From Methylorubrum extorquens (GTDB lineage: Bacteria > Pseudomonadota > Alphaproteobacteria > Rhizobiales > Beijerinckiaceae), in the NCBI RefSeq assembly GCF_024169925.1, contig NZ_JALJXF010000001.1, positions 4,532,001-4,596,000 of the forward strand: 64,000 nt of DNA, in the 5' to 3' direction. This document shows, one piece after another, positions 1 to 64,000 of this stretch. Each line of letters starts with the position of its first letter. The first letter of the stretch is position 1. The notes below the pieces were generated by a model. The model was not told the DNA's origin, ran no database searches, and worked only from the letters and a program-made list of their open reading frames with translations. The position numbers were made by a program, and so were the translations under genes.

Positions 1-102
1 CACCTGTTCGAGCGGGTCGAGGGCGACCACTCGACGGTCCTCGGCCTGCCGCTCACGCCCCTTCTCGCGCGGCTGCGGGGCCTGGGCCTGCTGGCGTTCT
101 GA
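1..102 (+). CDS. maf: Maf-family nucleotide pyrophosphatase, C-terminal end only
   Basis: The window opens inside a reading frame that runs 33 codons to a TGA at 100-102. The visible residues include FERVEGDHSTVLGLPL followed by a Leu-rich helix, which matches the C-terminal end of Maf/YhdE-type pyrophosphatases that remove non-canonical nucleotides. Placement just before aroE, coaE and dnaQ agrees with the common alphaproteobacterial maf-aroE-coaE-dnaQ order. The catalytic part lies outside the window, so the call rests on the tail motif and on neighbours. Confidence 0.75.
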   Translation, partial: HLFERVEGDHSTVLGLPLTPLLARLRGLGLLAF

Positions 103-116
103 CACGGCGAGGGACG

Positions 117-1124
117 ATGGACGACCACGGGCAGGATCATCGGCAGAGTCATCGACACGACCACGCCCATCCGGATCACGGCCACGATCATGCCGGGCAC
201 GGGCACAGTCATGCCCACGGTCACGGGGGCCATGGTCACGTCCACGCCCCGAAGAATTTCGGACCGGCCTTCGCCATCGGCATCGCGCTGAATCTCGGCT
301 TCGTCGGCGTCGAGGCGGCCTATGGCTGGCTCTCGAACTCCATGGCGCTGGTGGCCGATGCCGGCCACAATCTCTCCGACGTGCTCGGCCTCGTCGCCGC
401 CTGGCTCGCCGCGGTGCTGGTGAAGCGGGCGCCGTCGGCGCGCTTCACCTACGGCCTGCGCGGCTCCTCGATCCTGGCCGCTTTGTTCAACGCGGTGGTG
501 CTTCTGGTGGCTACCGGCGGCATCATCGTCGAGGCGGTGCAGCGCTTCCTCGAGCCGGCCCCGGTCGCCGGCACCACGGTGATGGTGGTGGCCGGCATCG
601 GCATCCTCATCAACGGCTTTACCGCGTGGCTGTTCGCCTCGGGTTCCAAGGACGACATCAACATCCGCGGCGCCTACTTGCACATGGTGGCCGACGCGGC
701 GGTCTCGGCCGGCGTGGTGCTGGCGGGCCTCGTCATCCTCGCCACTGGTTTCGACTGGATCGACCCGCTGGTGAGCCTCGCCATCGCCGCGCTCATCATC
801 GTCGCGACCTGGGGGCTCCTGCGCGACAGCGTGGCGATGTCGCTTGCCGCGGTGCCGCCCGGCATCGATCCGGAGGCGGTTCGCGCCACTCTCGCGGCCC
901 GCCCCGGCGTGCGCGGGCTGCACGACCTCCACATCTGGCCGATGAGCACCACCGAAGTCGCCCTCACCGCCCATCTCGTGGTCGCCGACGAAGCGCCCGG
1001 CCGGCTCTTCCTCAAGGAGACGGCGGACGAACTGCGGGCGCGCTTCGGCATCCATCACGCCACCCTCCAGATCGAGATCGAGGGGCAGACCGCCTGCACG
1101 CTGCCGGCGGCGTGCGTCGCGTGA
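117..1124 (+). CDS. Cation diffusion facilitator (CDF) metal exporter with His-rich N-terminus
   Basis: A 335-aa inner-membrane divalent-metal/proton antiporter of the CzcD/DmeF type. Residues 1-45 are an extreme His/Asp/Gly-rich tail (many HDH and HGH units) likely to bind metal in the cytoplasm. About six membrane helices follow from residue 48. The two CDF metal sites are visible as D81-AG-H84-x3-D88 and H189-x3-D193. The last 85 residues form the usual cytoplasmic domain ([18 protein letters not shown]). The gene starts 14 bases after maf and its TGA overlaps by one base an in-frame ATG at 1124 that lies upstream of the preferred aroE start. It therefore sits inside the conserved maf-aroE pair, which suggests insertion into a housekeeping operon. 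The metal (Zn, Co or Ni) cannot be read from sequence. Confidence 0.93.
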
Positions 1125-1153
1125 TGTCTCTCGACCTTCGCAAGCAGGATTCC

Positions 1154-1990
1154 ATGACAGCCAGGGCCTTCGTCGTCGGCCATCCGATCCGCCATTCCCG
1201 CTCGCCGCTGATCCACGGGCACTGGCTCGCCGAGCACGGGTTGGATGGCAGCTACGAGCGCATCGATGTGGCGCCCGACGCGTTCGAGGCCTTCGTCCGC
1301 GGGCTTCCCGCCTCGGGCTTTGCCGGCGGCAACGTCACCATCCCGCACAAGGAGGCGGCCTTTCGGCTGGCCGATTCCCTGACGGAGCGAGCGAAGACGA
1401 TCGGCGCCGTGAACACGCTGATCGTCGAGGACGGCTGCGTGCGCGGCGACAACACCGATGCGCCGGGCTTCATCGCCCATCTCGACCACAGCCTCGGGCA
1501 GGGCTGGCCCGAGCGGACCGGCAGGTCCGCCCTGGTGCTCGGCGCGGGCGGCGCGGCGCGGGCCATCGTCGTCGGGCTGGTGGAGCGGGGGCTCTCGGTC
1601 CGCGTCGCCAACCGCAGCCCCGAGCGGGCGCGTGTGCTGGCCGAACTCGACCCCGAACACGTCGAGGCGCTGGCCTGGGAGGCCGTGCCGGACGCACTTT
1701 CCGACACCGGGCTTCTCGTCAACACCACCTCGCTCGGCATGGCCGGGCACCCGCCGCTCGCTCTCGACCTCGTCCCGCTCTCGGACCGCGCGGCGGTGGC
1801 CGACATCGTCTACGTGCCGCTGGAGACGCCGCTCCTGGCCGCGGCGCGGGCGCGGGGGCTTGCGGCGGTGGATGGGCTCGGCATGCTGCTGCACCAGGCC
1901 GTGCCGGGCTTCGCCGCATGGTTCGGCCTGCGCCCCGAGGTGACGCCGGCCCTGCGCCAAAGAATCGTCGCGGATCTCGTCGCGAAATGA
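1154..1990 (+). CDS. aroE: Shikimate dehydrogenase
   Basis: AroE reduces 3-dehydroshikimate to shikimate with NADPH in aromatic amino acid synthesis. The 278-aa product has the substrate motif SRSPLIH near residue 15, the catalytic-Lys motif [18 protein letters not shown], and the NADP-binding GAGGAARAI turn. Length is normal for the family. I chose ATG 1154 because AGGA lies just upstream and the homologous N-terminus begins here; an in-frame ATG at 1124, overlapping the upstream stop, would add ten residues. Its stop overlaps the coaE start (ATGA), so the two are translationally coupled. Confidence 0.95.
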
Positions 1991-2607
1991 GCGCTTCCGA
2001 ACAACCCCGCCCTCCCGTGGTGCTCGGCCTCACCGGCTCGATCGGCATGGGAAAGTCGGCCACCGCCGCGATGTTTTCCGCCCGCGGCGTCCCGGTCCAT
2101 GATTCGGACGCGGCGGTCCACGCCCTCTACGGGCCGGGCGGCGCCGCGGCGCGGGCGATCGGGGACGCCTTTCCCGGCGCCCTGACGCCGGAGGGCGGGG
2201 TCGATCGCCCGGCCCTGCGCACGGCGGTGCTCGGCAATGCCGAAAAACTCGCCCGGCTGGAGGCGATCGTGCATCCGCTGGTTCGCGACGAGAGCCGCGC
2301 CTTCCTCGCCCGCAACGCGGGGGCGCCGCTCGTCGTCCTCGACATCCCGCTCCTGTTCGAGACCGGGGCCGACGCCCGCTGCGACGCCGTCCTCGTCGTC
2401 ACCGCTCCGCCGGAGGTGCAGCGCGCCCGCGTGCTCGCCCGCCCCGGCATGACCGAGGATGCGTTCGACGCGATCCGTGCCAAGCAGATGCCGGATGCCG
2501 AGAAGCGGGCGCGGGCGGATTACGTGATCGACACGAGCCGCGGGTTCGAACACGCCGAAGGCGAGGTGAAGCGGATCGCCGAGGAGCTGGCCAACCGAAG
2601 CCGCTGA
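1987..2607 (+). CDS. coaE: Dephospho-CoA kinase
   Basis: CoaE phosphorylates the ribose 3'-OH of dephospho-CoA in the last step of coenzyme A synthesis. The 206-aa protein carries the P-loop GSIGMGKS at residues 17-24, HDSDAAVH shortly after, and the family signature [15 protein letters not shown]. Start ATG overlaps the aroE stop by four bases. Length is normal. Confidence 0.95.
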
Positions 2608-2677
2608 GGGACGTCGCCGGTTAACGCATCCTTCGCCAGCCGCGCGCAGGCTGTGTTCCTGCATCGGATCGGAAAAA

Positions 2678-3388
2678 ATGCTGCGCGAGATCGTCCTCGA
2701 TACCGAGACCACTGGCACGGAGGCTCGAAACGGCGACCGGCTGATCGAGATCGGCTGCGTCGAACTCATCAACCACGTCCAGACCGGCGAGACCTTCCAC
2801 CGGCTCATCAACCCGCAGCGCGCGGTGTCCGAGGGGGCGTTCGGGGTCCACGGCATCTCGGATGCGATGCTGGCCGACAAGCCGGTCTTCGCCGAGGTGG
2901 TCGACGCCTTCGTCGCCTTCTGCTGCGATTCGCGGCTGGTGATCCACAACGCGCCCTTCGACGTCGGCTTCCTCAATATGGAATTCGCCCGGCTCGGGCC
3001 CGCCGCGCCGAAGCCGATTGTGCTGGAGGACGTGGTCGATACCCTGCTGCTCGCCCGCCGCAAGCATCCGGGCGCGGCCAACAACCTCGATGCCCTGTGC
3101 AACCGCTACGGGGTGGACACCACCCGCCGGGTCAAGCACGGCGCGCTGCTCGACGCGCAGATCCTGGCCGAGGTCTATGTCGAGTTGCTCGGCGGCAAGC
3201 AGACCACCCTAGGTCTCAGCATCGCCGAACCGGCCGAGACCGTGGCGCTCGGTGCCCTGACCGATTCGGGTCCGGTCGGGCCGCGGCCGATCCGCAGCCG
3301 GCTCACCGAGGGTGAGCGCCTGAGGCATGACAGCTTTGTCGAGAGCCTCGGAACAAACGCCGTCTGGCGGGAATACATGGAGCCGTGA
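2678..3388 (+). CDS. dnaQ: DNA polymerase III epsilon subunit (3'-5' proofreading exonuclease)
   Basis: The 236-aa DEDDh exonuclease subunit of the replicative polymerase. Exo I is DTETTG with D8 and E10; Exo II is the HNAPFDVGFLNME segment; Exo III is KHGALLDAQILAEVY with the HxAxxD pattern. The C-terminus (ESLGTNAVWREY) is a basic/aromatic tail as in other alphaproteobacterial DnaQ proteins. It follows coaE after 70 bases, the expected order. Confidence 0.95.
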   Translation: MLREIVLDTETTGTEARNGDRLIEIGCVELINHVQTGETFHRLINPQRAVSEGAFGVHGISDAMLADKPVFAEVVDAFVAFCCDSRLVIHNAPFDVGFLNMEFARLGPAAPKPIVLEDVVDTLLLARRKHPGAANNLDALCNRYGVDTTRRVKHGALLDAQILAEVYVELLGGKQTTLGLSIAEPAETVALGALTDSGPVGPRPIRSRLTEGERLRHDSFVESLGTNAVWREYMEP

Positions 3389-3390
3389 GC

Positions 3391-3422
3391 CGTTGCCCGC
3401 AGCGGTGACCGCACAGGCAACG
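3391..3422 (+). terminator. Stem-loop after dnaQ, possible terminator
   Basis: Seven-base arms CGTTGCC (3391-3397) and GGCAACG (3416-3422) enclose a smaller GCGGT/ACCGC pairing, three bases after the dnaQ stop. There is only a weak T-rich stretch downstream (GTCTTTC), so Rho-independent termination is not certain. Confidence 0.4.
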
Positions 3423-3521
3423 ATCCGTTAAGTCTTTCTCGGCGCGCAGTCTTTGGTGTCGAATGGCCCGTCCTTCGACCGGCTAGGCGCAAGTGGCGCC
3501 TCTCCCATCCCCTCGTCCCAT

Positions 3522-3563
3522 CTTGCTGCAATGCAAAAAACTTCATCTTGCGGTGCAGCATAA
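3522..3563 (+). promoter_or_regulatory. Paired TGC-rich boxes resembling PhaR sites
   Basis: Two clusters, CTTGCTGCAATGCAAA at 3522-3537 and TTGCGGTGCAGCATAA at 3548-3563, repeat TGC/GCA units. PhaR, the repressor of phasin and other polyhydroxybutyrate genes, binds TGC-rich sites of this kind, and the second gene downstream encodes a PHB-depolymerase-like enzyme. The assignment is by resemblance only. The boxes end 45 bases before the next start codon, a suitable place for promoter overlap. Confidence 0.45.
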
Positions 3564-3607
3564 GCCTTTCCATACCATCCTGGTGGCTGGCGCAGGGATG
3601 TCGCGCG

Positions 3608-4057
3608 ATGATGGACGTGATTCAGGAGCGGCGGCCGGATGCCCCGATCGCCGTGAGACTCGGGGCCAAACCCGGCGACCATGAGAAGATCACGGTCAAT
3701 CTCGGCTTCGTCGATCTCGGGCATGTCGATCTCCTCGTGTCGGAGGGCGTCTACGCCAACCGCAGCGACTTCATCCGCACGGCGGTCCGCAACCAGATCG
3801 AGCGGCACGCCGACATCACCCGCCAATCGGTGGCCCGCAAACCGATCGAAGTCGGTCTGCGCCGCTACGGCCGGGCCGAACTGGAAGCGGCGCAGGCGGC
3901 GGGGACCCGGCTCGACATCCGCGTCCTCGGCCTCGCCGTCATCGCCGACGACGTTCCCGCCGACCTCGCCAGCGCCGCGATCGCATCGATCGAAGTGCTC
4001 GGCAGCCTCCAGGCGAGCCCCGCCGTGAAGCGGGTGCTGGCCGACCGCCTGCCCTGA
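3608..4057 (+). CDS. Ribbon-helix-helix (CopG-like) domain protein
   Basis: A 149-aa protein. Residues about 25-65 (EKITVNLGFVDLGHVDLLV, then VYANRSDFIRTAVRNQIERH) fit a MetJ/Arc/CopG-type ribbon-helix-helix DNA-binding fold: one beta strand followed by two helices with an NRSDFIR turn. The C-terminal 80 residues hold a strand (LDIRVLGLAVIADDV) and a terminal helix and may be an oligomerisation or ligand domain. ATG 3608 is preferred because AGGG lies ten bases upstream; an adjacent ATG at 3611 is possible, and an in-frame start at 3548 would add unlikely hydrophobic sequence overlapping the TGC boxes. It probably regulates itself and the next gene, which starts 72 bases downstream. Confidence 0.75.
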   Translation: MMDVIQERRPDAPIAVRLGAKPGDHEKITVNLGFVDLGHVDLLVSEGVYANRSDFIRTAVRNQIERHADITRQSVARKPIEVGLRRYGRAELEAAQAAGTRLDIRVLGLAVIADDVPADLASAAIASIEVLGSLQASPAVKRVLADRLP

Positions 4058-4129
4058 CCCTCGGAAAATCCCCCTCGTGACCCGCTGCGCTCGCGCGCGC
4101 TCGTCGCCGACCCGGAAAGCGAGACCCGC

Positions 4130-5398
4130 ATGACCGAACGTCACAACGCCTTCTTCACGGATATCGCCGAGGCCACCCGCCTGACCCAGGCCGGACGGCT
4201 CGGTGAGGCGACCGCCCTCATCCAGCGCAGCCTCGGCGGTGCGAACCTCTCCGCCGAGGGGGTGCGGCCGACCGATGCGTCGCCCGCCCCGAACGGGACG
4301 CCGCGGCTCGAAGGGTCGGCGACCCGGCTCGATCCGGAGGTGGGTGCGGCTCAGCCTACGGATCACGCGACGCTGATCCCCGAACGGCTTCGCGAGAACA
4401 TCGACCATGTGATGCAGGGCCTGCGCTCGCTGGTGCCGTCGCTGAATGGGCTGACGGGCGGTGGCCAGGAGGCGCCCAGACCCAACGGTACCGAACCCGC
4501 CGGGGTCGCGTCGGAGGGCGGCCAGTTCGTCGAGCGCAGCTTCTCCAATGCCGCCGGGGCGCGGGACTACAAGCTGTTCATCCCGAGCCCGCGGAACGGA
4601 CCCCGTCCGCTGCTCGTGATGCTGCACGGCTGCAGCCAGTCGCCGGAGGATTTCGCGGCGGGAACGCGCATGAACACGCTCGCCGAGGAGGAGGGGGTCT
4701 ACGTCGCCTATCCCCGCCAGACGAGCCGGGCCAACGCGCAGAAGTGCTGGAACTGGTTCGAGCCCGGCGATCAGGGCCGGGAGATGGGCGAGGCCGGCAT
4801 CGTTGCGGGCCTCGTCCGCGCGATTTGCGCCGAGCATTCGATCGATCGCTCCCGCATCTACATCGCCGGGCTCTCGGCGGGCGGGGCGGCGGCGGCCAAC
4901 ATCGCCCGGGCCTATCCCGACCTGTTCGCGGGCCTCGGCGTGCATTCGGGCCTTGCCGCGGGCTGCGCCCGCGACCTGCCCTCGGCGCTCTCGGCGATGC
5001 GCGTCGGCGCGCCCGGTGCGGCCGAGCCCGGCGGTGCGGCCGGCTTCGGCGCCGGCGCGGTGACGCAGAACCTGCGGGTGCCGACCATCGTCTTCCACGG
5101 CGAGGGTGACGGCACCGTCCATCCGCGCAACGCCGACGCGGTGCTGGCGCAGGCCGGCATCGACGCCCTGACGCCGCGGCAGGAGGGAGGCAGCAACGGC
5201 CGTCACAGCTACACCCGCACCCGCTACGCCGACGAGGCCGGCCGGGTGCAGGTCGAGGCATGGTCGGTGCAGGGCGCGGGCCACGCGTGGTGCGGCGGCA
5301 GTTCGGCAGGCAGCTACACCGACCCGAACGGGCCGGACGCCTCCCGCGCGATGCTCGACTTCTTCCTCAGCCACAACCTGACGGGCGGGCGAGGGTAA
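4130..5398 (+). CDS. PHB-depolymerase-family esterase
   Basis: A 422-aa alpha/beta-hydrolase of the extracellular PHB depolymerase/feruloyl-esterase-like family. About 130 N-terminal residues are helical and low-complexity with no clear signal peptide, so an intracellular role or non-classical export is possible. The catalytic core has the oxyanion segment LVMLHGCSQSPEDFA, CWNWF, the nucleophile elbow GLSAGGA with S249, the acid in FHGEGDGTVHP, and the His in GAGHAWCGG followed by SYTDPNGPDASR. Residues and order are intact. The upstream ribbon-helix-helix gene and PhaR-like boxes support a link to polyhydroxybutyrate metabolism, but the natural substrate is not proven by sequence. Confidence 0.88.
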   Translation: MTERHNAFFTDIAEATRLTQAGRLGEATALIQRSLGGANLSAEGVRPTDASPAPNGTPRLEGSATRLDPEVGAAQPTDHATLIPERLRENIDHVMQGLRSLVPSLNGLTGGGQEAPRPNGTEPAGVASEGGQFVERSFSNAAGARDYKLFIPSPRNGPRPLLVMLHGCSQSPEDFAAGTRMNTLAEEEGVYVAYPRQTSRANAQKCWNWFEPGDQGREMGEAGIVAGLVRAICAEHSIDRSRIYIAGLSAGGAAAANIARAYPDLFAGLGVHSGLAAGCARDLPSALSAMRVGAPGAAEPGGAAGFGAGAVTQNLRVPTIVFHGEGDGTVHPRNADAVLAQAGIDALTPRQEGGSNGRHSYTRTRYADEAGRVQVEAWSVQGAGHAWCGGSSAGSYTDPNGPDASRAMLDFFLSHNLTGGRG

Positions 5399-5439
5399 GC
5401 ATCACAGAAAGGCCGGAGCATCGTCCCGAACACCGGTCC

Positions 5440-5895
5440 TCACCGTTCGCGACGGTGCTCCAGCGCGGCCGCAAGGCCGTCGGGGAAGAGGGCGGCGCCG
5501 TCCGGAAGGGCATCCGGCCGGCACCAGCGCGCGGTGCAGGCCGTGCCGTCATCCTCGCTGAAGCGGATCACGTCGCGGTCGTAGAGGGCTGCATCGTGAA
5601 GGCGGATGTCGGCGGAAAACACGATCTCGTGGCCGAGCGCACCTTCGTGGCGGTAGATGTTCTCGAACACCGTCCAGGGGCTCGTGATCGCCACGCCGCA
5701 GCCCAGCTCCTCCCGAAATTCCCGGTCCAGGGCCTGTTCGCGGGTCTCGCCGAAGGCGACGCTGCCGCCGGGCGGGCGCAGGCCCTTGATCCGGCCGCGA
5801 TCGTCGAGGACTTCGACCGCCAGCAGCGCGTCCCCTCGCCACGCCAGACCGATCACCTTGACGCGGATCGCTTGCGGTGGGCGCCAAGATGTCAT
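5440..5895 (-). CDS. NUDIX hydrolase
   Basis: A 151-aa NUDIX protein cleaving a nucleoside-diphosphate-linked substrate. The Nudix box is complete: G-SVAFG-E, seven residues, then REFREELG. The N-terminal strand IRVKVIGLAWRGDALLAV matches the fold. Substrate is unknown. Its ATG overlaps the stop of the upstream phosphopantetheinyl transferase gene by four bases, so the two form one minus-strand operon. Confidence 0.88.
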   Translation of the reverse strand: MTSWRPPQAIRVKVIGLAWRGDALLAVEVLDDRGRIKGLRPPGGSVAFGETREQALDREFREELGCGVAITSPWTVFENIYRHEGALGHEIVFSADIRLHDAALYDRDVIRFSEDDGTACTARWCRPDALPDGAALFPDGLAAALEHRRER

Positions 5896-6800
5896 CGGTC
5901 TCCGGTCCTTTCGCGATCGCCGCGCGGGGTCTTTGCGGCGTCCTCAGCCTCGGCCGCGCGCTCTTCGGCCCGCCACCGCGTCGCGGCTTCAGCCAAACCC
6001 GCCCGCAGATCCTCCCAGGCCGCCGCTTCGACCGCAAGCGCCACCGCCGGAGGGCGCGGCAGAACGAGGGCGGCGGCGAGATCCCCCGCCCCGAGGCTCA
6101 GGCCCCGGTACTGCGCGAAATTGGCGAAGGTGACGCCGAGCCCCGGCGGCTCCGCCACGACGCTGCCGACGGCGAGGAGTTCGAGCGGCACGGTGAGACC
6201 GCAGCGCAGTGCCTTGGACAGTGCCTCCTTCAGGCACCACAGCCGGGTCAACCGCTCGGCCTCCGGCGCGTCGAGCCGGGCGGCGAGGTGGCGGCGCTCG
6301 ACCGCCGTGGTCTGGCGCGTCAGCAGCGCGACGTTGGCCGGCTGAATCCGCTCCAGATCGATCCCCATCGGGCAGGCCTCGGGAAACACCACCGCCACGG
6401 CGACCGGGCCGGCATGGGACAGGCTGATGCCGAGGTTTTCGACCCCGGCGCCGGACAGAACCGGCTGCTCCAGCACGCCGGGCCGGATCGCCAGATCCCG
6501 CGGGTCGAGGTCGGGCTTGAGCGCGGCGAGGGCGCATTTCGCCGCGTAGCGCCCGATCAAGAGACCGTGGCGGCGGCGGGCATGGAGCCGGTCGGTGAGC
6601 AGCGCGGCTTCGTCCGGGTGAAGGAAGCCGCCGCGATGAGCGTCGAGCCAATCGAGCGGCGCGCTCGCGAGCGCCAGAACGGCCTGCGTCACGCCGGTCC
6701 GAGGCGCATCGAGCGTGAGGCGCAGGCTCCGCACCAGCGGGACGGCGGCCTCCGCACCTGCCGCGCTTTCGGCGCTTTCCTCACACGTCATAACCGCCAT
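5892..6800 (-). CDS. 4'-phosphopantetheinyl transferase (Sfp type)
   Basis: This 302-aa enzyme would transfer the phosphopantetheine arm of CoA to a carrier-protein serine. Key motifs are MGIDLERI (Mg-binding Asp/Glu) and RLWCLKEALSKALRCGL, the W-x2-KE-x3-K signature of Sfp/EntD proteins. The size fits Sfp-type rather than the short AcpS type. The long N-terminal part contains GRYAAKCALA, the CoA-binding region. No NRPS or PKS gene lies in the window, so its target carrier protein is unknown. It is first in a two-gene operon with the NUDIX gene and divergent from the beta-lactamase gene. Confidence 0.88.
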   Translation of the reverse strand: MAVMTCEESAESAAGAEAAVPLVRSLRLTLDAPRTGVTQAVLALASAPLDWLDAHRGGFLHPDEAALLTDRLHARRRHGLLIGRYAAKCALAALKPDLDPRDLAIRPGVLEQPVLSGAGVENLGISLSHAGPVAVAVVFPEACPMGIDLERIQPANVALLTRQTTAVERRHLAARLDAPEAERLTRLWCLKEALSKALRCGLTVPLELLAVGSVVAEPPGLGVTFANFAQYRGLSLGAGDLAAALVLPRPPAVALAVEAAAWEDLRAGLAEAATRWRAEERAAEAEDAAKTPRGDRERTGDR

Positions 6801-6905
6801 TCGCCTCGCTCGCCTTCGCGTCGTCCTGGAACCGGACCCAGGACGATGCTCTAGGCTCTTGTTCTTGCATCATCTTTTTCCGAAAGCCGGCAACCACCTT
6901 TCGGG

Positions 6906-8108
6906 ATGATGCTCTCGCCAAGAAGGAAATGCGCCATCTCCGCAATGCGAAAGCGCGCGCTGGCCGCCCTCGTCCTGAGCTGCTTATCGCATCTCCCGAC
7001 ATCTGCCCTGGCCGACGATCCGTCCGCGCGGGTCGCCGCCGCGGTCGAGCAGGCCTATCGCCCGCTCCTGAAGGCGTACGACGTGCCCGGCCTCGCCGTC
7101 GCCGTCACCCGCGAGGGGCATTCCACCGTCTTCACCTTCGGGCTCGCCGACCGGGAGCGGCAGCGGCCGGTGACGCGCGACACGCTGTTCGAGATCGGCT
7201 CGGTCAGCAAGACCTTCACGGCGACGCTCGTTTCCTACGCGCAGGGGCTCGGCCGGCTCTCGCTCGACGATGCGCCGAGCCGGTTCCTGCCGTCGCTGCG
7301 GGGCAGCGCGCTCGACCGGATCAGCCTGCTCGACCTCGGCACCTACAGCGCGGGCGGCCTGCCGCTGCAATTTCCCGACAGCGTCACCGACGAGGCGGCG
7401 ATGATCGCCTACTTTCGCCGGTGGCAACCCTCCGCGCCGCCCGGAACGCAGAGGCTCTATTCCAATCCCAGTCTCGGCCTGTTCGGAGCCGCCGCCGCCG
7501 CTTCCATGGGTGGCGACTTCGCCGGCCTGGTGGAAACCCGGCTGTTTCCGGGGCTCGGCCTGACGCACAGCTTCATCCGCGTGCCCGCCGCCAAGAGCGA
7601 GCACTACGCCTGGGGTTACGGCCGGGACGGCACGCCGATCCGGGTCAATCCGGGCGTCCTCGACGGGGAGGCCTACGGCGTCAAATCCAGCGCCGCCGAC
7701 ATGATCCGCTTCGTCGAGGCCAACATCGATCCCGGCCGCCTCGACCCGCCGATGCGGCAGGCGGTTCAAGGCACCCATGTCGGCTATGTCCGGACCGATG
7801 CGATGGTGCAGGGGCTCGGCTGGGAGCAGTTGCCCTTTCCGATCCCGCTGGAGCGCCTTCAGGCCGGCAACGCCGATCCGGTGCGGTTCGAGGCGCAACC
7901 TGCCGCGCCGCTCGATCCGCCACAGGTGCCGACGGGGGCGACGCTGTTCAACAAGACCGGCTCGACCAACGGTTTTGGCGCCTACGTCGCCTTCGTACCG
8001 GCCAAACGCATCGGCCTCGTCATGCTAGCCAACCGCGCGTTTCCCATACGAGCGCGCATCGCAGCAGCCCACGCGGTACTGGAGGCGTTGGCGGCCGAGG
8101 CGCCCTGA
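6906..8108 (+). CDS. Class C (AmpC-type) beta-lactamase
   Basis: A 400-aa periplasmic serine hydrolase. All three class C active-site motifs are present in order: S99-VS-K102, Y185-S-N187 and K350-T-G352. The hydrophobic segment ALAALVLSCLSHLPTSALA before DDPS is a Sec signal peptide. I give ATG 6906, but ATG 6945 (MRKRALAALVL) would give a more usual signal peptide and may be the true start. The intact YSN and KTG motifs favour a real AmpC over a generic penicillin-binding-like esterase. No ampR-like regulator is adjacent; the divergent neighbour is the phosphopantetheinyl transferase gene. Confidence 0.88.
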   Translation: MMLSPRRKCAISAMRKRALAALVLSCLSHLPTSALADDPSARVAAAVEQAYRPLLKAYDVPGLAVAVTREGHSTVFTFGLADRERQRPVTRDTLFEIGSVSKTFTATLVSYAQGLGRLSLDDAPSRFLPSLRGSALDRISLLDLGTYSAGGLPLQFPDSVTDEAAMIAYFRRWQPSAPPGTQRLYSNPSLGLFGAAAAASMGGDFAGLVETRLFPGLGLTHSFIRVPAAKSEHYAWGYGRDGTPIRVNPGVLDGEAYGVKSSAADMIRFVEANIDPGRLDPPMRQAVQGTHVGYVRTDAMVQGLGWEQLPFPIPLERLQAGNADPVRFEAQPAAPLDPPQVPTGATLFNKTGSTNGFGAYVAFVPAKRIGLVMLANRAFPIRARIAAAHAVLEALAAEAP

Positions 8109-8112
8109 CCCG

Positions 8113-8523
8113 TCACCGCTCCCGGTCGGTGCGGAAGGCGTGCGGCACGCGCGGCATGCCGAGGGCCTCGTAATAGCCCTCGATCCCCGGCGCGGCCGTG
8201 AGCAGCAGCGAGACCTCGGGGCCGGCCGCCGCCCGCGTTTCCGCAATCAGCCGGCGGCCGATGCCGAGGCCCTGGCAGTCGCGGGCAACCGCGAGGGTGG
8301 CGAGATAGGCGCAGAAGGCGAAATCGGTCAGCGTGCGCGCCACGCCGACGAGGCGCCCGCCGAGCCGGGCGGTGACGATCAGGTCGGAACCCTTCAGAAT
8401 CCGCCGGAGTCGTTCGAGATCTTCGTCCGGTCGCCAGGGCTCGAGCCCGGATTCGACGAGGACACCCCAAAAGGTCTCCGCGTCGAGATCCGGCTCCAGC
8501 CCGTAGACGAGCGCGCCGCTCAC
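8113..8523 (-). CDS. GNAT-family N-acetyltransferase
   Basis: A 136-aa acetyl-CoA-dependent acyltransferase. The GNAT motif A is DCQGLGIGRRLI (Q/RxxGxG/A pattern) preceded by the strand LATLAVAR; the C-terminal GYYEALGMPRVPHAF is the usual motif B end. The frame stays open further upstream inside secA, but no homologous sequence is there. A GTG at 8521-8523, eight bases after the secA stop, gives a normal N-terminus (MSGALVYGLEPDLDAETF). Substrate unknown. It is probably co-transcribed with secA. Confidence 0.85.
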   Translation of the reverse strand: MSGALVYGLEPDLDAETFWGVLVESGLEPWRPDEDLERLRRILKGSDLIVTARLGGRLVGVARTLTDFAFCAYLATLAVARDCQGLGIGRRLIAETRAAAGPEVSLLLTAAPGIEGYYEALGMPRVPHAFRTDRER

Positions 8524-8530
8524 CGCAGGC

Positions 8531-11443
<2,913 letters not shown>

Positions 11444-11908
11444 CGTGAACCTGCGGTCGTGAGGTCGTCGCGAGCGGCATTTTTCGCGCCGCCGGCCTGC
11501 GTTGGGCGGGCTTATAGAGGTAAATATCCGCAGGCGCATCCGGTAGTGCCGGACCGGACAGTCAAGAGGTCGCCCGGTCCGGCTTTTTGGCCGGCCTTCA
11601 TCGTCGGCGCCCGCCGCCGCGGGCTCAAGCTCTCGCTCCGCTCAGGATCCAAATTTCTGAAAAGCCCGCTCCGCGCGGTACTTTTCGCCCCCGACAGGCG
11701 GTGCCATCGCTCTTCGTGCGACAGCCTCATCGACCCGCGGTCACGAGACCTCGCGACGATCACGGCCACGCTTGCCTTTGCCCGGAAGAGGTTCCACCTG
11801 TGTCGCGCTTCGCGGCACCTGCCGCATTCCCGACGAGCCCCGCGGGACGAAGCCGGACGGCGTACAGACCGGCCCGGCGGGGACGACGCCCAAGGAACGA
11901 CGCTTCCG
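11444..11908. other. Divergent intergenic region between secA and the PPIase gene
   Basis: No credible coding frame is seen in these 465 bases. Open frames here lack ribosome sites and domain-like composition. The stretch must hold the secA promoter (minus) and the PPIase promoter (plus). Its one clear element is the plus-strand terminator-like hairpin at 11548-11588. I could not identify convincing -35/-10 pairs. Confidence 0.6.
11548..11588 (+). terminator. Intrinsic-terminator-like hairpin with no gene in front
   Basis: Perfect 10-base arms GCCGGACCGG (11548-11557) and CCGGTCCGGC (11574-11583) with a 16-base loop are followed directly by five T residues. Orientation is plus, but no plus-strand gene ends nearby, so it may end an unannotated short transcript starting inside or beside the secA leader, or act as an attenuator for the PPIase transcript. 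Confidence 0.55.
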
Positions 11909-12829
11909 ATGCCGATTCCGTTCTCCCTCCGGCGCGCGAGCGCCCTCGCGCTGATGCTCACCCTGCCGGGCGCCGCCCTCGCGCAAGCGCCGGCGGCCCA
12001 GCCAGCGCCTGCGGGCCAGAAGACGCCCAGCGCGCCCGCTCCCGTCTCGGCGGCGGTCCCGCCGGAGACGGTGGTGGCGCGGGTCAACGGCCAGCCGGTC
12101 ACGGCGGCCGACCTCGCGATCGCGGGCGAGGATCCGGCGCTGTCGCTGCCGGGCGTCGATGAGGGGGCCAAGCAGAACCTGCTCGTCGATTACATGGTCG
12201 ATCTCAAGGTCGGCGCGCAGGCGGCCGAAGCCGCCAAGGTCGGCGAATCGCCGGAGTTCAAGCGCAAGCTCGCCTACTTCCGCGACAAGCTCCTGCTCGA
12301 CGACTACCTCGAGCGCGAGGCCAAGAAGGCGGTGACGCCCGAGGCCGCCAAGGCGCTCTACGAACAGACCGTGAAGTCGATGAAGCCCGAGGAGGAGGTG
12401 CGGGCCCGCCACATCCTCGTCGAGAGCGAGGACGAGGCGAAGAAGATCGCCGCGCGCATCAAGGGCGGCGAGGATTTCGCCAAGATCGCGGGCGAGGTCT
12501 CGAAGGACCCCGGCTCCAAGACCGAGGGCGGCGATCTCGGCTGGTTCACCCAGGAGCGGATGGTGAAGCCGTTTGCCGACGCCGCTTTCAAGATGACGCC
12601 GGGCCAGATCTCCGATCCGGTGAAGACCCAGTTCGGCTGGCATGTGCTGCGCGTCGAGGAGAAGCGGACGAAGCCGGTGCCGACCTTCGACGAGATGAAG
12701 GAGCAGATCGACCAGTACCTCACCCGCAAGGCGCAGCAGGACACGATCGTGAAGCTGCGCGAGGCGGCCAAGGTCGAGCGCGCCGGCAGCAGCGCCGCTC
12801 CTGCCGGGGGTGAAACCAAAAAGCCCTGA
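11909..12829 (+). CDS. Parvulin-type peptidyl-prolyl cis-trans isomerase, exported
   Basis: A 306-aa periplasmic folding factor of the PpiC/PrsA/SurA type. Residues 1-25 form a signal peptide (LRRASALALMLTLPGAALA). A Pro/Ala-rich linker and a SurA-like helical region (VVARVNGQPVTAADLAIA) follow, then the rotamase domain with RARHILVE, GGDLGWF, MVKPFADAAF and FGWHVLRVEEKR. ATG 11909 has AAGGAA eleven bases upstream. The same frame is open far upstream only because it lies antisense to secA. Together with divergent secA it would serve exported proteins. Confidence 0.92.
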   Translation: MPIPFSLRRASALALMLTLPGAALAQAPAAQPAPAGQKTPSAPAPVSAAVPPETVVARVNGQPVTAADLAIAGEDPALSLPGVDEGAKQNLLVDYMVDLKVGAQAAEAAKVGESPEFKRKLAYFRDKLLLDDYLEREAKKAVTPEAAKALYEQTVKSMKPEEEVRARHILVESEDEAKKIAARIKGGEDFAKIAGEVSKDPGSKTEGGDLGWFTQERMVKPFADAAFKMTPGQISDPVKTQFGWHVLRVEEKRTKPVPTFDEMKEQIDQYLTRKAQQDTIVKLREAAKVERAGSSAAPAGGETKKP

Positions 12830-12891
12830 GGGCATGAGGAGCAGCAGGCCGGCGTGCAGTTATGCGTCGGCCGCATGTCGGAGCTTAGGTA

Positions 12892-12905
12892 TCTGGTATA
12901 CCAGA
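12892..12905. promoter_or_regulatory. Perfect 14-bp palindrome, GntR-operator-like
   Basis: TCTGGTATACCAGA is fully self-complementary. Its core TGGTATACCA resembles operators bound by FadR/FCD-type GntR repressors. It lies 58 bases before the start of the 67-aa gene and after the PPIase gene. No GntR gene is present in the window, so the regulator would be encoded elsewhere. Confidence 0.45.
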
Positions 12906-12918
12906 ATCCAGAATGCGG

Positions 12919-12939
12919 TGCGATATAGGCTTTATCGCA
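12919..12939. repeat. Seven-base inverted repeat TGCGATA/TATCGCA
   Basis: Arms at 12919-12925 and 12933-12939 flank a seven-base spacer, 23 bases before the next ATG. It could be a second operator or a hairpin in the 5' leader of the small gene. No T-run follows, so it is not a typical terminator. Confidence 0.4.
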
Positions 12940-12962
12940 ACGCAGCAACGGACCTGCCCGCC

Positions 12963-13166
12963 ATGATCGCCCTCGTCGTTCTCGCCGCTGCCATCGCCAA
13001 CGTGATCTTCGTCGTGATGCTGGCCGAGCGTTTCGGTTCCGAGGGCGGCGCGCATGCCTCCGCCGGCGAAATGACCAGCCTCCGGGCCCCCGGCCGCACT
13101 CCGGCTGCCGCTGTCAGGCTGGCCAACGAGAACATCGCTGTCACCGCGACCAAGATCGCCGCCTGA
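12963..13166 (+). CDS. Small single-helix membrane protein of unknown function
   Basis: A 67-aa product with an N-terminal membrane helix (MIALVVLAAAIANVIFVVML) and an Ala/Gly-rich soluble tail ending LANENIAVTATKIAA. No family recognised. Support for a real gene comes from the coherent membrane segment, position directly between two palindromic sites and a strong terminator, and typical codon use. The ribosome site is weak. The frame is open upstream to 12810, but that part has no protein-like character. Confidence 0.6.
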   Translation: MIALVVLAAAIANVIFVVMLAERFGSEGGAHASAGEMTSLRAPGRTPAAAVRLANENIAVTATKIAA

Positions 13167-13191
13167 TAGCGTTTCCACTCCGGACGATCAG

Positions 13192-13231
13192 AACCGCCCC
13201 CGCGCCGTCCGGCCGGGGGCGGTTTCTTTTT
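13192..13231 (+). terminator. Strong intrinsic terminator
   Basis: Ten-base arms AACCGCCCCC (13192-13201) and GGGGGCGGTT (13215-13224) are followed by TCTTTTT. It closes the transcript of the 67-aa gene, 26 bases after its stop, and separates it from the TAXI-family gene. Confidence 0.9.
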
Positions 13232-13449
13232 GGGCGACCTACCCCCCTGATCGATCGTCTTGCCGGCTCGCCCGAGGGGCCGCGTGATCGCATTTTCTTC
13301 TCGCCACGTCGGGCTTCGAGCGACCGGCATGCGGATCGGACGTCCGGTCTTCCAGACTTTTGCCTCTGGGGTGCGCCGTAGTGGCACTTCTCGCGGTCTC
13401 GAGAATTGACGGCGCAGCTTTTCGTTTCCTTCCGCAAGGCGCGACGTCC

Positions 13450-14862
13450 ATGCCTGCCGTTCCAGCTTGGCTGATGCGCCGTGAGACGCTGCTCCTGGCC
13501 GCGACCCTGGCGATCGGGGCCAGCCTCGGTATCGCTTGGTACCTGCTGCAAGCGACTGTGCTCACAATCGCGGTCGCGCCCCGTGACGGCACCGAGCCGG
13601 AACTCATCAAGGCCTACGCCGACGCTCTCGATACGGGCCACGAGAACATCCGCCTGAAGATCGTGTCGTTCGATGATGTGCGCGAGAGCGCCGCCGCCTT
13701 GCAGGACGGGCGAGCCGATCTCGCGGTGGTCCGGCCCGACGTGCTCTTGCCGACCAACGGGCTGACGCTCGCCATCCTGCGGGACCAGGCGATGATCATC
13801 GCCTCGCCCTCCCAATCCGGTATCAAGAGCTTCCCGAAGCTCGCCGGAAAGCGGCTCGGTATCGCCGCACACCGCGATGCCGACTTCTCCCTCCTGAACA
13901 ACATCCTCGGCTATCACGGCCTTGCCCTCGACACGCAGCCAGCCGGCGGGCCGGTGCGCGAGGGCACGGTCCATCTCGTCCGGATCGACCAGGACGCCGT
14001 CGCCGCTGCCTTCAGGGACAAGCGCATCGACGCCTTCGTCAGCATCATCGCGTCCTCGGCCCCGAAGGCGCTGGCCCTGGTCGGCGCCGTGCGCTCGGTC
14101 GCCCGCAACGGCAAGGTCGAGTTCGTGGCGGTCGAGGATGACGGGGCGATCCTCGAGCGCTTCCCGCGGCTCCAGGCGGTGACGATCCCCGGCGGCCTGT
14201 TCGCGGGTGACCCGAAGCTGCCGTCCGATGACGTGAAGACCGTGGGGGCCTCCTACCGGCTGATGGCGCGCGCTTCCCTCGGTCGTGTCATCGCGGCCGA
14301 TGTCACACAGCAGCTGTTCGAGAAGCGCACCGCCGCAGCCGTGAAGACGGATGCCGCAGAGTACGTGCAGGCACCGGCCTACGACACGACGGCGGCAGCG
14401 ACGAGCGCACGCATTCCGATCCATCCCGGCGCGATCGACTACTACGAGCGCGAGCAGCACGGCTTCGTCGATCGCTACGGCGACACGCTCTATCTGCTGG
14501 GCGCCCTGGCCGGCGGCCTGTTCTCGGCACTGGCCTGGCTGCGCCAGCGCCTGTCCAGCCTGCGCCGCGAGCGGATCGACGAGATCATCGACCGCTTGCT
14601 GGAGGTGACCGAGCAGGCACGCGCGCTGACCGATCCGGCCGCCATCGAGGCGCTCAATGTCGAGGTCGACCGGCTCGCCACGGAGGCGGTGCGCTATGCC
14701 CGGGAACGGGAGCCGAACGACCGGACGATGGCCGCGGTCTCGATCGCCATCGACACGGCGAAGGCGACGATCGCCGACTGCAGGAACCTCGCGGCCCCTT
14801 CCGAAGATCGGGCTTCGCCTCGGATCCTCAGACCGGTTCGCAGGCATGGACCGGACGCCTGA
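13450..14862 (+). CDS. TAXI-family TRAP transporter solute-binding protein
   Basis: A 470-aa protein. A membrane anchor at about residues 12-34 (LLLAATLAIGASLGIAWYLL) is followed by a periplasmic binding fold with LTIAVAPRDGTEPELIKAYADAL, DGRADLAVVRPDV, KRLGIAAHRDADFSLLNNIL and DAFVSIIAS, the layout of TAXI/NMT1-type binding proteins. A second membrane helix lies near residues 345-365 (TLYLLGALAGGLFSALAWL) and a helical cytoplasmic tail follows. No TRAP membrane subunit is adjacent, so it may serve a remote transporter or act as a sensor. ATG 13450 directly precedes the membrane anchor; earlier in-frame codons reach 13360. Confidence 0.78.
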   Translation: MPAVPAWLMRRETLLLAATLAIGASLGIAWYLLQATVLTIAVAPRDGTEPELIKAYADALDTGHENIRLKIVSFDDVRESAAALQDGRADLAVVRPDVLLPTNGLTLAILRDQAMIIASPSQSGIKSFPKLAGKRLGIAAHRDADFSLLNNILGYHGLALDTQPAGGPVREGTVHLVRIDQDAVAAAFRDKRIDAFVSIIASSAPKALALVGAVRSVARNGKVEFVAVEDDGAILERFPRLQAVTIPGGLFAGDPKLPSDDVKTVGASYRLMARASLGRVIAADVTQQLFEKRTAAAVKTDAAEYVQAPAYDTTAAATSARIPIHPGAIDYYEREQHGFVDRYGDTLYLLGALAGGLFSALAWLRQRLSSLRRERIDEIIDRLLEVTEQARALTDPAAIEALNVEVDRLATEAVRYAREREPNDRTMAAVSIAIDTAKATIADCRNLAAPSEDRASPRILRPVRRHGPDA

Positions 14863-14885
14863 CGGGGCCGGGGACCGCAGTCATA

Positions 14886-15632
14886 TCAATTCCCACCCAG
14901 CCGCCAGTCGATCGGCGCGCGGCCCTGCGCTTCGAGCCACGCATTCGCCCGGTCGAACGGCCGCGAGCCCGGAAAGTCGCGGGCGCGGTTGAGCGGGGAG
15001 GGGTGGCCCGAGGCGATGATGCCGTGGTGGCGCGTGTCGATCAGCGCCTCGCGGGCGCGGGCCTGGGCGCCCCAGAGCAGGAACACCGCCGGCGCGTCGC
15101 GGGCCGAGACGGCTTTCACCGCCTCGTCGGTGAGCTGCGCCCAACCGAGCCGCAGATGCGCACCGGACTTGCCCGCTTCCACGGTGAGCGCCGAGTTGAG
15201 GAGCAGCACGCCGCGCTCCGCCCAGGGTGTCAGGTCGCCGGTGGAGAGGTCGGGCTTGGCGCCCTCGGGGGCGAGTTCCGCCAGGATCACCTTGAGCGAG
15301 GCCGGCAGGCGGCGTCCGCCGACATAGGAGAAGGCGAGCCCGTTGGCGTCGCCCGGTGTCGGATAAGGGTCCTGGCCGAGGATCACCGCCTTCACCGCGG
15401 GAAGGGGCGTCAGCGTCAGGGCCCGGAAGATCGCGGCGGGTTCCGGCAACACCGTCGCCCCGGCCGCGACGCGCGCATCGACCTTTTGCGCGACCCGGTC
15501 CGCCGCGCCTTCCTTGAAGAAGGGCAGGTCGAGCCAGGGGGAGCCGCTGGCGCGGAACGCTTCGAGCGCCGCTTCGACGGGCCCGGTCACGCGAGCTTCG
15601 GTCATCCCGTTTGCCGTGAAGAGGTCGGCCAT
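14886..15632 (-). CDS. ung: Uracil-DNA glycosylase, family 1
   Basis: The 248-aa base-excision enzyme that removes uracil from DNA. The catalytic water-activating motif is GQDPYPTPGDANGLAFS, where the usual H after Y is P, a variant I recall from other alphaproteobacteria. The Leu-intercalation/His motif is GHPSPLN. LLLNSALTVEAGKSGAH and the FLLWGAQA strand also match. Length is a little longer than in E. coli because of an N-terminal extension. Confidence 0.93.
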   Translation of the reverse strand: MADLFTANGMTEARVTGPVEAALEAFRASGSPWLDLPFFKEGAADRVAQKVDARVAAGATVLPEPAAIFRALTLTPLPAVKAVILGQDPYPTPGDANGLAFSYVGGRRLPASLKVILAELAPEGAKPDLSTGDLTPWAERGVLLLNSALTVEAGKSGAHLRLGWAQLTDEAVKAVSARDAPAVFLLWGAQARAREALIDTRHHGIIASGHPSPLNRARDFPGSRPFDRANAWLEAQGRAPIDWRLGGN

Positions 15633-15774
15633 GGAAAATTCCGCTCATCGTTAGGGAAAGGCTTCAGCCGAAGCCATCCAGCGGCGCGACCGTTCCGGAC
15701 GAACCGCGATCCTCGATCGCTTCGGCTCGCCCCGCGATGACGACGAGCGGGCGGGCAGGGCCGGGCGATCGGGT

Positions 15775-17274
15775 TCAGAGCACCCGAATCCGCCCGCCGG
15801 TTTCGGCCGGCAGCGGCGCGCGGGCGCGGATATAGGCCATCACCTCGTTGGCGAGGAGCCTGCCGTCGGTGCCGCCGATCAGGACGCGGCCCTTGGCCAG
15901 CATCCCGTAATCGTTGCCGCCGCGCAGCATGAAGTCGTTGGCCGCCACGCGGTAGGTGCGGGCGTCGTCGAGGGGTGCGCCGTCGACCATCGCGGCCACG
16001 ACGCGTCGGCCGGGCGGCGCATTCGGGTCGAGCGTCACCACCATTCCGGAGAGTTGCAGGAACCGGCCCGAGGCGCGGCCGAGATCGCGAAACCCGTTCT
16101 CCAGGGCCTCGCGCAGGGTCGCCCCGTCGATCGCCACGAGCACGGTGGTGTTGCCGAAGGGGAGTTCGCTGAGGATGTCGCGCCGGGTGAGCACCGTGCC
16201 GGCCGGGTAGAGCCGGTCGCCGCGGATGCCGCCGCCGTTCATCAGGCCGATCTCGGCGCCGGTGCCCGCCCGCACCGCGTCGGCGACGAGATCGCCGAAG
16301 CTCGCCTCCCGCACCCGCACCGAGGCGATCCGGCTGTCGAGCGCGCCCTGCGTCGTGCCGATCACGACGTCGAGTTCCCGCGATAGCTCGCCCCCGAGCC
16401 GGCGCACGACGGCGAGCGTTTCCGGATCGGGCGTCACATCGGCGGTGTCGTGGATGCGGAAGGCGGCACGCCAGCGCACGGGCCCGTCGCCTGTCCCCGT
16501 GACGAAGACATCGACCGCGGTGACGTAATGCGCGTCGTGGCTCGACTCGACCATCACCGCCTGCCCGTCGTCGCGCACGACGAGGTCGTGGTCGTGGCCC
16601 GAAAGCAGGATATCGACGAGGCGCGCCCGCACGATCGCGTCGTCGGTCACTCGCGCGGTGTGGGCGATCCCGACGATCATCTGAGCACCCGCCTTGCGCA
16701 GGGCGTCCGCCTCGCGCGCCAGGGTCTCGATCTCGGGGCCGAAGCGCAGGTTGCCGGATTGCGACTTTTCCGGCGTCGCCTGCAGGGCGATGCCGACGAG
16801 GCCGAGGCGGACGCCGCCGAGTTCGATCAGCCGCGTATCCTCGATGCCGGGCAGCTTTTCGCCCTCGGACCCGCGCAGGTTGGCGGCCAGGAACGGGAAG
16901 CGGGCCTCCCTCCGGCGCTCGGCGAACACCGCGGGGCCGAAATCGAACTCGTGGTTGCCCGGCACGAACACGTCGGGCGGCGCCAAGTTCAGAAGTTCGA
17001 CGATATGCGCGCCCCGGTCGAAGCCGGACATCAGCGAAGGCGAGAAGCTGTCGCCGGCATGGGCGTAGAGCAGCGGCACGCCGCGGGCGCGCTCGGCCTT
17101 CACCACCGCGTTGAGCCGGGCAAAGCCGCCGCGCCCCTCCGCCTCGTCCATCGCGTAGATGTCGTTGACGAGGAGCAGGGTGAAGGTCGGCGTGCCGGCG
17201 AGCGCTGCACCGGTGCCGGCTGCGAGGAGACCGGCGCCGAGCCCGGCGACGGTCTCGCGGCGGCTCGGGCGCAT
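15775..17274 (-). CDS. 5'-nucleotidase-like bifunctional metallophosphatase, Tat-exported
   Basis: A 499-aa calcineurin-like phosphoesterase with a C-terminal 5'-nucleotidase domain, predicted to act on nucleotides in the periplasm. The start MRPSRRETVAGLGAGLLA has an RR pair and a weakly hydrophobic stretch, typical of a Tat signal. Metal motifs are GNHEFDFG, GIAHT and GHDHD. The first motif reads LLLVNDIYAMDE, where most relatives have a His two residues after the Asp; Tyr stands here. The C-terminal domain shows LMNGGGIRGDR, LPFGNTTV and GGNDYGML. ATG 17272-17274 lies seven bases after the stop of the methyltransferase gene, so both are likely co-transcribed. Confidence 0.88.
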   Translation of the reverse strand: MRPSRRETVAGLGAGLLAAGTGAALAGTPTFTLLLVNDIYAMDEAEGRGGFARLNAVVKAERARGVPLLYAHAGDSFSPSLMSGFDRGAHIVELLNLAPPDVFVPGNHEFDFGPAVFAERRREARFPFLAANLRGSEGEKLPGIEDTRLIELGGVRLGLVGIALQATPEKSQSGNLRFGPEIETLAREADALRKAGAQMIVGIAHTARVTDDAIVRARLVDILLSGHDHDLVVRDDGQAVMVESSHDAHYVTAVDVFVTGTGDGPVRWRAAFRIHDTADVTPDPETLAVVRRLGGELSRELDVVIGTTQGALDSRIASVRVREASFGDLVADAVRAGTGAEIGLMNGGGIRGDRLYPAGTVLTRRDILSELPFGNTTVLVAIDGATLREALENGFRDLGRASGRFLQLSGMVVTLDPNAPPGRRVVAAMVDGAPLDDARTYRVAANDFMLRGGNDYGMLAKGRVLIGGTDGRLLANEVMAYIRARAPLPAETGGRIRVL

Positions 17275-17281
17275 CACCGGC

Positions 17282-18253
17282 TCAGCGCTTGGTGAGCCCG
17301 TCCTTGGCCATCCCGTCCCGCACCGCCTTGGCGTTGCGCCGCAGCGCCGGCCAGATCCAGGCACCCGAGGCGAAGTAGAGCCCCGCCGACATCGGCTTCA
17401 GATCAACAGCGAGCCGGTCGGCGAGGCCGGGATTCGTCAGCGGCACGGCGGGCGCATCGGTCTTGCGGTAGACCACCGTGGTGTCCTCGCGCCAGTACTC
17501 GGTATGCGGCACGAGGCCGGCGCGGCGGGCCAGGAGATCGAAGGTCTCGCGCACGTAGCCGTGGACGTGGGCGAAGTGGAAGCGCTCGTGCGGCGGCTTG
17601 CCGGTGGCGGCCATGTTCGGCACCGCCGCGTAGAGGATACCGTCGGGCTTCAGCCAGCCGGCCAGCCGCTCCATCGTCTCGGCCGGGTTGCGCAGGTGCT
17701 CGAGCACGTGGTGCGTGGAGATCACGTCGAAATGGCCGGTGGGGAAGCGGTTCGGGTCCTCGGCCTCGTCGAGCACCTCGACGCCGTGATGCGTCCGGGC
17801 AAAGGTCGCGTAGTCGCGGCCGGGCTCGACGCCGATCACCTCGCAGCCGCGCCGTTTGGCCTCCGCCAGGAACTCGCCCGAGCCTGAGCCGAAATCGAGC
17901 AGCTGCGCGCCGGCTTTAAGCTTCGGCGCCAGCAGGTCGGCGCGGAACGTCGCCTCGCGGGCCGAGCGGTTCAGGTGGTGACGCGGCGGCCCGCCCGCGA
18001 AGGCGAGCTGGTAATCAGCGCGGTAGGCGGTCGAATAATATTCGGCCAGCTCGTCCGGCGTCGGCATCGGGTCGGTGCGGATCAGGCCGCATTGCGTGCA
18101 GGCGATCGAGCGCAGCGTCTTGAGCCGCCGGTCGGTCTCGGCCACGGTGACGGCGTCGCGGCATCCGCACAGGTTGCACGCGGCCGGCGCCCCCTCGTAG
18201 GGATAGCCGGTGAACGGCACGAAGTGCTTCAGGAAGTAGCGGGGGGACGGCAT
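17282..18253 (-). CDS. Class I SAM-dependent methyltransferase with zinc-finger N-terminus
   Basis: A 323-aa protein. Residues about 22-60 hold two Cys pairs (CNLCGC and CTQCGL), a zinc-binding N-terminal domain. The SAM fold follows: LLDFGSGSGEFLAEA (motif I), EVIGVEPG, HFDVISTHHVLEHLRNP and LKPDGILYAAVPN. This arrangement is common in methyltransferases acting on sugars or secondary metabolites, but the substrate cannot be told. It is the first gene of a pair with the metallophosphatase and divergent from hemH. Confidence 0.85.
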   Translation of the reverse strand: MPSPRYFLKHFVPFTGYPYEGAPAACNLCGCRDAVTVAETDRRLKTLRSIACTQCGLIRTDPMPTPDELAEYYSTAYRADYQLAFAGGPPRHHLNRSAREATFRADLLAPKLKAGAQLLDFGSGSGEFLAEAKRRGCEVIGVEPGRDYATFARTHHGVEVLDEAEDPNRFPTGHFDVISTHHVLEHLRNPAETMERLAGWLKPDGILYAAVPNMAATGKPPHERFHFAHVHGYVRETFDLLARRAGLVPHTEYWREDTTVVYRKTDAPAVPLTNPGLADRLAVDLKPMSAGLYFASGAWIWPALRRNAKAVRDGMAKDGLTKR

Positions 18254-18445
18254 GTCGCGCTGGCCTCCGGAGCGATTTCGGGCAAAGGGTTTGCCAAGAT
18301 ACGGACCAAGCTCTTCGGCGAGAGACTTCTCTTTCCGGAGAGTCTTGGCCTTGAAAAGCCGCCTGCTCTAGATCGAACGGCCGGTCCGCACAACCGGATC
18401 GCTTGCCGCATTGAGGGAGGCGGGGAGCCCGTGACCGGAAACCCG

Positions 18446-19516
18446 ATGAACGAACGCGTCGAACCTCAAACCCTCTTGCGCGATCCCGTGCCGGTTGCGC
18501 CCACCGCCCTGCCGCCCGACCACCCGGCGGTGCGGACCGGCCGCGTCGGCGTGCTCTTGATGAATCTCGGCACTCCCGAGGGCACGAGCTACTGGCCGAT
18601 GCGCCGCTATCTCAAGGAGTTCCTCTCCGACCGCCGGGTGATCGAGGTGCCGCGGCTGATCTGGTGGCCGTTGCTCAATCTCATCATCCTGACCAAGCGG
18701 CCGGGGCCGAAGGGGCGCGACTACGCCAGCATCTGGAACAACGAGCGCGACGAGGGTCCGCTCAAGACGATCACCCGCGGCCAGTGCGAGAAGCTCCAGG
18801 CGGCGATGGGCGATTCCGTCGTGGTCGATTGGGCGATGCGCTACGGCAAGCCGGAGGTGTCCCTGCGCATCCAGGCGCTGCTCGACCAGGGCTGCGACCG
18901 CATCCTGCTGGTGCCGCTCTATCCGCAATACGCAGCGGCGACCTCGGCGACCGCCTGCGATCAGGCCTTCAAGGCGCTGATGCAAATGCGCTGGCAGCCG
19001 ACCGTACGGGTCTCCCCGCCCTACCACGACGATCCGGTCTATATCGAAGCCATGGCCCAATCGATCCGCGAGGGGCTGGCCAAGCTCGATTTCGAGCCGG
19101 AGGTGATCCTCACCTCGTTCCACGGCGTGCCCAAGAGCTACCTGCTCAAGGGCGACCCCTACCATTGCCAGTGCCTCAAGACCGGCCGGCTGATCCGGGA
19201 AGCGATGGGCTATTCGCCCGAGCGGATGCGGGTGACCTTCCAGTCGCGCTTCGGCAACGAGGAATGGCTCAAGCCCTATACCGACGAGACCGTGCAGGCG
19301 CTGGCCAAGTCCGGCGTGAAGCGCATGGCGATCGTGGCGCCGGGCTTCACCGCCGACTGCCTGGAGACGCTGGAGGAACTCGACGGCGAGAACCGCCACT
19401 ATTTCGAGGAGAACGGCGGCGAGAAATACGCCTTCATTCCCTGCCTCAACGACTCCGACCTCGGCATGCGGGTGATCGAGAACGTAGTGCGCCGGGAATT
19501 GCAGGGCTGGATCTGA
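18446..19516 (+). CDS. hemH: Ferrochelatase
   Basis: HemH inserts ferrous iron into protoporphyrin IX, the last step of protohaem synthesis. The 356-aa protein shows GVLLMNLGTPEG, LVPLYPQYAAATSATA, the catalytic-His segment LTSFHGVPKSYLLKGDPY, FQSRFG, and APGFTADCLETLEEL. ATG 18446 has GGAAA five bases upstream. A GTG at 18431, just after a GGGGAG, would add five residues. The gene precedes the ATP synthase operon with a gap of 258 bases. Confidence 0.95.
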   Translation: MNERVEPQTLLRDPVPVAPTALPPDHPAVRTGRVGVLLMNLGTPEGTSYWPMRRYLKEFLSDRRVIEVPRLIWWPLLNLIILTKRPGPKGRDYASIWNNERDEGPLKTITRGQCEKLQAAMGDSVVVDWAMRYGKPEVSLRIQALLDQGCDRILLVPLYPQYAAATSATACDQAFKALMQMRWQPTVRVSPPYHDDPVYIEAMAQSIREGLAKLDFEPEVILTSFHGVPKSYLLKGDPYHCQCLKTGRLIREAMGYSPERMRVTFQSRFGNEEWLKPYTDETVQALAKSGVKRMAIVAPGFTADCLETLEELDGENRHYFEENGGEKYAFIPCLNDSDLGMRVIENVVRRELQGWI

Positions 19517-19774
19517 CCGGGCGCGACGAACGCCGCGCAGGGTCCGTCGTGATCCGGCGCGGCGGTTCGCCATGCCGCTGACGCGCTCAACCATGGCCCT
19601 AACGTTGCCTTGCGCCCCCTCGGAACGCATGCTAGGCGACAGCCGCGCCGCGGGGAGACCGATCAAGGCCTTCCGAGCCCGGTGCAATTCCAATCCCCAC
19701 GGGTCTCACGCTCTCGCCGTCAAGGCGAGTTCGAGCATGAGGGGCCGGCGGGCAAGGACAAGAGAGAGCGACGG

Positions 19775-20344
19775 GTGGCGCAGAACGGTTCCGAGGGTCC
19801 CCTGTTGGCCGGTGTGGCGGGCCGCTACGCGTTGGCCCTGTACGAACTGGCTCACGATCAGGGTCAGGTCGATGACGTCGCGAAGAACCTCGATGCGTTC
19901 GACGCGCTCTATCGCGAGAGCGACGACCTGCGCCGCCTCGTGCGGAGCCCGGCCTACTCGGCAGCGGAGCAGACGGCTGCCATGGGCGCCCTGCTCGATC
20001 GGGCGGAAATCTCGGGTCTGGCCGCCAACTTCATCAAGCTCGCGGCCGCCAACCGCCGCCTCTTCGCCCTGCCGGGCATGATCCGCGCCTATCGCGAGAA
20101 GGTGCGTGAGTCCAAGGGCATCATCCGCGCCGAGGTCCGCGTCGCCGAGAAACCCTCCGATGCCGTGATCGAGGACATCAAGGCCTCGCTGCGCGACGTC
20201 GCCAAGAGCGAGATCGATCTCGATCTCCACATCGACCCGAGCCTGATCGGCGGCATCGTCGTCAAGATGGGCTCGCGCATGGTCGACGCCTCGCTCCGGA
20301 CCAAGCTCAACAGCATCCGCCTCGCCATGCGGGAAGCCCGCTGA
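19775..20344 (+). CDS. atpH: ATP synthase F1 subunit delta
   Basis: The 189-aa stator subunit linking F1 to the Fo b subunits. Motifs are AGRYALALYELA at the N-terminus, FIKLAAANRRLFALPGMI, and the C-terminal DPSLIGGIVVKMGSRMVDASLRTKL. GTG 19775 is chosen because GAGAGAG stands just upstream and the homologous part begins a few residues later. It opens the atpHAGDC operon; Fo genes are not nearby, as usual in alphaproteobacteria. Confidence 0.95.
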   Translation: MAQNGSEGPLLAGVAGRYALALYELAHDQGQVDDVAKNLDAFDALYRESDDLRRLVRSPAYSAAEQTAAMGALLDRAEISGLAANFIKLAAANRRLFALPGMIRAYREKVRESKGIIRAEVRVAEKPSDAVIEDIKASLRDVAKSEIDLDLHIDPSLIGGIVVKMGSRMVDASLRTKLNSIRLAMREAR

Positions 20345-20417
20345 GCGGTCTGACAAGACCCTCGCGAACCTCCCGACAGCCGAACAGACAGCCCCAGACT
20401 TTTAAAGAGGCCCGACG

Positions 20418-21947
<1,530 letters not shown>

Positions 21948-21976
21948 TAAACGCCGTTCGCCCGACGAACGCACAC

Positions 21977-22081
21977 CCCCTCCCGCATGCGGGAGGGGAC
22001 AGGGGTCGGGCGGTGCCGGGCGAAGCGCCCGGCGCCGCTTGAGCCACCCCACCTCCGGCTCCTCCCCGCAGGGTGAGGAGA
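21977..22081. repeat. REP-like palindromic element between atpA and atpG
   Basis: A perfect 22-bp palindrome (arms CCCCTCCCGC and GCGGGAGGGG, 21977-21998) is followed by GC-rich pairing sequence and a second imperfect stem (CTCCTC at about 22060, GAGGAG ending 22081). The composition resembles the CCTCTCCCCGC/GCGGGGAGAGG palindromes at 33595 and in cobN. It enlarges the atpA-atpG gap to 165 bases and may stabilise or partly terminate the operon mRNA. Confidence 0.7.
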
Positions 22082-22112
22082 GGCCCTTCCGAACGGACCC
22101 GGACGCCCACCG

Positions 22113-23000
22113 ATGGCTAGCTTGAAGGATCTGCGGAACCGCATCACCTCGGTGAAGGCGACGCAGAAGATCACCAAGGCGATGCAGATGGTCGCCGCCG
22201 CAAAGCTGCGGCGCGCCCAGAATGCTGCCGAGAACGGGCGTCCCTACGCCGAGAAGATGGCCCAGGTGCTCGGCAACCTCGCCGGCAACCTGATCGGCGG
22301 CGTCGGCGCCCCGCGCCTGCTCTCCGGCACGGGCCAGGACCGGGTGCACCTGCTCGTCGTCTGCACCGGCGACCGCGGCTTGGCCGGCGCCTTCAACTCC
22401 TCGATCGCCCGTCTGGCCCGCGACCACGCCAACCGGCTGATGGCCGAGGGCAAGACCGTCAAGATCATGACGATCGGCAAGAAGGGCCTCGACGTCCTGC
22501 GCCGGCAGTTCCGCGACCAGATCGTCGCCTCGCGCGACATCCGCGGCAACAAGCCGGTCGATTACCCCTTCGCCGCCGAGATCGCCGACGACATCCTCGC
22601 CCGCTTCGAGGCTGGCGAGTTCGACGTCGCGACGTTGTTCTACTCGGAGTTCCGTTCGGTGATCTCGCAGATCCCGACGGCGCAGAAGCTCATCCCGGCC
22701 GAGCTGCCGCAGACCGACGCGGCGGCCAAGGGCCCCGGCTCCGACGCCGCAATGGAGTTCGAGCCGAACGAGGAGACGATCCTCGAGACGCTGCTCCCGA
22801 AGAACCTCACCGTCCAGATCTTCCGGGCGCTGCTCGAGAACGCCGCCTCCGAGCAGGGCGCACGCATGAGCGCCATGGATTCGGCGACCCGCAACGCGGG
22901 CGAGATGATCAAGAAGCAGACGCTGATCTACAACCGGACGCGTCAGGCCATGATCACCAAGGAACTCATCGAGATCATTTCGGGCGCGGAAGCGCTCTGA
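22113..23000 (+). CDS. atpG: ATP synthase F1 subunit gamma
   Basis: The 295-aa rotor shaft. The N-terminal helix [20 protein letters not shown], then [15 protein letters not shown], the core [12 protein letters not shown], and the C-terminal helix with [21 protein letters not shown] are all typical. Full length; separated from atpA by the repeat element. Confidence 0.97.
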
Positions 23001-24482
<1,482 letters not shown>

Positions 24483-24503
24483 GGCCCGAGCGAGGGAACG
24501 GTC

Positions 24504-24755
24504 ATGAACGCCAAGGTCGTTCTCCTTCTCGTCGGCATCGTGGTCGGGGGCCTCGTCGGCTACCTGACCCGGCCGCAGGCCGCCGAGCTCAAGCTCGGCC
24601 CGCTCAGCGTCGAGATCCAGGACAAGGACTCGGCGGTGGGCGCCCGCGGCGGGGAGCTGACCACCGGCCAGCTCCAGCATGTCGGGCTGTTCGCCCTGAT
24701 CGGCGCCGTCGTCGGCTTCGGAGCAGGCTTCGTCGCCGACCGCAGCCGGCGCTGA
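24504..24755 (+). CDS. Small two-helix membrane protein inside the atp operon
   Basis: An 83-aa product with a membrane helix at each end: VVLLLVGIVVGGLVGYL and VGLFALIGAVVGFGAGFVA. Between them is a 35-residue soluble, acidic loop (LGPLSVEIQDKDSA). It lies 21 bases after atpD and 26 bases before atpC, same strand, with GAGGGAA-type sequence before the ATG, so it is almost surely translated from the operon mRNA. It is not a known F1 subunit or AtpI. Family not recognised; a role in ATP synthase assembly or regulation is only inferred from position. Confidence 0.8.
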   Translation: MNAKVVLLLVGIVVGGLVGYLTRPQAAELKLGPLSVEIQDKDSAVGARGGELTTGQLQHVGLFALIGAVVGFGAGFVADRSRR

Positions 24756-24781
24756 CATCAAACCTCGGGACCTGATTGACG

Positions 24782-25183
24782 ATGGCCACCTTCCACTTCG
24801 ATTTCGTCGGCCCCGAGCGGACGCTGTATTCCGGCGAAGTCGAGGCCGTGCAGCTTCCCGGCGCCGAGGGCGAAATGACCGTGCTGCCGGGCCACGCCCC
24901 GGTGCTGACCACCCTCAAGGTCGGCGTCATCACCGTCACGGAGACGACCGGCAGTGGCAAGCGCATCTACGTGCAGGGCGGCTTCGCCGATATCGGCCCG
25001 AAGAGCGTGACGGTGCTCGCCGAGCGCGCCGCGCCGATCGAGGAGGTCACCCCCGCCATGATCGACAAGGAGATCGAGGCGGCGGAACTGGTCCGCGACG
25101 CGACCCAGGATTACGACAAGCGCGAGGCGCTGAACGCCCAGATCGTTCAGATGCAGGAAGCCAAGAACACGCTGAACCGCTGA
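24782..25183 (+). CDS. atpC: ATP synthase F1 subunit epsilon
   Basis: The 133-aa rotor-stalk subunit and inhibitor. The N-terminal beta sandwich has FHFDFVGPERTLYSGE, LPGAEGEMTVLPGHAPVLTTLK and VQGGFADIGPKSVTVLAERA; a C-terminal helical hairpin follows. ATG 24782 gives the usual N-terminus. An in-frame TTG at 24776, closer to a GGGA, could add two residues. The gene ends the operon before a strong terminator. Confidence 0.95.
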   Translation: MATFHFDFVGPERTLYSGEVEAVQLPGAEGEMTVLPGHAPVLTTLKVGVITVTETTGSGKRIYVQGGFADIGPKSVTVLAERAAPIEEVTPAMIDKEIEAAELVRDATQDYDKREALNAQIVQMQEAKNTLNR

Positions 25184-25208
25184 TTTTCGTCAGAGCTTCG
25201 GCTTTCGG

Positions 25209-25236
25209 AAGGCGCTGGGAAACCGGCGCCTTTTTT
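25209..25236 (+). terminator. Intrinsic terminator of the atp operon
   Basis: Arms AAGGCGC (25209-25215) and GCGCCTT (25226-25232) with a ten-base loop run into TTTTTT, followed by GTTTTT. It stands 25 bases after the atpC stop. Confidence 0.92.
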
Positions 25237-25281
25237 GTTTTTGCGCGGGTTTGCGTGCGCGGACGCTGCCGAGTGAGCGGT

Positions 25282-26544
25282 CTACCGAGCGGCCGCCGCC
25301 TCCAGCGCCCGAGCGATCAATCGCTCGCGTGCCTCGGCATCGTCCGGGCAGCCGCTGGCGAGCCAGAGGTCCCGGGCCGCCCGCAACCCCGCGCCGACCG
25401 CCCGGCCCGGTGCTACGCCGCGTGCCACGAGGTCGGCGCCCGTCACCGGGAGGACGGGGCGCGTGCCGGCGGCGTCCATCCGGTCGAGCACGGCGCGCGC
25501 CTCCTGCGTCACACGCGGGCGCGGCTCGCCGTCGAGGGCGATCAGCAGTTCACGTAAGGGCCCGGCGCCGTGGGTGGCGACGAGAGCCGGCACCGCATCG
25601 GCCTCGATTCCCGGCCGGTCGTGCAGGGGCGCGAGGGCCGCGGCGTAGGCGGAGAGGCGCGCATGCTCGGCCCGCGACAGGCGAAGGCTTGCCTGGAGCC
25701 GGTCCGCGTCCTCGCTCGTGCGCACGGCGAGCGCGGCGAAGCGGGCTGTGGCGTCGAGGCGCGGCTCGGCCGCCACGCTGCGGGTGAGGCGGCCGAGTTC
25801 GCCGACGCCGCCGAGGATACGGGGGAGCAGACCGGTCTCGCTCAAGATCGCCACGGCCACGACGGCGCGGGGCGCCAGCAGCAGCTTCAGGAATTCGGCG
25901 CGCACCCGCTCCCGTGAGAGCCGGTCGAGGCTGTCGCGCGCCGCGATGGCGGCAGCGAGCCCTTCCGCATCCGGCGCACCGCTGCCGTAGCGGGCGTGAA
26001 AGCGGAAGAAGCGCAGGAGCCGCAAGGCGTCCTCGCGCAGGCGGGTCGCGGCGTCGCCGATGAAGCGCACCCGTCCGGCGGCGAGGTCGGCGATCCCCCC
26101 GGTCGTGTCGTGCAGGCGTCCCGCCGCATCGAGCGAGAGTGCGTTGATGGTGAAGTCGCGCCGCTCGGCATCGCGAACGAAGTCGCGGCCGAAGCGCACC
26201 ACCGCGTGGCGCCCGTCGGTCTCCACGTCCTCGCGCAGGGTCGTCACCTCGTGCGGCTCGCCGCCGACGATGAGGGTGACCGTACCGTGTTCGATCCCCA
26301 TCGGCACCGCCTTGATCCCGGCGGCGCGGGCGCAGGCCATCACGGCCTCGGGCCGGAGCGTGGTGGCAAGGTCGATGTCGGCGACGATGGCGCCCAGCAG
26401 CGCGTCGCGCACGCAGCCGCCGACGAGGCGCGTTTCCTCGTCCGGTGCATCGAGGGCCGCGAGGCAGGCTTGCACGCCCGGCCGCGCCAGGAGGCGGGCG
26501 GGGCCGTCGGCGGCGAGCGGCGGGGGCAGCGTGCCGGCGATCAC
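25282..26544 (-). CDS. CCA tRNA nucleotidyltransferase / poly(A) polymerase family
   Basis: A 420-aa class II nucleotidyltransferase. The head domain shows RLVGGCVRDALLG, the metal-binding ADIDLAT, EHGTVTLIVGGEPHEVTTLR, the flexible-loop motif RDAERRDFTINAL, and then FIGDAATRLREDALRLLRFFRFHARYG. In this group CCA-adding and poly(A)-adding enzymes cannot be told apart by eye; no other CCA enzyme is in the window. No HD domain is obvious. It is last in a five-gene minus-strand operon; its ATG overlaps the DUF6111 stop. Confidence 0.88.
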   Translation of the reverse strand: MIAGTLPPPLAADGPARLLARPGVQACLAALDAPDEETRLVGGCVRDALLGAIVADIDLATTLRPEAVMACARAAGIKAVPMGIEHGTVTLIVGGEPHEVTTLREDVETDGRHAVVRFGRDFVRDAERRDFTINALSLDAAGRLHDTTGGIADLAAGRVRFIGDAATRLREDALRLLRFFRFHARYGSGAPDAEGLAAAIAARDSLDRLSRERVRAEFLKLLLAPRAVVAVAILSETGLLPRILGGVGELGRLTRSVAAEPRLDATARFAALAVRTSEDADRLQASLRLSRAEHARLSAYAAALAPLHDRPGIEADAVPALVATHGAGPLRELLIALDGEPRPRVTQEARAVLDRMDAAGTRPVLPVTGADLVARGVAPGRAVGAGLRAARDLWLASGCPDDAEARERLIARALEAAAAR

Positions 26545-26798
26545 CGGAAATGGCCTGGCACCAAACGGCCGTTCTCAAGGCGCGGCAGCTCGTAGCCGTC
26601 CTTCATGTCCTGTCCGGTCAGCCCGACCGTGACGAGGGAGGCGATGACGATGAACAGCCCGGCCAGGATCAGCCGTGTCCAGTGCGGCTTCCACTCGGCA
26701 TGGTCGAGCGGCGAGCGCCGGGCGAACAGCAGCCAGCCCGCGAAGGCCAGGAAGGGCAGGGAGAACAGGAGGATTTCCTGAAGGACGAGGCGGAGCAT
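26541..26798 (-). CDS. DUF6111-like small membrane protein
   Basis: An 85-aa protein with two membrane helices (LVLQEILLFSLPFLAFAGWLL and LILAGLFIVIASLVTVGL) and the soluble end DMKDGYELPRLENGRLVPGHFR. This matches the alphaproteobacterial DUF6111 layout as I remember it; function unknown. ATG at 26796-26798 begins the first helix directly. A GTG at 26831 would add eleven residues. Four-base overlap with the next gene indicates coupling. Confidence 0.78.
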   Translation of the reverse strand: MLRLVLQEILLFSLPFLAFAGWLLFARRSPLDHAEWKPHWTRLILAGLFIVIASLVTVGLTGQDMKDGYELPRLENGRLVPGHFR

Positions 26799-26866
26799 GG
26801 AGGGCGCAATCTGCGAGGGGCCGTGGGGCACCCGTCAAGCGTCGAGGCGATCAGGGATCAAGACGG

Positions 26867-27541
26867 TCAGGGATAGAGATGTTCTTGGAGGTTGTGCACG
26901 ATCCCCGCCGTGACGCCCCAGATCAGGTGCTCGGCGAAGGGGATGGCGTAGAAGTAGCGCGTCCGGCCCTTCCATTCCGCCGAACGGACGAGATGCCGCG
27001 CCGGGTCCATGAGGAAGGCGAGCGGCGCTTCGAACACGGCCGCCACCTCCGCCGGGTTCGGCCGCAGCACGGCCTCGCGCGCCACGAGGCCGACCACGGG
27101 CACCACGAGGAAGCCAGTGCCGGAGAGATAGGGATCGAGATAGCCGAGCGGGCGCACGGCGTCGCTCTCCAGGCCGATCTCCTCCCAGGCCTCGCGCAAA
27201 GCCGTGTCGACCGGCGAGGTGTCCTCCGGATCGACCTTGCCGCCGGGGAAGGCGACCTGCCCCGAATGATCGCGCAGATGTGCCGCCCGCTGCGTGAACA
27301 GCAGCGTGACGCCGTCCGGCCGGTCGATCACCGGCACCAGCACGGCGGCGGGCCGGTGCGGCGTGGCCGGTGCGAGGGCGAAGCCCTCCGGCTGGAGGTC
27401 GTGGTCGCCGCGCGGGTTCGACAACGGCACGCCCGGCCCCGGCGGCATGGGGCTCAGGCGGGTTTCCGCCCGAGCGAGGAAGGCGTCGAGACCGAAATCC
27501 TCCGCAGGCGCGGAGCCGGCCGCTACCTCGGGCAGCCTCAC
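26867..27541 (-). CDS. NUDIX hydrolase, CoA-pyrophosphatase type
   Basis: A 224-aa protein. The Nudix box reads G-GKVDPED...ALREAWEEIG within VAFPGGKVDPED, preceded by TQRAAHLRDHSGQVAFPGGK, the extra motif (UPF0035/CoAse) that marks NudL/PCD1-type coenzyme A pyrophosphatases. The start is GTG at 27539-27541, overlapping the upstream TGA; this gives an N-terminus of normal length. The frame extends to 28012 only as a shadow of DUF1285. Confidence 0.9.
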   Translation of the reverse strand: MRLPEVAAGSAPAEDFGLDAFLARAETRLSPMPPGPGVPLSNPRGDHDLQPEGFALAPATPHRPAAVLVPVIDRPDGVTLLFTQRAAHLRDHSGQVAFPGGKVDPEDTSPVDTALREAWEEIGLESDAVRPLGYLDPYLSGTGFLVVPVVGLVAREAVLRPNPAEVAAVFEAPLAFLMDPARHLVRSAEWKGRTRYFYAIPFAEHLIWGVTAGIVHNLQEHLYP

Positions 27542-28119
27542 GCCGCCTCTGCCGGGGCGATGTGGTGGAAATGGCCGCCGGCCCAGAGCCCGAACCACCG
27601 CTGCCCGTCGATCTCGCGCTCCTCGCCCATCGCGACGAGATCGTAGGTTAGGGGGCGGCTCACCCGAGCCCAGAGATCGCGCCGCACGTGGAGATAGGGC
27701 TTGAGGCCCTCCGCCCCGTCCTCGAAGCGCAGGCGATGCTCGGCATCGGCCGGCACGAGGTCGTCCACGTTGGTGCGGAAGGCGATGCGGCGGCCTTCGC
27801 CCTCGCCCTCCACCGCCATCTCCACGGCCGCGAACGCCGCGTCGTCGACGGTGATGCGGACCCGCTCGGCCGGTGTGACGAGCACGGTCGAGCCGTCGGG
27901 CTCCTTGCGCAGGATCGAGGCGAAGAGCTTGACCAGCTTCGGGCGCCGGATCGCCGAGCCGTCGTGGAACCACGTCCCGTCGGCGGCGATGCGGATGTCG
28001 ATCGTGCCGCAATGCTCCGGATTCCAGCGTTCCACCGGCGGGAGGCCGCGTTGGCCGATTTCGCCGAGGGCGGCGCCGAGGCGGGCGAGAGCCGGATCGT
28101 CGGGTGTGCTCTGGGTCAT
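27538..28119 (-). CDS. DUF1285 family protein
   Basis: A 193-aa protein with the DUF1285 pattern: WNPEHCGTIDIRIAADGTWFHDGSAIRRPKLVKLFASILR, then VTPAERVRITVDDAAF and a C-terminal LYWRVSRPLTYDLV-like segment. Function is not known. It overlaps the thioesterase stop by four bases (ATGA) and the NUDIX start by four, so the set is translationally coupled. Confidence 0.88.
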   Translation of the reverse strand: MTQSTPDDPALARLGAALGEIGQRGLPPVERWNPEHCGTIDIRIAADGTWFHDGSAIRRPKLVKLFASILRKEPDGSTVLVTPAERVRITVDDAAFAAVEMAVEGEGEGRRIAFRTNVDDLVPADAEHRLRFEDGAEGLKPYLHVRRDLWARVSRPLTYDLVAMGEEREIDGQRWFGLWAGGHFHHIAPAEAA

Positions 28120-28550
28120 GACTTGTCGCCGGGCTTGTCCCGCAGAACCTTCCAGATTCCCGTCACCGCCGCCAGCGGGCGACCGCCGCTGGTGAGAGTA
28201 CCGCGCACGAAGACGAGGGACGAGGTCTTGCGCACGATCTCCGGCACCGTCTCGATCAGGTCGCCGATCTGCGCCGCGCCGACGAACTGGCTCTGCATCT
28301 CGATGGTCACGGCGCGCGCCCCGTCGCAGGCGTCGCGCACCGCGATGCTGAGGGCCCGGTCGGCGAAGGTGAGCAGCATGCCGCCATGGACGATGCCGAC
28401 GAGGTTGCCGTGCCGCTCGTCGGTTTGAAAGGCGAACGCCTTCGTGCCCTCGGCCGTCCGGTGATAGACCGGCCCGACATGGGCGATGAAGCCCGGATCG
28501 GTGAAAGCCTCCCACCCCTCGGGAAAGGCCGCGCGCTCCTCGTCCGTCAT
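28116..28550 (-). CDS. PaaI-type hotdog thioesterase
   Basis: A 144-aa acyl-CoA thioesterase-like protein. The hotdog helix motif GNLVGIVHGGMLLTFADRAL is clear, followed by the strand AVTIEMQSQFVGAAQIGDLIE and the final SGGRPLAAVTGIWKVLR. First gene of the five-gene minus-strand operon. ATG 28548-28550 fits the family N-terminus; substrate unknown. Confidence 0.88.
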   Translation of the reverse strand: MTDEERAAFPEGWEAFTDPGFIAHVGPVYHRTAEGTKAFAFQTDERHGNLVGIVHGGMLLTFADRALSIAVRDACDGARAVTIEMQSQFVGAAQIGDLIETVPEIVRKTSSLVFVRGTLTSGGRPLAAVTGIWKVLRDKPGDKS

Positions 28551-28746
28551 CCGGTCTCGCCTTCCTCGGGGCGGGCGCTGTCCGCCCGCGATGCACGATG
28601 TCGCGGGCGTCCTGCCCGCCGGTTCTGGAGCGCCCATATAGTGCCGATCTGCCGCGCGGCAGCGCCGCGCTTGCGTTCGGCCCGCGTTCGGCGCCAGACT
28701 CCGCACTTTCCGGGCCTCCGCGCCCGGCCATCGCAAGGTTCACTTC

Positions 28747-29757
<1,011 letters not shown>

Positions 29758-29768
29758 GCCCGCCGCGG

Positions 29769-30683
29769 ATGGCCTCCACCCGGCTTGTCGAGGCCGAGAG
29801 CCGCCGCCCCGGCGGCCCCGAGGCCGGCAGCGCCCTGGCGCTCGCCGAGGTGATGCCGCGGCTCGTGCTCGAATCGCGGCGCGTCTCCGGCACCCTGGCG
29901 CACGGCCTGCACGGGCGCCGCCGCGCCGGGCCGGGCGAGAGCTTCTGGCAGTTCCGCCCCTTCGTGCCCGGCGAGGCGGCGGCGCGCGTCGATTGGCGCC
30001 GCTCCGCCCGCGACGACCGGCTCTACGTGCGCGAGCGCGAGTGGGAGGCCGCCCACAACATCTGGATCTGGATCGACCGCTCCGCCTCCATGGGCTTCGC
30101 CTCGGATCTCGCCCAGACATCGAAGATCGAGCGGGCGCTGGTGCTGGGGTTGGCGCTGGCCGACACCTTCGTCGAGGGCGGCGAGCGCGTCGGCCTGCTC
30201 GGGCTCACCCGTTCCAGCGCTGCGCGCGGCATCGTCGAGCGCCTCGCCCAGGCGCTCGTCAACGACCGCTCCGGCCTGACCCAGGATCTGCCGCCGGCCG
30301 CCACGCCCGGCCGGTTCGACGAAGTGGTCCTGATCAGCGATTTCCTCACGCCGCTGGATCGGGTGCGCGGCGCCGTGCAGACGATCTCGGCGCGCGGCAC
30401 CCACGGCCACCTCGTGCTGGTGGCCGATCCGGTGGAGGAAACCTTCCCCTTCACGGGGCAAGCGGTGCTGCACGATCCCGAGGGCGGTCTCAGCCTCGAT
30501 ATCGGCGAGGCGTCGGCCTGGGGCGAGGCCTATCGCACCCGCATCGCGGCCCACCGCGACGGCCTGTCCGAGATCGCCCGGCAGCGGGGCTGGACGCTGA
30601 CGATCCACCGGACCGACCGGCCCGCGAGCGAAGCGGCCCTGCGGCTGCTGACCCTCGTCGCCGCCGCGCGCGGCCTCGGCTGA
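29769..30683 (+). CDS. DUF58 (VWA-like) protein
   Basis: A 304-aa soluble protein of the DUF58 family that partners MoxR. FRPFVPGEAAARVDWRRSARDDRLYVRE is the DUF58 signature, followed by the VWA-like metal site WIWIDRSASMGF (DxSxS). ATG 29769 lies 11 bases after the moxR stop; longer in-frame starts fall inside moxR. Confidence 0.92.
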   Translation: MASTRLVEAESRRPGGPEAGSALALAEVMPRLVLESRRVSGTLAHGLHGRRRAGPGESFWQFRPFVPGEAAARVDWRRSARDDRLYVREREWEAAHNIWIWIDRSASMGFASDLAQTSKIERALVLGLALADTFVEGGERVGLLGLTRSSAARGIVERLAQALVNDRSGLTQDLPPAATPGRFDEVVLISDFLTPLDRVRGAVQTISARGTHGHLVLVADPVEETFPFTGQAVLHDPEGGLSLDIGEASAWGEAYRTRIAAHRDGLSEIARQRGWTLTIHRTDRPASEAALRLLTLVAAARGLG

Positions 30684-30696
30684 AAGGCGAAGCGCA

Positions 30697-33534
30697 TTGT
30701 TCGGAGTTCCGCTCACCTTCGCCGCCCCCCTCGCGCTGGCCGCCCTCGTTGCGCTGCCGGCCCTGTGGATCCTGCTGCGGGTCACGCCGCCGCGCCCCCA
30801 GCGCATCCACTTCCCGCCGCTGGCGCTGATGGCGGACCTGCTGCCCAAGCGCGAGACGCCGGCCCGCACACCGCCCTGGCTCCTGATGCTGCGGATTCTG
30901 GCCGCCGCCTGCCTCATCCTCGCGGTGGCCGGGCCGGTGTGGAATCCCGGCGGTATCGGCGCCGCTGCGGGGCGAGAACCCCTGCTCCTCATCCTCGACA
31001 ACGGGGTCGTCGCCGCCCACGATTGGCGCGACCGCCTGCGCGCGGCGACCGACGAGATCGAGGCCGCCGCCCGTGACGGCCGCCCGGTGGCGCTGGTCGC
31101 CAGCGCCGAGCCCCCCGCGCCGTTCGAGGCGAAGGCCCCGGCCGCTGCCTTGGAGCGCTTGCGCGCGATCCAGCCGCGCCCGCATCTCGGTGACCGCGGG
31201 ACGCATCTGGCCTCGATCGGCACCTTCCTGGAGCGGGTGCCCCGCGCCTCGATCGTCTGGATCAGCGACGGCGTGCGCGGCGTCGGCGAGGCCGATTTCG
31301 CGGCATCCCTCGGCGAGATGGCGGGCCGCCACGGCAGCGCCGTGACCGTGCTGAAGGCCGAGCGATCCCCGGCGCTGGCGCTCGAAGGCTCCCCCGTGCA
31401 GCCCGGCGAAAAGCTCTCGGCCCAGGTCCTGCGTGCGGAAGGCAACGGCCGCGATGCCGGGCTGGTGCGGGCACTCGACCAGAAGGGCCTGCCGCTCGCC
31501 GAGAGCCGCTTCACCCTGGAGCCGGAGGCGCGCGAAACCCGCGTCAGCTTCGACCTGCCGGTGGAGCTGCGCAACGCCATCGCCCGCCTCGAGATCGAGG
31601 GCGAGCGCTCGGCCGGCGCCGTGGTGCTGATGGACGAGCGCGGCAAGCGCCGCCGGGTCGGCCTCGTCTTCGGCGGCACGCTCGATCAGGCCCAGCCGCT
31701 GCTCGCGCCGACCTACTACCTCGCCAAGGCGTTGAACCCCTTTGCCGATGTGCAGCAGCCCCGCGGCGGCCAGGGCACGGCGGAATCCATCGGCCAGATG
31801 CTCGACAATCAGGTCTCGGTGCTGGCGCTCGCCGATGTCGGCGCGCTGGACGAGCGCACGCTCGCGCGGGTCGAGCAGTTCGTGGACGAGGGCGGGCTGT
31901 TGCTGCGCTTTGCCGGCCCCCGGCTCGCAGCCGGCAACGACCCGCTCGTGCCGGTGCGTCTGCGCCGGGGCGGTCGCTCGCTCGGCGGCACCCTCTCCTG
32001 GGACCGGCCGCGCACGCTCGCAGCGTTCGCCCCCGAGAGCCCCTTCGCCGGGCTGAACCCGCCCGCCGATATCGGCGTGCGCCGCCAGATCCTCGCCGAG
32101 CCCGACGGCGACCTGCCGGGCAAGACCTGGGCGGCGCTTCAGGACGGCACGCCGATCGTCACGGCGAGCAAGCGGGGGCAGGGGCTCGTGGTACTGTTTC
32201 ACGTGACCGCCGACACGACGTGGTCGAACCTGCCGCTATCGGGCCTGTTCGTGGACATGCTGCGCCGGGTCGTCGGGCTCGCCGGCCCGTCCACCAAGCT
32301 CGGCGAGGGCGACGGGCGGGGGGCGAAGGCCGCGCTGCTGGCGCCGCGCCTGACCCTCGACGGTTTCGGTGCGCTGGGCTCGCCGCCGGCCGGCGCCACC
32401 GCGGTGCCGGCCGACTTCGCCGACCGCGCCGGCCCCGAACACCCGCCCGGCTTCTACGGCACGGCGGAGGGCGGCATCGCCGTCAACGCGCTGGCCCCCG
32501 GCGACCGGCTCCAACCCCTCGACCTCGCCGGCCTCAAGGGCGCCCGCACGGGGTCGCTTGCGGGCGCCGAGACGCTGGATCTGCGCGCGCTTCTGTTCAC
32601 TCTCGCGCTGGCCCTGCTGGCCCTCGACACCCTGGCGGGCCTCTGGCTCGGCGGCTTTCTTCGCGGTTTCGGTCGCGGTTCACACGGGAAGGCGGCGCCG
32701 GCCGCCTTGCTTCTGCCGGCGCTGGTCGGCCTTGCGCTGGCCTGCTCCCCGCTCCCGGTGCGGGCGCAGGAACCACCCGCCAACCGGCCGTCCGGCATCG
32801 AGTCGGCGCTGGCCACCCGCCTCGCCTTCATCGTCACGGGCGACGCCGCGACCGATACCGCGAGCCGGGCGGGCCTGTCGGGTCTGAGCCAGATGCTCGC
32901 CGCCCGCACCGCCCTGGAGCCCGGCGAGCCCGCGGGCCTGAATCCGGAAAAGGACGAACTCGCCTTCTACCCGCTGATCTACTGGCCCATCGTCGCCGGC
33001 CGTCCGCAGCCGAGCGAGGCGGCGATCCGCAAGATCGACGCCTTCATGCGCAACGGCGGCACGGTGATCTTCGACACCCGCGATGCCCAGACCGCCCGCC
33101 CCGGCGGCCCGCCGAGCCCTGAGGCGGCGTATCTGCGCAAGATGCTCGCCACCCTCGAAGTGCCGGAGTTGGAGCCGGTGCCGGCCGACCACGTGCTCAC
33201 CAAGGCGTTCTACCTCGTGGATTCCTTCCCCGGCCGGCTCAGTACCGGACAGACCTGGGTCGAGACGATTCCGCCCGCGGGCGAGGGCGGCGAGCGCCGT
33301 CCGGCCCGGGCCGGCGACGGCGTCACCCCGCTCATCATCACCGGCAACGACCTCGCCGCCGCCTGGGCGGTCGGCCGCAACGGCGAGCCGCTCTACCCCG
33401 TCACCGGCGGCGACCAGCGCCAGCGCGAGATGGCGTTCCGCGGTGGCATCAATATCGTGATCTACACCCTGACCGGGAACTACAAGGCCGATCAGGTCCA
33501 TGTGCCGGCGTTGCTGGAGCGGTTGGGACAGTGA
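30697..33534 (+). CDS. BatA-like membrane protein with C-terminal DUF4159 domain
   Basis: A 945-aa inner-membrane protein. Residues 1-25 and about 55-80 are membrane helices of the BatA N-terminal type (FAAPLALAALVALPALWILL). A large VWA-like/periplasmic part follows; helices near residues 630-690 lead to a second hydrophobic segment, and the last 200 residues contain the DUF4159 domain (FYPLIYWPIVAGRPQPSEAAIRKIDAFMRNGGTVIFDTRD). The start is TTG 30697, 13 bases after the DUF58 stop with AAAGGCG before it; no ATG fits the family N-terminus. DUF4159 resembles a class I glutamine-amidotransferase fold without proven activity. A palindromic repeat follows the gene. Confidence 0.9.
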   Translation: MFGVPLTFAAPLALAALVALPALWILLRVTPPRPQRIHFPPLALMADLLPKRETPARTPPWLLMLRILAAACLILAVAGPVWNPGGIGAAAGREPLLLILDNGVVAAHDWRDRLRAATDEIEAAARDGRPVALVASAEPPAPFEAKAPAAALERLRAIQPRPHLGDRGTHLASIGTFLERVPRASIVWISDGVRGVGEADFAASLGEMAGRHGSAVTVLKAERSPALALEGSPVQPGEKLSAQVLRAEGNGRDAGLVRALDQKGLPLAESRFTLEPEARETRVSFDLPVELRNAIARLEIEGERSAGAVVLMDERGKRRRVGLVFGGTLDQAQPLLAPTYYLAKALNPFADVQQPRGGQGTAESIGQMLDNQVSVLALADVGALDERTLARVEQFVDEGGLLLRFAGPRLAAGNDPLVPVRLRRGGRSLGGTLSWDRPRTLAAFAPESPFAGLNPPADIGVRRQILAEPDGDLPGKTWAALQDGTPIVTASKRGQGLVVLFHVTADTTWSNLPLSGLFVDMLRRVVGLAGPSTKLGEGDGRGAKAALLAPRLTLDGFGALGSPPAGATAVPADFADRAGPEHPPGFYGTAEGGIAVNALAPGDRLQPLDLAGLKGARTGSLAGAETLDLRALLFTLALALLALDTLAGLWLGGFLRGFGRGSHGKAAPAALLLPALVGLALACSPLPVRAQEPPANRPSGIESALATRLAFIVTGDAATDTASRAGLSGLSQMLAARTALEPGEPAGLNPEKDELAFYPLIYWPIVAGRPQPSEAAIRKIDAFMRNGGTVIFDTRDAQTARPGGPPSPEAAYLRKMLATLEVPELEPVPADHVLTKAFYLVDSFPGRLSTGQTWVETIPPAGEGGERRPARAGDGVTPLIITGNDLAAAWAVGRNGEPLYPVTGGDQRQREMAFRGGINIVIYTLTGNYKADQVHVPALLERLGQ

Positions 33535-33594
33535 TGGCCGCTCATTCTGCTTCGGCGACATATCAAACTAACCAGCCGATCCGCCCGTGCGTCC

Positions 33595-33618
33595 CCTCTC
33601 CCCGCACGCGGGGAGAGG
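33595..33618. repeat. REP-like palindrome
   Basis: Arms CCTCTCCCCGC (33595-33605) and GCGGGGAGAGG (33608-33618) are perfect, with a two-base centre. The same palindrome occurs twice in cobN (54436 and 54593). Here a single copy stands between two Bat-operon genes. Confidence 0.8.
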
Positions 33619-33652
33619 AGTTTTCCGCGATTGCTACAGGAGGCCCTAGCCC

Positions 33653-35743
33653 ATGCTGAGCCTCAGCTTCACCCCCCTCGTCCCCTGGCCGGTGCTCGCG
33701 GCCTTCGGCGTCTTCGCCGTGATCCTCGCCGTTGTCGCCGTCCTTGCCCGCGGGCGCACGGCGCTGTTGCGGGCGGTGGCGCTCGGCCTCGTCCTCGCCG
33801 CGCTCGCCAACCCCTCGCTCGTGCGCGAGGACCGCGACCCGGTGAAGGACGTGGCGGCCATCGTCGTCGATCGTTCCGGCTCGCAAAGCCTGGGCGACCG
33901 CCCCGCCATGACCGACGCGGTCAAGGCCGAGCTGGAACGCCGCTTCGGCGCGCTGGCCAACATCGAGCCCCGCTTCATCGAGGTCGGCGACGCGCAGGGC
34001 GGGGAGGGCGACGACGGCACCAAGCTGTTCACGGCGCTGACCCAGGCGCTCGCCGACGTGCCGCCGGAGCGGATCGCCGGCGTGGTGATGCTCACCGACG
34101 GCGTGGTACACGACATCCCCGCCTCGCTCGAAGCGCTCGGGCTGAAGGCGCCGCTGCACGTTCTCGTCACCGGACGCCCGGACGAGCGCGACCGTCAGAT
34201 CAAGATGCTGGAAGCGCCCCGCTTCGGCATCGTCGGCCGGGACGTGACCCTGCGCGGCGAGGTGATGGAGCGCGGCGGCACCGGCACGGCCATCGTCACC
34301 GTGCGCCGCGACGGCGAGGAGATCGACCGGCAGAGCATCGCCACCGGCGTGCCGTTCTCGCTCACCACGCATATCGAGCATGGCGGCCCGAACGTCGTCG
34401 AGATCGAGGTCGAGCCGCTGCCCGGCGAGCTGACCACGGTGAACAACCGCGCCGTGCTCCCGATCGAAGGCATTCGCGAAAAACTGCGGGTGCTGCTCGT
34501 CTCCGGTGAGCCGCACCAGGGCGAGCGCACCTGGCGCAACCTCCTGAAGTCGGACGCCTCCGTCGATCTCGTCCACTTCACGATTCTCCGGCCGCCGGAG
34601 AAGCAGGACGGCACCCCGATCTCCGAACTCTCGCTGATCGCCTTCCCGACCCGCGAGCTGTTCGTCCAGAAGATCAAGGATTTCGACCTCATCATCTTCG
34701 ACCGCTACGCCAACCAGAGCGTGCTGCCGTCCGCCTATTTCGACAACATCGCCCGCTATGTCCGCGAGGGTGGGGCGCTGCTCATCGCCGCCGGGCCGGA
34801 ATTCGCCGGTCCGGCGAGCCTTGCCCGCACCCGGCTCGCCTCGATCCTGCCGGGCGACCCCTCGATGAAGGTGGTCGAGCAGCCGTTCAAGGCGACGCTC
34901 ACCGAGACCGGCCACCGCCACCCCGTCACCCGGGCTCTGCCGGGCTCTGAATCGAACCCGCCGGCCTGGGGCGATTGGCTTCGTATCGTGTCGGCGCAGA
35001 CCCGTCCGGGCGTGCAGCCGATCCTGTCGGGCGCCAACGGACTGCCGCTCCTGGCCCTTTCCCGCGAAGACAAGGGCCGCGTCGCCCTGATGCTGTCCGA
35101 TCAGGCTTGGCTCTGGGCCCGCGGTTACCAGCAGGGCGGCCCCTATCTCGATCTGCTGCGGCGCCTCGCCCACTGGCTGATGAAGGAGCCCGCCCTCGAA
35201 GAGGAGGCCCTGCGCGCCCAGACCACGGGCCGGGGCCGCGAGGTCCGCGTCGAGCGCCAGACCATGGCCGAGGAGGCGGGCCCCGTCACGATCACCGGGC
35301 CGACCGGCAAGGAGCGCGAGTTGGGCCTGTCGAAGGCCGAGACCGGCCTGTTCACCGCGACCTTCGAGGCGGAGAGCCTCGGCCTCCACACCATCCGCTC
35401 GGGCAACCTCGTCGCCTTCGTCAGCGTCGGCCCGGCCAACCCGCGCGAACTCGCCGACGTGTTCAGCGACACCGAGCGTCTGAAGGGCGTCACGGACGGG
35501 TCCGGCGGCACGGTGCGCCGGGTGGCGGCGGCCGGCGGCGGCATCGAGGTGCCCCGCCTCCAGATCACCCGCGGCGGCCGGCTCGGCGGCGCCGACTGGA
35601 TCGGCTTCCGCCCGAGCGACAGCGCCACGGTGCGCGGCGTCGAGGTCTATCCCCTCGGCATCGGCCTCTGGGCCTTGGTGGCGCTCGCCGCCGCCGTGCT
35701 GGCGATGTGGCTGGTCGAGGGACGGCGCGGAAAGTTCATATAG
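33653..35743 (+). CDS. VWA / glutamine-amidotransferase-like membrane protein
   Basis: A 696-aa protein with N-terminal membrane helices (WPVLAAFGVFAVILAVVAVLA and ALLRAVALGLVLAALAN), a VWA-type metal site AAIVVDRSGSQSLGDRP, a GATase1-like domain in the middle (FDLIIFDRYANQSVLPSAYFDNIARYVREGGALLIAAGPEF), and a C-terminal membrane helix. It ends the MoxR-DUF58-DUF4159 operon; these sets are linked to cell-envelope integrity or stress in relatives. The AT-rich reverse-transcriptase island starts directly after its stop. Confidence 0.88.
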   Translation: MLSLSFTPLVPWPVLAAFGVFAVILAVVAVLARGRTALLRAVALGLVLAALANPSLVREDRDPVKDVAAIVVDRSGSQSLGDRPAMTDAVKAELERRFGALANIEPRFIEVGDAQGGEGDDGTKLFTALTQALADVPPERIAGVVMLTDGVVHDIPASLEALGLKAPLHVLVTGRPDERDRQIKMLEAPRFGIVGRDVTLRGEVMERGGTGTAIVTVRRDGEEIDRQSIATGVPFSLTTHIEHGGPNVVEIEVEPLPGELTTVNNRAVLPIEGIREKLRVLLVSGEPHQGERTWRNLLKSDASVDLVHFTILRPPEKQDGTPISELSLIAFPTRELFVQKIKDFDLIIFDRYANQSVLPSAYFDNIARYVREGGALLIAAGPEFAGPASLARTRLASILPGDPSMKVVEQPFKATLTETGHRHPVTRALPGSESNPPAWGDWLRIVSAQTRPGVQPILSGANGLPLLALSREDKGRVALMLSDQAWLWARGYQQGGPYLDLLRRLAHWLMKEPALEEEALRAQTTGRGREVRVERQTMAEEAGPVTITGPTGKERELGLSKAETGLFTATFEAESLGLHTIRSGNLVAFVSVGPANPRELADVFSDTERLKGVTDGSGGTVRRVAAAGGGIEVPRLQITRGGRLGGADWIGFRPSDSATVRGVEVYPLGIGLWALVALAAAVLAMWLVEGRRGKFI

Positions 35744-35783
35744 CTACGTTGTGTAGGTTGTGCGACCTTATCTGGGGTCTAAT

Positions 35784-37334
35784 CTAAAACAGATCATTGC
35801 CATGCGTCTTTAGGCACCAATCCGAGAATTCTTTGGATAGCGGAAATTGAAGGCGACTCTTTATTCCTCTAATCCAATGCGAGTATTCATCTCTTGGCAA
35901 GCATCGGGCTCCAAATATAAAGCTTGGCTGCGACCAAGAATTTAGTTCATTTACCTTAGTCTTCCTAGATCTAAAGAAATTTTGATCATTGTTTCTCCAT
36001 CTAAGTAGATGAATCTGACGCACATCAAGGGTTCCTGTTAAGGTGTCTAATTTTCTAATAGCAGATGCATCAAAATTCACCACCTTTTGAATGCCAAGCT
36101 CAAGAAACCAAGCTCTCGCGCAATCTAAAGGCCGCATCCTGGAAGAAAGTATAATTTCTACTAGTTCGTCTCCCATGTTTTCAAATCCGCTTATGCCAGC
36201 GTCGGCAAATTCTTTGATGAGAAGTGAAACATCTTTAGCAAAAGGGATTAATTTCGCAAGATTTTCTCTAATATACCATGCAACATCAGGGCTTTTCACC
36301 ATCCGCATCGCATGTAGGACGATCTTTATCGTGCCAATGTCCCAGTATGCATCAGATAAAAGCTCTTCTAGCTCTTTGCTAAGGTCTTTCATCATCAATG
36401 ATTTGAGGGCGTCTTCATCTTCGCCACCATGATCGTACGCAGCCCAAAATAATTTTTCTGTAGCAAAATCTTCCTTGGACGAATCGTCATCTGCGCCATG
36501 TTGGCTGACGGACTGGATAAATTCTTTCCACTCTAGTATTTTGGTCTTCTGGTTATTGAGGGAAAGTCCTTCGTTGGCTGATAAATGCTGTGCTAGGAAT
36601 GCAAGCGCAGCATACGGATCTTGATCTCTTTTTATAAAAATAATTATGTCATCTACGTAGCGGGTGAACTGATATCCCTCCGAAATCAGGGCCATATCAG
36701 TATCGTTTAAGGCAGCTTCTGCCAGAAGTCTCGAAGCGCTACTTCCGACTGGAAGTCCGAATGATTGATTGCTTCTCCAGTCGCTGATTATTTTCTCGAT
36801 CTTTTTGACCGTCTTCGTCTCTCCTGAAAGACTATCTAATATATTTTCTAATCTATGGCGGTATATTCGATGATAAAAATCCGATATATCGGTTCTAATT
36901 GCGTAAACGTAATTATCTTCGAAAGCATAATTACTAATATGATCAAGCCACTCTCTAAATCGCCGGTCAGGTATGAAAAAATCGGAACCTAGGCCGGGCG
37001 CTTTTCGATAAGCAAATGCTCGATTATTGGCAATCGAGTCGCGGCCTTGCTCGACTTTATCGTAAATACTTGCAACAAGGGCGGTATATATTATGGTATC
37101 TATTAAATATGGCTGATGGGCTACACGAAATCCGAATTTGGATTTTGGAATTAGAGACTCTACAAGGCTAATAGGATGGTAATTAGACAGATCGAGTGCC
37201 GAGAGGGCGTCGCATATGGCGATATTTTCATCTTTTAAAAAATTCATCTCGAATGGATAGGGAAAAAGATCTGTATCTCCCTTTAGCACAATGTGCTCGA
37301 TAGTGCATTTATACAAATCTCTATCCAATTTCAT
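35784..37334 (-). CDS. Reverse transcriptase of the defence-associated (UG/DRT-like) kind with helical C-terminal extension
   Basis: A 516-aa RNA-directed DNA polymerase. RT motifs in order: motif A region YAIRTDISDFYHRIYRH (D149, D152), motif B GLPVGSSASR at 193-202, the catalytic YVDD at 226-229 (RYVDDIIIF), and LSLNNQKTKI at 257-266. The segment KSKFGFRVAHQPYLIDTIIYTAL (residues 64-86) resembles the N-terminal part of 'unknown group' (UG) RTs. Residues about 285-516 are helical, HEAT/alpha-Rep-like, as in AbiA/AbiK and several DRT proteins. No retron hallmarks (NAxxH, VTG), no maturase, endonuclease or integrase domain. The gene stands alone, is AT-rich and uses codons unlike its neighbours, so it was acquired. 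An anti-phage role and the exact UG class are inference. Confidence 0.88.
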   Translation of the reverse strand: MKLDRDLYKCTIEHIVLKGDTDLFPYPFEMNFLKDENIAICDALSALDLSNYHPISLVESLIPKSKFGFRVAHQPYLIDTIIYTALVASIYDKVEQGRDSIANNRAFAYRKAPGLGSDFFIPDRRFREWLDHISNYAFEDNYVYAIRTDISDFYHRIYRHRLENILDSLSGETKTVKKIEKIISDWRSNQSFGLPVGSSASRLLAEAALNDTDMALISEGYQFTRYVDDIIIFIKRDQDPYAALAFLAQHLSANEGLSLNNQKTKILEWKEFIQSVSQHGADDDSSKEDFATEKLFWAAYDHGGEDEDALKSLMMKDLSKELEELLSDAYWDIGTIKIVLHAMRMVKSPDVAWYIRENLAKLIPFAKDVSLLIKEFADAGISGFENMGDELVEIILSSRMRPLDCARAWFLELGIQKVVNFDASAIRKLDTLTGTLDVRQIHLLRWRNNDQNFFRSRKTKVNELNSWSQPSFIFGARCLPRDEYSHWIRGIKSRLQFPLSKEFSDWCLKTHGNDLF

Positions 37335-37540
37335 TTTATAAATAAACCTTCATATGCTCTGGAGTGGGAGCTTTATCAAAATTTAGCTCGCAGGATCTAA
37401 AATTAATACTTACCTTCGATCATTATTTATGTTTCGATCCGAATCGCTCTAATCCGATAATGCTAACGTAACGCTGTTGCGGAAAAAAGCGTCGAAGAAG
37501 AAATTTCCGGGGACTTCGCTTGGCAACCGCGCATGCGATA
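37335..37540 (-). other. AT-rich leader upstream of the reverse transcriptase; possible ncRNA
   Basis: About 200 bases with no reading frame precede the RT gene on the same strand. A candidate promoter for the RT is TTGATA (37374-37379) and CATATG (37351-37356) with a 17-base spacer, leaving a short leader with AAGG 12 bases before the ATG. Further out, a minus-strand hairpin (AAGCG-AAG pairing with CTT-CGA-CGCTT, 37487-37521) runs into six T residues and may block read-through into the locus. Some DRT systems have a structured ncRNA next to the RT gene; no unambiguous long stem-loop was found here. Confidence 0.35.
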
Positions 37541-37561
37541 CGTCGGTCCGACATAGGGCCC

Positions 37562-37611
37562 TGTCCGAACGAGCTTGACCTGTGTAAGTCGGTTCGGACA
37601 TGACCGACTTA
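37562..37611 (+). promoter_or_regulatory. Two overlapping, mutually exclusive inverted repeats at the kinase start codon
   Basis: TGTCCGAAC (37562-37570) pairs perfectly with GTTCGGACA (37592-37600). TAAGTCGGT (37585-37593) pairs perfectly with ACCGACTTA (37603-37611). The arms overlap at 37592-37593, so only one hairpin can form fully. The ATG at 37600-37602 is partly inside the first stem and wholly in the nine-base loop of the second. There is no clear Shine-Dalgarno sequence, so structure may set translation of the kinase; as DNA the repeats could be operators. Confidence 0.55.
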
Positions 37612-40500
37612 CCTCCGTTCCTGGCCGGCGGCGGCGAGGCCGCCCGCATGATCGCCGAGCGCGACTGGTCGGATCATCCCCTCGGCCCCCCGCAGACCTG
37701 GCCGGAATCGCTACGCACGGCGCTCAGCCTCGTCGTGAATTCGCCCGAAAGCATGATCCTGGCCTGGGGGCCGGACCTGCATTTCTTTTTCAACGACACC
37801 TACTTCCCGCTGCTGGGACCTCGTCTGTCTTGGGCCATGGGCGAGCGCTTCGACCGGGTCTGGGCCGACGGCTGGGATCAGGCCAAGCCGATCATCGACG
37901 ACGCCTTCGCGGGGAAAAGCCGCCGCTTCGAGGATCTGCCCTGGACGCTGGCCACCGACCGGGGCGACGCGCAGACGTGGTGGAGCTTCTCCTACTCGCG
38001 GGTGCTCGACGGGGAGGGCCGCATCGCCGGCCTGTTCATCTTCACCAACGAGACGACGAAGCGCATCCGCACGGAGACGCTCCAGCGGGAGAGCGAGGCG
38101 GCCCTGCGCCGCAGCGAGGCCTTCCTGACAGCGATCCTGGAGGGGCTGCCGGTCGGCGTCATCATCGCCGACGCGGAAGGGCGGATCGTGCGCGACAACG
38201 CCGCCAACCGCGATATCTGGGGCATCCCGCCGGAAACCACGAGTTGGGAGGGCTACGGCGATTGGGTCGGCTTCTGGCCCGAGACGGGCGAACGCCTGCG
38301 CGCCGAGGAATGGGGCATGGCCCGCGCCCTGCTGAACGGCGAGACCGTGCGCGGCGAACTCGTGGAGATCGAACGTTTCGACGGCGGCGGGCGGCGGCTG
38401 TTCCTCAACAACGCCGCGCCGATCCGTGACGGGGCGGGCACCATCGTCGGCGGCGTGGTGGCCGAACTCGACGTGACCGAACGGATCGAGGTCGAGCGGC
38501 GGCTGCGGGAGAGCGAGGTGCTCGCCCGTATCAACGCCGAGCGGGTCCAGCTCGCGCTCTCGGCCGGCGCGATTGTCGGCACGTGGTTCTGGGATCTGCC
38601 CACGGACCGCTTCACCGTGGACGAGGCCTTCGCCCGCGCCTTCGGCCTCGATCCGGCGCTCGGCCGCGAGGGCTTGAGCCTCGCCCAGGTGGTCGAGACG
38701 GTGCATCCCGACGACAAGGCCGATCTGGCGCAGGCGATCAGCGAGGCCGTCGCCCGCGGCGGCGCCTACGCCCACCAATACCGGGTGCGGCGGGCGGACG
38801 GGTGCTATTACTGGATCGAGGCCAACGGTCGGGTCGATCACGCGCCCGACGGCACGCCGCTCAGCTTCCCCGGCGTGCTCATCGACGTGGAGGAGCGCCG
38901 CGCCGTCGCCGCCGAGCGCGACCGGGCCATCGTGCTTCTGCGCCGGCTCAACGAGACGCTGGAGGAGCAGGTCGCCGCGCGCACCGCCGAGCGCGACCAG
39001 ATCTGGCAGGCCTCCAGCGACCTTCTGGCCGTGGCCGATTTCGAGGGCCGCTTCGTCAGCCTCAACCCGGCCTGGAGCGCCACGCTGGGCTGGAGCGAGG
39101 CCGAGATGAAGGCCGTTCCCTTCCTCGATTTCATCCACCCCGACGACCGGGAGCGGACGCGTGAGGCCGCCGCCGCCCTCGCCCGCGGCGAGATGCAGCT
39201 GGGCTTCGAGAACCGCTACCGCGCCCGCGACGGCGGCTACCGCTGGTTCTCCTGGAACACCGTGCCGCGCCAGGGCCTCATCTACGCCTCGGTGCGCGAC
39301 GTCACCGCGATCAAGGCGCAGGCCCGCGCGCTCACCGAGGCCGAGGAGGCTCTGCGCCAGGCGCAGAAGATGGAGGCGGTGGGCCAGCTCACCGGCGGCC
39401 TCGCCCACGACTTCAACAATCTGCTCGCCGGCATCTCCGGCAGCCTGGAGCTGATGCAGACTCGCATAGCCCAAGGCCGGCTCAAGGATGTCGACCGCTA
39501 CATGGGCGCCGCCCAAGGCGCGGCCAAGCGCGCCGCCGCGCTGACGCACCGCCTGCTCGCCTTCTCCCGCCGTCAGACTCTCGACCCGCGGCCCACCGAC
39601 GTGAACCGGCTGGTGATGGGGATGGAGGATCTGATCCGGCGCACGGTCGGTCCCACCATCACCATCGAGGTGGTGGGGGCGGCCGGGCTCTGGCCCTCCC
39701 TCGTCGATCCCCCGCAGCTCGAGAACGCGCTGCTCAACCTCTGCATCAACGCCCGCGACGCGATGCCCGAGGGCGGGCGCATCACCATCGAGACCGCCAA
39801 CAAGTGGCTCGATGCCCACGCCGCGCACCAGCACGACGTTCCGCCCGGCCAGTACCTTTCGCTCTGTGTGACCGATACCGGCACCGGCATGACGCCGGAC
39901 GTGCGGGCCAAGGCGTTCGACCCTTTCTTCACGACCAAGCCCACCGGACAGGGCACGGGGCTCGGGCTGTCGATGATCTACGGCTTCGCCAAGCAGACCG
40001 GCGGGCAGGTACGGATCTATTCGGAGGTCGGCGAGGGCACGACGGTCTGCATCTACCTGCCGCGCTTCCATGGCGACGCGGAGGAGCCCGATTCGCTCGG
40101 TCCCCTGGTCGATGCGCCCCGGGCTCGGCGGGGCGAGACGGTGCTCGTGGTCGATGACGAGCCGACGGTGCGGATGCTGGTGACGGAGGTGCTGGAGGAT
40201 CTCGGCTACACCGCGATCGAGGCCGCCGACAGCGCCAGCGGCCTCAAGGTCCTGCAATCGGACGTGCGCATCGACCTGCTGATCTCGGATGTCGGACTGC
40301 CGGGCGGCATGAACGGTCGCCAGATGGCCGATGCGGGCCGCATCTCGCGCCCCGGCCTCAAGGTGCTGTTCATCACCGGCTACGCGGAGAACGCGGCGGT
40401 GGGCAACGGCCATCTGGAGCCCGGCATGGCGGTGCTGACCAAGCCGTTCGTGGTCGAGACCCTGGGCCTGCGCATCCGCGAGATCATCGCGCGGGGATAA
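37600..40500 (+). CDS. Hybrid PAS sensor histidine kinase with receiver domain
   Basis: A 966-aa soluble hybrid kinase without membrane helices. It has an N-terminal PAS-like module (DWSDHPLGPPQTWPESL), three further PAS domains at roughly 165-280, 310-430 and 465-575 with a coiled coil near 435-460, the HisKA box GGLAHDFNNLLAGISG with phospho-acceptor H603, an HATPase domain (CINARDAMPEGG, DTGTGM, GTGLGLSMIYGF), and a C-terminal receiver with VVDDEPTV and phospho-acceptor D897. It is a member of the FNNLL-type hybrid kinases common in Methylobacterium. The sensed signal is unknown. No cognate regulator gene is adjacent. Confidence 0.93.
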   Translation: MTDLPPFLAGGGEAARMIAERDWSDHPLGPPQTWPESLRTALSLVVNSPESMILAWGPDLHFFFNDTYFPLLGPRLSWAMGERFDRVWADGWDQAKPIIDDAFAGKSRRFEDLPWTLATDRGDAQTWWSFSYSRVLDGEGRIAGLFIFTNETTKRIRTETLQRESEAALRRSEAFLTAILEGLPVGVIIADAEGRIVRDNAANRDIWGIPPETTSWEGYGDWVGFWPETGERLRAEEWGMARALLNGETVRGELVEIERFDGGGRRLFLNNAAPIRDGAGTIVGGVVAELDVTERIEVERRLRESEVLARINAERVQLALSAGAIVGTWFWDLPTDRFTVDEAFARAFGLDPALGREGLSLAQVVETVHPDDKADLAQAISEAVARGGAYAHQYRVRRADGCYYWIEANGRVDHAPDGTPLSFPGVLIDVEERRAVAAERDRAIVLLRRLNETLEEQVAARTAERDQIWQASSDLLAVADFEGRFVSLNPAWSATLGWSEAEMKAVPFLDFIHPDDRERTREAAAALARGEMQLGFENRYRARDGGYRWFSWNTVPRQGLIYASVRDVTAIKAQARALTEAEEALRQAQKMEAVGQLTGGLAHDFNNLLAGISGSLELMQTRIAQGRLKDVDRYMGAAQGAAKRAAALTHRLLAFSRRQTLDPRPTDVNRLVMGMEDLIRRTVGPTITIEVVGAAGLWPSLVDPPQLENALLNLCINARDAMPEGGRITIETANKWLDAHAAHQHDVPPGQYLSLCVTDTGTGMTPDVRAKAFDPFFTTKPTGQGTGLGLSMIYGFAKQTGGQVRIYSEVGEGTTVCIYLPRFHGDAEEPDSLGPLVDAPRARRGETVLVVDDEPTVRMLVTEVLEDLGYTAIEAADSASGLKVLQSDVRIDLLISDVGLPGGMNGRQMADAGRISRPGLKVLFITGYAENAAVGNGHLEPGMAVLTKPFVVETLGLRIREIIARG

Positions 40501-40540
40501 GGCCGGGGTCGGACCCGGCCGCCGCGTCAGTCCCGCCCCG

Positions 40541-42622
40541 TCAGGCCCGGATCGAGCCGACGAAGTGCTGGACGGAGTTCTGGAGCTGGGCGGACTGCCC
40601 GTTCAGCGCGATGGCGTCCTGCAGCACCATGTCCGCTGCCCGCCCCGTGGCGCTGGAGGCGCCGATGACGGATTCGATCTCGCCGGTGGCCAAGCGCATG
40701 CCGTGCGAGGCGGCCGAGATGTTGTGGGCGATCTCCTGGGTCGCCGTCGATTGCTCGTCGATGGCGTGGGCGATCGCGTCCGCCATGCCGTTGGCGCGCC
40801 GGATCGCCTGCGTGATGTTGCCCATGGCCTGCACCGTCTGCTCCGTGGCCACGCGGACCGAACCGATATGCGCCGCGATCTCGTCGGTCGCCCGGGCCGA
40901 CTGACCGGCCAGCGCCTTCACCTCGGCGGCGACGACGGCGAAGCCCTTGCCGGCCGCGCCGGCGCGTGCCGCCTCGATCGTGGCGTTGAGCGCCAGCAGG
41001 TTCGTCTGCTCCGCCACGCCGCGGATGAGGCCGAGCACCTCGCTGATCCGCGCGGCGGCGCCGCCGAGGTCGGCGACCTTGGCTTCCGTCTCGGAGGCTT
41101 GCTGAGCCGCTTCCGATGCGGCCGCGGACGACCCCCGCGCCTGCCCGCGGATCTGATCGATCGAAGCGGACAGCTCCTCCGCGGCCGCGGCCACGGCCTC
41201 GATGTTCTGCGAGGCCGAGCGGGAGAGCCGGGCGGCTTCCGCCGAACGCAGGTCGGCCTCCCGGGCGGTGCCGGCCAGGGTCGTGGCCTGGGCCTCGAAC
41301 GAACCCGCCGCCGTCGCGACTTGGCCCACGATGCCGCCGACCGAGTTTCCGAACTGGTCCGCCGTCCGCTCCAGGCTCTGGCGCCGCTCCACCTCGGCGG
41401 ATTGCCGCAGGCCCTCGCGCTCGCCCCGCAGCCGCTCCGCCTCGGCGCCGTGCGCCTTCAGGACGTCCACCGCGCGGGCGATCTCGCCGATCTCGTCGCG
41501 GCGCTCCGTGCCGGGCACCACGACGTCGCGCGCGCCTTCCACGAGCTGCGTGATGGTCCGCGCCAGCGAGGCCAGCGGCTGCACGACGCGGCGCGTGAAG
41601 AAGACCACGATGCCGAAGGTGCAGAGGATGACGAAGAGCAGGGTCGCACCCGCTACGGCGAGGCGCGGCAGCGCCGAGGCGATCGTCTCGTCGGCCGTGG
41701 CGAGCGCCGATGTCAGGGCGGCATCCCTGATGGTCAGGATCGACTGGAGTGCGTTGACGGTATAGGGGCGCCACTCCGGGAGGCCCATCGGCGGCTCGGT
41801 CCCATCCCGGGCGGCCGCGAACATCGCGGCCATCACCTTACCCGGATCTGCGATGAAGCTGCGCTCTGCCAGCCTGAGCGCCTCGACGATCGGGCCTTCC
41901 GTTTCGACCTGAAGCACGCTGCGCTGCAGCCGCTGCCAAGCCTGATCGATCCGGCCGTCCATCTCGTGAACCTGGACGACCAGGGCCGGCGGGAAGCGCT
42001 GCTTGCTCCCCGCGTACTGACTGAACCAGGCGGAGCGGCTGCCGCCGACGTCGCGCAACTCCATCGCGAGGCTGATCACCGGCACCGCGCGGGCGATGTC
42101 CGGGTTCTTGCGCATCACATCGATCTCGACCGTCCCGAGCGTCTTCGCATTCTGCGTGACGACTGCGATGATGGCTTTTTGGAAGCTCTTCGCCGCCTGC
42201 TCGTCGCGCTGCTTGAGCGGTTTGGCGATCTCACTGTCGGCCGCCGCGCGCGCGTCCTCGAGCTGGCGGATCGCCGGCTGCAGTGCGCGCTCGATCACGG
42301 TCCGCTTGTCGGACGGCATGGTCGCGACGGCACCCATGACCCGCCCGATGACGGCCTCGGTCGCCTTGCGGTTCGCTTCGGCCGAGGGCCGGATCGGCGC
42401 CTGGTCGGCGGTATCGAGGAGCAGGAGCTGGTTGTAGGAGCCGCGCTCGAGCGCGAGGCGCTCGTTGAAGCGGGCCATCTCGCCCAGAACCCCGACGAGA
42501 TGACGTGCCTCGTCCGCCTGCGACCAGCGCTGCCATTCCTGCCAGGCGATGAAGGAACTCGAACCCGCCGTCACGAGGCTGAGCGTGGCGATGCAAGAGA
42601 CGAAGAGACTCCGGACGCGCAT
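40541..42622 (-). CDS. Methyl-accepting chemotaxis protein
   Basis: A 693-aa chemoreceptor. A membrane helix at residues 5-27 is followed by a long all-helical periplasmic sensor (with [19 protein letters not shown], resembling nitrate/nitrite-sensing-type four-helix domains), a second helix near 300-320, a HAMP domain ([18 protein letters not shown]), and the signalling hairpin containing [40 protein letters not shown]. Start ATG 42620-42622 has a G-rich site just upstream. Ligand unknown. Confidence 0.94.
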
Positions 42623-42689
42623 CGGCCCCCCAGCTTTTTTTGGAATTGTCGCCACGTGGCGTTGGAACAACTAAGCAATGACATTTGTG

Positions 42690-42730
42690 AATGATCGGTT
42701 GACCGGGGACCTCTCCCGGTTTCGATCATT
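42690..42730. repeat. Two-step hairpin between hydrolase and chemoreceptor genes
   Basis: Outer arms AATGATCG (42690-42697) and CGATCATT (42723-42730) and inner arms ACCGGG (42702-42707) and CCCGGT (42715-42720) pair perfectly. There is no T-run, so it is a structural or operator element rather than a clear terminator. The rest of 42623-42888 holds no gene that I can support. Confidence 0.5.
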
Positions 42731-42888
42731 GTTGTCCTTCTCGCAGCAATCTTTGGAATACACCGCGCGTTTTGCTCGTGCAGCGGCGGCCCCGGAATTC
42801 CCGGCTCTGCTCGCGCCCGGTAGGCCGAGAACGCGGCGACGGGCATCGCTGACGGGCATCGCTTCTTCGAAACCTGGGCGCGTTGCGC

Positions 42889-43773
42889 TCAAGCCTCCAG
42901 CCGCGCGAAGAATCCCGCGATCGCTTCCGCGGCTGCCTCAGGCCGTTCCCGGTGCGGGAAATGTCCTGCGCCCTCGAACGGGGCGAGGTCGAGATCGGAG
43001 AAGGTCTCGCCGAGCCGGTCGGTCCAGGCGTAGGGGAAGAGCGGGTCCTGCGTGCCCCATCGGATACAGGTCGGCACATCGATCGGCGGCAGGGCCGGGG
43101 TCTCGCCCCGCAGCATGGCGAGCCGCCCCGCCTGCTGGCTCAGATACCAGTTGAAGCCGCCCTGAAGGTTGCCGGGCGCCAGGAAGTTGTCGGTGAAGGC
43201 GTCGAGCACCGCGTCGAAGGCAGCTGGATTCCCGCCGGCCCAGTGGCGCAGAAAATGGCCGATATAGGCGCGGCAGCTCTCGCGGCTGGCGCCGACCACA
43301 TCCGCCGCGAACGGCTTGAGATGGAAGGACTGGTACCAGATCTCGGCCAGCATCTCCGGTCGGGCCAGCCGCGGGCCGATGCCGGGATAGGGGCAATCGA
43401 AGAAGAACAGCCCGGTGAGCCGGTCCGGATGCGACCGCCCGAGGGCCTGCCCGACATAGGCGCCGACATCGTGCCCGACGACTCCCGCACGTGCGAGCCC
43501 CAGAGCATCGAGAAGGCCGACGATGTCGGCGGCGTGGACCTCCGGTCCGGCCTTGTCCGAGGGGCCGGGATCGGGCTTCTCGCTGGCACCGAAGCCGCGC
43601 AGGTCCGGTGCGATCAGGCTGAAGCGGTCGGCGAGCCGGGCCATCACCGGCTCCCAGGTCAGCCAGAATTCCGGCCAGCCGTGCAGCAGCAGCAGGGGGC
43701 TACCGGTTCCCGCCCGGGCGATGTGCAACTGTACGCCGTTCGCCGTCACCGTGTCGTGCCGGATTTCCACCAT
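42889..43773 (-). CDS. Alpha/beta hydrolase, epoxide hydrolase / haloacid-dehalogenase-like
   Basis: A 294-aa hydrolase. LLLLHGWPEFWLTW is the HGxP oxyanion motif, VVGHDVGAYVGQAL the nucleophile elbow with Asp (not Ser), and GAGHFPHRERP carries the His. An Asp nucleophile with HGWPE points to the epoxide hydrolase/haloalkane or fluoroacetate dehalogenase group. A lid with paired Tyr residues (FNWYLSQQ) is compatible with epoxide hydrolases. Which reaction it performs cannot be decided by eye. ATG 43771-43773 gives the normal N-terminus. Confidence 0.87.
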   Translation of the reverse strand: MVEIRHDTVTANGVQLHIARAGTGSPLLLLHGWPEFWLTWEPVMARLADRFSLIAPDLRGFGASEKPDPGPSDKAGPEVHAADIVGLLDALGLARAGVVGHDVGAYVGQALGRSHPDRLTGLFFFDCPYPGIGPRLARPEMLAEIWYQSFHLKPFAADVVGASRESCRAYIGHFLRHWAGGNPAAFDAVLDAFTDNFLAPGNLQGGFNWYLSQQAGRLAMLRGETPALPPIDVPTCIRWGTQDPLFPYAWTDRLGETFSDLDLAPFEGAGHFPHRERPEAAAEAIAGFFARLEA

Positions 43774-43974
43774 GCCCTGCCGTCCCTCTTCCTGTCCCGC
43801 CGCCCGCTGTCGGCGGGCAACGCGGCGGCCCCGCCGGTCCGTTCCGCAGCGAGCCGTCACGAGCCCGTACCGAGTGGCCTCGTCGGAGCGATCCGGAACG
43901 CGGCCGGCTTGACCGGGCAAGCTGGACCGTTTCAATGCGTCCATTCCTGCCGGTCGCGGGAGAGATGGCACCGT

Positions 43975-44433
43975 ATGAGGCGGCAGATGGCGACGACGGT
44001 TCGGTGGCTCGCGCTTCCGCTCGTGCTGGGCGGCAGCCTCGCCGTCTCGGGCTGCACCGGCTTCGGCTACATCTCGCAGACCTACGTCACCCAGGTGCCG
44101 CAGGTCGTCACGATCGGCTGCAACGAGCCCTACGAGGTCTACGACAATCGCCAGCGCCGCCGGGTTCTGGTGGTCTCGAACGCCCTGCGCGAGGTGACCG
44201 GCTGCGATGTGGGCCGGATCGGCGACGGGCGTCCCCCCGCCGAGTCTCGGGCCGCGCGTTTCCGCACGGCGGCGCGTACCTATCTCGACGAGACCGTGCG
44301 CGAGGATTGCAAGATCACTGGCGAGACGGTGTTCAGCGATCTGCAAACCGAGTTCGCCTACGCCTGCGACGCCCCGGTGGAGCCGCGCGGCACGGCGGTT
44401 CCGCGGTTGCCCGGACGGCGCAACCAGCGCTGA
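43975..44433 (+). CDS. Small putative lipoprotein
   Basis: A 152-aa protein with signal sequence MRRQMATTVRWLALPLVLGG and a lipobox LAVSGC, so likely lipid-anchored. The mature part has Cys pairs (IGCNEPYEVY, VTGCDVGRIG, REDCKITGE, YACDAP) that could form disulfides. Family not recognised. An alternative ATG at 43987 is four codons on. Divergent from the hydrolase gene. Confidence 0.68.
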   Translation: MRRQMATTVRWLALPLVLGGSLAVSGCTGFGYISQTYVTQVPQVVTIGCNEPYEVYDNRQRRRVLVVSNALREVTGCDVGRIGDGRPPAESRAARFRTAARTYLDETVREDCKITGETVFSDLQTEFAYACDAPVEPRGTAVPRLPGRRNQR

Positions 44434-44445
44434 TCGGGCGCGCGC

Positions 44446-44679
44446 TCAGGGTTCCTGAGGGCCGACGAAGGTCCGCTCGGTCGCGTCGCCCGCCGCGGCG
44501 AGCAGCGCCCGGGCGAAGGCCCGCGCCTCCGTCCGGTCAAGGCTGAGGATCGCGGTGACGGGGCGTCCGCCGAGATCGGGCAGGCCCAGTTCCAGGCGAA
44601 CGACCTCGCCCTCCGCCCTGGCGGACAGGCTCCAGCCACGCTCGCTGCCTGACCCACTGCCCTTCCCGGGCTCGCTCAT
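44446..44679 (-). CDS. Hypothetical 77-aa protein
   Basis: The product begins MSEPGKGSGSGSERGWSLSA and has a small alpha/beta pattern (VVRLELGLPDLGGRPVTAIL then a helix RTEARAFARALLAAAGD). Family not recognised. It is supported by a plausible start between divergent promoters and a fold-like composition, and its stop lies 12 bases from the converging lipoprotein gene. Confidence 0.5.
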   Translation of the reverse strand: MSEPGKGSGSGSERGWSLSARAEGEVVRLELGLPDLGGRPVTAILSLDRTEARAFARALLAAAGDATERTFVGPQEP

Positions 44680-44858
44680 CGAATCGATCCTTCCGATCCT
44701 TGCCGAACCCCACATGGAGGCTTTCTCCGGCCCGGACCAGGGGCGCGGCTCGGAGAGGGCCCCGGCGAAGACGATTGACGCGGCGGGCCGGGGATGATGT
44801 CTGCGCGCCGAACGCCCGCCGGGCGCGACGCCGTACGACAATCCAAGGGATGACCGAC

Positions 44859-45398
44859 ATGTCCGAGATCTGGTTCCGCACCGGCGAGGCGACCGTGCTC
44901 GCGGCCGAAGGGCAGTTCACCGACGCGATGCCGGAGGTGCTGATCGGCTCCACCCGCGGCCCCGTGGGCCACGGCTTCGCGAGCATGCTGGGGCAGGTGC
45001 AGGGCCATACCCGCATGTTCGTGGTGCGCGACCTCAACCAGCTCGTGCGCCCCTCCACGATCATGACCACCAAGGTTACGATCCACACCGCCGAGTATGC
45101 CGAGCTTCTCGGCGGCGTGGTTCAGGCGGCCACGGGTGACGCGATCGTCGATTGCGTGATCGAGGGCATCCTGCCGAAGGACGGCCTCGACGAATTGTGC
45201 ATGATCATCACGATCTGGCTCGACGAGCGCTGCGGCAAGGACGAGAATCTCGACCGCAAGGATCTCTACCGCACCAACTACGAGGCGACGAAGCTCGCCA
45301 TCGCCCGCGCCATGAAGGGCGAGCCGACGATCGACGAGCTGATCGCCAACCGCAAGACGGTGAAGCACTACGCGCTGGAAGACATCGTCGAGTACTGA
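44859..45398 (+). CDS. Formaldehyde-activating enzyme (Fae) paralogue
   Basis: A 179-aa Fae-family protein. Fae condenses formaldehyde with tetrahydromethanopterin in methylotrophs. Clear family segments are TMTTKVTI-like IMTTKVTIHTAEYAELL, AIVDCVIEGILPKD, and the strong C-terminal TNYEATKLAIARAMKGEP. Where Fae has GNEVAHIDLIIG, this protein has FTDAMPEVLIG, so the proposed active-site His is replaced by Met24. It is probably one of the Fae2/Fae3-type homologues whose role is not formaldehyde activation in the strict sense. ATG 44859 is preferred: AAGGG lies nine bases upstream, while ATG 44850 directly abuts it. Confidence 0.85.
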   Translation: MSEIWFRTGEATVLAAEGQFTDAMPEVLIGSTRGPVGHGFASMLGQVQGHTRMFVVRDLNQLVRPSTIMTTKVTIHTAEYAELLGGVVQAATGDAIVDCVIEGILPKDGLDELCMIITIWLDERCGKDENLDRKDLYRTNYEATKLAIARAMKGEPTIDELIANRKTVKHYALEDIVEY

Positions 45399-45422
45399 GT
45401 TTTTGCGGATGAGGGGCGCGGC

Positions 45423-45627
45423 TCAGGCCGCGTCCCGCTCGAAGCGATACGGTCTCGCCAGGGCGTCGATCGGCAGTTTCCACCGAGCGCCCCATCTCGC
45501 CGATGGCGAAGTGAAGGGTTTCCACGGGATCGCTCTCCGGCGTTCCCAAAGGGGCGCCCCAGAGCCGGTCGATTTCCTGCAAGGCCTCGGTCAGGTCGGC
45601 GTCCGTGCGGATCGGGCGGACGTCCAT
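45423..45627 (-). pseudogene. Degraded HigA-type antitoxin
   Basis: Reading from ATG 45625-45627, MDVRPIRTDADLTEALQEIDRLWGAP... matches the N-terminus of HigA antitoxins, but the helix-turn-helix middle is missing. After IGEMG the frame must shift at a run of four G residues to continue as ARWKLPIDALARPYRFERDAA and a stop at 45423, which resembles the HigA C-terminus. So an internal deletion plus a one-base frameshift have broken the gene. No HigB toxin frame is seen beside it. Confidence 0.6.
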
Positions 45628-45754
45628 GGCAAGTTCCCGAGTTCGAACTCAATTCGCTTGACCATGAGAGGTCGCCGCTTTCGACCCACAGCAGTCCATC
45701 AAGATCTCAGCCGATCATGGACCACATCCCCCCGGGCAAACGACGGAGAGCGCC

Positions 45755-46147
45755 TCAGGAGGATTGTCGTGGGGATGTCATTAGCCCGGTCAGTGTGCGC
45801 AGTAACTCGTCCTTCGAGAAGGGCTTCGCCAGAGATGGCTGCTCCCAACGGTTGTTCGCATGAGACCGCTCCGTTTGCCCCGTGGCGAATAGGTACGGCA
45901 CGGCGATACCCGTCAGCGTCTCGGCCACCGGGTACACCGTATCCCCGTCGCCGAGATTCACGTCCAGCACCGCCGCATCGAGGGTGACATCCTCGATCAG
46001 GTCCAGCGCCCGATCCACGCTCGGCACAGGTCCGATCACGGTCGCGCCGGCTTCCTCGAGCCAGCGCTTCAGGTGCATGGCGATCAGATACTCGTCCTCG
46101 ACCACCAGAATGAAGCGGCCGGCAAGAGGCTGGGCAAGGTCGGGCAT
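45755..46147 (-). CDS. Single-domain response regulator
   Basis: A 130-aa receiver-only protein: FILVVEDEYLIAMHLKRWL (acidic pocket), phospho-acceptor Asp in LDAAVLDVNLGDGDTVYPVA, and SLAKPFSKDELL with the conserved Lys. No output domain. It follows the HWE kinase gene by 57 bases on the same strand, so this pair is probably a two-component system. Confidence 0.9.
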   Translation of the reverse strand: MPDLAQPLAGRFILVVEDEYLIAMHLKRWLEEAGATVIGPVPSVDRALDLIEDVTLDAAVLDVNLGDGDTVYPVAETLTGIAVPYLFATGQTERSHANNRWEQPSLAKPFSKDELLRTLTGLMTSPRQSS

Positions 46148-46204
46148 TGCAGGCTCTGGAAGCGCTCGATCCGCGATCCTCCATCCTCGTAAGGGTGTTG
46201 TCGC

Positions 46205-48028
46205 TTACACAGGGCAAGTGATCGGCATGTCGATCTGGCAGCGCACGCCATTCTCGCCCAGCGTATAACCGACGCTCGCCTGGAGCGCGTAGGGCAGGGC
46301 CTGCTGGATGAGCTCGGTGCCGTAGCCGCGACGCGTGGTCTGCCCCGGATCGACGCGGATACCGGTCTCGATCCAGCTTAAAACCAACCGAGGCCGTCCG
46401 CGCTGATCCCGTGTCACATCCCAAGTGACGGCGAGACGGCCGGTATCGTTTCTCAGTGCGCCGTATTTGACGGCGTTGGTGGCCATCTCGTGTAGGGCCA
46501 GCGCGAAGTTCTGCACCTGCCGCGCGGTCAGGAGCACCGGCGGCCCGCCGACCTCAATCCGGTCCGATGACTCGTCCACGTGTGCAGCGAGTTCCGCCCG
46601 CACCAGCGCACCGACCTCGACGGTATCGCTGCCGCTTCGGCTGAGCAGGCCCTGTGCCCGGCTGAGCGCCTGGAGCCGTTCCTCGAACGCTTCGACCGAC
46701 CCGCCGCGCTTGACCGTCCTGTCGGCGATAGCGGCGACGACACCCAGCAGGTTGCGCGCCCTGTGCTGCAACTCGTTGACCAGAACCTCCAGGCGTGCCT
46801 GCAGCATGCACCGATCGTTGACGTCGATGTTGACTCCCGCCCATTTACGGATTGTGCCGTCGGGGCGCGTAATCGGCACGACGCGAACGTTCGACCACCG
46901 CCACGACGCGCTGGACGCGTGCCACAAGCGATACTCGGCATCGACCGCGCTCCCCGCGGCGACCGCCGCGCGCCACTTCTGTTCGGTCGCTGCCCGGTCA
47001 TCGACATGGATCGCATCCAGCCAGCCGTAGCCTTGCCACTTGTCCAGCCGCTGGCCGGTGAAGGCGCGCCAGCCTGGGCTGTCGGCGACGATGGACCCGT
47101 CTGGGTGCGCCTCCCAGCTGAACTGGCCGAAGCCCTCGACGAGCCCGCGGAACCGTTCCTCGCTTTCGCGCAGAGCCGCCTCGGAACTCTTGCGCTCCGT
47201 GATGTCGCGCACCGTCCCCTTCATGCGCCGGAGGTGTCGTCCCGCGCCGGGATCGATCCGACCCTGCGCCCCAATCCACCGGAGTTTGCCGTCCGCGCGC
47301 CGGATTCGACACTCGAAGTTCCACTGCCCGCCCGCGGCGATGGCGTCTCGGAAGCAGGCGTCGACTGAGTCCCGATCCTCCGGCGTAATATGATTGAGGA
47401 ACGTGTCGTAGGTCCACGTGGGCAGGAGTGCTTCGTACCCGAAGATGCGGTCGTGCTGCGGTGAGCGCCAAGCGTCCAGCGTGGCGAGGTCGATCTCCCA
47501 CACGCCGACATCGCCCGCCTCCAATGCGCGCGCGAGCCGCTCCTCGCTCACCCGCAACGCCGCCTCGGTGCGCAACCGGCCGCCGATCTCGAAGCCGACC
47601 ATGTGTGCCGCAATCACCGCGCCGGCTTCGTCCCGCATGGGCGTCAGGTAGGTGTCGAACACCTCGCTCCCGCCCAGGTCGAACGGTTGAGCCGGCACAT
47701 GCACGCTCTCCCCTAGGAACACACGCTCGTAGAGGGGGGCGACGACCGGCCACGTGTCGGGGAACGCTTCGGACATGGGACGGCCGAGTGCGCCGGGGTG
47801 TCGGTCCCCGAACAGCCGCGCGGCCGCCTCGTTATAGACGAGGATGCGCTCGGGTCCGCAGGTGAGGCCCGATATGAGGGGGCTGGCGAGCACTTGCTCG
47901 ACCATGAGCTTGAAACGCTCCGTCCACCGCCCGACCGGGCCGAGCGGCGTCGCGCTCCAGTCATGGTCACGGATGTAGGCGGACATCCCACATTCGCGGC
48001 CGATCCACGGCTCAGAAACTTGCGTCAT
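46205..48028 (-). CDS. HWE-family PAS sensor histidine kinase
   Basis: A 607-aa soluble kinase. It starts with a PAS-like module (DHDWSATPLGPVGRWTERF) related to that of the kinase at 37600, then two PAS/PAC domains (about 160-285 and 290-405), and the HWE kinase core: VNELQHRARNLLGVVAAIADRT (phospho-acceptor His in the H box), FALALHEMATNAVKYGAL (N box) and RRGYGTELIQQALPY. HWE kinases are frequent in Rhizobiales and often have PAS-type light or redox sensors. No chromophore Cys motif (NCRFLQ) is visible. Confidence 0.92.
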   Translation of the reverse strand: MTQVSEPWIGRECGMSAYIRDHDWSATPLGPVGRWTERFKLMVEQVLASPLISGLTCGPERILVYNEAAARLFGDRHPGALGRPMSEAFPDTWPVVAPLYERVFLGESVHVPAQPFDLGGSEVFDTYLTPMRDEAGAVIAAHMVGFEIGGRLRTEAALRVSEERLARALEAGDVGVWEIDLATLDAWRSPQHDRIFGYEALLPTWTYDTFLNHITPEDRDSVDACFRDAIAAGGQWNFECRIRRADGKLRWIGAQGRIDPGAGRHLRRMKGTVRDITERKSSEAALRESEERFRGLVEGFGQFSWEAHPDGSIVADSPGWRAFTGQRLDKWQGYGWLDAIHVDDRAATEQKWRAAVAAGSAVDAEYRLWHASSASWRWSNVRVVPITRPDGTIRKWAGVNIDVNDRCMLQARLEVLVNELQHRARNLLGVVAAIADRTVKRGGSVEAFEERLQALSRAQGLLSRSGSDTVEVGALVRAELAAHVDESSDRIEVGGPPVLLTARQVQNFALALHEMATNAVKYGALRNDTGRLAVTWDVTRDQRGRPRLVLSWIETGIRVDPGQTTRRGYGTELIQQALPYALQASVGYTLGENGVRCQIDMPITCPV

Positions 48029-48056
48029 GGATCCATGAGGCGGACGCCGTCGGCCA

Positions 48057-48068
48057 GGTCAATTGACC
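48057..48068. promoter_or_regulatory. Perfect 12-bp palindrome upstream of the HWE kinase gene
   Basis: GGTCAATTGACC is self-complementary and lies 29 bases before the kinase start on the minus strand, in the likely promoter. A second 12-bp palindrome, CATGGATCCATG (48026-48037), covers the start codon. Either could be an operator; no binding protein can be named. Confidence 0.35.
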
Positions 48069-48216
48069 GATGTTGGTTTCGTGCGCTTCCGATGCAATGA
48101 ATGCGACGTGTCCGCTCGCAGTCATGGCATCAACATCTGCTTTCCGCCCTGAGCAGCCCTTTGCCGCGTCAATCAGATTGGGTTTGGAATCCAGAATCGC
48201 GCGACGACGCGCGAAC

Positions 48217-48819
48217 TCAAAACTCGATCCCCTCCTGCGCCTTCACGCCTGCGGAAAAATGGTGCTTCACGCTGCCCATCTCGGTGACGAGGTCGGCGGC
48301 CTCGATGAGCGCCGGCTTGGCGTTGCGGCCGGTCACGACGACGTGGAGGTCGGGGCGCCGGGCGGCCAGGTCCGCGAGCACCGCCTCAAGGTCGAGGTAG
48401 TCGTAGCGCAGGGCGATGTTCAACTCGTCGAGGACGAGCAGGCGGATGCTGGAATCCGCCATCAGCGTCTTGGCCGTGTCCCAGGCGTTGGCGCAGGCGG
48501 CGATGTCGCGGGCCTTGTCCTGCGTCTCCCAGGTGAAGCCCTCGCCCAGCGCGTGCCACGCGATTTGATCGCCGAAGTTTTTCAGCGCGCGGGCCTCGCC
48601 GGTGTCCCAGGCGCCCTTGATGAACTGCACCACGCCGACCCGGTGGCCGCGCCCGAGCATGCGCAGCACGAGGCCGAGCGCGGCGGTCGTCTTGCCCTTG
48701 CCGGGGCCGGTATGGACGATGAGCAGGCCCTTCTCGATCTTCTTCGAGGCGACCTCGGCGTCCTGCACCGCCTTGCGCTTGGCCATCTTTTCGCGGTGGC
48801 GGGTATCGTCTTCGGTCAT
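48217..48819 (-). CDS. cobO: Corrinoid adenosyltransferase
   Basis: The 200-aa ATP:cob(I)alamin adenosyltransferase of the CobA/CobO type, which forms the Co-adenosyl bond. P-loop HTGPGKGKTTAALG, VVQFIKGAWDTGEA, LLVLDELNIALRYDYL and VVVTGRNAKPALIEAADLVTEM are family hallmarks. Its ATG overlaps the cobP stop by one base. Confidence 0.95.
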   Translation of the reverse strand: MTEDDTRHREKMAKRKAVQDAEVASKKIEKGLLIVHTGPGKGKTTAALGLVLRMLGRGHRVGVVQFIKGAWDTGEARALKNFGDQIAWHALGEGFTWETQDKARDIAACANAWDTAKTLMADSSIRLLVLDELNIALRYDYLDLEAVLADLAARRPDLHVVVTGRNAKPALIEAADLVTEMGSVKHHFSAGVKAQEGIEF

Positions 48820-49352
48820 CAAGGATTCTCGCGTGAGGGTTTGACCGTCAGCGGCAGGCCGGCGACGGTGAGCACGACCCGGTCGGCGTCGCGCGCCAAC
48901 CGCTGGTGCAGCCGCCCGGCCGCATCGCGGAAGCGGCGGGCGAGCGCGTTGTCCGGCACGATGCCGAGGCCGACTTCGTTGGCCACGAGCACCAGCGGGC
49001 CCGGCGCCGCGGCGCAGGCCCGTGCCAGGGCGTCGGTGGCCGCTTCGAGATCGGCCTCGGCCAGCAGCAGGTTGGTGAGCCAGAGCGTCAGGCAATCGAC
49101 CAGTACCGGCCCGGTCGCGGCGGCCACCGCCTCCGGCAGGGCCGTCGGCACGTCGAGGGTCTGCCAGGAGCCCGAGCGCCGCGCCCGGTGCTCATGGATG
49201 CGGACGCGCATCTCCTCGTCCCAGGCCTGCGCCGTGGCGATGTAGAGCCAAGGAGCCGGACAGGCCTCGATCAGCCGCTCGGCATAGGCGCTCTTGCCCG
49301 AGCGCGCGCCGCCGAGCACCAGGGTCATCCGGTCGGGTGCAGCCTCCGTCAT
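48819..49352 (-). CDS. cobP: Adenosylcobinamide kinase / adenosylcobinamide-phosphate guanylyltransferase
   Basis: The 177-aa bifunctional enzyme (CobP/CobU) that activates adenosylcobinamide for nucleotide-loop assembly. The P-loop LVLGGARSGKSAYAE, RIHEHRARR, LVDCLTLWLTNLL and VANEVGLGIVPDNALARRFRDAAGRL are all typical. ATG 49350-49352 is used; a second ATG eight codons later directly precedes the first strand. Transcribed with cobO, divergent from the riboswitch operon. Confidence 0.94.
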   Translation of the reverse strand: MTEAAPDRMTLVLGGARSGKSAYAERLIEACPAPWLYIATAQAWDEEMRVRIHEHRARRSGSWQTLDVPTALPEAVAAATGPVLVDCLTLWLTNLLLAEADLEAATDALARACAAAPGPLVLVANEVGLGIVPDNALARRFRDAAGRLHQRLARDADRVVLTVAGLPLTVKPSRENP

Positions 49353-49417
49353 GACCGCCGGTTTGCACCGGGGGCGTCCGTTCACGCAATGGCGCTTTGC
49401 AAGGCTGGCCGCTCCGC

Positions 49418-49615
49418 GTTACAAGCGGCCCGTGACGGTGCCCCGGCAACGGGGTGAAAAGGGAATGCGGTGAGAGGTTTCTCCAAGAACCTCGATTCCG
49501 CGGCTGCCCCCGCAACTGTAAGCGGCGAGTTCCTGCCACGAGCCACCGGGTGATCCGGGAAGGCGGCAGGCACGACACCAGCCGCGAGCCAGGAGACCTG
49601 CCGTCCCGCGAAGTT
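49418..49615 (+). promoter_or_regulatory. Cobalamin riboswitch
   Basis: A class I B12 riboswitch of about 200 bases. Features in order: GGTGCCCCGGCAACGGGG stem, GAAAAGGGAATGCGGTGAG core, CCCCCGCAACTGTAAGCGG, GAGCCACCGGGTGATCCGGGAAGG, and the B12 box AGCCAGGAGACCTGCC at 49587-49602. It lies directly before cbtB, so adenosylcobalamin should repress cobalt uptake and the whole downstream cobalamin operon. Confidence 0.95.
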
Positions 49616-49660
49616 TTGTTCTCGAACGCCGCCGGTGGGGCGGCCGGAGCCCGTGACCCG

Positions 49661-49840
49661 ATGACGACTGCGACCCTTCAGACCCAGGCCACCACCCGCT
49701 CCGCCGAGGGCGCCCGCGCGCTTCTCGTCGCCGCCTTCCTCGGCCTCGGTCTCGTCTTCGTGGCGGGCTTCGCTCCGGCGACCGTGCTGCACAACGCGGC
49801 GCACGATTTCCGCCACGCGCAGAACTTCCCCTGCCACTGA
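49661..49840 (+). CDS. cbtB: Cobalt transporter subunit CbtB
   Basis: A 59-aa protein with one membrane helix (ARALLVAAFLGLGLVFVAGF) and a C-terminal His-rich end HNAAHDFRHAQNFPCH that fits the metal-binding tail of CbtB. First gene after the B12 riboswitch, followed by cbtA, the usual pair. Confidence 0.93.
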   Translation: MTTATLQTQATTRSAEGARALLVAAFLGLGLVFVAGFAPATVLHNAAHDFRHAQNFPCH

Positions 49841-49869
49841 TCCGCGTTCCAGCGGCTTCAAGCAGTTCC

Positions 49870-50643
49870 ATGATCACCCGATTGCTGTCGGCGGCGCTCG
49901 TCGCCGGCTTCCTCGCGTCCGTCGTCGCGACGGGCCTTCAGCTCGCGCTGACCTCCCCGCTGATCCTTCAAGCGGAGACCTATGAGGGCGAGGGGGCGCA
50001 TGCCGCCCTCACACCGACAACCGACGCCCCCTTCGCCGCCTTGATCGTACCGGCCCACGCGCCGTCCCAGCACAGTCACGGCGAGGGCGGGCACGACCAC
50101 GGCAAGGCCGACGAGTGGCAGCCCGCACCGGGCCTGCAGCGCATGGCCTTCACCGGTCTCGCAACGCTGGTCGGCGGCGTCGGCTACGCGCTGCTTCTGG
50201 CGGCGGTGATGCTGGCGCTTCGCCGCGAGCCGACCCCGCAGGGCGGCCTCGTCGTCGGCATCGCCGGCTTCCTTGCGGTGGCGCTGGCACCCGCCATCGG
50301 CCTGCCGCCGGAACTGCCGGGCATGGGCGCCGCGCCGCTCGTGCTGCGCCAGGCGTGGTGGCTGATGACGGTGGTGGCGACCGGGCTCGGCCTCTACCTG
50401 ATCGCCGTGCGGCGGGTGCCGCTGACGATCCTGGGCGGCCTCGTCCTCATCGTCGCGCCGCATCTCGCGGGCGCGCCGCAATCGATCGACACCGTGGGCT
50501 CGCAGGTGCCGCCGGCCACGGCCGCGCAGTTCGCCGCGCGCTCGCTCGCCATCGGCTTCGTGTTCTGGGCGGTGATCGGGCTGGCCTATGGCTGGGCCTG
50601 GGGCCTGTTCGGCCGCGAGGCGGGTGCCCGCGCGAATGCCTGA
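49870..50643 (+). CDS. cbtA: Cobalt transporter subunit CbtA
   Basis: A 257-aa membrane protein with about five helices. A His-rich loop (HAPSQHSHGEGGHDHGKADEWQP) follows the first helix, and GLPPELPGMGAAPLVLRQAWWL is a family segment. With CbtB it is predicted to import cobalt for corrin synthesis. Overlaps the next gene by eight bases. Confidence 0.92.
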   Translation: MITRLLSAALVAGFLASVVATGLQLALTSPLILQAETYEGEGAHAALTPTTDAPFAALIVPAHAPSQHSHGEGGHDHGKADEWQPAPGLQRMAFTGLATLVGGVGYALLLAAVMLALRREPTPQGGLVVGIAGFLAVALAPAIGLPPELPGMGAAPLVLRQAWWLMTVVATGLGLYLIAVRRVPLTILGGLVLIVAPHLAGAPQSIDTVGSQVPPATAAQFAARSLAIGFVFWAVIGLAYGWAWGLFGREAGARANA

Positions 50644-51043
50644 TTCGGACACCGCCATCCTGTCGGTCTGCACCACCTGCCGCGCGGCGGGCGATGCCTC
50701 CGAGCCACGCGCCGGGGCCAAGTTGCTGGCCGCTTTGCATGCGGAGGCCGGGCGCGCGCCCGTGCCGGGCCTGACGATCGAGGGGGCCGAGTGCCTCTCG
50801 GTCTGCAAGCGGCCCTGCACCGTGGCGGTCGCCTCACCGAACCGCTGGACCTACGTCTACGGCGACTTCGACGCGCTCGAAGACCCCGATACCGCCGCCC
50901 GTACCATCCTGGCGGGTCTGCGCCGCTACCTCGAAACCCCCGACGGCGTCGTGCCCTGGCGCGAGCGGCCGGAGGCGTTTCGCAAGGGCGTCGTGGCCCG
51001 CATCCCGCCGCTCAAGGCGGCCCGAGGGGAGACCCCATCATGA
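50636..51043 (+). CDS. DUF1636 metal-binding protein
   Basis: A 135-aa thioredoxin-fold protein. Cys motifs VCTTC and CLSVCKRPC give the five-Cys pattern of DUF1636, likely a [2Fe-2S] ferredoxin-like centre. It is commonly found between cbtA and cobW/cobN and may deliver or sense metal; its exact role is unknown. ATG 50636 overlaps cbtA; its stop overlaps cobW (ATGA). Confidence 0.87.
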   Translation: MPDSDTAILSVCTTCRAAGDASEPRAGAKLLAALHAEAGRAPVPGLTIEGAECLSVCKRPCTVAVASPNRWTYVYGDFDALEDPDTAARTILAGLRRYLETPDGVVPWRERPEAFRKGVVARIPPLKAARGETPS

Positions 51044-52074
51044 GCCTCGTCGAAAAGATTCCCTGCACCATCGTCACCGGCTTCCTCGGGGCTGGCAAGA
51101 CGACGCTCGTGCGCCACACCGTCGAGAACGCCCGCGGGCGCCGGCTCGCGATCATCGTCAACGAGTTCGGCGATCTCGGCTTCGACGGCTCGTTCCTCGC
51201 CGCCTGCGGCATCGAGGGCTGCAACGAGGATTCGGTGGTGGAGCTGCCCAACGGCTGCATCTGCTGCACGGTCGCCGACGACTTCGTGCCGGCGCTGACC
51301 AAGCTTCTCGACCGGCCCGAGCCGCCGGAGCATATCCTGATCGAGACCTCCGGCCTCGCCCTGCCCAAGCCCCTGGTTCAGGCGTTCCAGTGGCCGGCGA
51401 TCCGCTCGCGGGTCACCGTGGACGGCGTGGTCGCGGTGGTGGACGGCCCGGCGGTCGCCGCGGGGATGTTCGCCGAGGACCCCGAGGCGCTTGCCAACCA
51501 GCGCGCGGCCGACCAATCGGTCGATCACGACAACCCGCTGGAGGAGGTGTTCGAGGACCAGATCCTCTGCGCCGACCTCGTGGTGCTCAACAAGGCCGAC
51601 CTGCTCGACGAGGCCGGCCTCCGACAAGTCCGCGCCGAGATCGAGGCGCATCTGCCGCGCGCCGTCGAGATCGTCGCGACCGAGCACGGCCGGCTCGACC
51701 CGCGGGTCCTGCTCGGCATCGCAGCGGCGGCCGAGAACGACCTCGACGCCCGGCCCTCGCATCACGGCGAGGGCGAGGATCACGACCACGACGATTTCGA
51801 ATCCGTCGCGATCCCGGTCGGCATCGCCGGCAGCCCGGAAGATCTCTCCGCCCGCGTGGAGAAGGCCGCCGAGACCGAGGGCGTGTTGCGGATCAAGGGC
51901 TTTGCCGAGGTGAAGGGCAAGCCGATGCGCCTCGTGGTGCAGGGCGTCGGCCGGCGCGTCGCCTCTCATTACGACCGCCCGTGGAAGGGTTCGGAGCCGC
52001 GCGACGGACGCCTCGTCGTCATCGGCCTCAAAGGCTTCGATCAGGCTGCGGTCGCCGCCGCCCTGCGCGGATGA
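51040..52074 (+). CDS. cobW: CobW-type G3E GTPase
   Basis: A 344-aa metallochaperone GTPase. It has Walker A GFLGAGKTT, the metal-binding CxCC motif in LPNGCICCTV, VVLNKADLLDE (NKxD), a His/Asp-rich stretch HHGEGEDHDHDD, and a CobW C-terminal domain. It is believed to hand cobalt to the CobNST chelatase; position directly before cobN supports this. Start and stop both overlap neighbours (ATGA). Confidence 0.94.
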   Translation: MSLVEKIPCTIVTGFLGAGKTTLVRHTVENARGRRLAIIVNEFGDLGFDGSFLAACGIEGCNEDSVVELPNGCICCTVADDFVPALTKLLDRPEPPEHILIETSGLALPKPLVQAFQWPAIRSRVTVDGVVAVVDGPAVAAGMFAEDPEALANQRAADQSVDHDNPLEEVFEDQILCADLVVLNKADLLDEAGLRQVRAEIEAHLPRAVEIVATEHGRLDPRVLLGIAAAAENDLDARPSHHGEGEDHDHDDFESVAIPVGIAGSPEDLSARVEKAAETEGVLRIKGFAEVKGKPMRLVVQGVGRRVASHYDRPWKGSEPRDGRLVVIGLKGFDQAAVAAALRG

Positions 52075-52967
52075 GCCGGGGCGCGGCCGCAGGCCGACTG
52101 CCGCGCGGGCTTTGGCTCGCGGTCCCCGTCCTCGCCCTTCTCGCCGGCTGCTCCAACAGCCGGCGCGAGGCGGACGCGGAGATGCGGATGGCCCAGGCCC
52201 CTGCGCCCGCGCCCTTCGTCTCCGCCGCGCGTGAGGGAAGCGCGGCCAAGCTCGCCTATCGCCACGACCTCACCGTCGGCCTCGGGCCGGACCGGGTGGC
52301 CCCGCACTTCGCCGCCGCCCGCGACCGCTGCCTCGACGAGACCGCGACCTGCACGCTGCTGAATTCCTCGATCCGGGACGGCAACGGCGCGAGCCCGCCG
52401 CAGGCGCAGATCGAGGTGCGGCTGCCGCACGCCGCGGTCGCCGCCTACGTCGCCTTCGTCACCGGTCCGCTGCCGGGCGAGGCGGCGGGCGACGTCGTGC
52501 TGATCGAGCAGGCGACCCGCGCCGAGGATCTGACGGCCTCGATTGCCGATACCGGCCGGCGGCTGACCCAGCTCAACGACTACCGCACCCGCCTGACCGC
52601 GCTCGCCGAGAAGCCGGACAACCGGGCCGAGGATCTGATCAAGATCGCCGGCGAGCTGGCGCAGGTCCAGAGCCAGATCGAGGAGTCGGAAGGGACGCGC
52701 CGCGGGCTCGACGAGCGCGTGGACACCGAGATCGTCACGGTGGACTTCCGCACCAGCCGGGCGCGGGCCGGCGCCTTCGCTCCGGTGCAGGAGGTCTGGG
52801 CCCGCAGCGGCCCGATCCTCGGCGAGAGCGCGGCCTCTGCCCTCCGCTTCACCGTCGCCAGCCTGCCCTGGCTGCCGGTTGTCCTTTTTGCCGCCTTGCT
52901 CCTCCGGCTGGTCTGGCGCATCCGGCGCAAGCGGGCCCATCCGGCTCGCGTCCCGTTGGAGCCGTGA
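52071..52967 (+). CDS. DUF4349-like lipoprotein
   Basis: A 298-aa protein with a lipobox LALLAGC after an N-terminal signal, a central strand-helix region with coiled coil (LTASIADTGRRLTQLNDYRTRL, then LAQVQSQIEESEGTRRGLDE), TEIVTVDFRTSRA, and a C-terminal membrane helix (LPWLPVVLFAALLLRLVW) with a basic end. This layout matches DUF4349. No cobalamin function is known to me. It overlaps cobW by four bases, so it is firmly part of the riboswitch-controlled transcript. Confidence 0.83.
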   Translation: MSRGAAAGRLPRGLWLAVPVLALLAGCSNSRREADAEMRMAQAPAPAPFVSAAREGSAAKLAYRHDLTVGLGPDRVAPHFAAARDRCLDETATCTLLNSSIRDGNGASPPQAQIEVRLPHAAVAAYVAFVTGPLPGEAAGDVVLIEQATRAEDLTASIADTGRRLTQLNDYRTRLTALAEKPDNRAEDLIKIAGELAQVQSQIEESEGTRRGLDERVDTEIVTVDFRTSRARAGAFAPVQEVWARSGPILGESAASALRFTVASLPWLPVVLFAALLLRLVWRIRRKRAHPARVPLEP

Positions 52968-52980
52968 GGGCGCTCGCGCC

Positions 52981-55900
52981 ATGCACCTGATCCGCCTCGA
53001 TACGGTCTCCCTCGACGAGGGCGAGGCGGCGGTCGATCTCGGCCAGAGCCCCGGCGAGATCGTCTTTTTGTCATTTACCGATACGGACCTCGCGGCCGTC
53101 GCCCGTGCACACGCAGCCGAGCCCGGCCTGCCGTCGCTGCGGCTCGCCAAGATGGCGCAACTGCGCCACCCGATGTCGGTCGATCTCTACGTCGATGCGG
53201 TGATCGCCCGCGCGAAGGTCTGCGTCATCCGGTGCCTCGGCGGGCTCGATTATTGGCGCTACGGCATCGAGCGCGTTGCGGCGGCGGCACGGGCGCAGGG
53301 TGTGGGGCTCGCGGTTTTGCCCGGCGACGACCGGCCGGACCCGCGCCTCGACGCCTTCTCGACCCTGCCGCCGGAGACCTGCATCCGTCTCGACGCCTAC
53401 TTTCGTGCGGGCGGCCCGGAGAACCTGAAGAACCTGCTGCGCACCCTCGCGGCGGAGGCCGGCGCCGCCTTCGAGGCCGCACCGCCGCAGGCGCTGCCGC
53501 GCGGCTTCGCGTGGTGCCCCGGCTGCGGGCCGCTCTCCCTCGAGACGGCGATGCAAGCCGCCGGGCCGGGGCCCCTGGCGCTGCTGCTGGTCTATCGCTC
53601 GGCGATCCTCTCCGGCGAGACGGCGCCGGCCGTGGGGCTCGCCGCCGCGCTGACCGAGCGCGGCATCGGCAGCGTCACGCTCGCCGTGTCGAGCCTGAAG
53701 GACCCGGAGGCCGTCGCCGTCCTTCGCGCGGCCCTGGCCCTGCGCCGGCCCGACATCGTGCTCGCGGCCACCGCCTTCTCGGCCCGCGACGATGCCGGCT
53801 TCGTGCTCGACGCCGCCGATTGCCCCGTGCTCCAGGCCTACACGATCGGCGCCCCGCGCACGGCCTGGGCCGCCTCCGGCCGCGGCATGAACGCCTCCGA
53901 CCTCGCCATGCAGGTGGCTTTGCCGGAATTCGACGGACGGCTCTCGGGCTTCCCGGTCTCGTTCAAGGAGGAAGCGGAGGCGGTCGAGGGCTTTTCGGAG
54001 CGCCGTGCGGTGCCCGATCCCGCCGGCATCGCCGCGCTTGCCGAGCGCGCCGCTGCCTGGATCCGCCTGCGTCGCACGCCGCGCGACCAGCGTCGGCTGG
54101 CGATGGTGCTGTCCGATTATCCCGCCCGCGGGGGGCGGGCCGGCTACGCGGTCGGCCTCGACACGCCGGACAGCGCCCGCGCCATCGCCGCCGACCTCGC
54201 CGCAGCGGGCTTTGCCGCGGGCGAATTGCCGGGGGCGGGCGCGCTGATGGACGCGCTCACCGCCGATGAGCCGGGTTTCGCCGTACCGCTCGCCGATTAC
54301 GCAGCGTGGTTCGAAGGCTTGCCGGATGAGCGCCGGGCGGAACTCACCGAGCGCTGGGGCGCGCCGGAGGACGATCCGGTCTGCCCCGACGGGGCCTTCC
54401 GGTTCCGGATGGTGCGTGCTGCCGCAACCGGCACCCCCTCTCCCCGCACGCGGGGAGAGGGTCGCGACGACCTCGTCGTCGGCGCGACGAGCGGTAGCGG
54501 GGGTGAGGGGGCGATTACAGTAGAGCCTCCTTCTGAGCCGCCCCCTCATCCTCGGCTGCCGCCTCGCTTCGGCGACGACGGGGTTGCCGAAGCCCTCTCC
54601 CCGCGTGCGGGGAGAGGGGATGCGCGTGAAGCCGAGCGCGGAGAACTGACTCTCTTCCTCCAGCCCGATCGCGGCCGGAGCACCGACCGCAAGGCTGGCT
54701 ATCACGACCCCGACGAGCCACCGACCCACGCCTACCTCGCTTTCTATCTCGGCCTGCGCAAAAACTTCGACGCGTTGATCCATCTCGGCACCCACGGCAC
54801 CACCGAGTGGCTGCCCGGCAAGGCGGTGGCGCTCTCAGGCACATGCTGGCCGGCGCTCGCCGTCGGGGCGTTGCCGGTGGTCTATCCCTTCATCGTCGAT
54901 GATCCCGGCGAGGCCGCGCCGCTGAAGCGCCGGCTCGGCGGCATCGCCCTCGGGCACCTCACCCCGACGATCGACGCCGCCGGGCTCACCCCCGAGGCTG
55001 CGGCGCTGCGCGAACTCGTCGAAGAGTATTCCGCCGCGAGCGTGCTCGATCCGCGCCGGGCCGGGCTGATCGCCACGGCGATCCTCGACGAGGCGGCCTC
55101 CGCCGGCCTGCTCGAAGGGGCCGGCGTCGATGGCGACACGCCGATGGCGGATGCACTCACCGCGCTCGATGCGCATCTGTGCGACCTCGGGGAGACCCCG
55201 TTCCGCGATGGCCTGCACGTGTTCGGCCGCGCCCCCGCCGACGCCTCCGAGCCGGTTCGCGCCAGTGCCGAGGCGGAGCGTGCCGCGCTGGTCACGGCGC
55301 TGGACGGCCGCTTCGTCGCGCCGGGCCCCGCCGGCTCGCCCTCGCGCGGGCGCCTCGACGTGATGCCGACCGGCCGCAACCTGACGACGCTCGACCCGCG
55401 CGCCCTGCCGACCCGCGCCGCGACGATGCTCGGTGCTAAGGCGGCCGACGCCGTGGTGCGGCGCTACCTTCAGGACGAGGGCGAGTACCCGGCCCGCATC
55501 GTCATGGATCTCTGGGCCTCGCCGACGCTCCGCACCGGCGGCGAGGACGTGGCGCATGCCCTCGCCCTGATGGGCGTGCGCCCGGTCTGGGACCATGCCT
55601 CTACCCGCGTCACCGGCTTCGAGGTGCTGCCGCTGGCCCTTCTCGACCGGCCGCGCATCGACGTGACCTGCCGCGTCTCCGGCGCGTTCCGCGATACCTT
55701 TCCCGAGACCCTGGCGCTGCTCGACCGCGCCGCCCGCGCCGTCGCCGCCCGCGAGGAGGAGGACGAGGAGAACCCGCTCGCCGCCGCCCGCCGCCGGGGC
55801 GAGTCCGCCGCCCGCATCTACGGCGCGGCCCCCGGCCGCTACGGGGCGGGCACGGCCGAGACCGCCCTCGACGGTGCCTGGGAGGGGCGGAGCGACCTCG

Positions 55901-56490
55901 GCACCGCCTATCTCGCCGCCACCACCCACGCCTACGGTGATGCGGAGGCGCCGGACGCGGATTTCGCCGTCCGCGTCGCGGCGGCGGACGCGTATGTCCA
56001 CGCCTTCGATGTCGCCGAGCGCGACCTGCTCGACGGCGACGCGGCGGCGGACGCCATGGGTGGGTTCTTTGCCGCCGCGTCCGGCGAGGGGCGGGCGCCC
56101 GCGCTCTACAGCCTCGATGTCTCGAATCCGGAGGCGCCGCGCACCCGCACCGCCCGCGAGGACATCGCCCGGCTGATCCGCGGCCGGCTCGGCCACCCGC
56201 GCTGGATCGCGGCGCAGCTCCGCCACGGCTACCGCGGCGCGCAGGAATTCGCGCAAGGGATCGAGGCGGTGTTCGTGCTCGCCGCCGCGACCGATGCGGT
56301 GTCGAGCGCCGACCTCGACCAGCTCTACGGCGCCTGGATCGCCGATCCGGAGACGTTCGACGCCCTGAAGGCGGCCAACCCGGAGGCGGTTCGCGCCATC
56401 CTCGAGCGCTTCGACGACTTGCGCGCCCGCGGCCTGTGGCAGAGCCGGCGCAACGCGGCGCCTGCCGACGAAATGATGGCCGCCGAATGA
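52981..56490 (+). CDS. cobN: Cobaltochelatase subunit CobN with repeat-derived in-frame insertion
   Basis: The large subunit of the aerobic CobNST complex, which inserts cobalt into hydrogenobyrinate a,c-diamide at the cost of ATP. Family segments include LRLAKMAQLRHPMSVDLYVD, YHDPDEPPTHAYLAFYLGLR, ALIHLGTHGTTEWLPGKAVA, YPFIVDDPGEAAPLKRRLGG, and near the end WIAAQLRHGYRGAQEFAQGI. At 1169 aa it is shorter than the well-known CobN (about 1275 aa). Residues about 481-553, between GAFRFRMVRAA and GELTLFLQPDRG, are a foreign, Pro/Gly/Arg-rich block encoded by two palindromic repeats and the sequence between them, in frame and without stops. The flanking conserved sequence is otherwise continuous. 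Confidence 0.94.
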   Translation: MHLIRLDTVSLDEGEAAVDLGQSPGEIVFLSFTDTDLAAVARAHAAEPGLPSLRLAKMAQLRHPMSVDLYVDAVIARAKVCVIRCLGGLDYWRYGIERVAAAARAQGVGLAVLPGDDRPDPRLDAFSTLPPETCIRLDAYFRAGGPENLKNLLRTLAAEAGAAFEAAPPQALPRGFAWCPGCGPLSLETAMQAAGPGPLALLLVYRSAILSGETAPAVGLAAALTERGIGSVTLAVSSLKDPEAVAVLRAALALRRPDIVLAATAFSARDDAGFVLDAADCPVLQAYTIGAPRTAWAASGRGMNASDLAMQVALPEFDGRLSGFPVSFKEEAEAVEGFSERRAVPDPAGIAALAERAAAWIRLRRTPRDQRRLAMVLSDYPARGGRAGYAVGLDTPDSARAIAADLAAAGFAAGELPGAGALMDALTADEPGFAVPLADYAAWFEGLPDERRAELTERWGAPEDDPVCPDGAFRFRMVRAAATGTPSPRTRGEGRDDLVVGATSGSGGEGAITVEPPSEPPPHPRLPPRFGDDGVAEALSPRAGRGDAREAERGELTLFLQPDRGRSTDRKAGYHDPDEPPTHAYLAFYLGLRKNFDALIHLGTHGTTEWLPGKAVALSGTCWPALAVGALPVVYPFIVDDPGEAAPLKRRLGGIALGHLTPTIDAAGLTPEAAALRELVEEYSAASVLDPRRAGLIATAILDEAASAGLLEGAGVDGDTPMADALTALDAHLCDLGETPFRDGLHVFGRAPADASEPVRASAEAERAALVTALDGRFVAPGPAGSPSRGRLDVMPTGRNLTTLDPRALPTRAATMLGAKAADAVVRRYLQDEGEYPARIVMDLWASPTLRTGGEDVAHALALMGVRPVWDHASTRVTGFEVLPLALLDRPRIDVTCRVSGAFRDTFPETLALLDRAARAVAAREEEDEENPLAAARRRGESAARIYGAAPGRYGAGTAETALDGAWEGRSDLGTAYLAATTHAYGDAEAPDADFAVRVAAADAYVHAFDVAERDLLDGDAAADAMGGFFAAASGEGRAPALYSLDVSNPEAPRTRTAREDIARLIRGRLGHPRWIAAQLRHGYRGAQEFAQGIEAVFVLAAATDAVSSADLDQLYGAWIADPETFDALKAANPEAVRAILERFDDLRARGLWQSRRNAAPADEMMAAE
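54436..54618. repeat. Paired palindromic repeat inside cobN
   Basis: Two copies of a 26-bp palindrome, arms CCCTCTCCCCGC and GCGGGGAGAGGG, occupy 54436-54461 and 54593-54618, differing only in the two central bases (AC and GT). The 131 bases between them contain further GC-rich pairing. The arrangement is that of a composite REP/BIME-like element, here within a coding region and kept in frame. Confidence 0.88.
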
Positions 56491-57749
56491 GCGCGCGCCG
56501 CATGCTGCCGGAGGGCGCCCGCCGCGGCTGGTGCCCCTCGCTCGCCCGGCCGATGCCGACCGGCGACGGATTGCTCGCCCGCATCCACCCGCCGCTCGGG
56601 CGCCTGACGCCGACGCAGTTGCGCGCGGTTGCGGAGGGCGCGCGCGCCCACGGTAACGGCCATATCGACGTGACGGCCCGCGGCAACCTCCAGATCCGCG
56701 GCGTCAGCGAGGCGAGCGCGCCAGGGCTCGCCTGCGCCCTGGCGCAAGCCGGCCTCGGCGATACCCGTGACGATGGCGGCCCGCAGCGCCTGACGCTGAC
56801 GGCGCCGCTCGCCGGCCTCGATCCCACGGAACGGATCGACGTGTCGGCGCTCGCCCGCGCGGTGGAGGCGGCGGGGCTCGCGGTGCCAGGTCTGCCTCCT
56901 AAGACGCTGGTGGCGATCGACGGCGGCGGCGCCCACGGCCTCGGTACGGTCGAGGCGGACTTCTTTCTGTTTGCCGAAGGGCCGGGGCAAGTGGCCTTCG
57001 GCCTTGCGACTGAAGACGGCCCCTTGCGCTGCGGCGTGCTGCCCGAGCGCCGGGCGGCGGGCGCCATCGGCCTTGCGCTCGCCGCCTTCGCCGAGATCGG
57101 TGGACGCCGGATACGCGACCTCGACACCCACGAGCGGGCCGTGATCGCCGCGGCAGCCGGTTTCTTCCCGTTCGAACTGACGCCGCTCGCACCCGCTCCT
57201 GCGCCCGCCGCGCCGGGGCTCGCCGCCTTGAGCGCGGACAGAGCAGCACTTCTCGTCCAGGCGCCGTTCGGGCGCTGCACCGCCGACCGGCTGGAGCGGG
57301 TCGCCGTGCTTGCGGGAGCGGAGGACGTGCGGCTGAGCGCCGAGCGCGGCCTCGCCCTCGTCACGCTTCGCCCCGCCGCTCTCCAAGCCGAGTTGGCGCG
57401 AGCCGGCTTCATCGTGACACCGGACGATCCGCGCCGCAGGGTCGCCGCCTGCCCCGGCGCTCCGGCCTGCCGCTCCGGCACGACGCCGGTGCCCGACCAC
57501 GCCGCCCGGCTGGCGCAGGCGCTGGCACCGCTGGCCGGGCTCACCGCTCATGTCTCGGGCTGCGCCAAGGGCTGCGCCCATCCCGGCCCCGCCGACCTCA
57601 CCCTGGTGGGCCGCGACGGCGCCTACGACGTGGTGCTCGCCGGGCCCCCCTCTGCCGAGCCGGCAACGCGTCTCGCTTTCGAGGCGGCGCTGGACCGGAT
57701 AAGGAAGGCCGCAGACGCCGGGCTTCCGGCGCTGGACCCCGTGTTTTAG
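56487..57749 (+). CDS. cobG: Precorrin-3B synthase
   Basis: The 420-aa oxygen-dependent monooxygenase converting precorrin-3A to precorrin-3B, related to nitrite/sulfite reductases. The half-repeat motif GHIDVTARGNLQIRG occurs in the N-terminal part; the Fe-S ligands are in AACPGAPACRSG and VSGCAKGCAHPGPADL. Presence of CobG marks the aerobic route. ATG overlaps the cobN stop (ATGA). Confidence 0.94.
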   Translation: MSARRMLPEGARRGWCPSLARPMPTGDGLLARIHPPLGRLTPTQLRAVAEGARAHGNGHIDVTARGNLQIRGVSEASAPGLACALAQAGLGDTRDDGGPQRLTLTAPLAGLDPTERIDVSALARAVEAAGLAVPGLPPKTLVAIDGGGAHGLGTVEADFFLFAEGPGQVAFGLATEDGPLRCGVLPERRAAGAIGLALAAFAEIGGRRIRDLDTHERAVIAAAAGFFPFELTPLAPAPAPAAPGLAALSADRAALLVQAPFGRCTADRLERVAVLAGAEDVRLSAERGLALVTLRPAALQAELARAGFIVTPDDPRRRVAACPGAPACRSGTTPVPDHAARLAQALAPLAGLTAHVSGCAKGCAHPGPADLTLVGRDGAYDVVLAGPPSAEPATRLAFEAALDRIRKAADAGLPALDPVF

Positions 57750-57760
57750 GACGACGTGAG

Positions 57761-58393
57761 ATGAGTGCCCGCCACGACTACATCCGCGACGGCGGCGCGA
57801 TCTACGCGCGCTCCTTCGCGATGATCCGCGCCGAATCCGATCTCGTCCGCTGGTCCGGCGCGGCCGAGCGCGTGGTGGTGCGGATGATCCATGCCTGCGG
57901 CATGACCGACCTGCCGCGCGACGTGGAGATGTCGGACGATTTCGCCGCGGCCGGCGAGGCGGCTTTGAAGGCCGGCGCGCCGATCCTGTGCGACGTGCGC
58001 ATGGTCGCCGACGGCGTGACCCGCACCCGGCTGCCGGCGAAGAACGAGGTGGTCTGCACGCTCGGCGATCCGCGCGTGCCGGGGCTGGCGGCGGAGATGG
58101 CCACCACCCGCTCGGCCGCGGCGATGGAGCTGTGGCGGGAAAAGCTGCCCGGCAGCATCGTTGCCGTCGGCAACGCGCCAACCGCCCTGTTCCGCCTGCT
58201 CGAACTCTTGGACGAGGGTGTCGCACCCCCGGCGGCGGTGATCGGCATCCCCGTCGGCTTCGTCGGCGCGGCGGAATCCAAGGAGGCGCTGGCGCGCGAC
58301 GGGCGCGTGCCCTTCGTCGTGGTCCACGGCCGCCGCGGCGGCAGCGCAATGACAGCGGCCGCCGTCAACGCCCTCGCGAATGAGATCGAGTGA
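57761..58393 (+). CDS. cobH: Precorrin-8X methylmutase
   Basis: A 210-aa enzyme that moves the methyl group from C11 to C12 to form hydrogenobyrinate. It has YIRDGGAIYARSFAMIRAE, the catalytic-His segment RMIHACGMTD, AVGNAPTALFRLLELL and IGIPVGFVGAAESKEAL. Starts 11 bases after cobG with a weak GACG site; its stop overlaps cobI by one base. Confidence 0.95.
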   Translation: MSARHDYIRDGGAIYARSFAMIRAESDLVRWSGAAERVVVRMIHACGMTDLPRDVEMSDDFAAAGEAALKAGAPILCDVRMVADGVTRTRLPAKNEVVCTLGDPRVPGLAAEMATTRSAAAMELWREKLPGSIVAVGNAPTALFRLLELLDEGVAPPAAVIGIPVGFVGAAESKEALARDGRVPFVVVHGRRGGSAMTAAAVNALANEIE

Positions 58394-59190
58394 TGGAGGG
58401 GAGCGTGCGCATCGACGCGCCGGGCGAGACCACGGAGGGCGCGGGCGAGACCCCCGCCGCGGCCAGAACCGGTACGCTCTACGGCGTCGGCATGGGGCCG
58501 GGCGATCCCGATTTCCTCACCGTGAAGGCGATGCGGGTGTTGGAGCACGCCCCCGTGCTCGTTCACTTCTGCAAGCGGGGCAAGCGCGGCAACGCCCGCA
58601 CCATCGCCGACGCGGTGATGCGTGATCCGACCCGCGAGTTTCCGCTGGCCTATCCCTACACCACCGAGCTTCACCCCGATCACCCGGAATACGTCTCGGC
58701 CCTGGCCGGCTTCTACGACGAAGCGGCGGGACGGCTCGCCGACCATCTCGGCGCGGGCCGTGATGTGGCGATCCTGTCGGAGGGCGATCCCTTCTTCTAC
58801 GGCTCGTTCATGCATCTGTGGCGGCGGCTGAAGGACCGCTTCCCCGTCGAGGTGATCCCCGGCGTCACCGGCATGTCCGGCTGCTGGACGCGGGCCGGCA
58901 CCCCGATCACCTGGGGCGACGACGTGCTCACCATCCTGCCGGCGACGCTGCCGCGCGAGGCCCTGGTGGAGCGGCTGAGGGGTACGGATGCCGCCGTCAT
59001 CATGAAGCTCGGCCGCCACCTGCCGAAGGTGCGCGGCGTGCTGGCCGAGACCGGCTTTCTCGCCCGCGCGGTCTATGTCGAGCGCGGCACCATGGCCGGC
59101 GAGCGGGTGGTGCCGCTGGCCGAGAAGGCGGACGACGTCGCGCCCTACTTCTCGATGGTGCTGGTGCCCGGCGAGGGCCGCCGCCCGTGA
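58393..59190 (+). CDS. cobI: Precorrin-2 C20-methyltransferase
   Basis: A 265-aa tetrapyrrole methyltransferase. GVGMGPGDPDFLTVKA is the SAM-binding GxGxGD-type motif; VAILSEGDPFFYGSFMHLW and EVIPGVTGMSGCWTRAGTPI identify CobI among its relatives. ATG 58393 overlaps the cobH stop. A 28-residue low-complexity N-terminal extension precedes the fold. Confidence 0.94.
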   Translation: MEGSVRIDAPGETTEGAGETPAAARTGTLYGVGMGPGDPDFLTVKAMRVLEHAPVLVHFCKRGKRGNARTIADAVMRDPTREFPLAYPYTTELHPDHPEYVSALAGFYDEAAGRLADHLGAGRDVAILSEGDPFFYGSFMHLWRRLKDRFPVEVIPGVTGMSGCWTRAGTPITWGDDVLTILPATLPREALVERLRGTDAAVIMKLGRHLPKVRGVLAETGFLARAVYVERGTMAGERVVPLAEKADDVAPYFSMVLVPGEGRRP

Positions 59191-59960
59191 GCGCGCCGGT
59201 AAAGGGTGAGGGGAGCGTCACGATCATCGGCCTCGGGCCGGGCGATCCGCGGCTGCTCACCGAATCGGCCCGCGACGCCCTCGACCGGGCGCAGGACCTG
59301 ATCGGCTACATCCCCTACGTCGCCCGCGTGCCGGAGCGCGAGGGTCTGATCCGTCACGCCAGCGACAACCGGGTCGAGGTGGACCGCGCCCGGCATGCTC
59401 TGGAACTCGCCGTGGCCGGCCGGCATGTCGCGGTGGTCTCGGGCGGCGATCCCGGCGTGTTCGCCATGGCAGCCGCCGTGTTCGAGGCGGTCGAGCACGG
59501 ACCGGCGCATTGGCGCGATCTCGATATTCAGGTCGAGCCCGGCATCACCGCGATGCTCGCCGCCGCCGCCCGCCTCGGCGCACCGCTCGGCGGCGATTTC
59601 TGCGCGATTTCGCTGTCGGACAACCTCAAGCCCTGGGAGGTCGTGACCGCCCGGCTGGAGGCGGTGTTGCGGGCAGGGCTCAGCGTCGCCCTCTACAATC
59701 CGATCTCGTTGGCGCGGCCATGGCAGCTCGGCCGGGCGCTGGCGCTCGCCGCCGAAATCCTGCCTGCCACGACGCCGGTCATCTTCGCCCGCGCCGTGAC
59801 CCGGCCCGACGAAGCGCTGCGGGTGCTGACGCTGGACGAGGCCTGCACCGCGCCGGCCGACATGGCGACCATGGTCATCATCGGCGCAGCCACGACGCGG
59901 CTGATCGAGCGGGACGGGCGCCTGCCCTTCGTCTACACGCCGCGGAGCGTCACGCTCTGA
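59187..59960 (+). CDS. cobJ: Precorrin-3B C17-methyltransferase
   Basis: The 257-aa ring-contraction methyltransferase of the aerobic pathway. Motifs: IIGLGPGDPRLLT, LIGYIPYV, HVAVVSGGDPGVFAMAAAVFE, VEPGITAMLAAAARLGAPLGGDFCAISLSD and MATMVIIGAATTR. The start is GTG 59187, overlapping the cobI TGA by four bases. It is the last gene of the visible riboswitch operon; cobK, cobL and cobM do not follow here. Confidence 0.94.
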   Translation: MSAPVKGEGSVTIIGLGPGDPRLLTESARDALDRAQDLIGYIPYVARVPEREGLIRHASDNRVEVDRARHALELAVAGRHVAVVSGGDPGVFAMAAAVFEAVEHGPAHWRDLDIQVEPGITAMLAAAARLGAPLGGDFCAISLSDNLKPWEVVTARLEAVLRAGLSVALYNPISLARPWQLGRALALAAEILPATTPVIFARAVTRPDEALRVLTLDEACTAPADMATMVIIGAATTRLIERDGRLPFVYTPRSVTL

Positions 59961-60046
59961 CGCGGACACCTCCGCAGCGTGTTCCTTCAATCGAGGGATG
60001 CGAGGCTCCGAAGATTCGAGCCTTCGATGCCAGCGCGGCCCAGGCT

Positions 60047-60127
60047 CTAGAACACGTTGAAGAACCACAGCAGAAGAATGATCGGTAGCGGGATGCCGAT
60101 CAGCCAGAGAAGTCCACCTTTAAGCAT
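60047..60127 (-). CDS. 26-aa hydrophobic membrane peptide
   Basis: A very short frame encodes MLKGGLLWLIGIPLPIILLL followed by WFFNVF, a single membrane helix with charged start. AAGGGAGA stands at ideal distance (about eight bases) before the ATG, a strong ribosome site. Similar tiny 'LLWLIGIPLPIIL'-type proteins are widespread in Proteobacteria and usually unannotated; the function is unknown. It lies on the opposite strand between cobJ and the phage-like genes. The remainder of 59961-60385 holds no other gene that I can support. Confidence 0.75.
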   Translation of the reverse strand: MLKGGLLWLIGIPLPIILLLWFFNVF

Positions 60128-60319
60128 GGTGCTGTCTCCCTTGGTATGGAGGCGGTGATGCGCACTCCTTAGCTTATCTACGGATGAGGCTCGGTTGGCG
60201 TTCCTGGTCTATGGAAAAATTCATATCAGACCCTGTCCGGAATGATGGCAGTCGCACACCGTAGGGTCGTCCGTTTCAGACCAAATTCCTCTCTTGCGTT
60301 AAAAATAGGAATTTATAGA

Positions 60320-60348
60320 TTGACAGCGCGACGCTCCTCGTGTAGGTA
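60320..60348 (+). promoter_or_regulatory. Candidate sigma-70 promoter for the GTA-like cluster
   Basis: TTGACA at 60320-60325 and TAGGTA at 60343-60348 are separated by 17 bases, 38 bases before the first gene of the phage-like cluster. The -35 is perfect; the -10 is only a partial match. The AT-rich stretch just upstream is compatible with an UP element. Confidence 0.45.
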
Positions 60349-60385
60349 AAGGGCACGCTCGAGAAGTGTGGATGGAGACACCGCG

Positions 60386-60814
60386 ATGCCGGAACCCTCC
60401 GAGCCACGCGGTGAGCCCGCGCCGGGTGTCCCTTCGAAGCCAAGTCCCAAGTCAGCCCGCAAGCGTGCGCCGGATGCCCGGCGGCTGCGGGCGCAATTGC
60501 GCGCGCATATCGAGCGGCAGATCGCACGCTTCGATGCTGCGCTCGATGCCGAAGTGTCGCCCGCCGGGTTCGATTCCGGGAAAGTGCTGCGCGATCTCGG
60601 CGGCCTGAAGAACATGCTCGACGACATGAAGGCGGCCGACCGGGCCGCGCGGCAGGGAGGGGCGGATGGTGCGGCCGGCCGACCACCCCTGCGCGCCTCC
60701 GACCTCGTGGCGATGCGCGCGGATATCGCGCGCCGCTATGCTGCATTCGCGGCGACGGAGCCGGACGACGGCCTTCTTGACCCGTCTCTCACCGGACCAT
60801 CTGCGCCTGCTTGA
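60386..60814 (+). CDS. Small protein upstream of terminase (possible GTA g1-like small terminase)
   Basis: A 142-aa, helix-rich, basic protein with a Pro/Lys-rich N-terminus (about 35 residues), then LRAQLRAHIERQIARFDAALDAE and LRDLGGLKNMLDDMKAADRAAR, likely coiled coil. It lies where GTA and phage clusters encode the small terminase or a packaging adaptor, but I see no certain motif. ATG 60386 has GGAG nine bases upstream; GTG 60368 is an alternative. It overlaps the terminase frame by about 77 bases. Confidence 0.6.
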   Translation: MPEPSEPRGEPAPGVPSKPSPKSARKRAPDARRLRAQLRAHIERQIARFDAALDAEVSPAGFDSGKVLRDLGGLKNMLDDMKAADRAARQGGADGAAGRPPLRASDLVAMRADIARRYAAFAATEPDDGLLDPSLTGPSAPA

Positions 60815-62042
60815 GGCCGATTGGCTTCACATTGCGCGGCACGACCAGCTTCCGCCGGCGGGAAGCTGGACGACCTGGGCGGTGATCGGCGGGCGCGGCT
60901 CCGGCAAGACCCGGACCGGCGCCGAATGGGTGCGCGGCCTTGCCCTCAGCGATCCTGTTTTCTCGCCGGAGCCGGTGGAGCGGATCGCGCTTGTCGGCGA
61001 GACCTTCGCCGATGTGCGCGACGTGATGATCGAAGGCCCGTCCGGGCTTCTCGCCCTGCCGCGTCTCGGCGGCGCGCCGCCGGTCTGGCAGCCATCGCGG
61101 CGGCGGGTGGTGTTCGAAAACGGCGCGGTGGCGCTGGCCTTCTCGGCCGAGGAGCCGGATTCCCTGCGCGGCCCGCAATTCGGCGCCGTGTGGTCCGACG
61201 AGGTGGCCAAGTGGCGTGAGGCTGAGGCCACCTACGACATGATTCAGTTCGGCCTGCGGCTCGGAACGCATCCGCGCGGTCTCGTTACCACGACGCCGCG
61301 TCCGATGCCGCTGATCCGACGGCTGCTCACGGACCCGCGCACGGTGGTGACGCGCTCGCGCACCGCCGACAACGCGCAGAACCTTGCGCCGAGTTTTTTG
61401 GAGGAGGTGGTCGGCCGCTATGCCGGCACCCGGCTTGGGCGGCAGGAACTCGACGGAGAACTGATCGAGGATCGGCCCGACGCGCTCTGGACCCGTGCTT
61501 CCATCGAGCGGGGGCGCGTCTCCGAGGCGCCGCTGCTGCAGCGCATCGCCGTCGCCGTCGATCCGCCGGCCTCCTCCCGTGTTGGCGCCGATGCCTGCGG
61601 TATCGTCGCGGCCGGGTTTGCTGCCGACGGAACCGCCTACGTGCTGGCCGATGCGACCCTGGAACAGGCTGCACCTGCGGTGTGGGCGCGGGCTGCGTTG
61701 GCCCTGTACCACCGCTTGGCAGCCGACGTGCTGGTGGCCGAGGTCAACCAGGGCGGCGAGATGGTCGTCGCGGTGCTGGCGGAAGCCGACCCGAGCGTGC
61801 CCGTGGCGACGGTGCGGGCGACTCGCGGCAAGCTGCTGCGGGCCGAGCCGGTCTCGTTACTCTACGCCCAGGGGCGCGTCCGCCATGTCGGCCCGCTTCC
61901 AGCACTGGAGGACGAGATGTGCGCCTTCGGTCCCGGCGGTCTGCCCGGCGGCAGCTCGCCGGATCGGCTCGACGCGCTGGTCTGGGCGCTCACCCACCTG
62001 ATGCTCGCGCCATCGGTCGAGCCGCGCATCCGCCGGCTCTGA
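60738..62042 (+). CDS. Terminase large subunit, GTA/Terminase_6 type
   Basis: A 434-aa DNA-packaging ATPase-nuclease. The P-loop is VIGGRGSGKTRTGAEWV, Walker B is FGAVWSDEVAKW, the coupling region reads LVTTTPRPMPLIRRLL, and nuclease Asp residues lie in IAVAVDPPASS and near GGSSPDRLDALVWAL. Short N-terminus and HQLPP-like DQLPPAGSWTTW match the gene-transfer-agent g2 family. The start is uncertain: ATG 60738 overlaps the previous gene; a start nearer 60790 is possible. Confidence 0.92.
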   Translation: MLHSRRRSRTTAFLTRLSPDHLRLLEADWLHIARHDQLPPAGSWTTWAVIGGRGSGKTRTGAEWVRGLALSDPVFSPEPVERIALVGETFADVRDVMIEGPSGLLALPRLGGAPPVWQPSRRRVVFENGAVALAFSAEEPDSLRGPQFGAVWSDEVAKWREAEATYDMIQFGLRLGTHPRGLVTTTPRPMPLIRRLLTDPRTVVTRSRTADNAQNLAPSFLEEVVGRYAGTRLGRQELDGELIEDRPDALWTRASIERGRVSEAPLLQRIAVAVDPPASSRVGADACGIVAAGFAADGTAYVLADATLEQAAPAVWARAALALYHRLAADVLVAEVNQGGEMVVAVLAEADPSVPVATVRATRGKLLRAEPVSLLYAQGRVRHVGPLPALEDEMCAFGPGGLPGGSSPDRLDALVWALTHLMLAPSVEPRIRRL

Positions 62043-62089
62043 AGGCCCCGGTTAATTTCACGTGAAACATCGCCAGCGGGAGGCGTGCC

Positions 62090-63262
62090 ATGCCTGGATT
62101 CATCGCGCGGCTCGCCAAGGCGGCTGGATTCGTCCCCAGCACGAAGGCGAGCGCGGCATTTGCCCTCTACGGCGAAGGCCGAGCGGTCTGGACGGCGCGA
62201 GATTACGCGGCTTTGGCTCGCGAGGGATTCCAGCGCAACGCCGTCGTCCACCGCTCGGTCCGGCTCGTCGCCGAGGCCGCGGCCTCACTGCCGCTGACGC
62301 TGGCCGGCGCCGAGGACGCGCATCCGTTGCTCGATTTGCTCGCCCGGCCCAACCCCCGCGAAGGCGGGATGCGCTTTCTCGACGGGATCTACGGACATCT
62401 CTTGGTATCCGGGAATGCGTATATCGAGGCGGTCGAGATCGATGGCCGGCCCCGAGAACTGTTCTCCCTGCGCCCGGACAGGATGCAGGTCGTAGCCGGC
62501 GCCGACGGCTGGCCCGCGGCTTACGAGTACGCCGTCGGCGGCCCGCGCATCCGTTACGAGCAGGCCGGCGCCGTGCCGCCGATCCTGCACCTGACGTTGT
62601 TCAATCCGCTCGACGACCATTACGGTCTCTCGCCGATGGAGGCGGCGGCGGTGCCGCTCGACATCCACAACGCGGCCGGCGCCTGGAACAAGGCGCTGCT
62701 CGACAACGCGGCGCGCCCCTCCGGCGCCTTGGTCTTCGCACCCTCGACTGGTGCGGCGTTGAGCGACACCCAGTTCACCCGGCTCAAGGCCGAGCTGGAG
62801 ACGAGCTATCAGGGCAGCGCCAATGCCGGCCGTCCGCTCCTTCTCGACGGTGGGCTCGATTGGCGTCCGCTCTCGCTCTCACCGAAGGAGATGGACTTCG
62901 TCGAGGCGAAGGCGGCGGCTGCCCGCGAGATCGCGCTCGCCTTTGGCGTCCCGCCGCTGCTGCTCGGTCTTCCCGGAGACAACACCCACGCGAACTACGC
63001 CGAGGCCAACCGCGCCTTCTATCGCCAGACGGTGATCCCGCTGGTGCGCCGCACCGCCGATTCGCTCGCCCGCTGGCTGGAACCGGCCTTCGGCCCGGCG
63101 CGGTTGGAGCCGGATCTCGACGCGGTCGAGGCTCTCGCGACCGAGCGCGAGTCGCTCTGGCGCCGCGTGCAGGGCGCAGACTTCCTGTCGGTGGACGAGA
63201 AGCGTGAGGCCGTCGGTTACCCCGCGCAGGACGCGGGGCAAGGCACCGGCTCTTCGGCCTAA
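62090..63262 (+). CDS. HK97-family portal protein
   Basis: A 390-aa portal through which DNA enters the head. Typical segments: RNAVVHRSVRLVAEAAASLP, HPLLDLLARPNP, LLVSGNAYIEAVEIDG, YGLSPMEAAAVPLDIH, and FGVPPLLLGLPGDNTHANYAEANRAFY. The length matches GTA g3-type portals, shorter than many phage portals. 47 bases separate it from the terminase gene. Confidence 0.94.
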   Translation: MPGFIARLAKAAGFVPSTKASAAFALYGEGRAVWTARDYAALAREGFQRNAVVHRSVRLVAEAAASLPLTLAGAEDAHPLLDLLARPNPREGGMRFLDGIYGHLLVSGNAYIEAVEIDGRPRELFSLRPDRMQVVAGADGWPAAYEYAVGGPRIRYEQAGAVPPILHLTLFNPLDDHYGLSPMEAAAVPLDIHNAAGAWNKALLDNAARPSGALVFAPSTGAALSDTQFTRLKAELETSYQGSANAGRPLLLDGGLDWRPLSLSPKEMDFVEAKAAAAREIALAFGVPPLLLGLPGDNTHANYAEANRAFYRQTVIPLVRRTADSLARWLEPAFGPARLEPDLDAVEALATERESLWRRVQGADFLSVDEKREAVGYPAQDAGQGTGSSA

Positions 63263-63319
63263 GGCCCCGGCGGGATTCGGGGCGAGCCCGTTCTTCACCC
63301 CTCTTTTCGAGGTCTTTCG

Positions 63320-63790
63320 ATGGATGGCCATTTCACCGGCTACGCCAGCCTGTTCGGCGTGCCCGATCTCGGCCGCGACACCGTCGCGCCGGGGGCGTTT
63401 GCCACGAGCCTCGCCCGGCGGGGCGCGCGCGGGGTGCGGATGCTGTGGCAGCACGATCCGGCCGAGCCGATCGGCTCCTGGCTCTCCCTCAAGGAGGATG
63501 GACGGGGCCTGCACGTCGCCGGTCGGCTCAACCTTGCGGTTCAGCGCGCCCGCGAGATCGACGCGCTGATGCGCGAGGGCGCCCTCGATGGCCTCTCCAT
63601 CGGCTTTCGCGTCGTGCGAGCGTCCCCTGAGCGCGGCGGACGTCGGCTGCTCGCCGTCGATCTCTGGGAGGTGTCGCTGGTGACCTTCCCGCTTCAGCCC
63701 GACGCGCGGGTGATCCGCGCCGCAGCACCCCGCCCCTTCGTCCCGCCACGCCTGCGCCTTGCGGCCCCGCCGCTCGCGGCGCGCGCCTGA
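63320..63790 (+). CDS. HK97 prohead protease (peptidase S78 / U35)
   Basis: A 156-aa capsid maturation protease. Catalytic His in MLWQHDPAEPIG, Ser in LDGLSIGFRV, and Glu in DLWEVSLVTFP are present in the right order. Ends with a Pro/Ala-rich tail. Its position between portal and capsid genes is as in GTA g4. Confidence 0.94.
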   Translation: MDGHFTGYASLFGVPDLGRDTVAPGAFATSLARRGARGVRMLWQHDPAEPIGSWLSLKEDGRGLHVAGRLNLAVQRAREIDALMREGALDGLSIGFRVVRASPERGGRRLLAVDLWEVSLVTFPLQPDARVIRAAAPRPFVPPRLRLAAPPLAARA

Positions 63791-63822
63791 GCCCTCCGTC
63801 TTCCTTCACCAACGAGGATGCC

Positions 63823-64000
63823 ATGACCGAGATGCGTTTCGAAACCAAGGCCCCCACCTGCCTGCCCGAGAACAAGGCGGCGACCTTCGGCGCGGAAGCG
63901 GTGCTCGACGAGTTCGCCCGCGCCTTCGAGGCATTCAAGGAGGCCAACGACGTCCGCCTCTCCGAGATCGAGACACGGCTCACAGCGGATGTGGTGACGG
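63823..64000 (+). CDS. HK97-family major capsid protein, N-terminal part (cut by window end)
   Basis: From ATG 63823 the frame stays open to the window end (59 full codons). After about 20 residues comes a charged helix FARAFEAFKEANDVRLSEIE and TRLTADVV, the cleaved scaffolding delta domain typical of GTA g5 capsids. The ATG is preceded by GAGGATGCC. The body of the protein is not visible. Confidence 0.88.
   Translation, partial: MTEMRFETKAPTCLPENKAATFGAEAVLDEFARAFEAFKEANDVRLSEIETRLTADVVT

Follow-up and report, generated by a model that had tools for sequence, protein, structure and literature searches.

What kind of reverse transcriptase (RT) is encoded by the AT-rich gene in this stretch of DNA, and could it protect its host from phages as a single gene? 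It had originally been predicted to be a stand-alone RT of the UG/DRT type, probably antiviral and possibly of an undescribed subclass. The reading frame is real and intact and lies on the minus strand (Table 1), and the opposite (+) strand across it is stop-rich. The gene is indeed AT-rich, with a GC content of 0.407 compared with 0.694 for the window (the whole 64,000-nucleotide stretch analysed) and 0.71–0.73 in the 5-kb flanks on each side. The YVDD and GLPVGSSASR motifs read from the translation are both present, and D228 and D229 were invariant among representatives in a conservation analysis.

Table 1. Positions, within the window, of the RT gene, its parts and the inserted segment.
Feature	Position	Strand	Basis
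Drt8-family reverse transcriptase gene, 516 aa, ATG start	35784..37334	-	ORF; PADLOC Drt8; Pfam RVT_1
RT (fingers/palm) part, residues 1-277	36504..37334	-	model and structural matches
Motif B GLPVGSSASR, residues 193-202	36729..36758	-	ORF translation, conservation
Catalytic YVDD, residues 226-229	36648..36659	-	ORF translation, conservation
Tyr300 codon, flexible RT-solenoid linker; candidate protein-priming residue	36435..36437	-	conservation; linker pLDDT
C-terminal alpha-solenoid, residues 284-516	35787..36485	-	all-helical models; HEAT/ARM/alphaREP-type matches
Leader 5′ of the RT gene, with neither a conserved nor an unusually stable RNA found	37335..37549	-	fold z, Rfam, flank comparison
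AT-rich insert of about 1.82 kb: the RT gene with 53 bp on its 3′ side and about 215 bp on its 5′ side	35731..37549		nearly empty sites

We assign the RT to the Drt8 family, without a partner, with high confidence. The PADLOC Drt8 model matched residues 3–510 over model positions 2–492 of 493 (461 bits, E = 1.7e-138), and the runner-up among 88 PADLOC models was RT_UG21 at 128 bits. Thus, the original prediction of a stand-alone UG/DRT-type RT holds but the undescribed subclass does not, because the protein is a full-length member of a known family (DRT8, which we take to be UG7). Drt8 was also the best model for all ten RTs drawn from several branches of a first tree (315–551 bits). In Pfam, only RVT_1 (1.9e-14) scored above its cut-off, with no nuclease family. 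For Drt2–5, AbiA, group II and retron RTs, the NCBIfam models scored far under their cut-offs, including the group II maturase model TIGR04416 (62.7 versus 300 bits) and the retron RT models NF038233 (44.9 versus 235 bits) and NF042941 (17.2 versus 600). The TIGR04416, NF038233 and Drt8 scores thus do not put the protein among the RTs of group II introns or retrons. Rfam gave no intron match, and a search for template/variable repeats of a DGR found no direct repeat of at least 50 in 30000–43000 and none longer than 15 in 35650–37650. In agreement with the earlier claim, nothing typical of a retron, group II intron, DGR or transposon was found. Among 7992 candidates scored there were 291 homologues at E ≤ 1e-3, the nearest 68% identical over its full length, so the reading frame is not a chance one; the near homologues named among the 120 of these matches listed come from Ruegeria, Methylobacterium, Loktanella and Mesorhizobium.

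The AlphaFold2 model of the 516-aa protein (pLDDT 89.5, pTM 0.89) predicts two parts. Residues 284–516 are entirely helical, with no strands, both in the full-length model and when folded alone (pLDDT 87.9), and pLDDT falls below 50 only at 279–289 and 302–304, i.e. in the linker between RT and solenoid. The isolated helical part matched generic solenoids only (HEAT, armadillo and alphaREP), consistent with the anticipated HEAT-like extension of about 230 residues. The proposed comparison with AbiK and DRT structures was also informative, since the Class 1 UG/Abi enzymes DRT6, DRT4, UG15 and AbiK matched the model over its full length, whereas group II and DGR RTs matched over the RT part only (residues 1 to about 290) and the DRT9 and DRT2 alignments were likewise confined to that part. 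The predicted fold thus has the Class 1 UG/Abi layout, in which the RT continues into a HEAT-like helical domain at its C-terminal end.

DRT8 is described, in the available text of PMC12596737, as carrying a PD-(D/E)XK domain. Neither such a domain nor such a partner was found in the RT, the window, the genome or the flanks of the loci of its branch, and this is not a canonical DRT8 system but a member of a branch without the PD-(D/E)XK partner. A search of the whole source genome with the partner model gave no match at E ≤ 1, a cut-off lenient enough for five of 14 control genomes to match. In the partnered clade, a second ORF of 196–266 codons starts at the RT stop or slightly ahead of it in 28/28 loci (L057, L064, L070, L074, L076, L059, L081, L082, L055, L061, L063, L069, L052, L053, L075, L056, L077, L047, L051, L054, L060, L066, L116, L117, L068, L080, L062 and L073). 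This ORF was PADLOC RTasPDDEXK in all seven tested and has a conserved D...ExK in 22 aligned copies. Its position explains why, in a family-wide flank comparison, many pairs of this clade share conserved sequence over the 500 bases that follow the RT. A profile built from the 22 aligned ORFs matched 31/31 partnered-clade sources (three being viral contigs close to listed loci), 0/33 sources of other branches and 1/32 sources initially listed with the window's branch; the exception, L138, groups in the tree with the partnered clade, beside L081.

The tree of 82 Drt8 RTs separates the two arrangements. In one clade, the partner gene lies behind the RT in 29/29 rows. It was found in none of the other 53, the window's RT included, although the downstream sequence available, for the rows counted, runs from 457 bases up and a distant partner could escape in a few. 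Presence and absence are divided by a single change with branch support of 100, which may be a gain or a loss as the root of this tree, made by a quick method with a long-branch warning, is not fixed; five long-branch rows (L045, L067, L078, L086 and L087) are absent from it, two of which, L086 and L087, match the Drt8 model. The window's RT belongs to a supported group of 27 rows, every one of them partnerless and, by names and kinship, alphaproteobacterial. In the available text of the open-licence literature searched, we saw no DRT8 without a partner described. A second kind of partner has been reported, as Cap17 (a PNP effector) is tabulated in connection with DRT8 in the available part of PMC10952713.

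At the end of the low-confidence linker, one residue is retained in all the Drt8 RTs aligned. The position of Tyr300 is Tyr in 175/175 alignment rows, compared with at most 80% in the other columns of 268–316. These rows comprise 99 proteins of 480–600 aa, the window's RT and 75 locus RTs, and leave out other lengths, duplicates, partial or duplicate loci, the broken ORF of L020 and the five long-branch sequences named above. Spacing from T264 to Tyr300 is 34–36 or 39–42 residues in 173/175 rows, and Tyr300 is the sole Tyr between T264 and L322 in 76/175. In the 82-row alignment, 76 rows have Tyr in the column and the remaining six a gap-displaced Tyr in the same context; a counterpart is thus present in 82/82 tree RTs, partnered (in a DPYS context) and partnerless. 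The lower value of 92% in a 78-row alignment arose because the aligner shifts this Tyr by a gap. The solenoid residues W487, D482 and W506 are conserved about equally to Tyr300. As for precedents, the priming tyrosines 298 and 303 of AbiA lie in the loop between RT and helical domain and their double Phe mutant is inactive (available text of PMC11077055), and those of AbiK and Abi-P2 lie in an N-terminal loop (available text of PMC9508834). Our placement of the N-terminal-loop counterpart, Tyr52, is Tyr in 61% of rows. Since the linker Tyr300 is conserved and Tyr52 reaches only this level, we infer, by analogy, an AbiA-like priming from Tyr300.

How, then, does this RT compare with known systems? 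With canonical DRT8 (Drt8 RT plus RTasPDDEXK) it shares the end-to-end Drt8 match, the catalytic motifs and the linker tyrosine, but it has no partner gene, sits on a separate alphaproteobacterial branch and is 27–38% identical to partnered DRT8 RTs over the aligned part. DRT4 (UG15) and DRT6 are likewise one gene with a full-length RT and solenoid fold and no ncRNA found, although they belong to other HMM families and are about 14% identical in structural alignment. AbiA, AbiK and Abi-P2 also join an RT to an alpha-solenoid but are far in sequence; AbiA primes from tyrosines of the RT–solenoid linker, the region that holds Tyr300 here, and differs by its HEPN domain, of which the window's RT has none, whereas AbiK and Abi-P2 prime from the N-terminal loop.

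Taken with the observed family, predicted fold, catalytic motifs, single-gene layout, insertion and Tyr300 conservation, the comparison leads us to favour a one-gene antiphage Drt8 RT of a partnerless branch that would make untemplated DNA primed from Tyr300, like AbiK, AbiA and DRT4. We regard this as probable, if not strongly so, and hold defence by such Tyr300-primed synthesis with moderate confidence. The RT probably assembles as a homo-oligomer, and the Tyr300 hydroxyl, on its mobile linker, would reach the YVDD active site and take the first nucleotide. The RT would then extend untemplated single-stranded DNA along the RT–solenoid cleft, with phage infection either triggering synthesis or stabilising the DNA, so that phage replication is blocked or the cell is stopped. 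Where a partner is present, its nuclease would work together with the DNA product; here, the DNA would be the sole effector. More tentatively, and with somewhat more doubt than belief, partnerless Drt8 RTs may form a distinct one-gene defence system, and all Drt8 RTs, with or without the partner, may prime untemplated DNA from the one conserved linker tyrosine; the nuclease of the partnered clade would be an added processing or effector step, and the protein-bound DNA would itself be the effector here. The available text of two 2026 articles presents DRT8 as protective, with its mechanism not yet worked out (PMC13213688, PMC13314766). The partnerless branch therefore lets DRT8 that has the nuclease be compared with a natural counterpart lacking it and, with one candidate priming residue, makes the stand-alone role of a DRT8 RT directly testable.

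The gene lies in an inserted segment, as nearly empty counterparts of the site show. In two same-genus genomes, 21 and 16 bases separate the flank matches, compared with 1.82 kb in the window, giving bounds of 35731 to 37556 or 37549 depending on the genome compared. A third (G391, L108 4180–6791) has 2.8 kb of other cargo in the same gap, and the site is therefore variable. Besides the RT, the ORFs of at least 80 aa in the insert are a 113-aa antisense one and one entering from the host side; with no further ORF of this size, there is no integrase or transposase gene. No convincing terminal repeats or target duplication were found at the insert ends. The RT was absent from 19/19 same-genus loci examined, in 16 of which the right-hand gene was not found within the few kb covered. 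Drt8 RTs are rare in the class, at 7/385 genomes including that of the window (E ≤ 1e-30). A scan of genome contigs with the single RT protein found no relative, and a scan with an alignment (34 of the 120 proteins listed from the 291 matches) found 117 stretches encoding one, of which 79 loci were kept. Nine plasmids encode a relative (best 38%); phage records encode none at E ≤ 1e-5. Among individual loci, L005 is found on the 3′ side of both a tRNA-Asn and an integrase-like ORF, the latter matching Phage_integrase below cut-off, L006 lies 177 bases from a tRNA-Ser, and L040 (Methylocystis rosea) has a RecE-like exonuclease and a CI-like repressor nearby, with two further neighbours matching nothing; its tested neighbours gave scores identical to those of viral contig L111. 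The Drt8 RT ORF of L020 ends at 182 aa and appears to be a broken copy.

Linkage with defence islands, whose absence would have counted against the original prediction, was not shown. Neighbours of 22 related loci matched defence models (type I R-M, PDC and mads), and some matches were also obtained at 15 arbitrary control loci. When 127 ORFs from the 22 loci (up to three per side, from a simple, greedy ORF caller) were compared with 127 of the 131 listed control ORFs, 82 versus 9 model names were obtained at E ≤ 1e-20. The 25 listed among these 82 names belong for the most part to numerous models of a single type I specificity subunit and one restriction subunit. As the names do not reveal how many separate proteins they represent, we claim no enrichment. 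At L015, a partnerless Drt8 is directly preceded by an ORF (6729–7928) that contains a type I restriction R-subunit domain. Phage protection by DRT8 is stated at family level in the available text of PMC13213688 and PMC13314766. By analogy with the family and from one provirus-borne relative, rather than from linkage, a defence role is suggested for the window's RT.

Could the RT instead copy a template RNA, like a Class 2 DRT, with a short RNA from the leader or elsewhere being copied repeatedly? The 215-bp non-coding leader is part of the insert, and several of the nearest HMMs are UG groups of unchecked class, with Drt3a slightly above Drt4. However, the leader is no more stable than shuffled sequences (z = −0.08 for 37335–37550), has no Rfam match at E ≤ 1, and aligned with nothing by eye and MAFFT across the window and four close loci. 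Among 23 branch loci, the window included (blastn, E ≤ 1e-4, 500 bases either side), the RT gene was conserved in 234/253 pairs, the upstream flank in two (a chromosomal site shared by two Bradyrhizobium and one 32-base match) and the downstream flank in none. For the 28 pairs with RT identity of at least 50%, 13 of which are 72–89% identical, the upstream matches numbered one (the Bradyrhizobium pair) and the downstream matches zero. In a control of 30 retron loci, upstream matches occurred in 8/9 pairs at this identity, several spanning the entire 600 bases and perhaps including shared genes or sites; the control informs on close pairs only, as retron pairs below 50% gave 1/290. Elsewhere in the Drt8 set, outside the window's branch, 7/40 pairs at 75% or above share upstream similarity. 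Further, an upstream ORF in L004 ends 6 nt before the script-called RT start, and DRT9 and DRT2, as noted, align over the RT part only. Templated synthesis is thus quite unlikely. A nuclease encoded elsewhere might replace the PD-(D/E)XK partner in trans, in keeping with the constant pairing in the partnered clade, but this too is unlikely, given the negative genome search and the lack of a partner-model match in 31/32 sources first listed with the branch, although an unrelated nuclease would escape both searches.

A role outside defence would need to explain the distribution described above. DNA repair and end-joining are roles described for group II-like RTs, the RT core gives good alignments to G2L4 and group II RTs, and the gene lies among apparent housekeeping genes, with defence linkage not demonstrated. 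Against this, the absence from same-genus loci, the sporadic spread, the foreign composition of the insert and the provirus-borne relative form an accessory-gene pattern, and we consider a non-defence role improbable. Finally, the RT could be a decaying, functionless orphan that has lost its partner. Although no partner is present, this is very improbable because the partnerless RTs form large branches (53/82 rows) that keep the catalytic residues and the linker Tyr, and the window's copy is intact.

The surroundings of the one-gene Drt8 RT gave some further observations. From their translations, the left neighbours (28747–35743, plus strand) resemble a MoxR–DUF58–BatA/VWA operon and the right neighbour (37600–40500, plus strand) a PAS hybrid histidine kinase, and the G391 cargo appears to encode an AraC-type regulator, a small membrane protein and an alpha/beta hydrolase. 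Matches to the retron St85 RT, below cut-off, were seen at same-genus loci L192, L188, L195 and L189 (G283, G577, G599 and G621), that of L195 having an internal stop. Elsewhere in the window, a cobalamin riboswitch was matched at 49419–49619 on the plus strand (120 bits).
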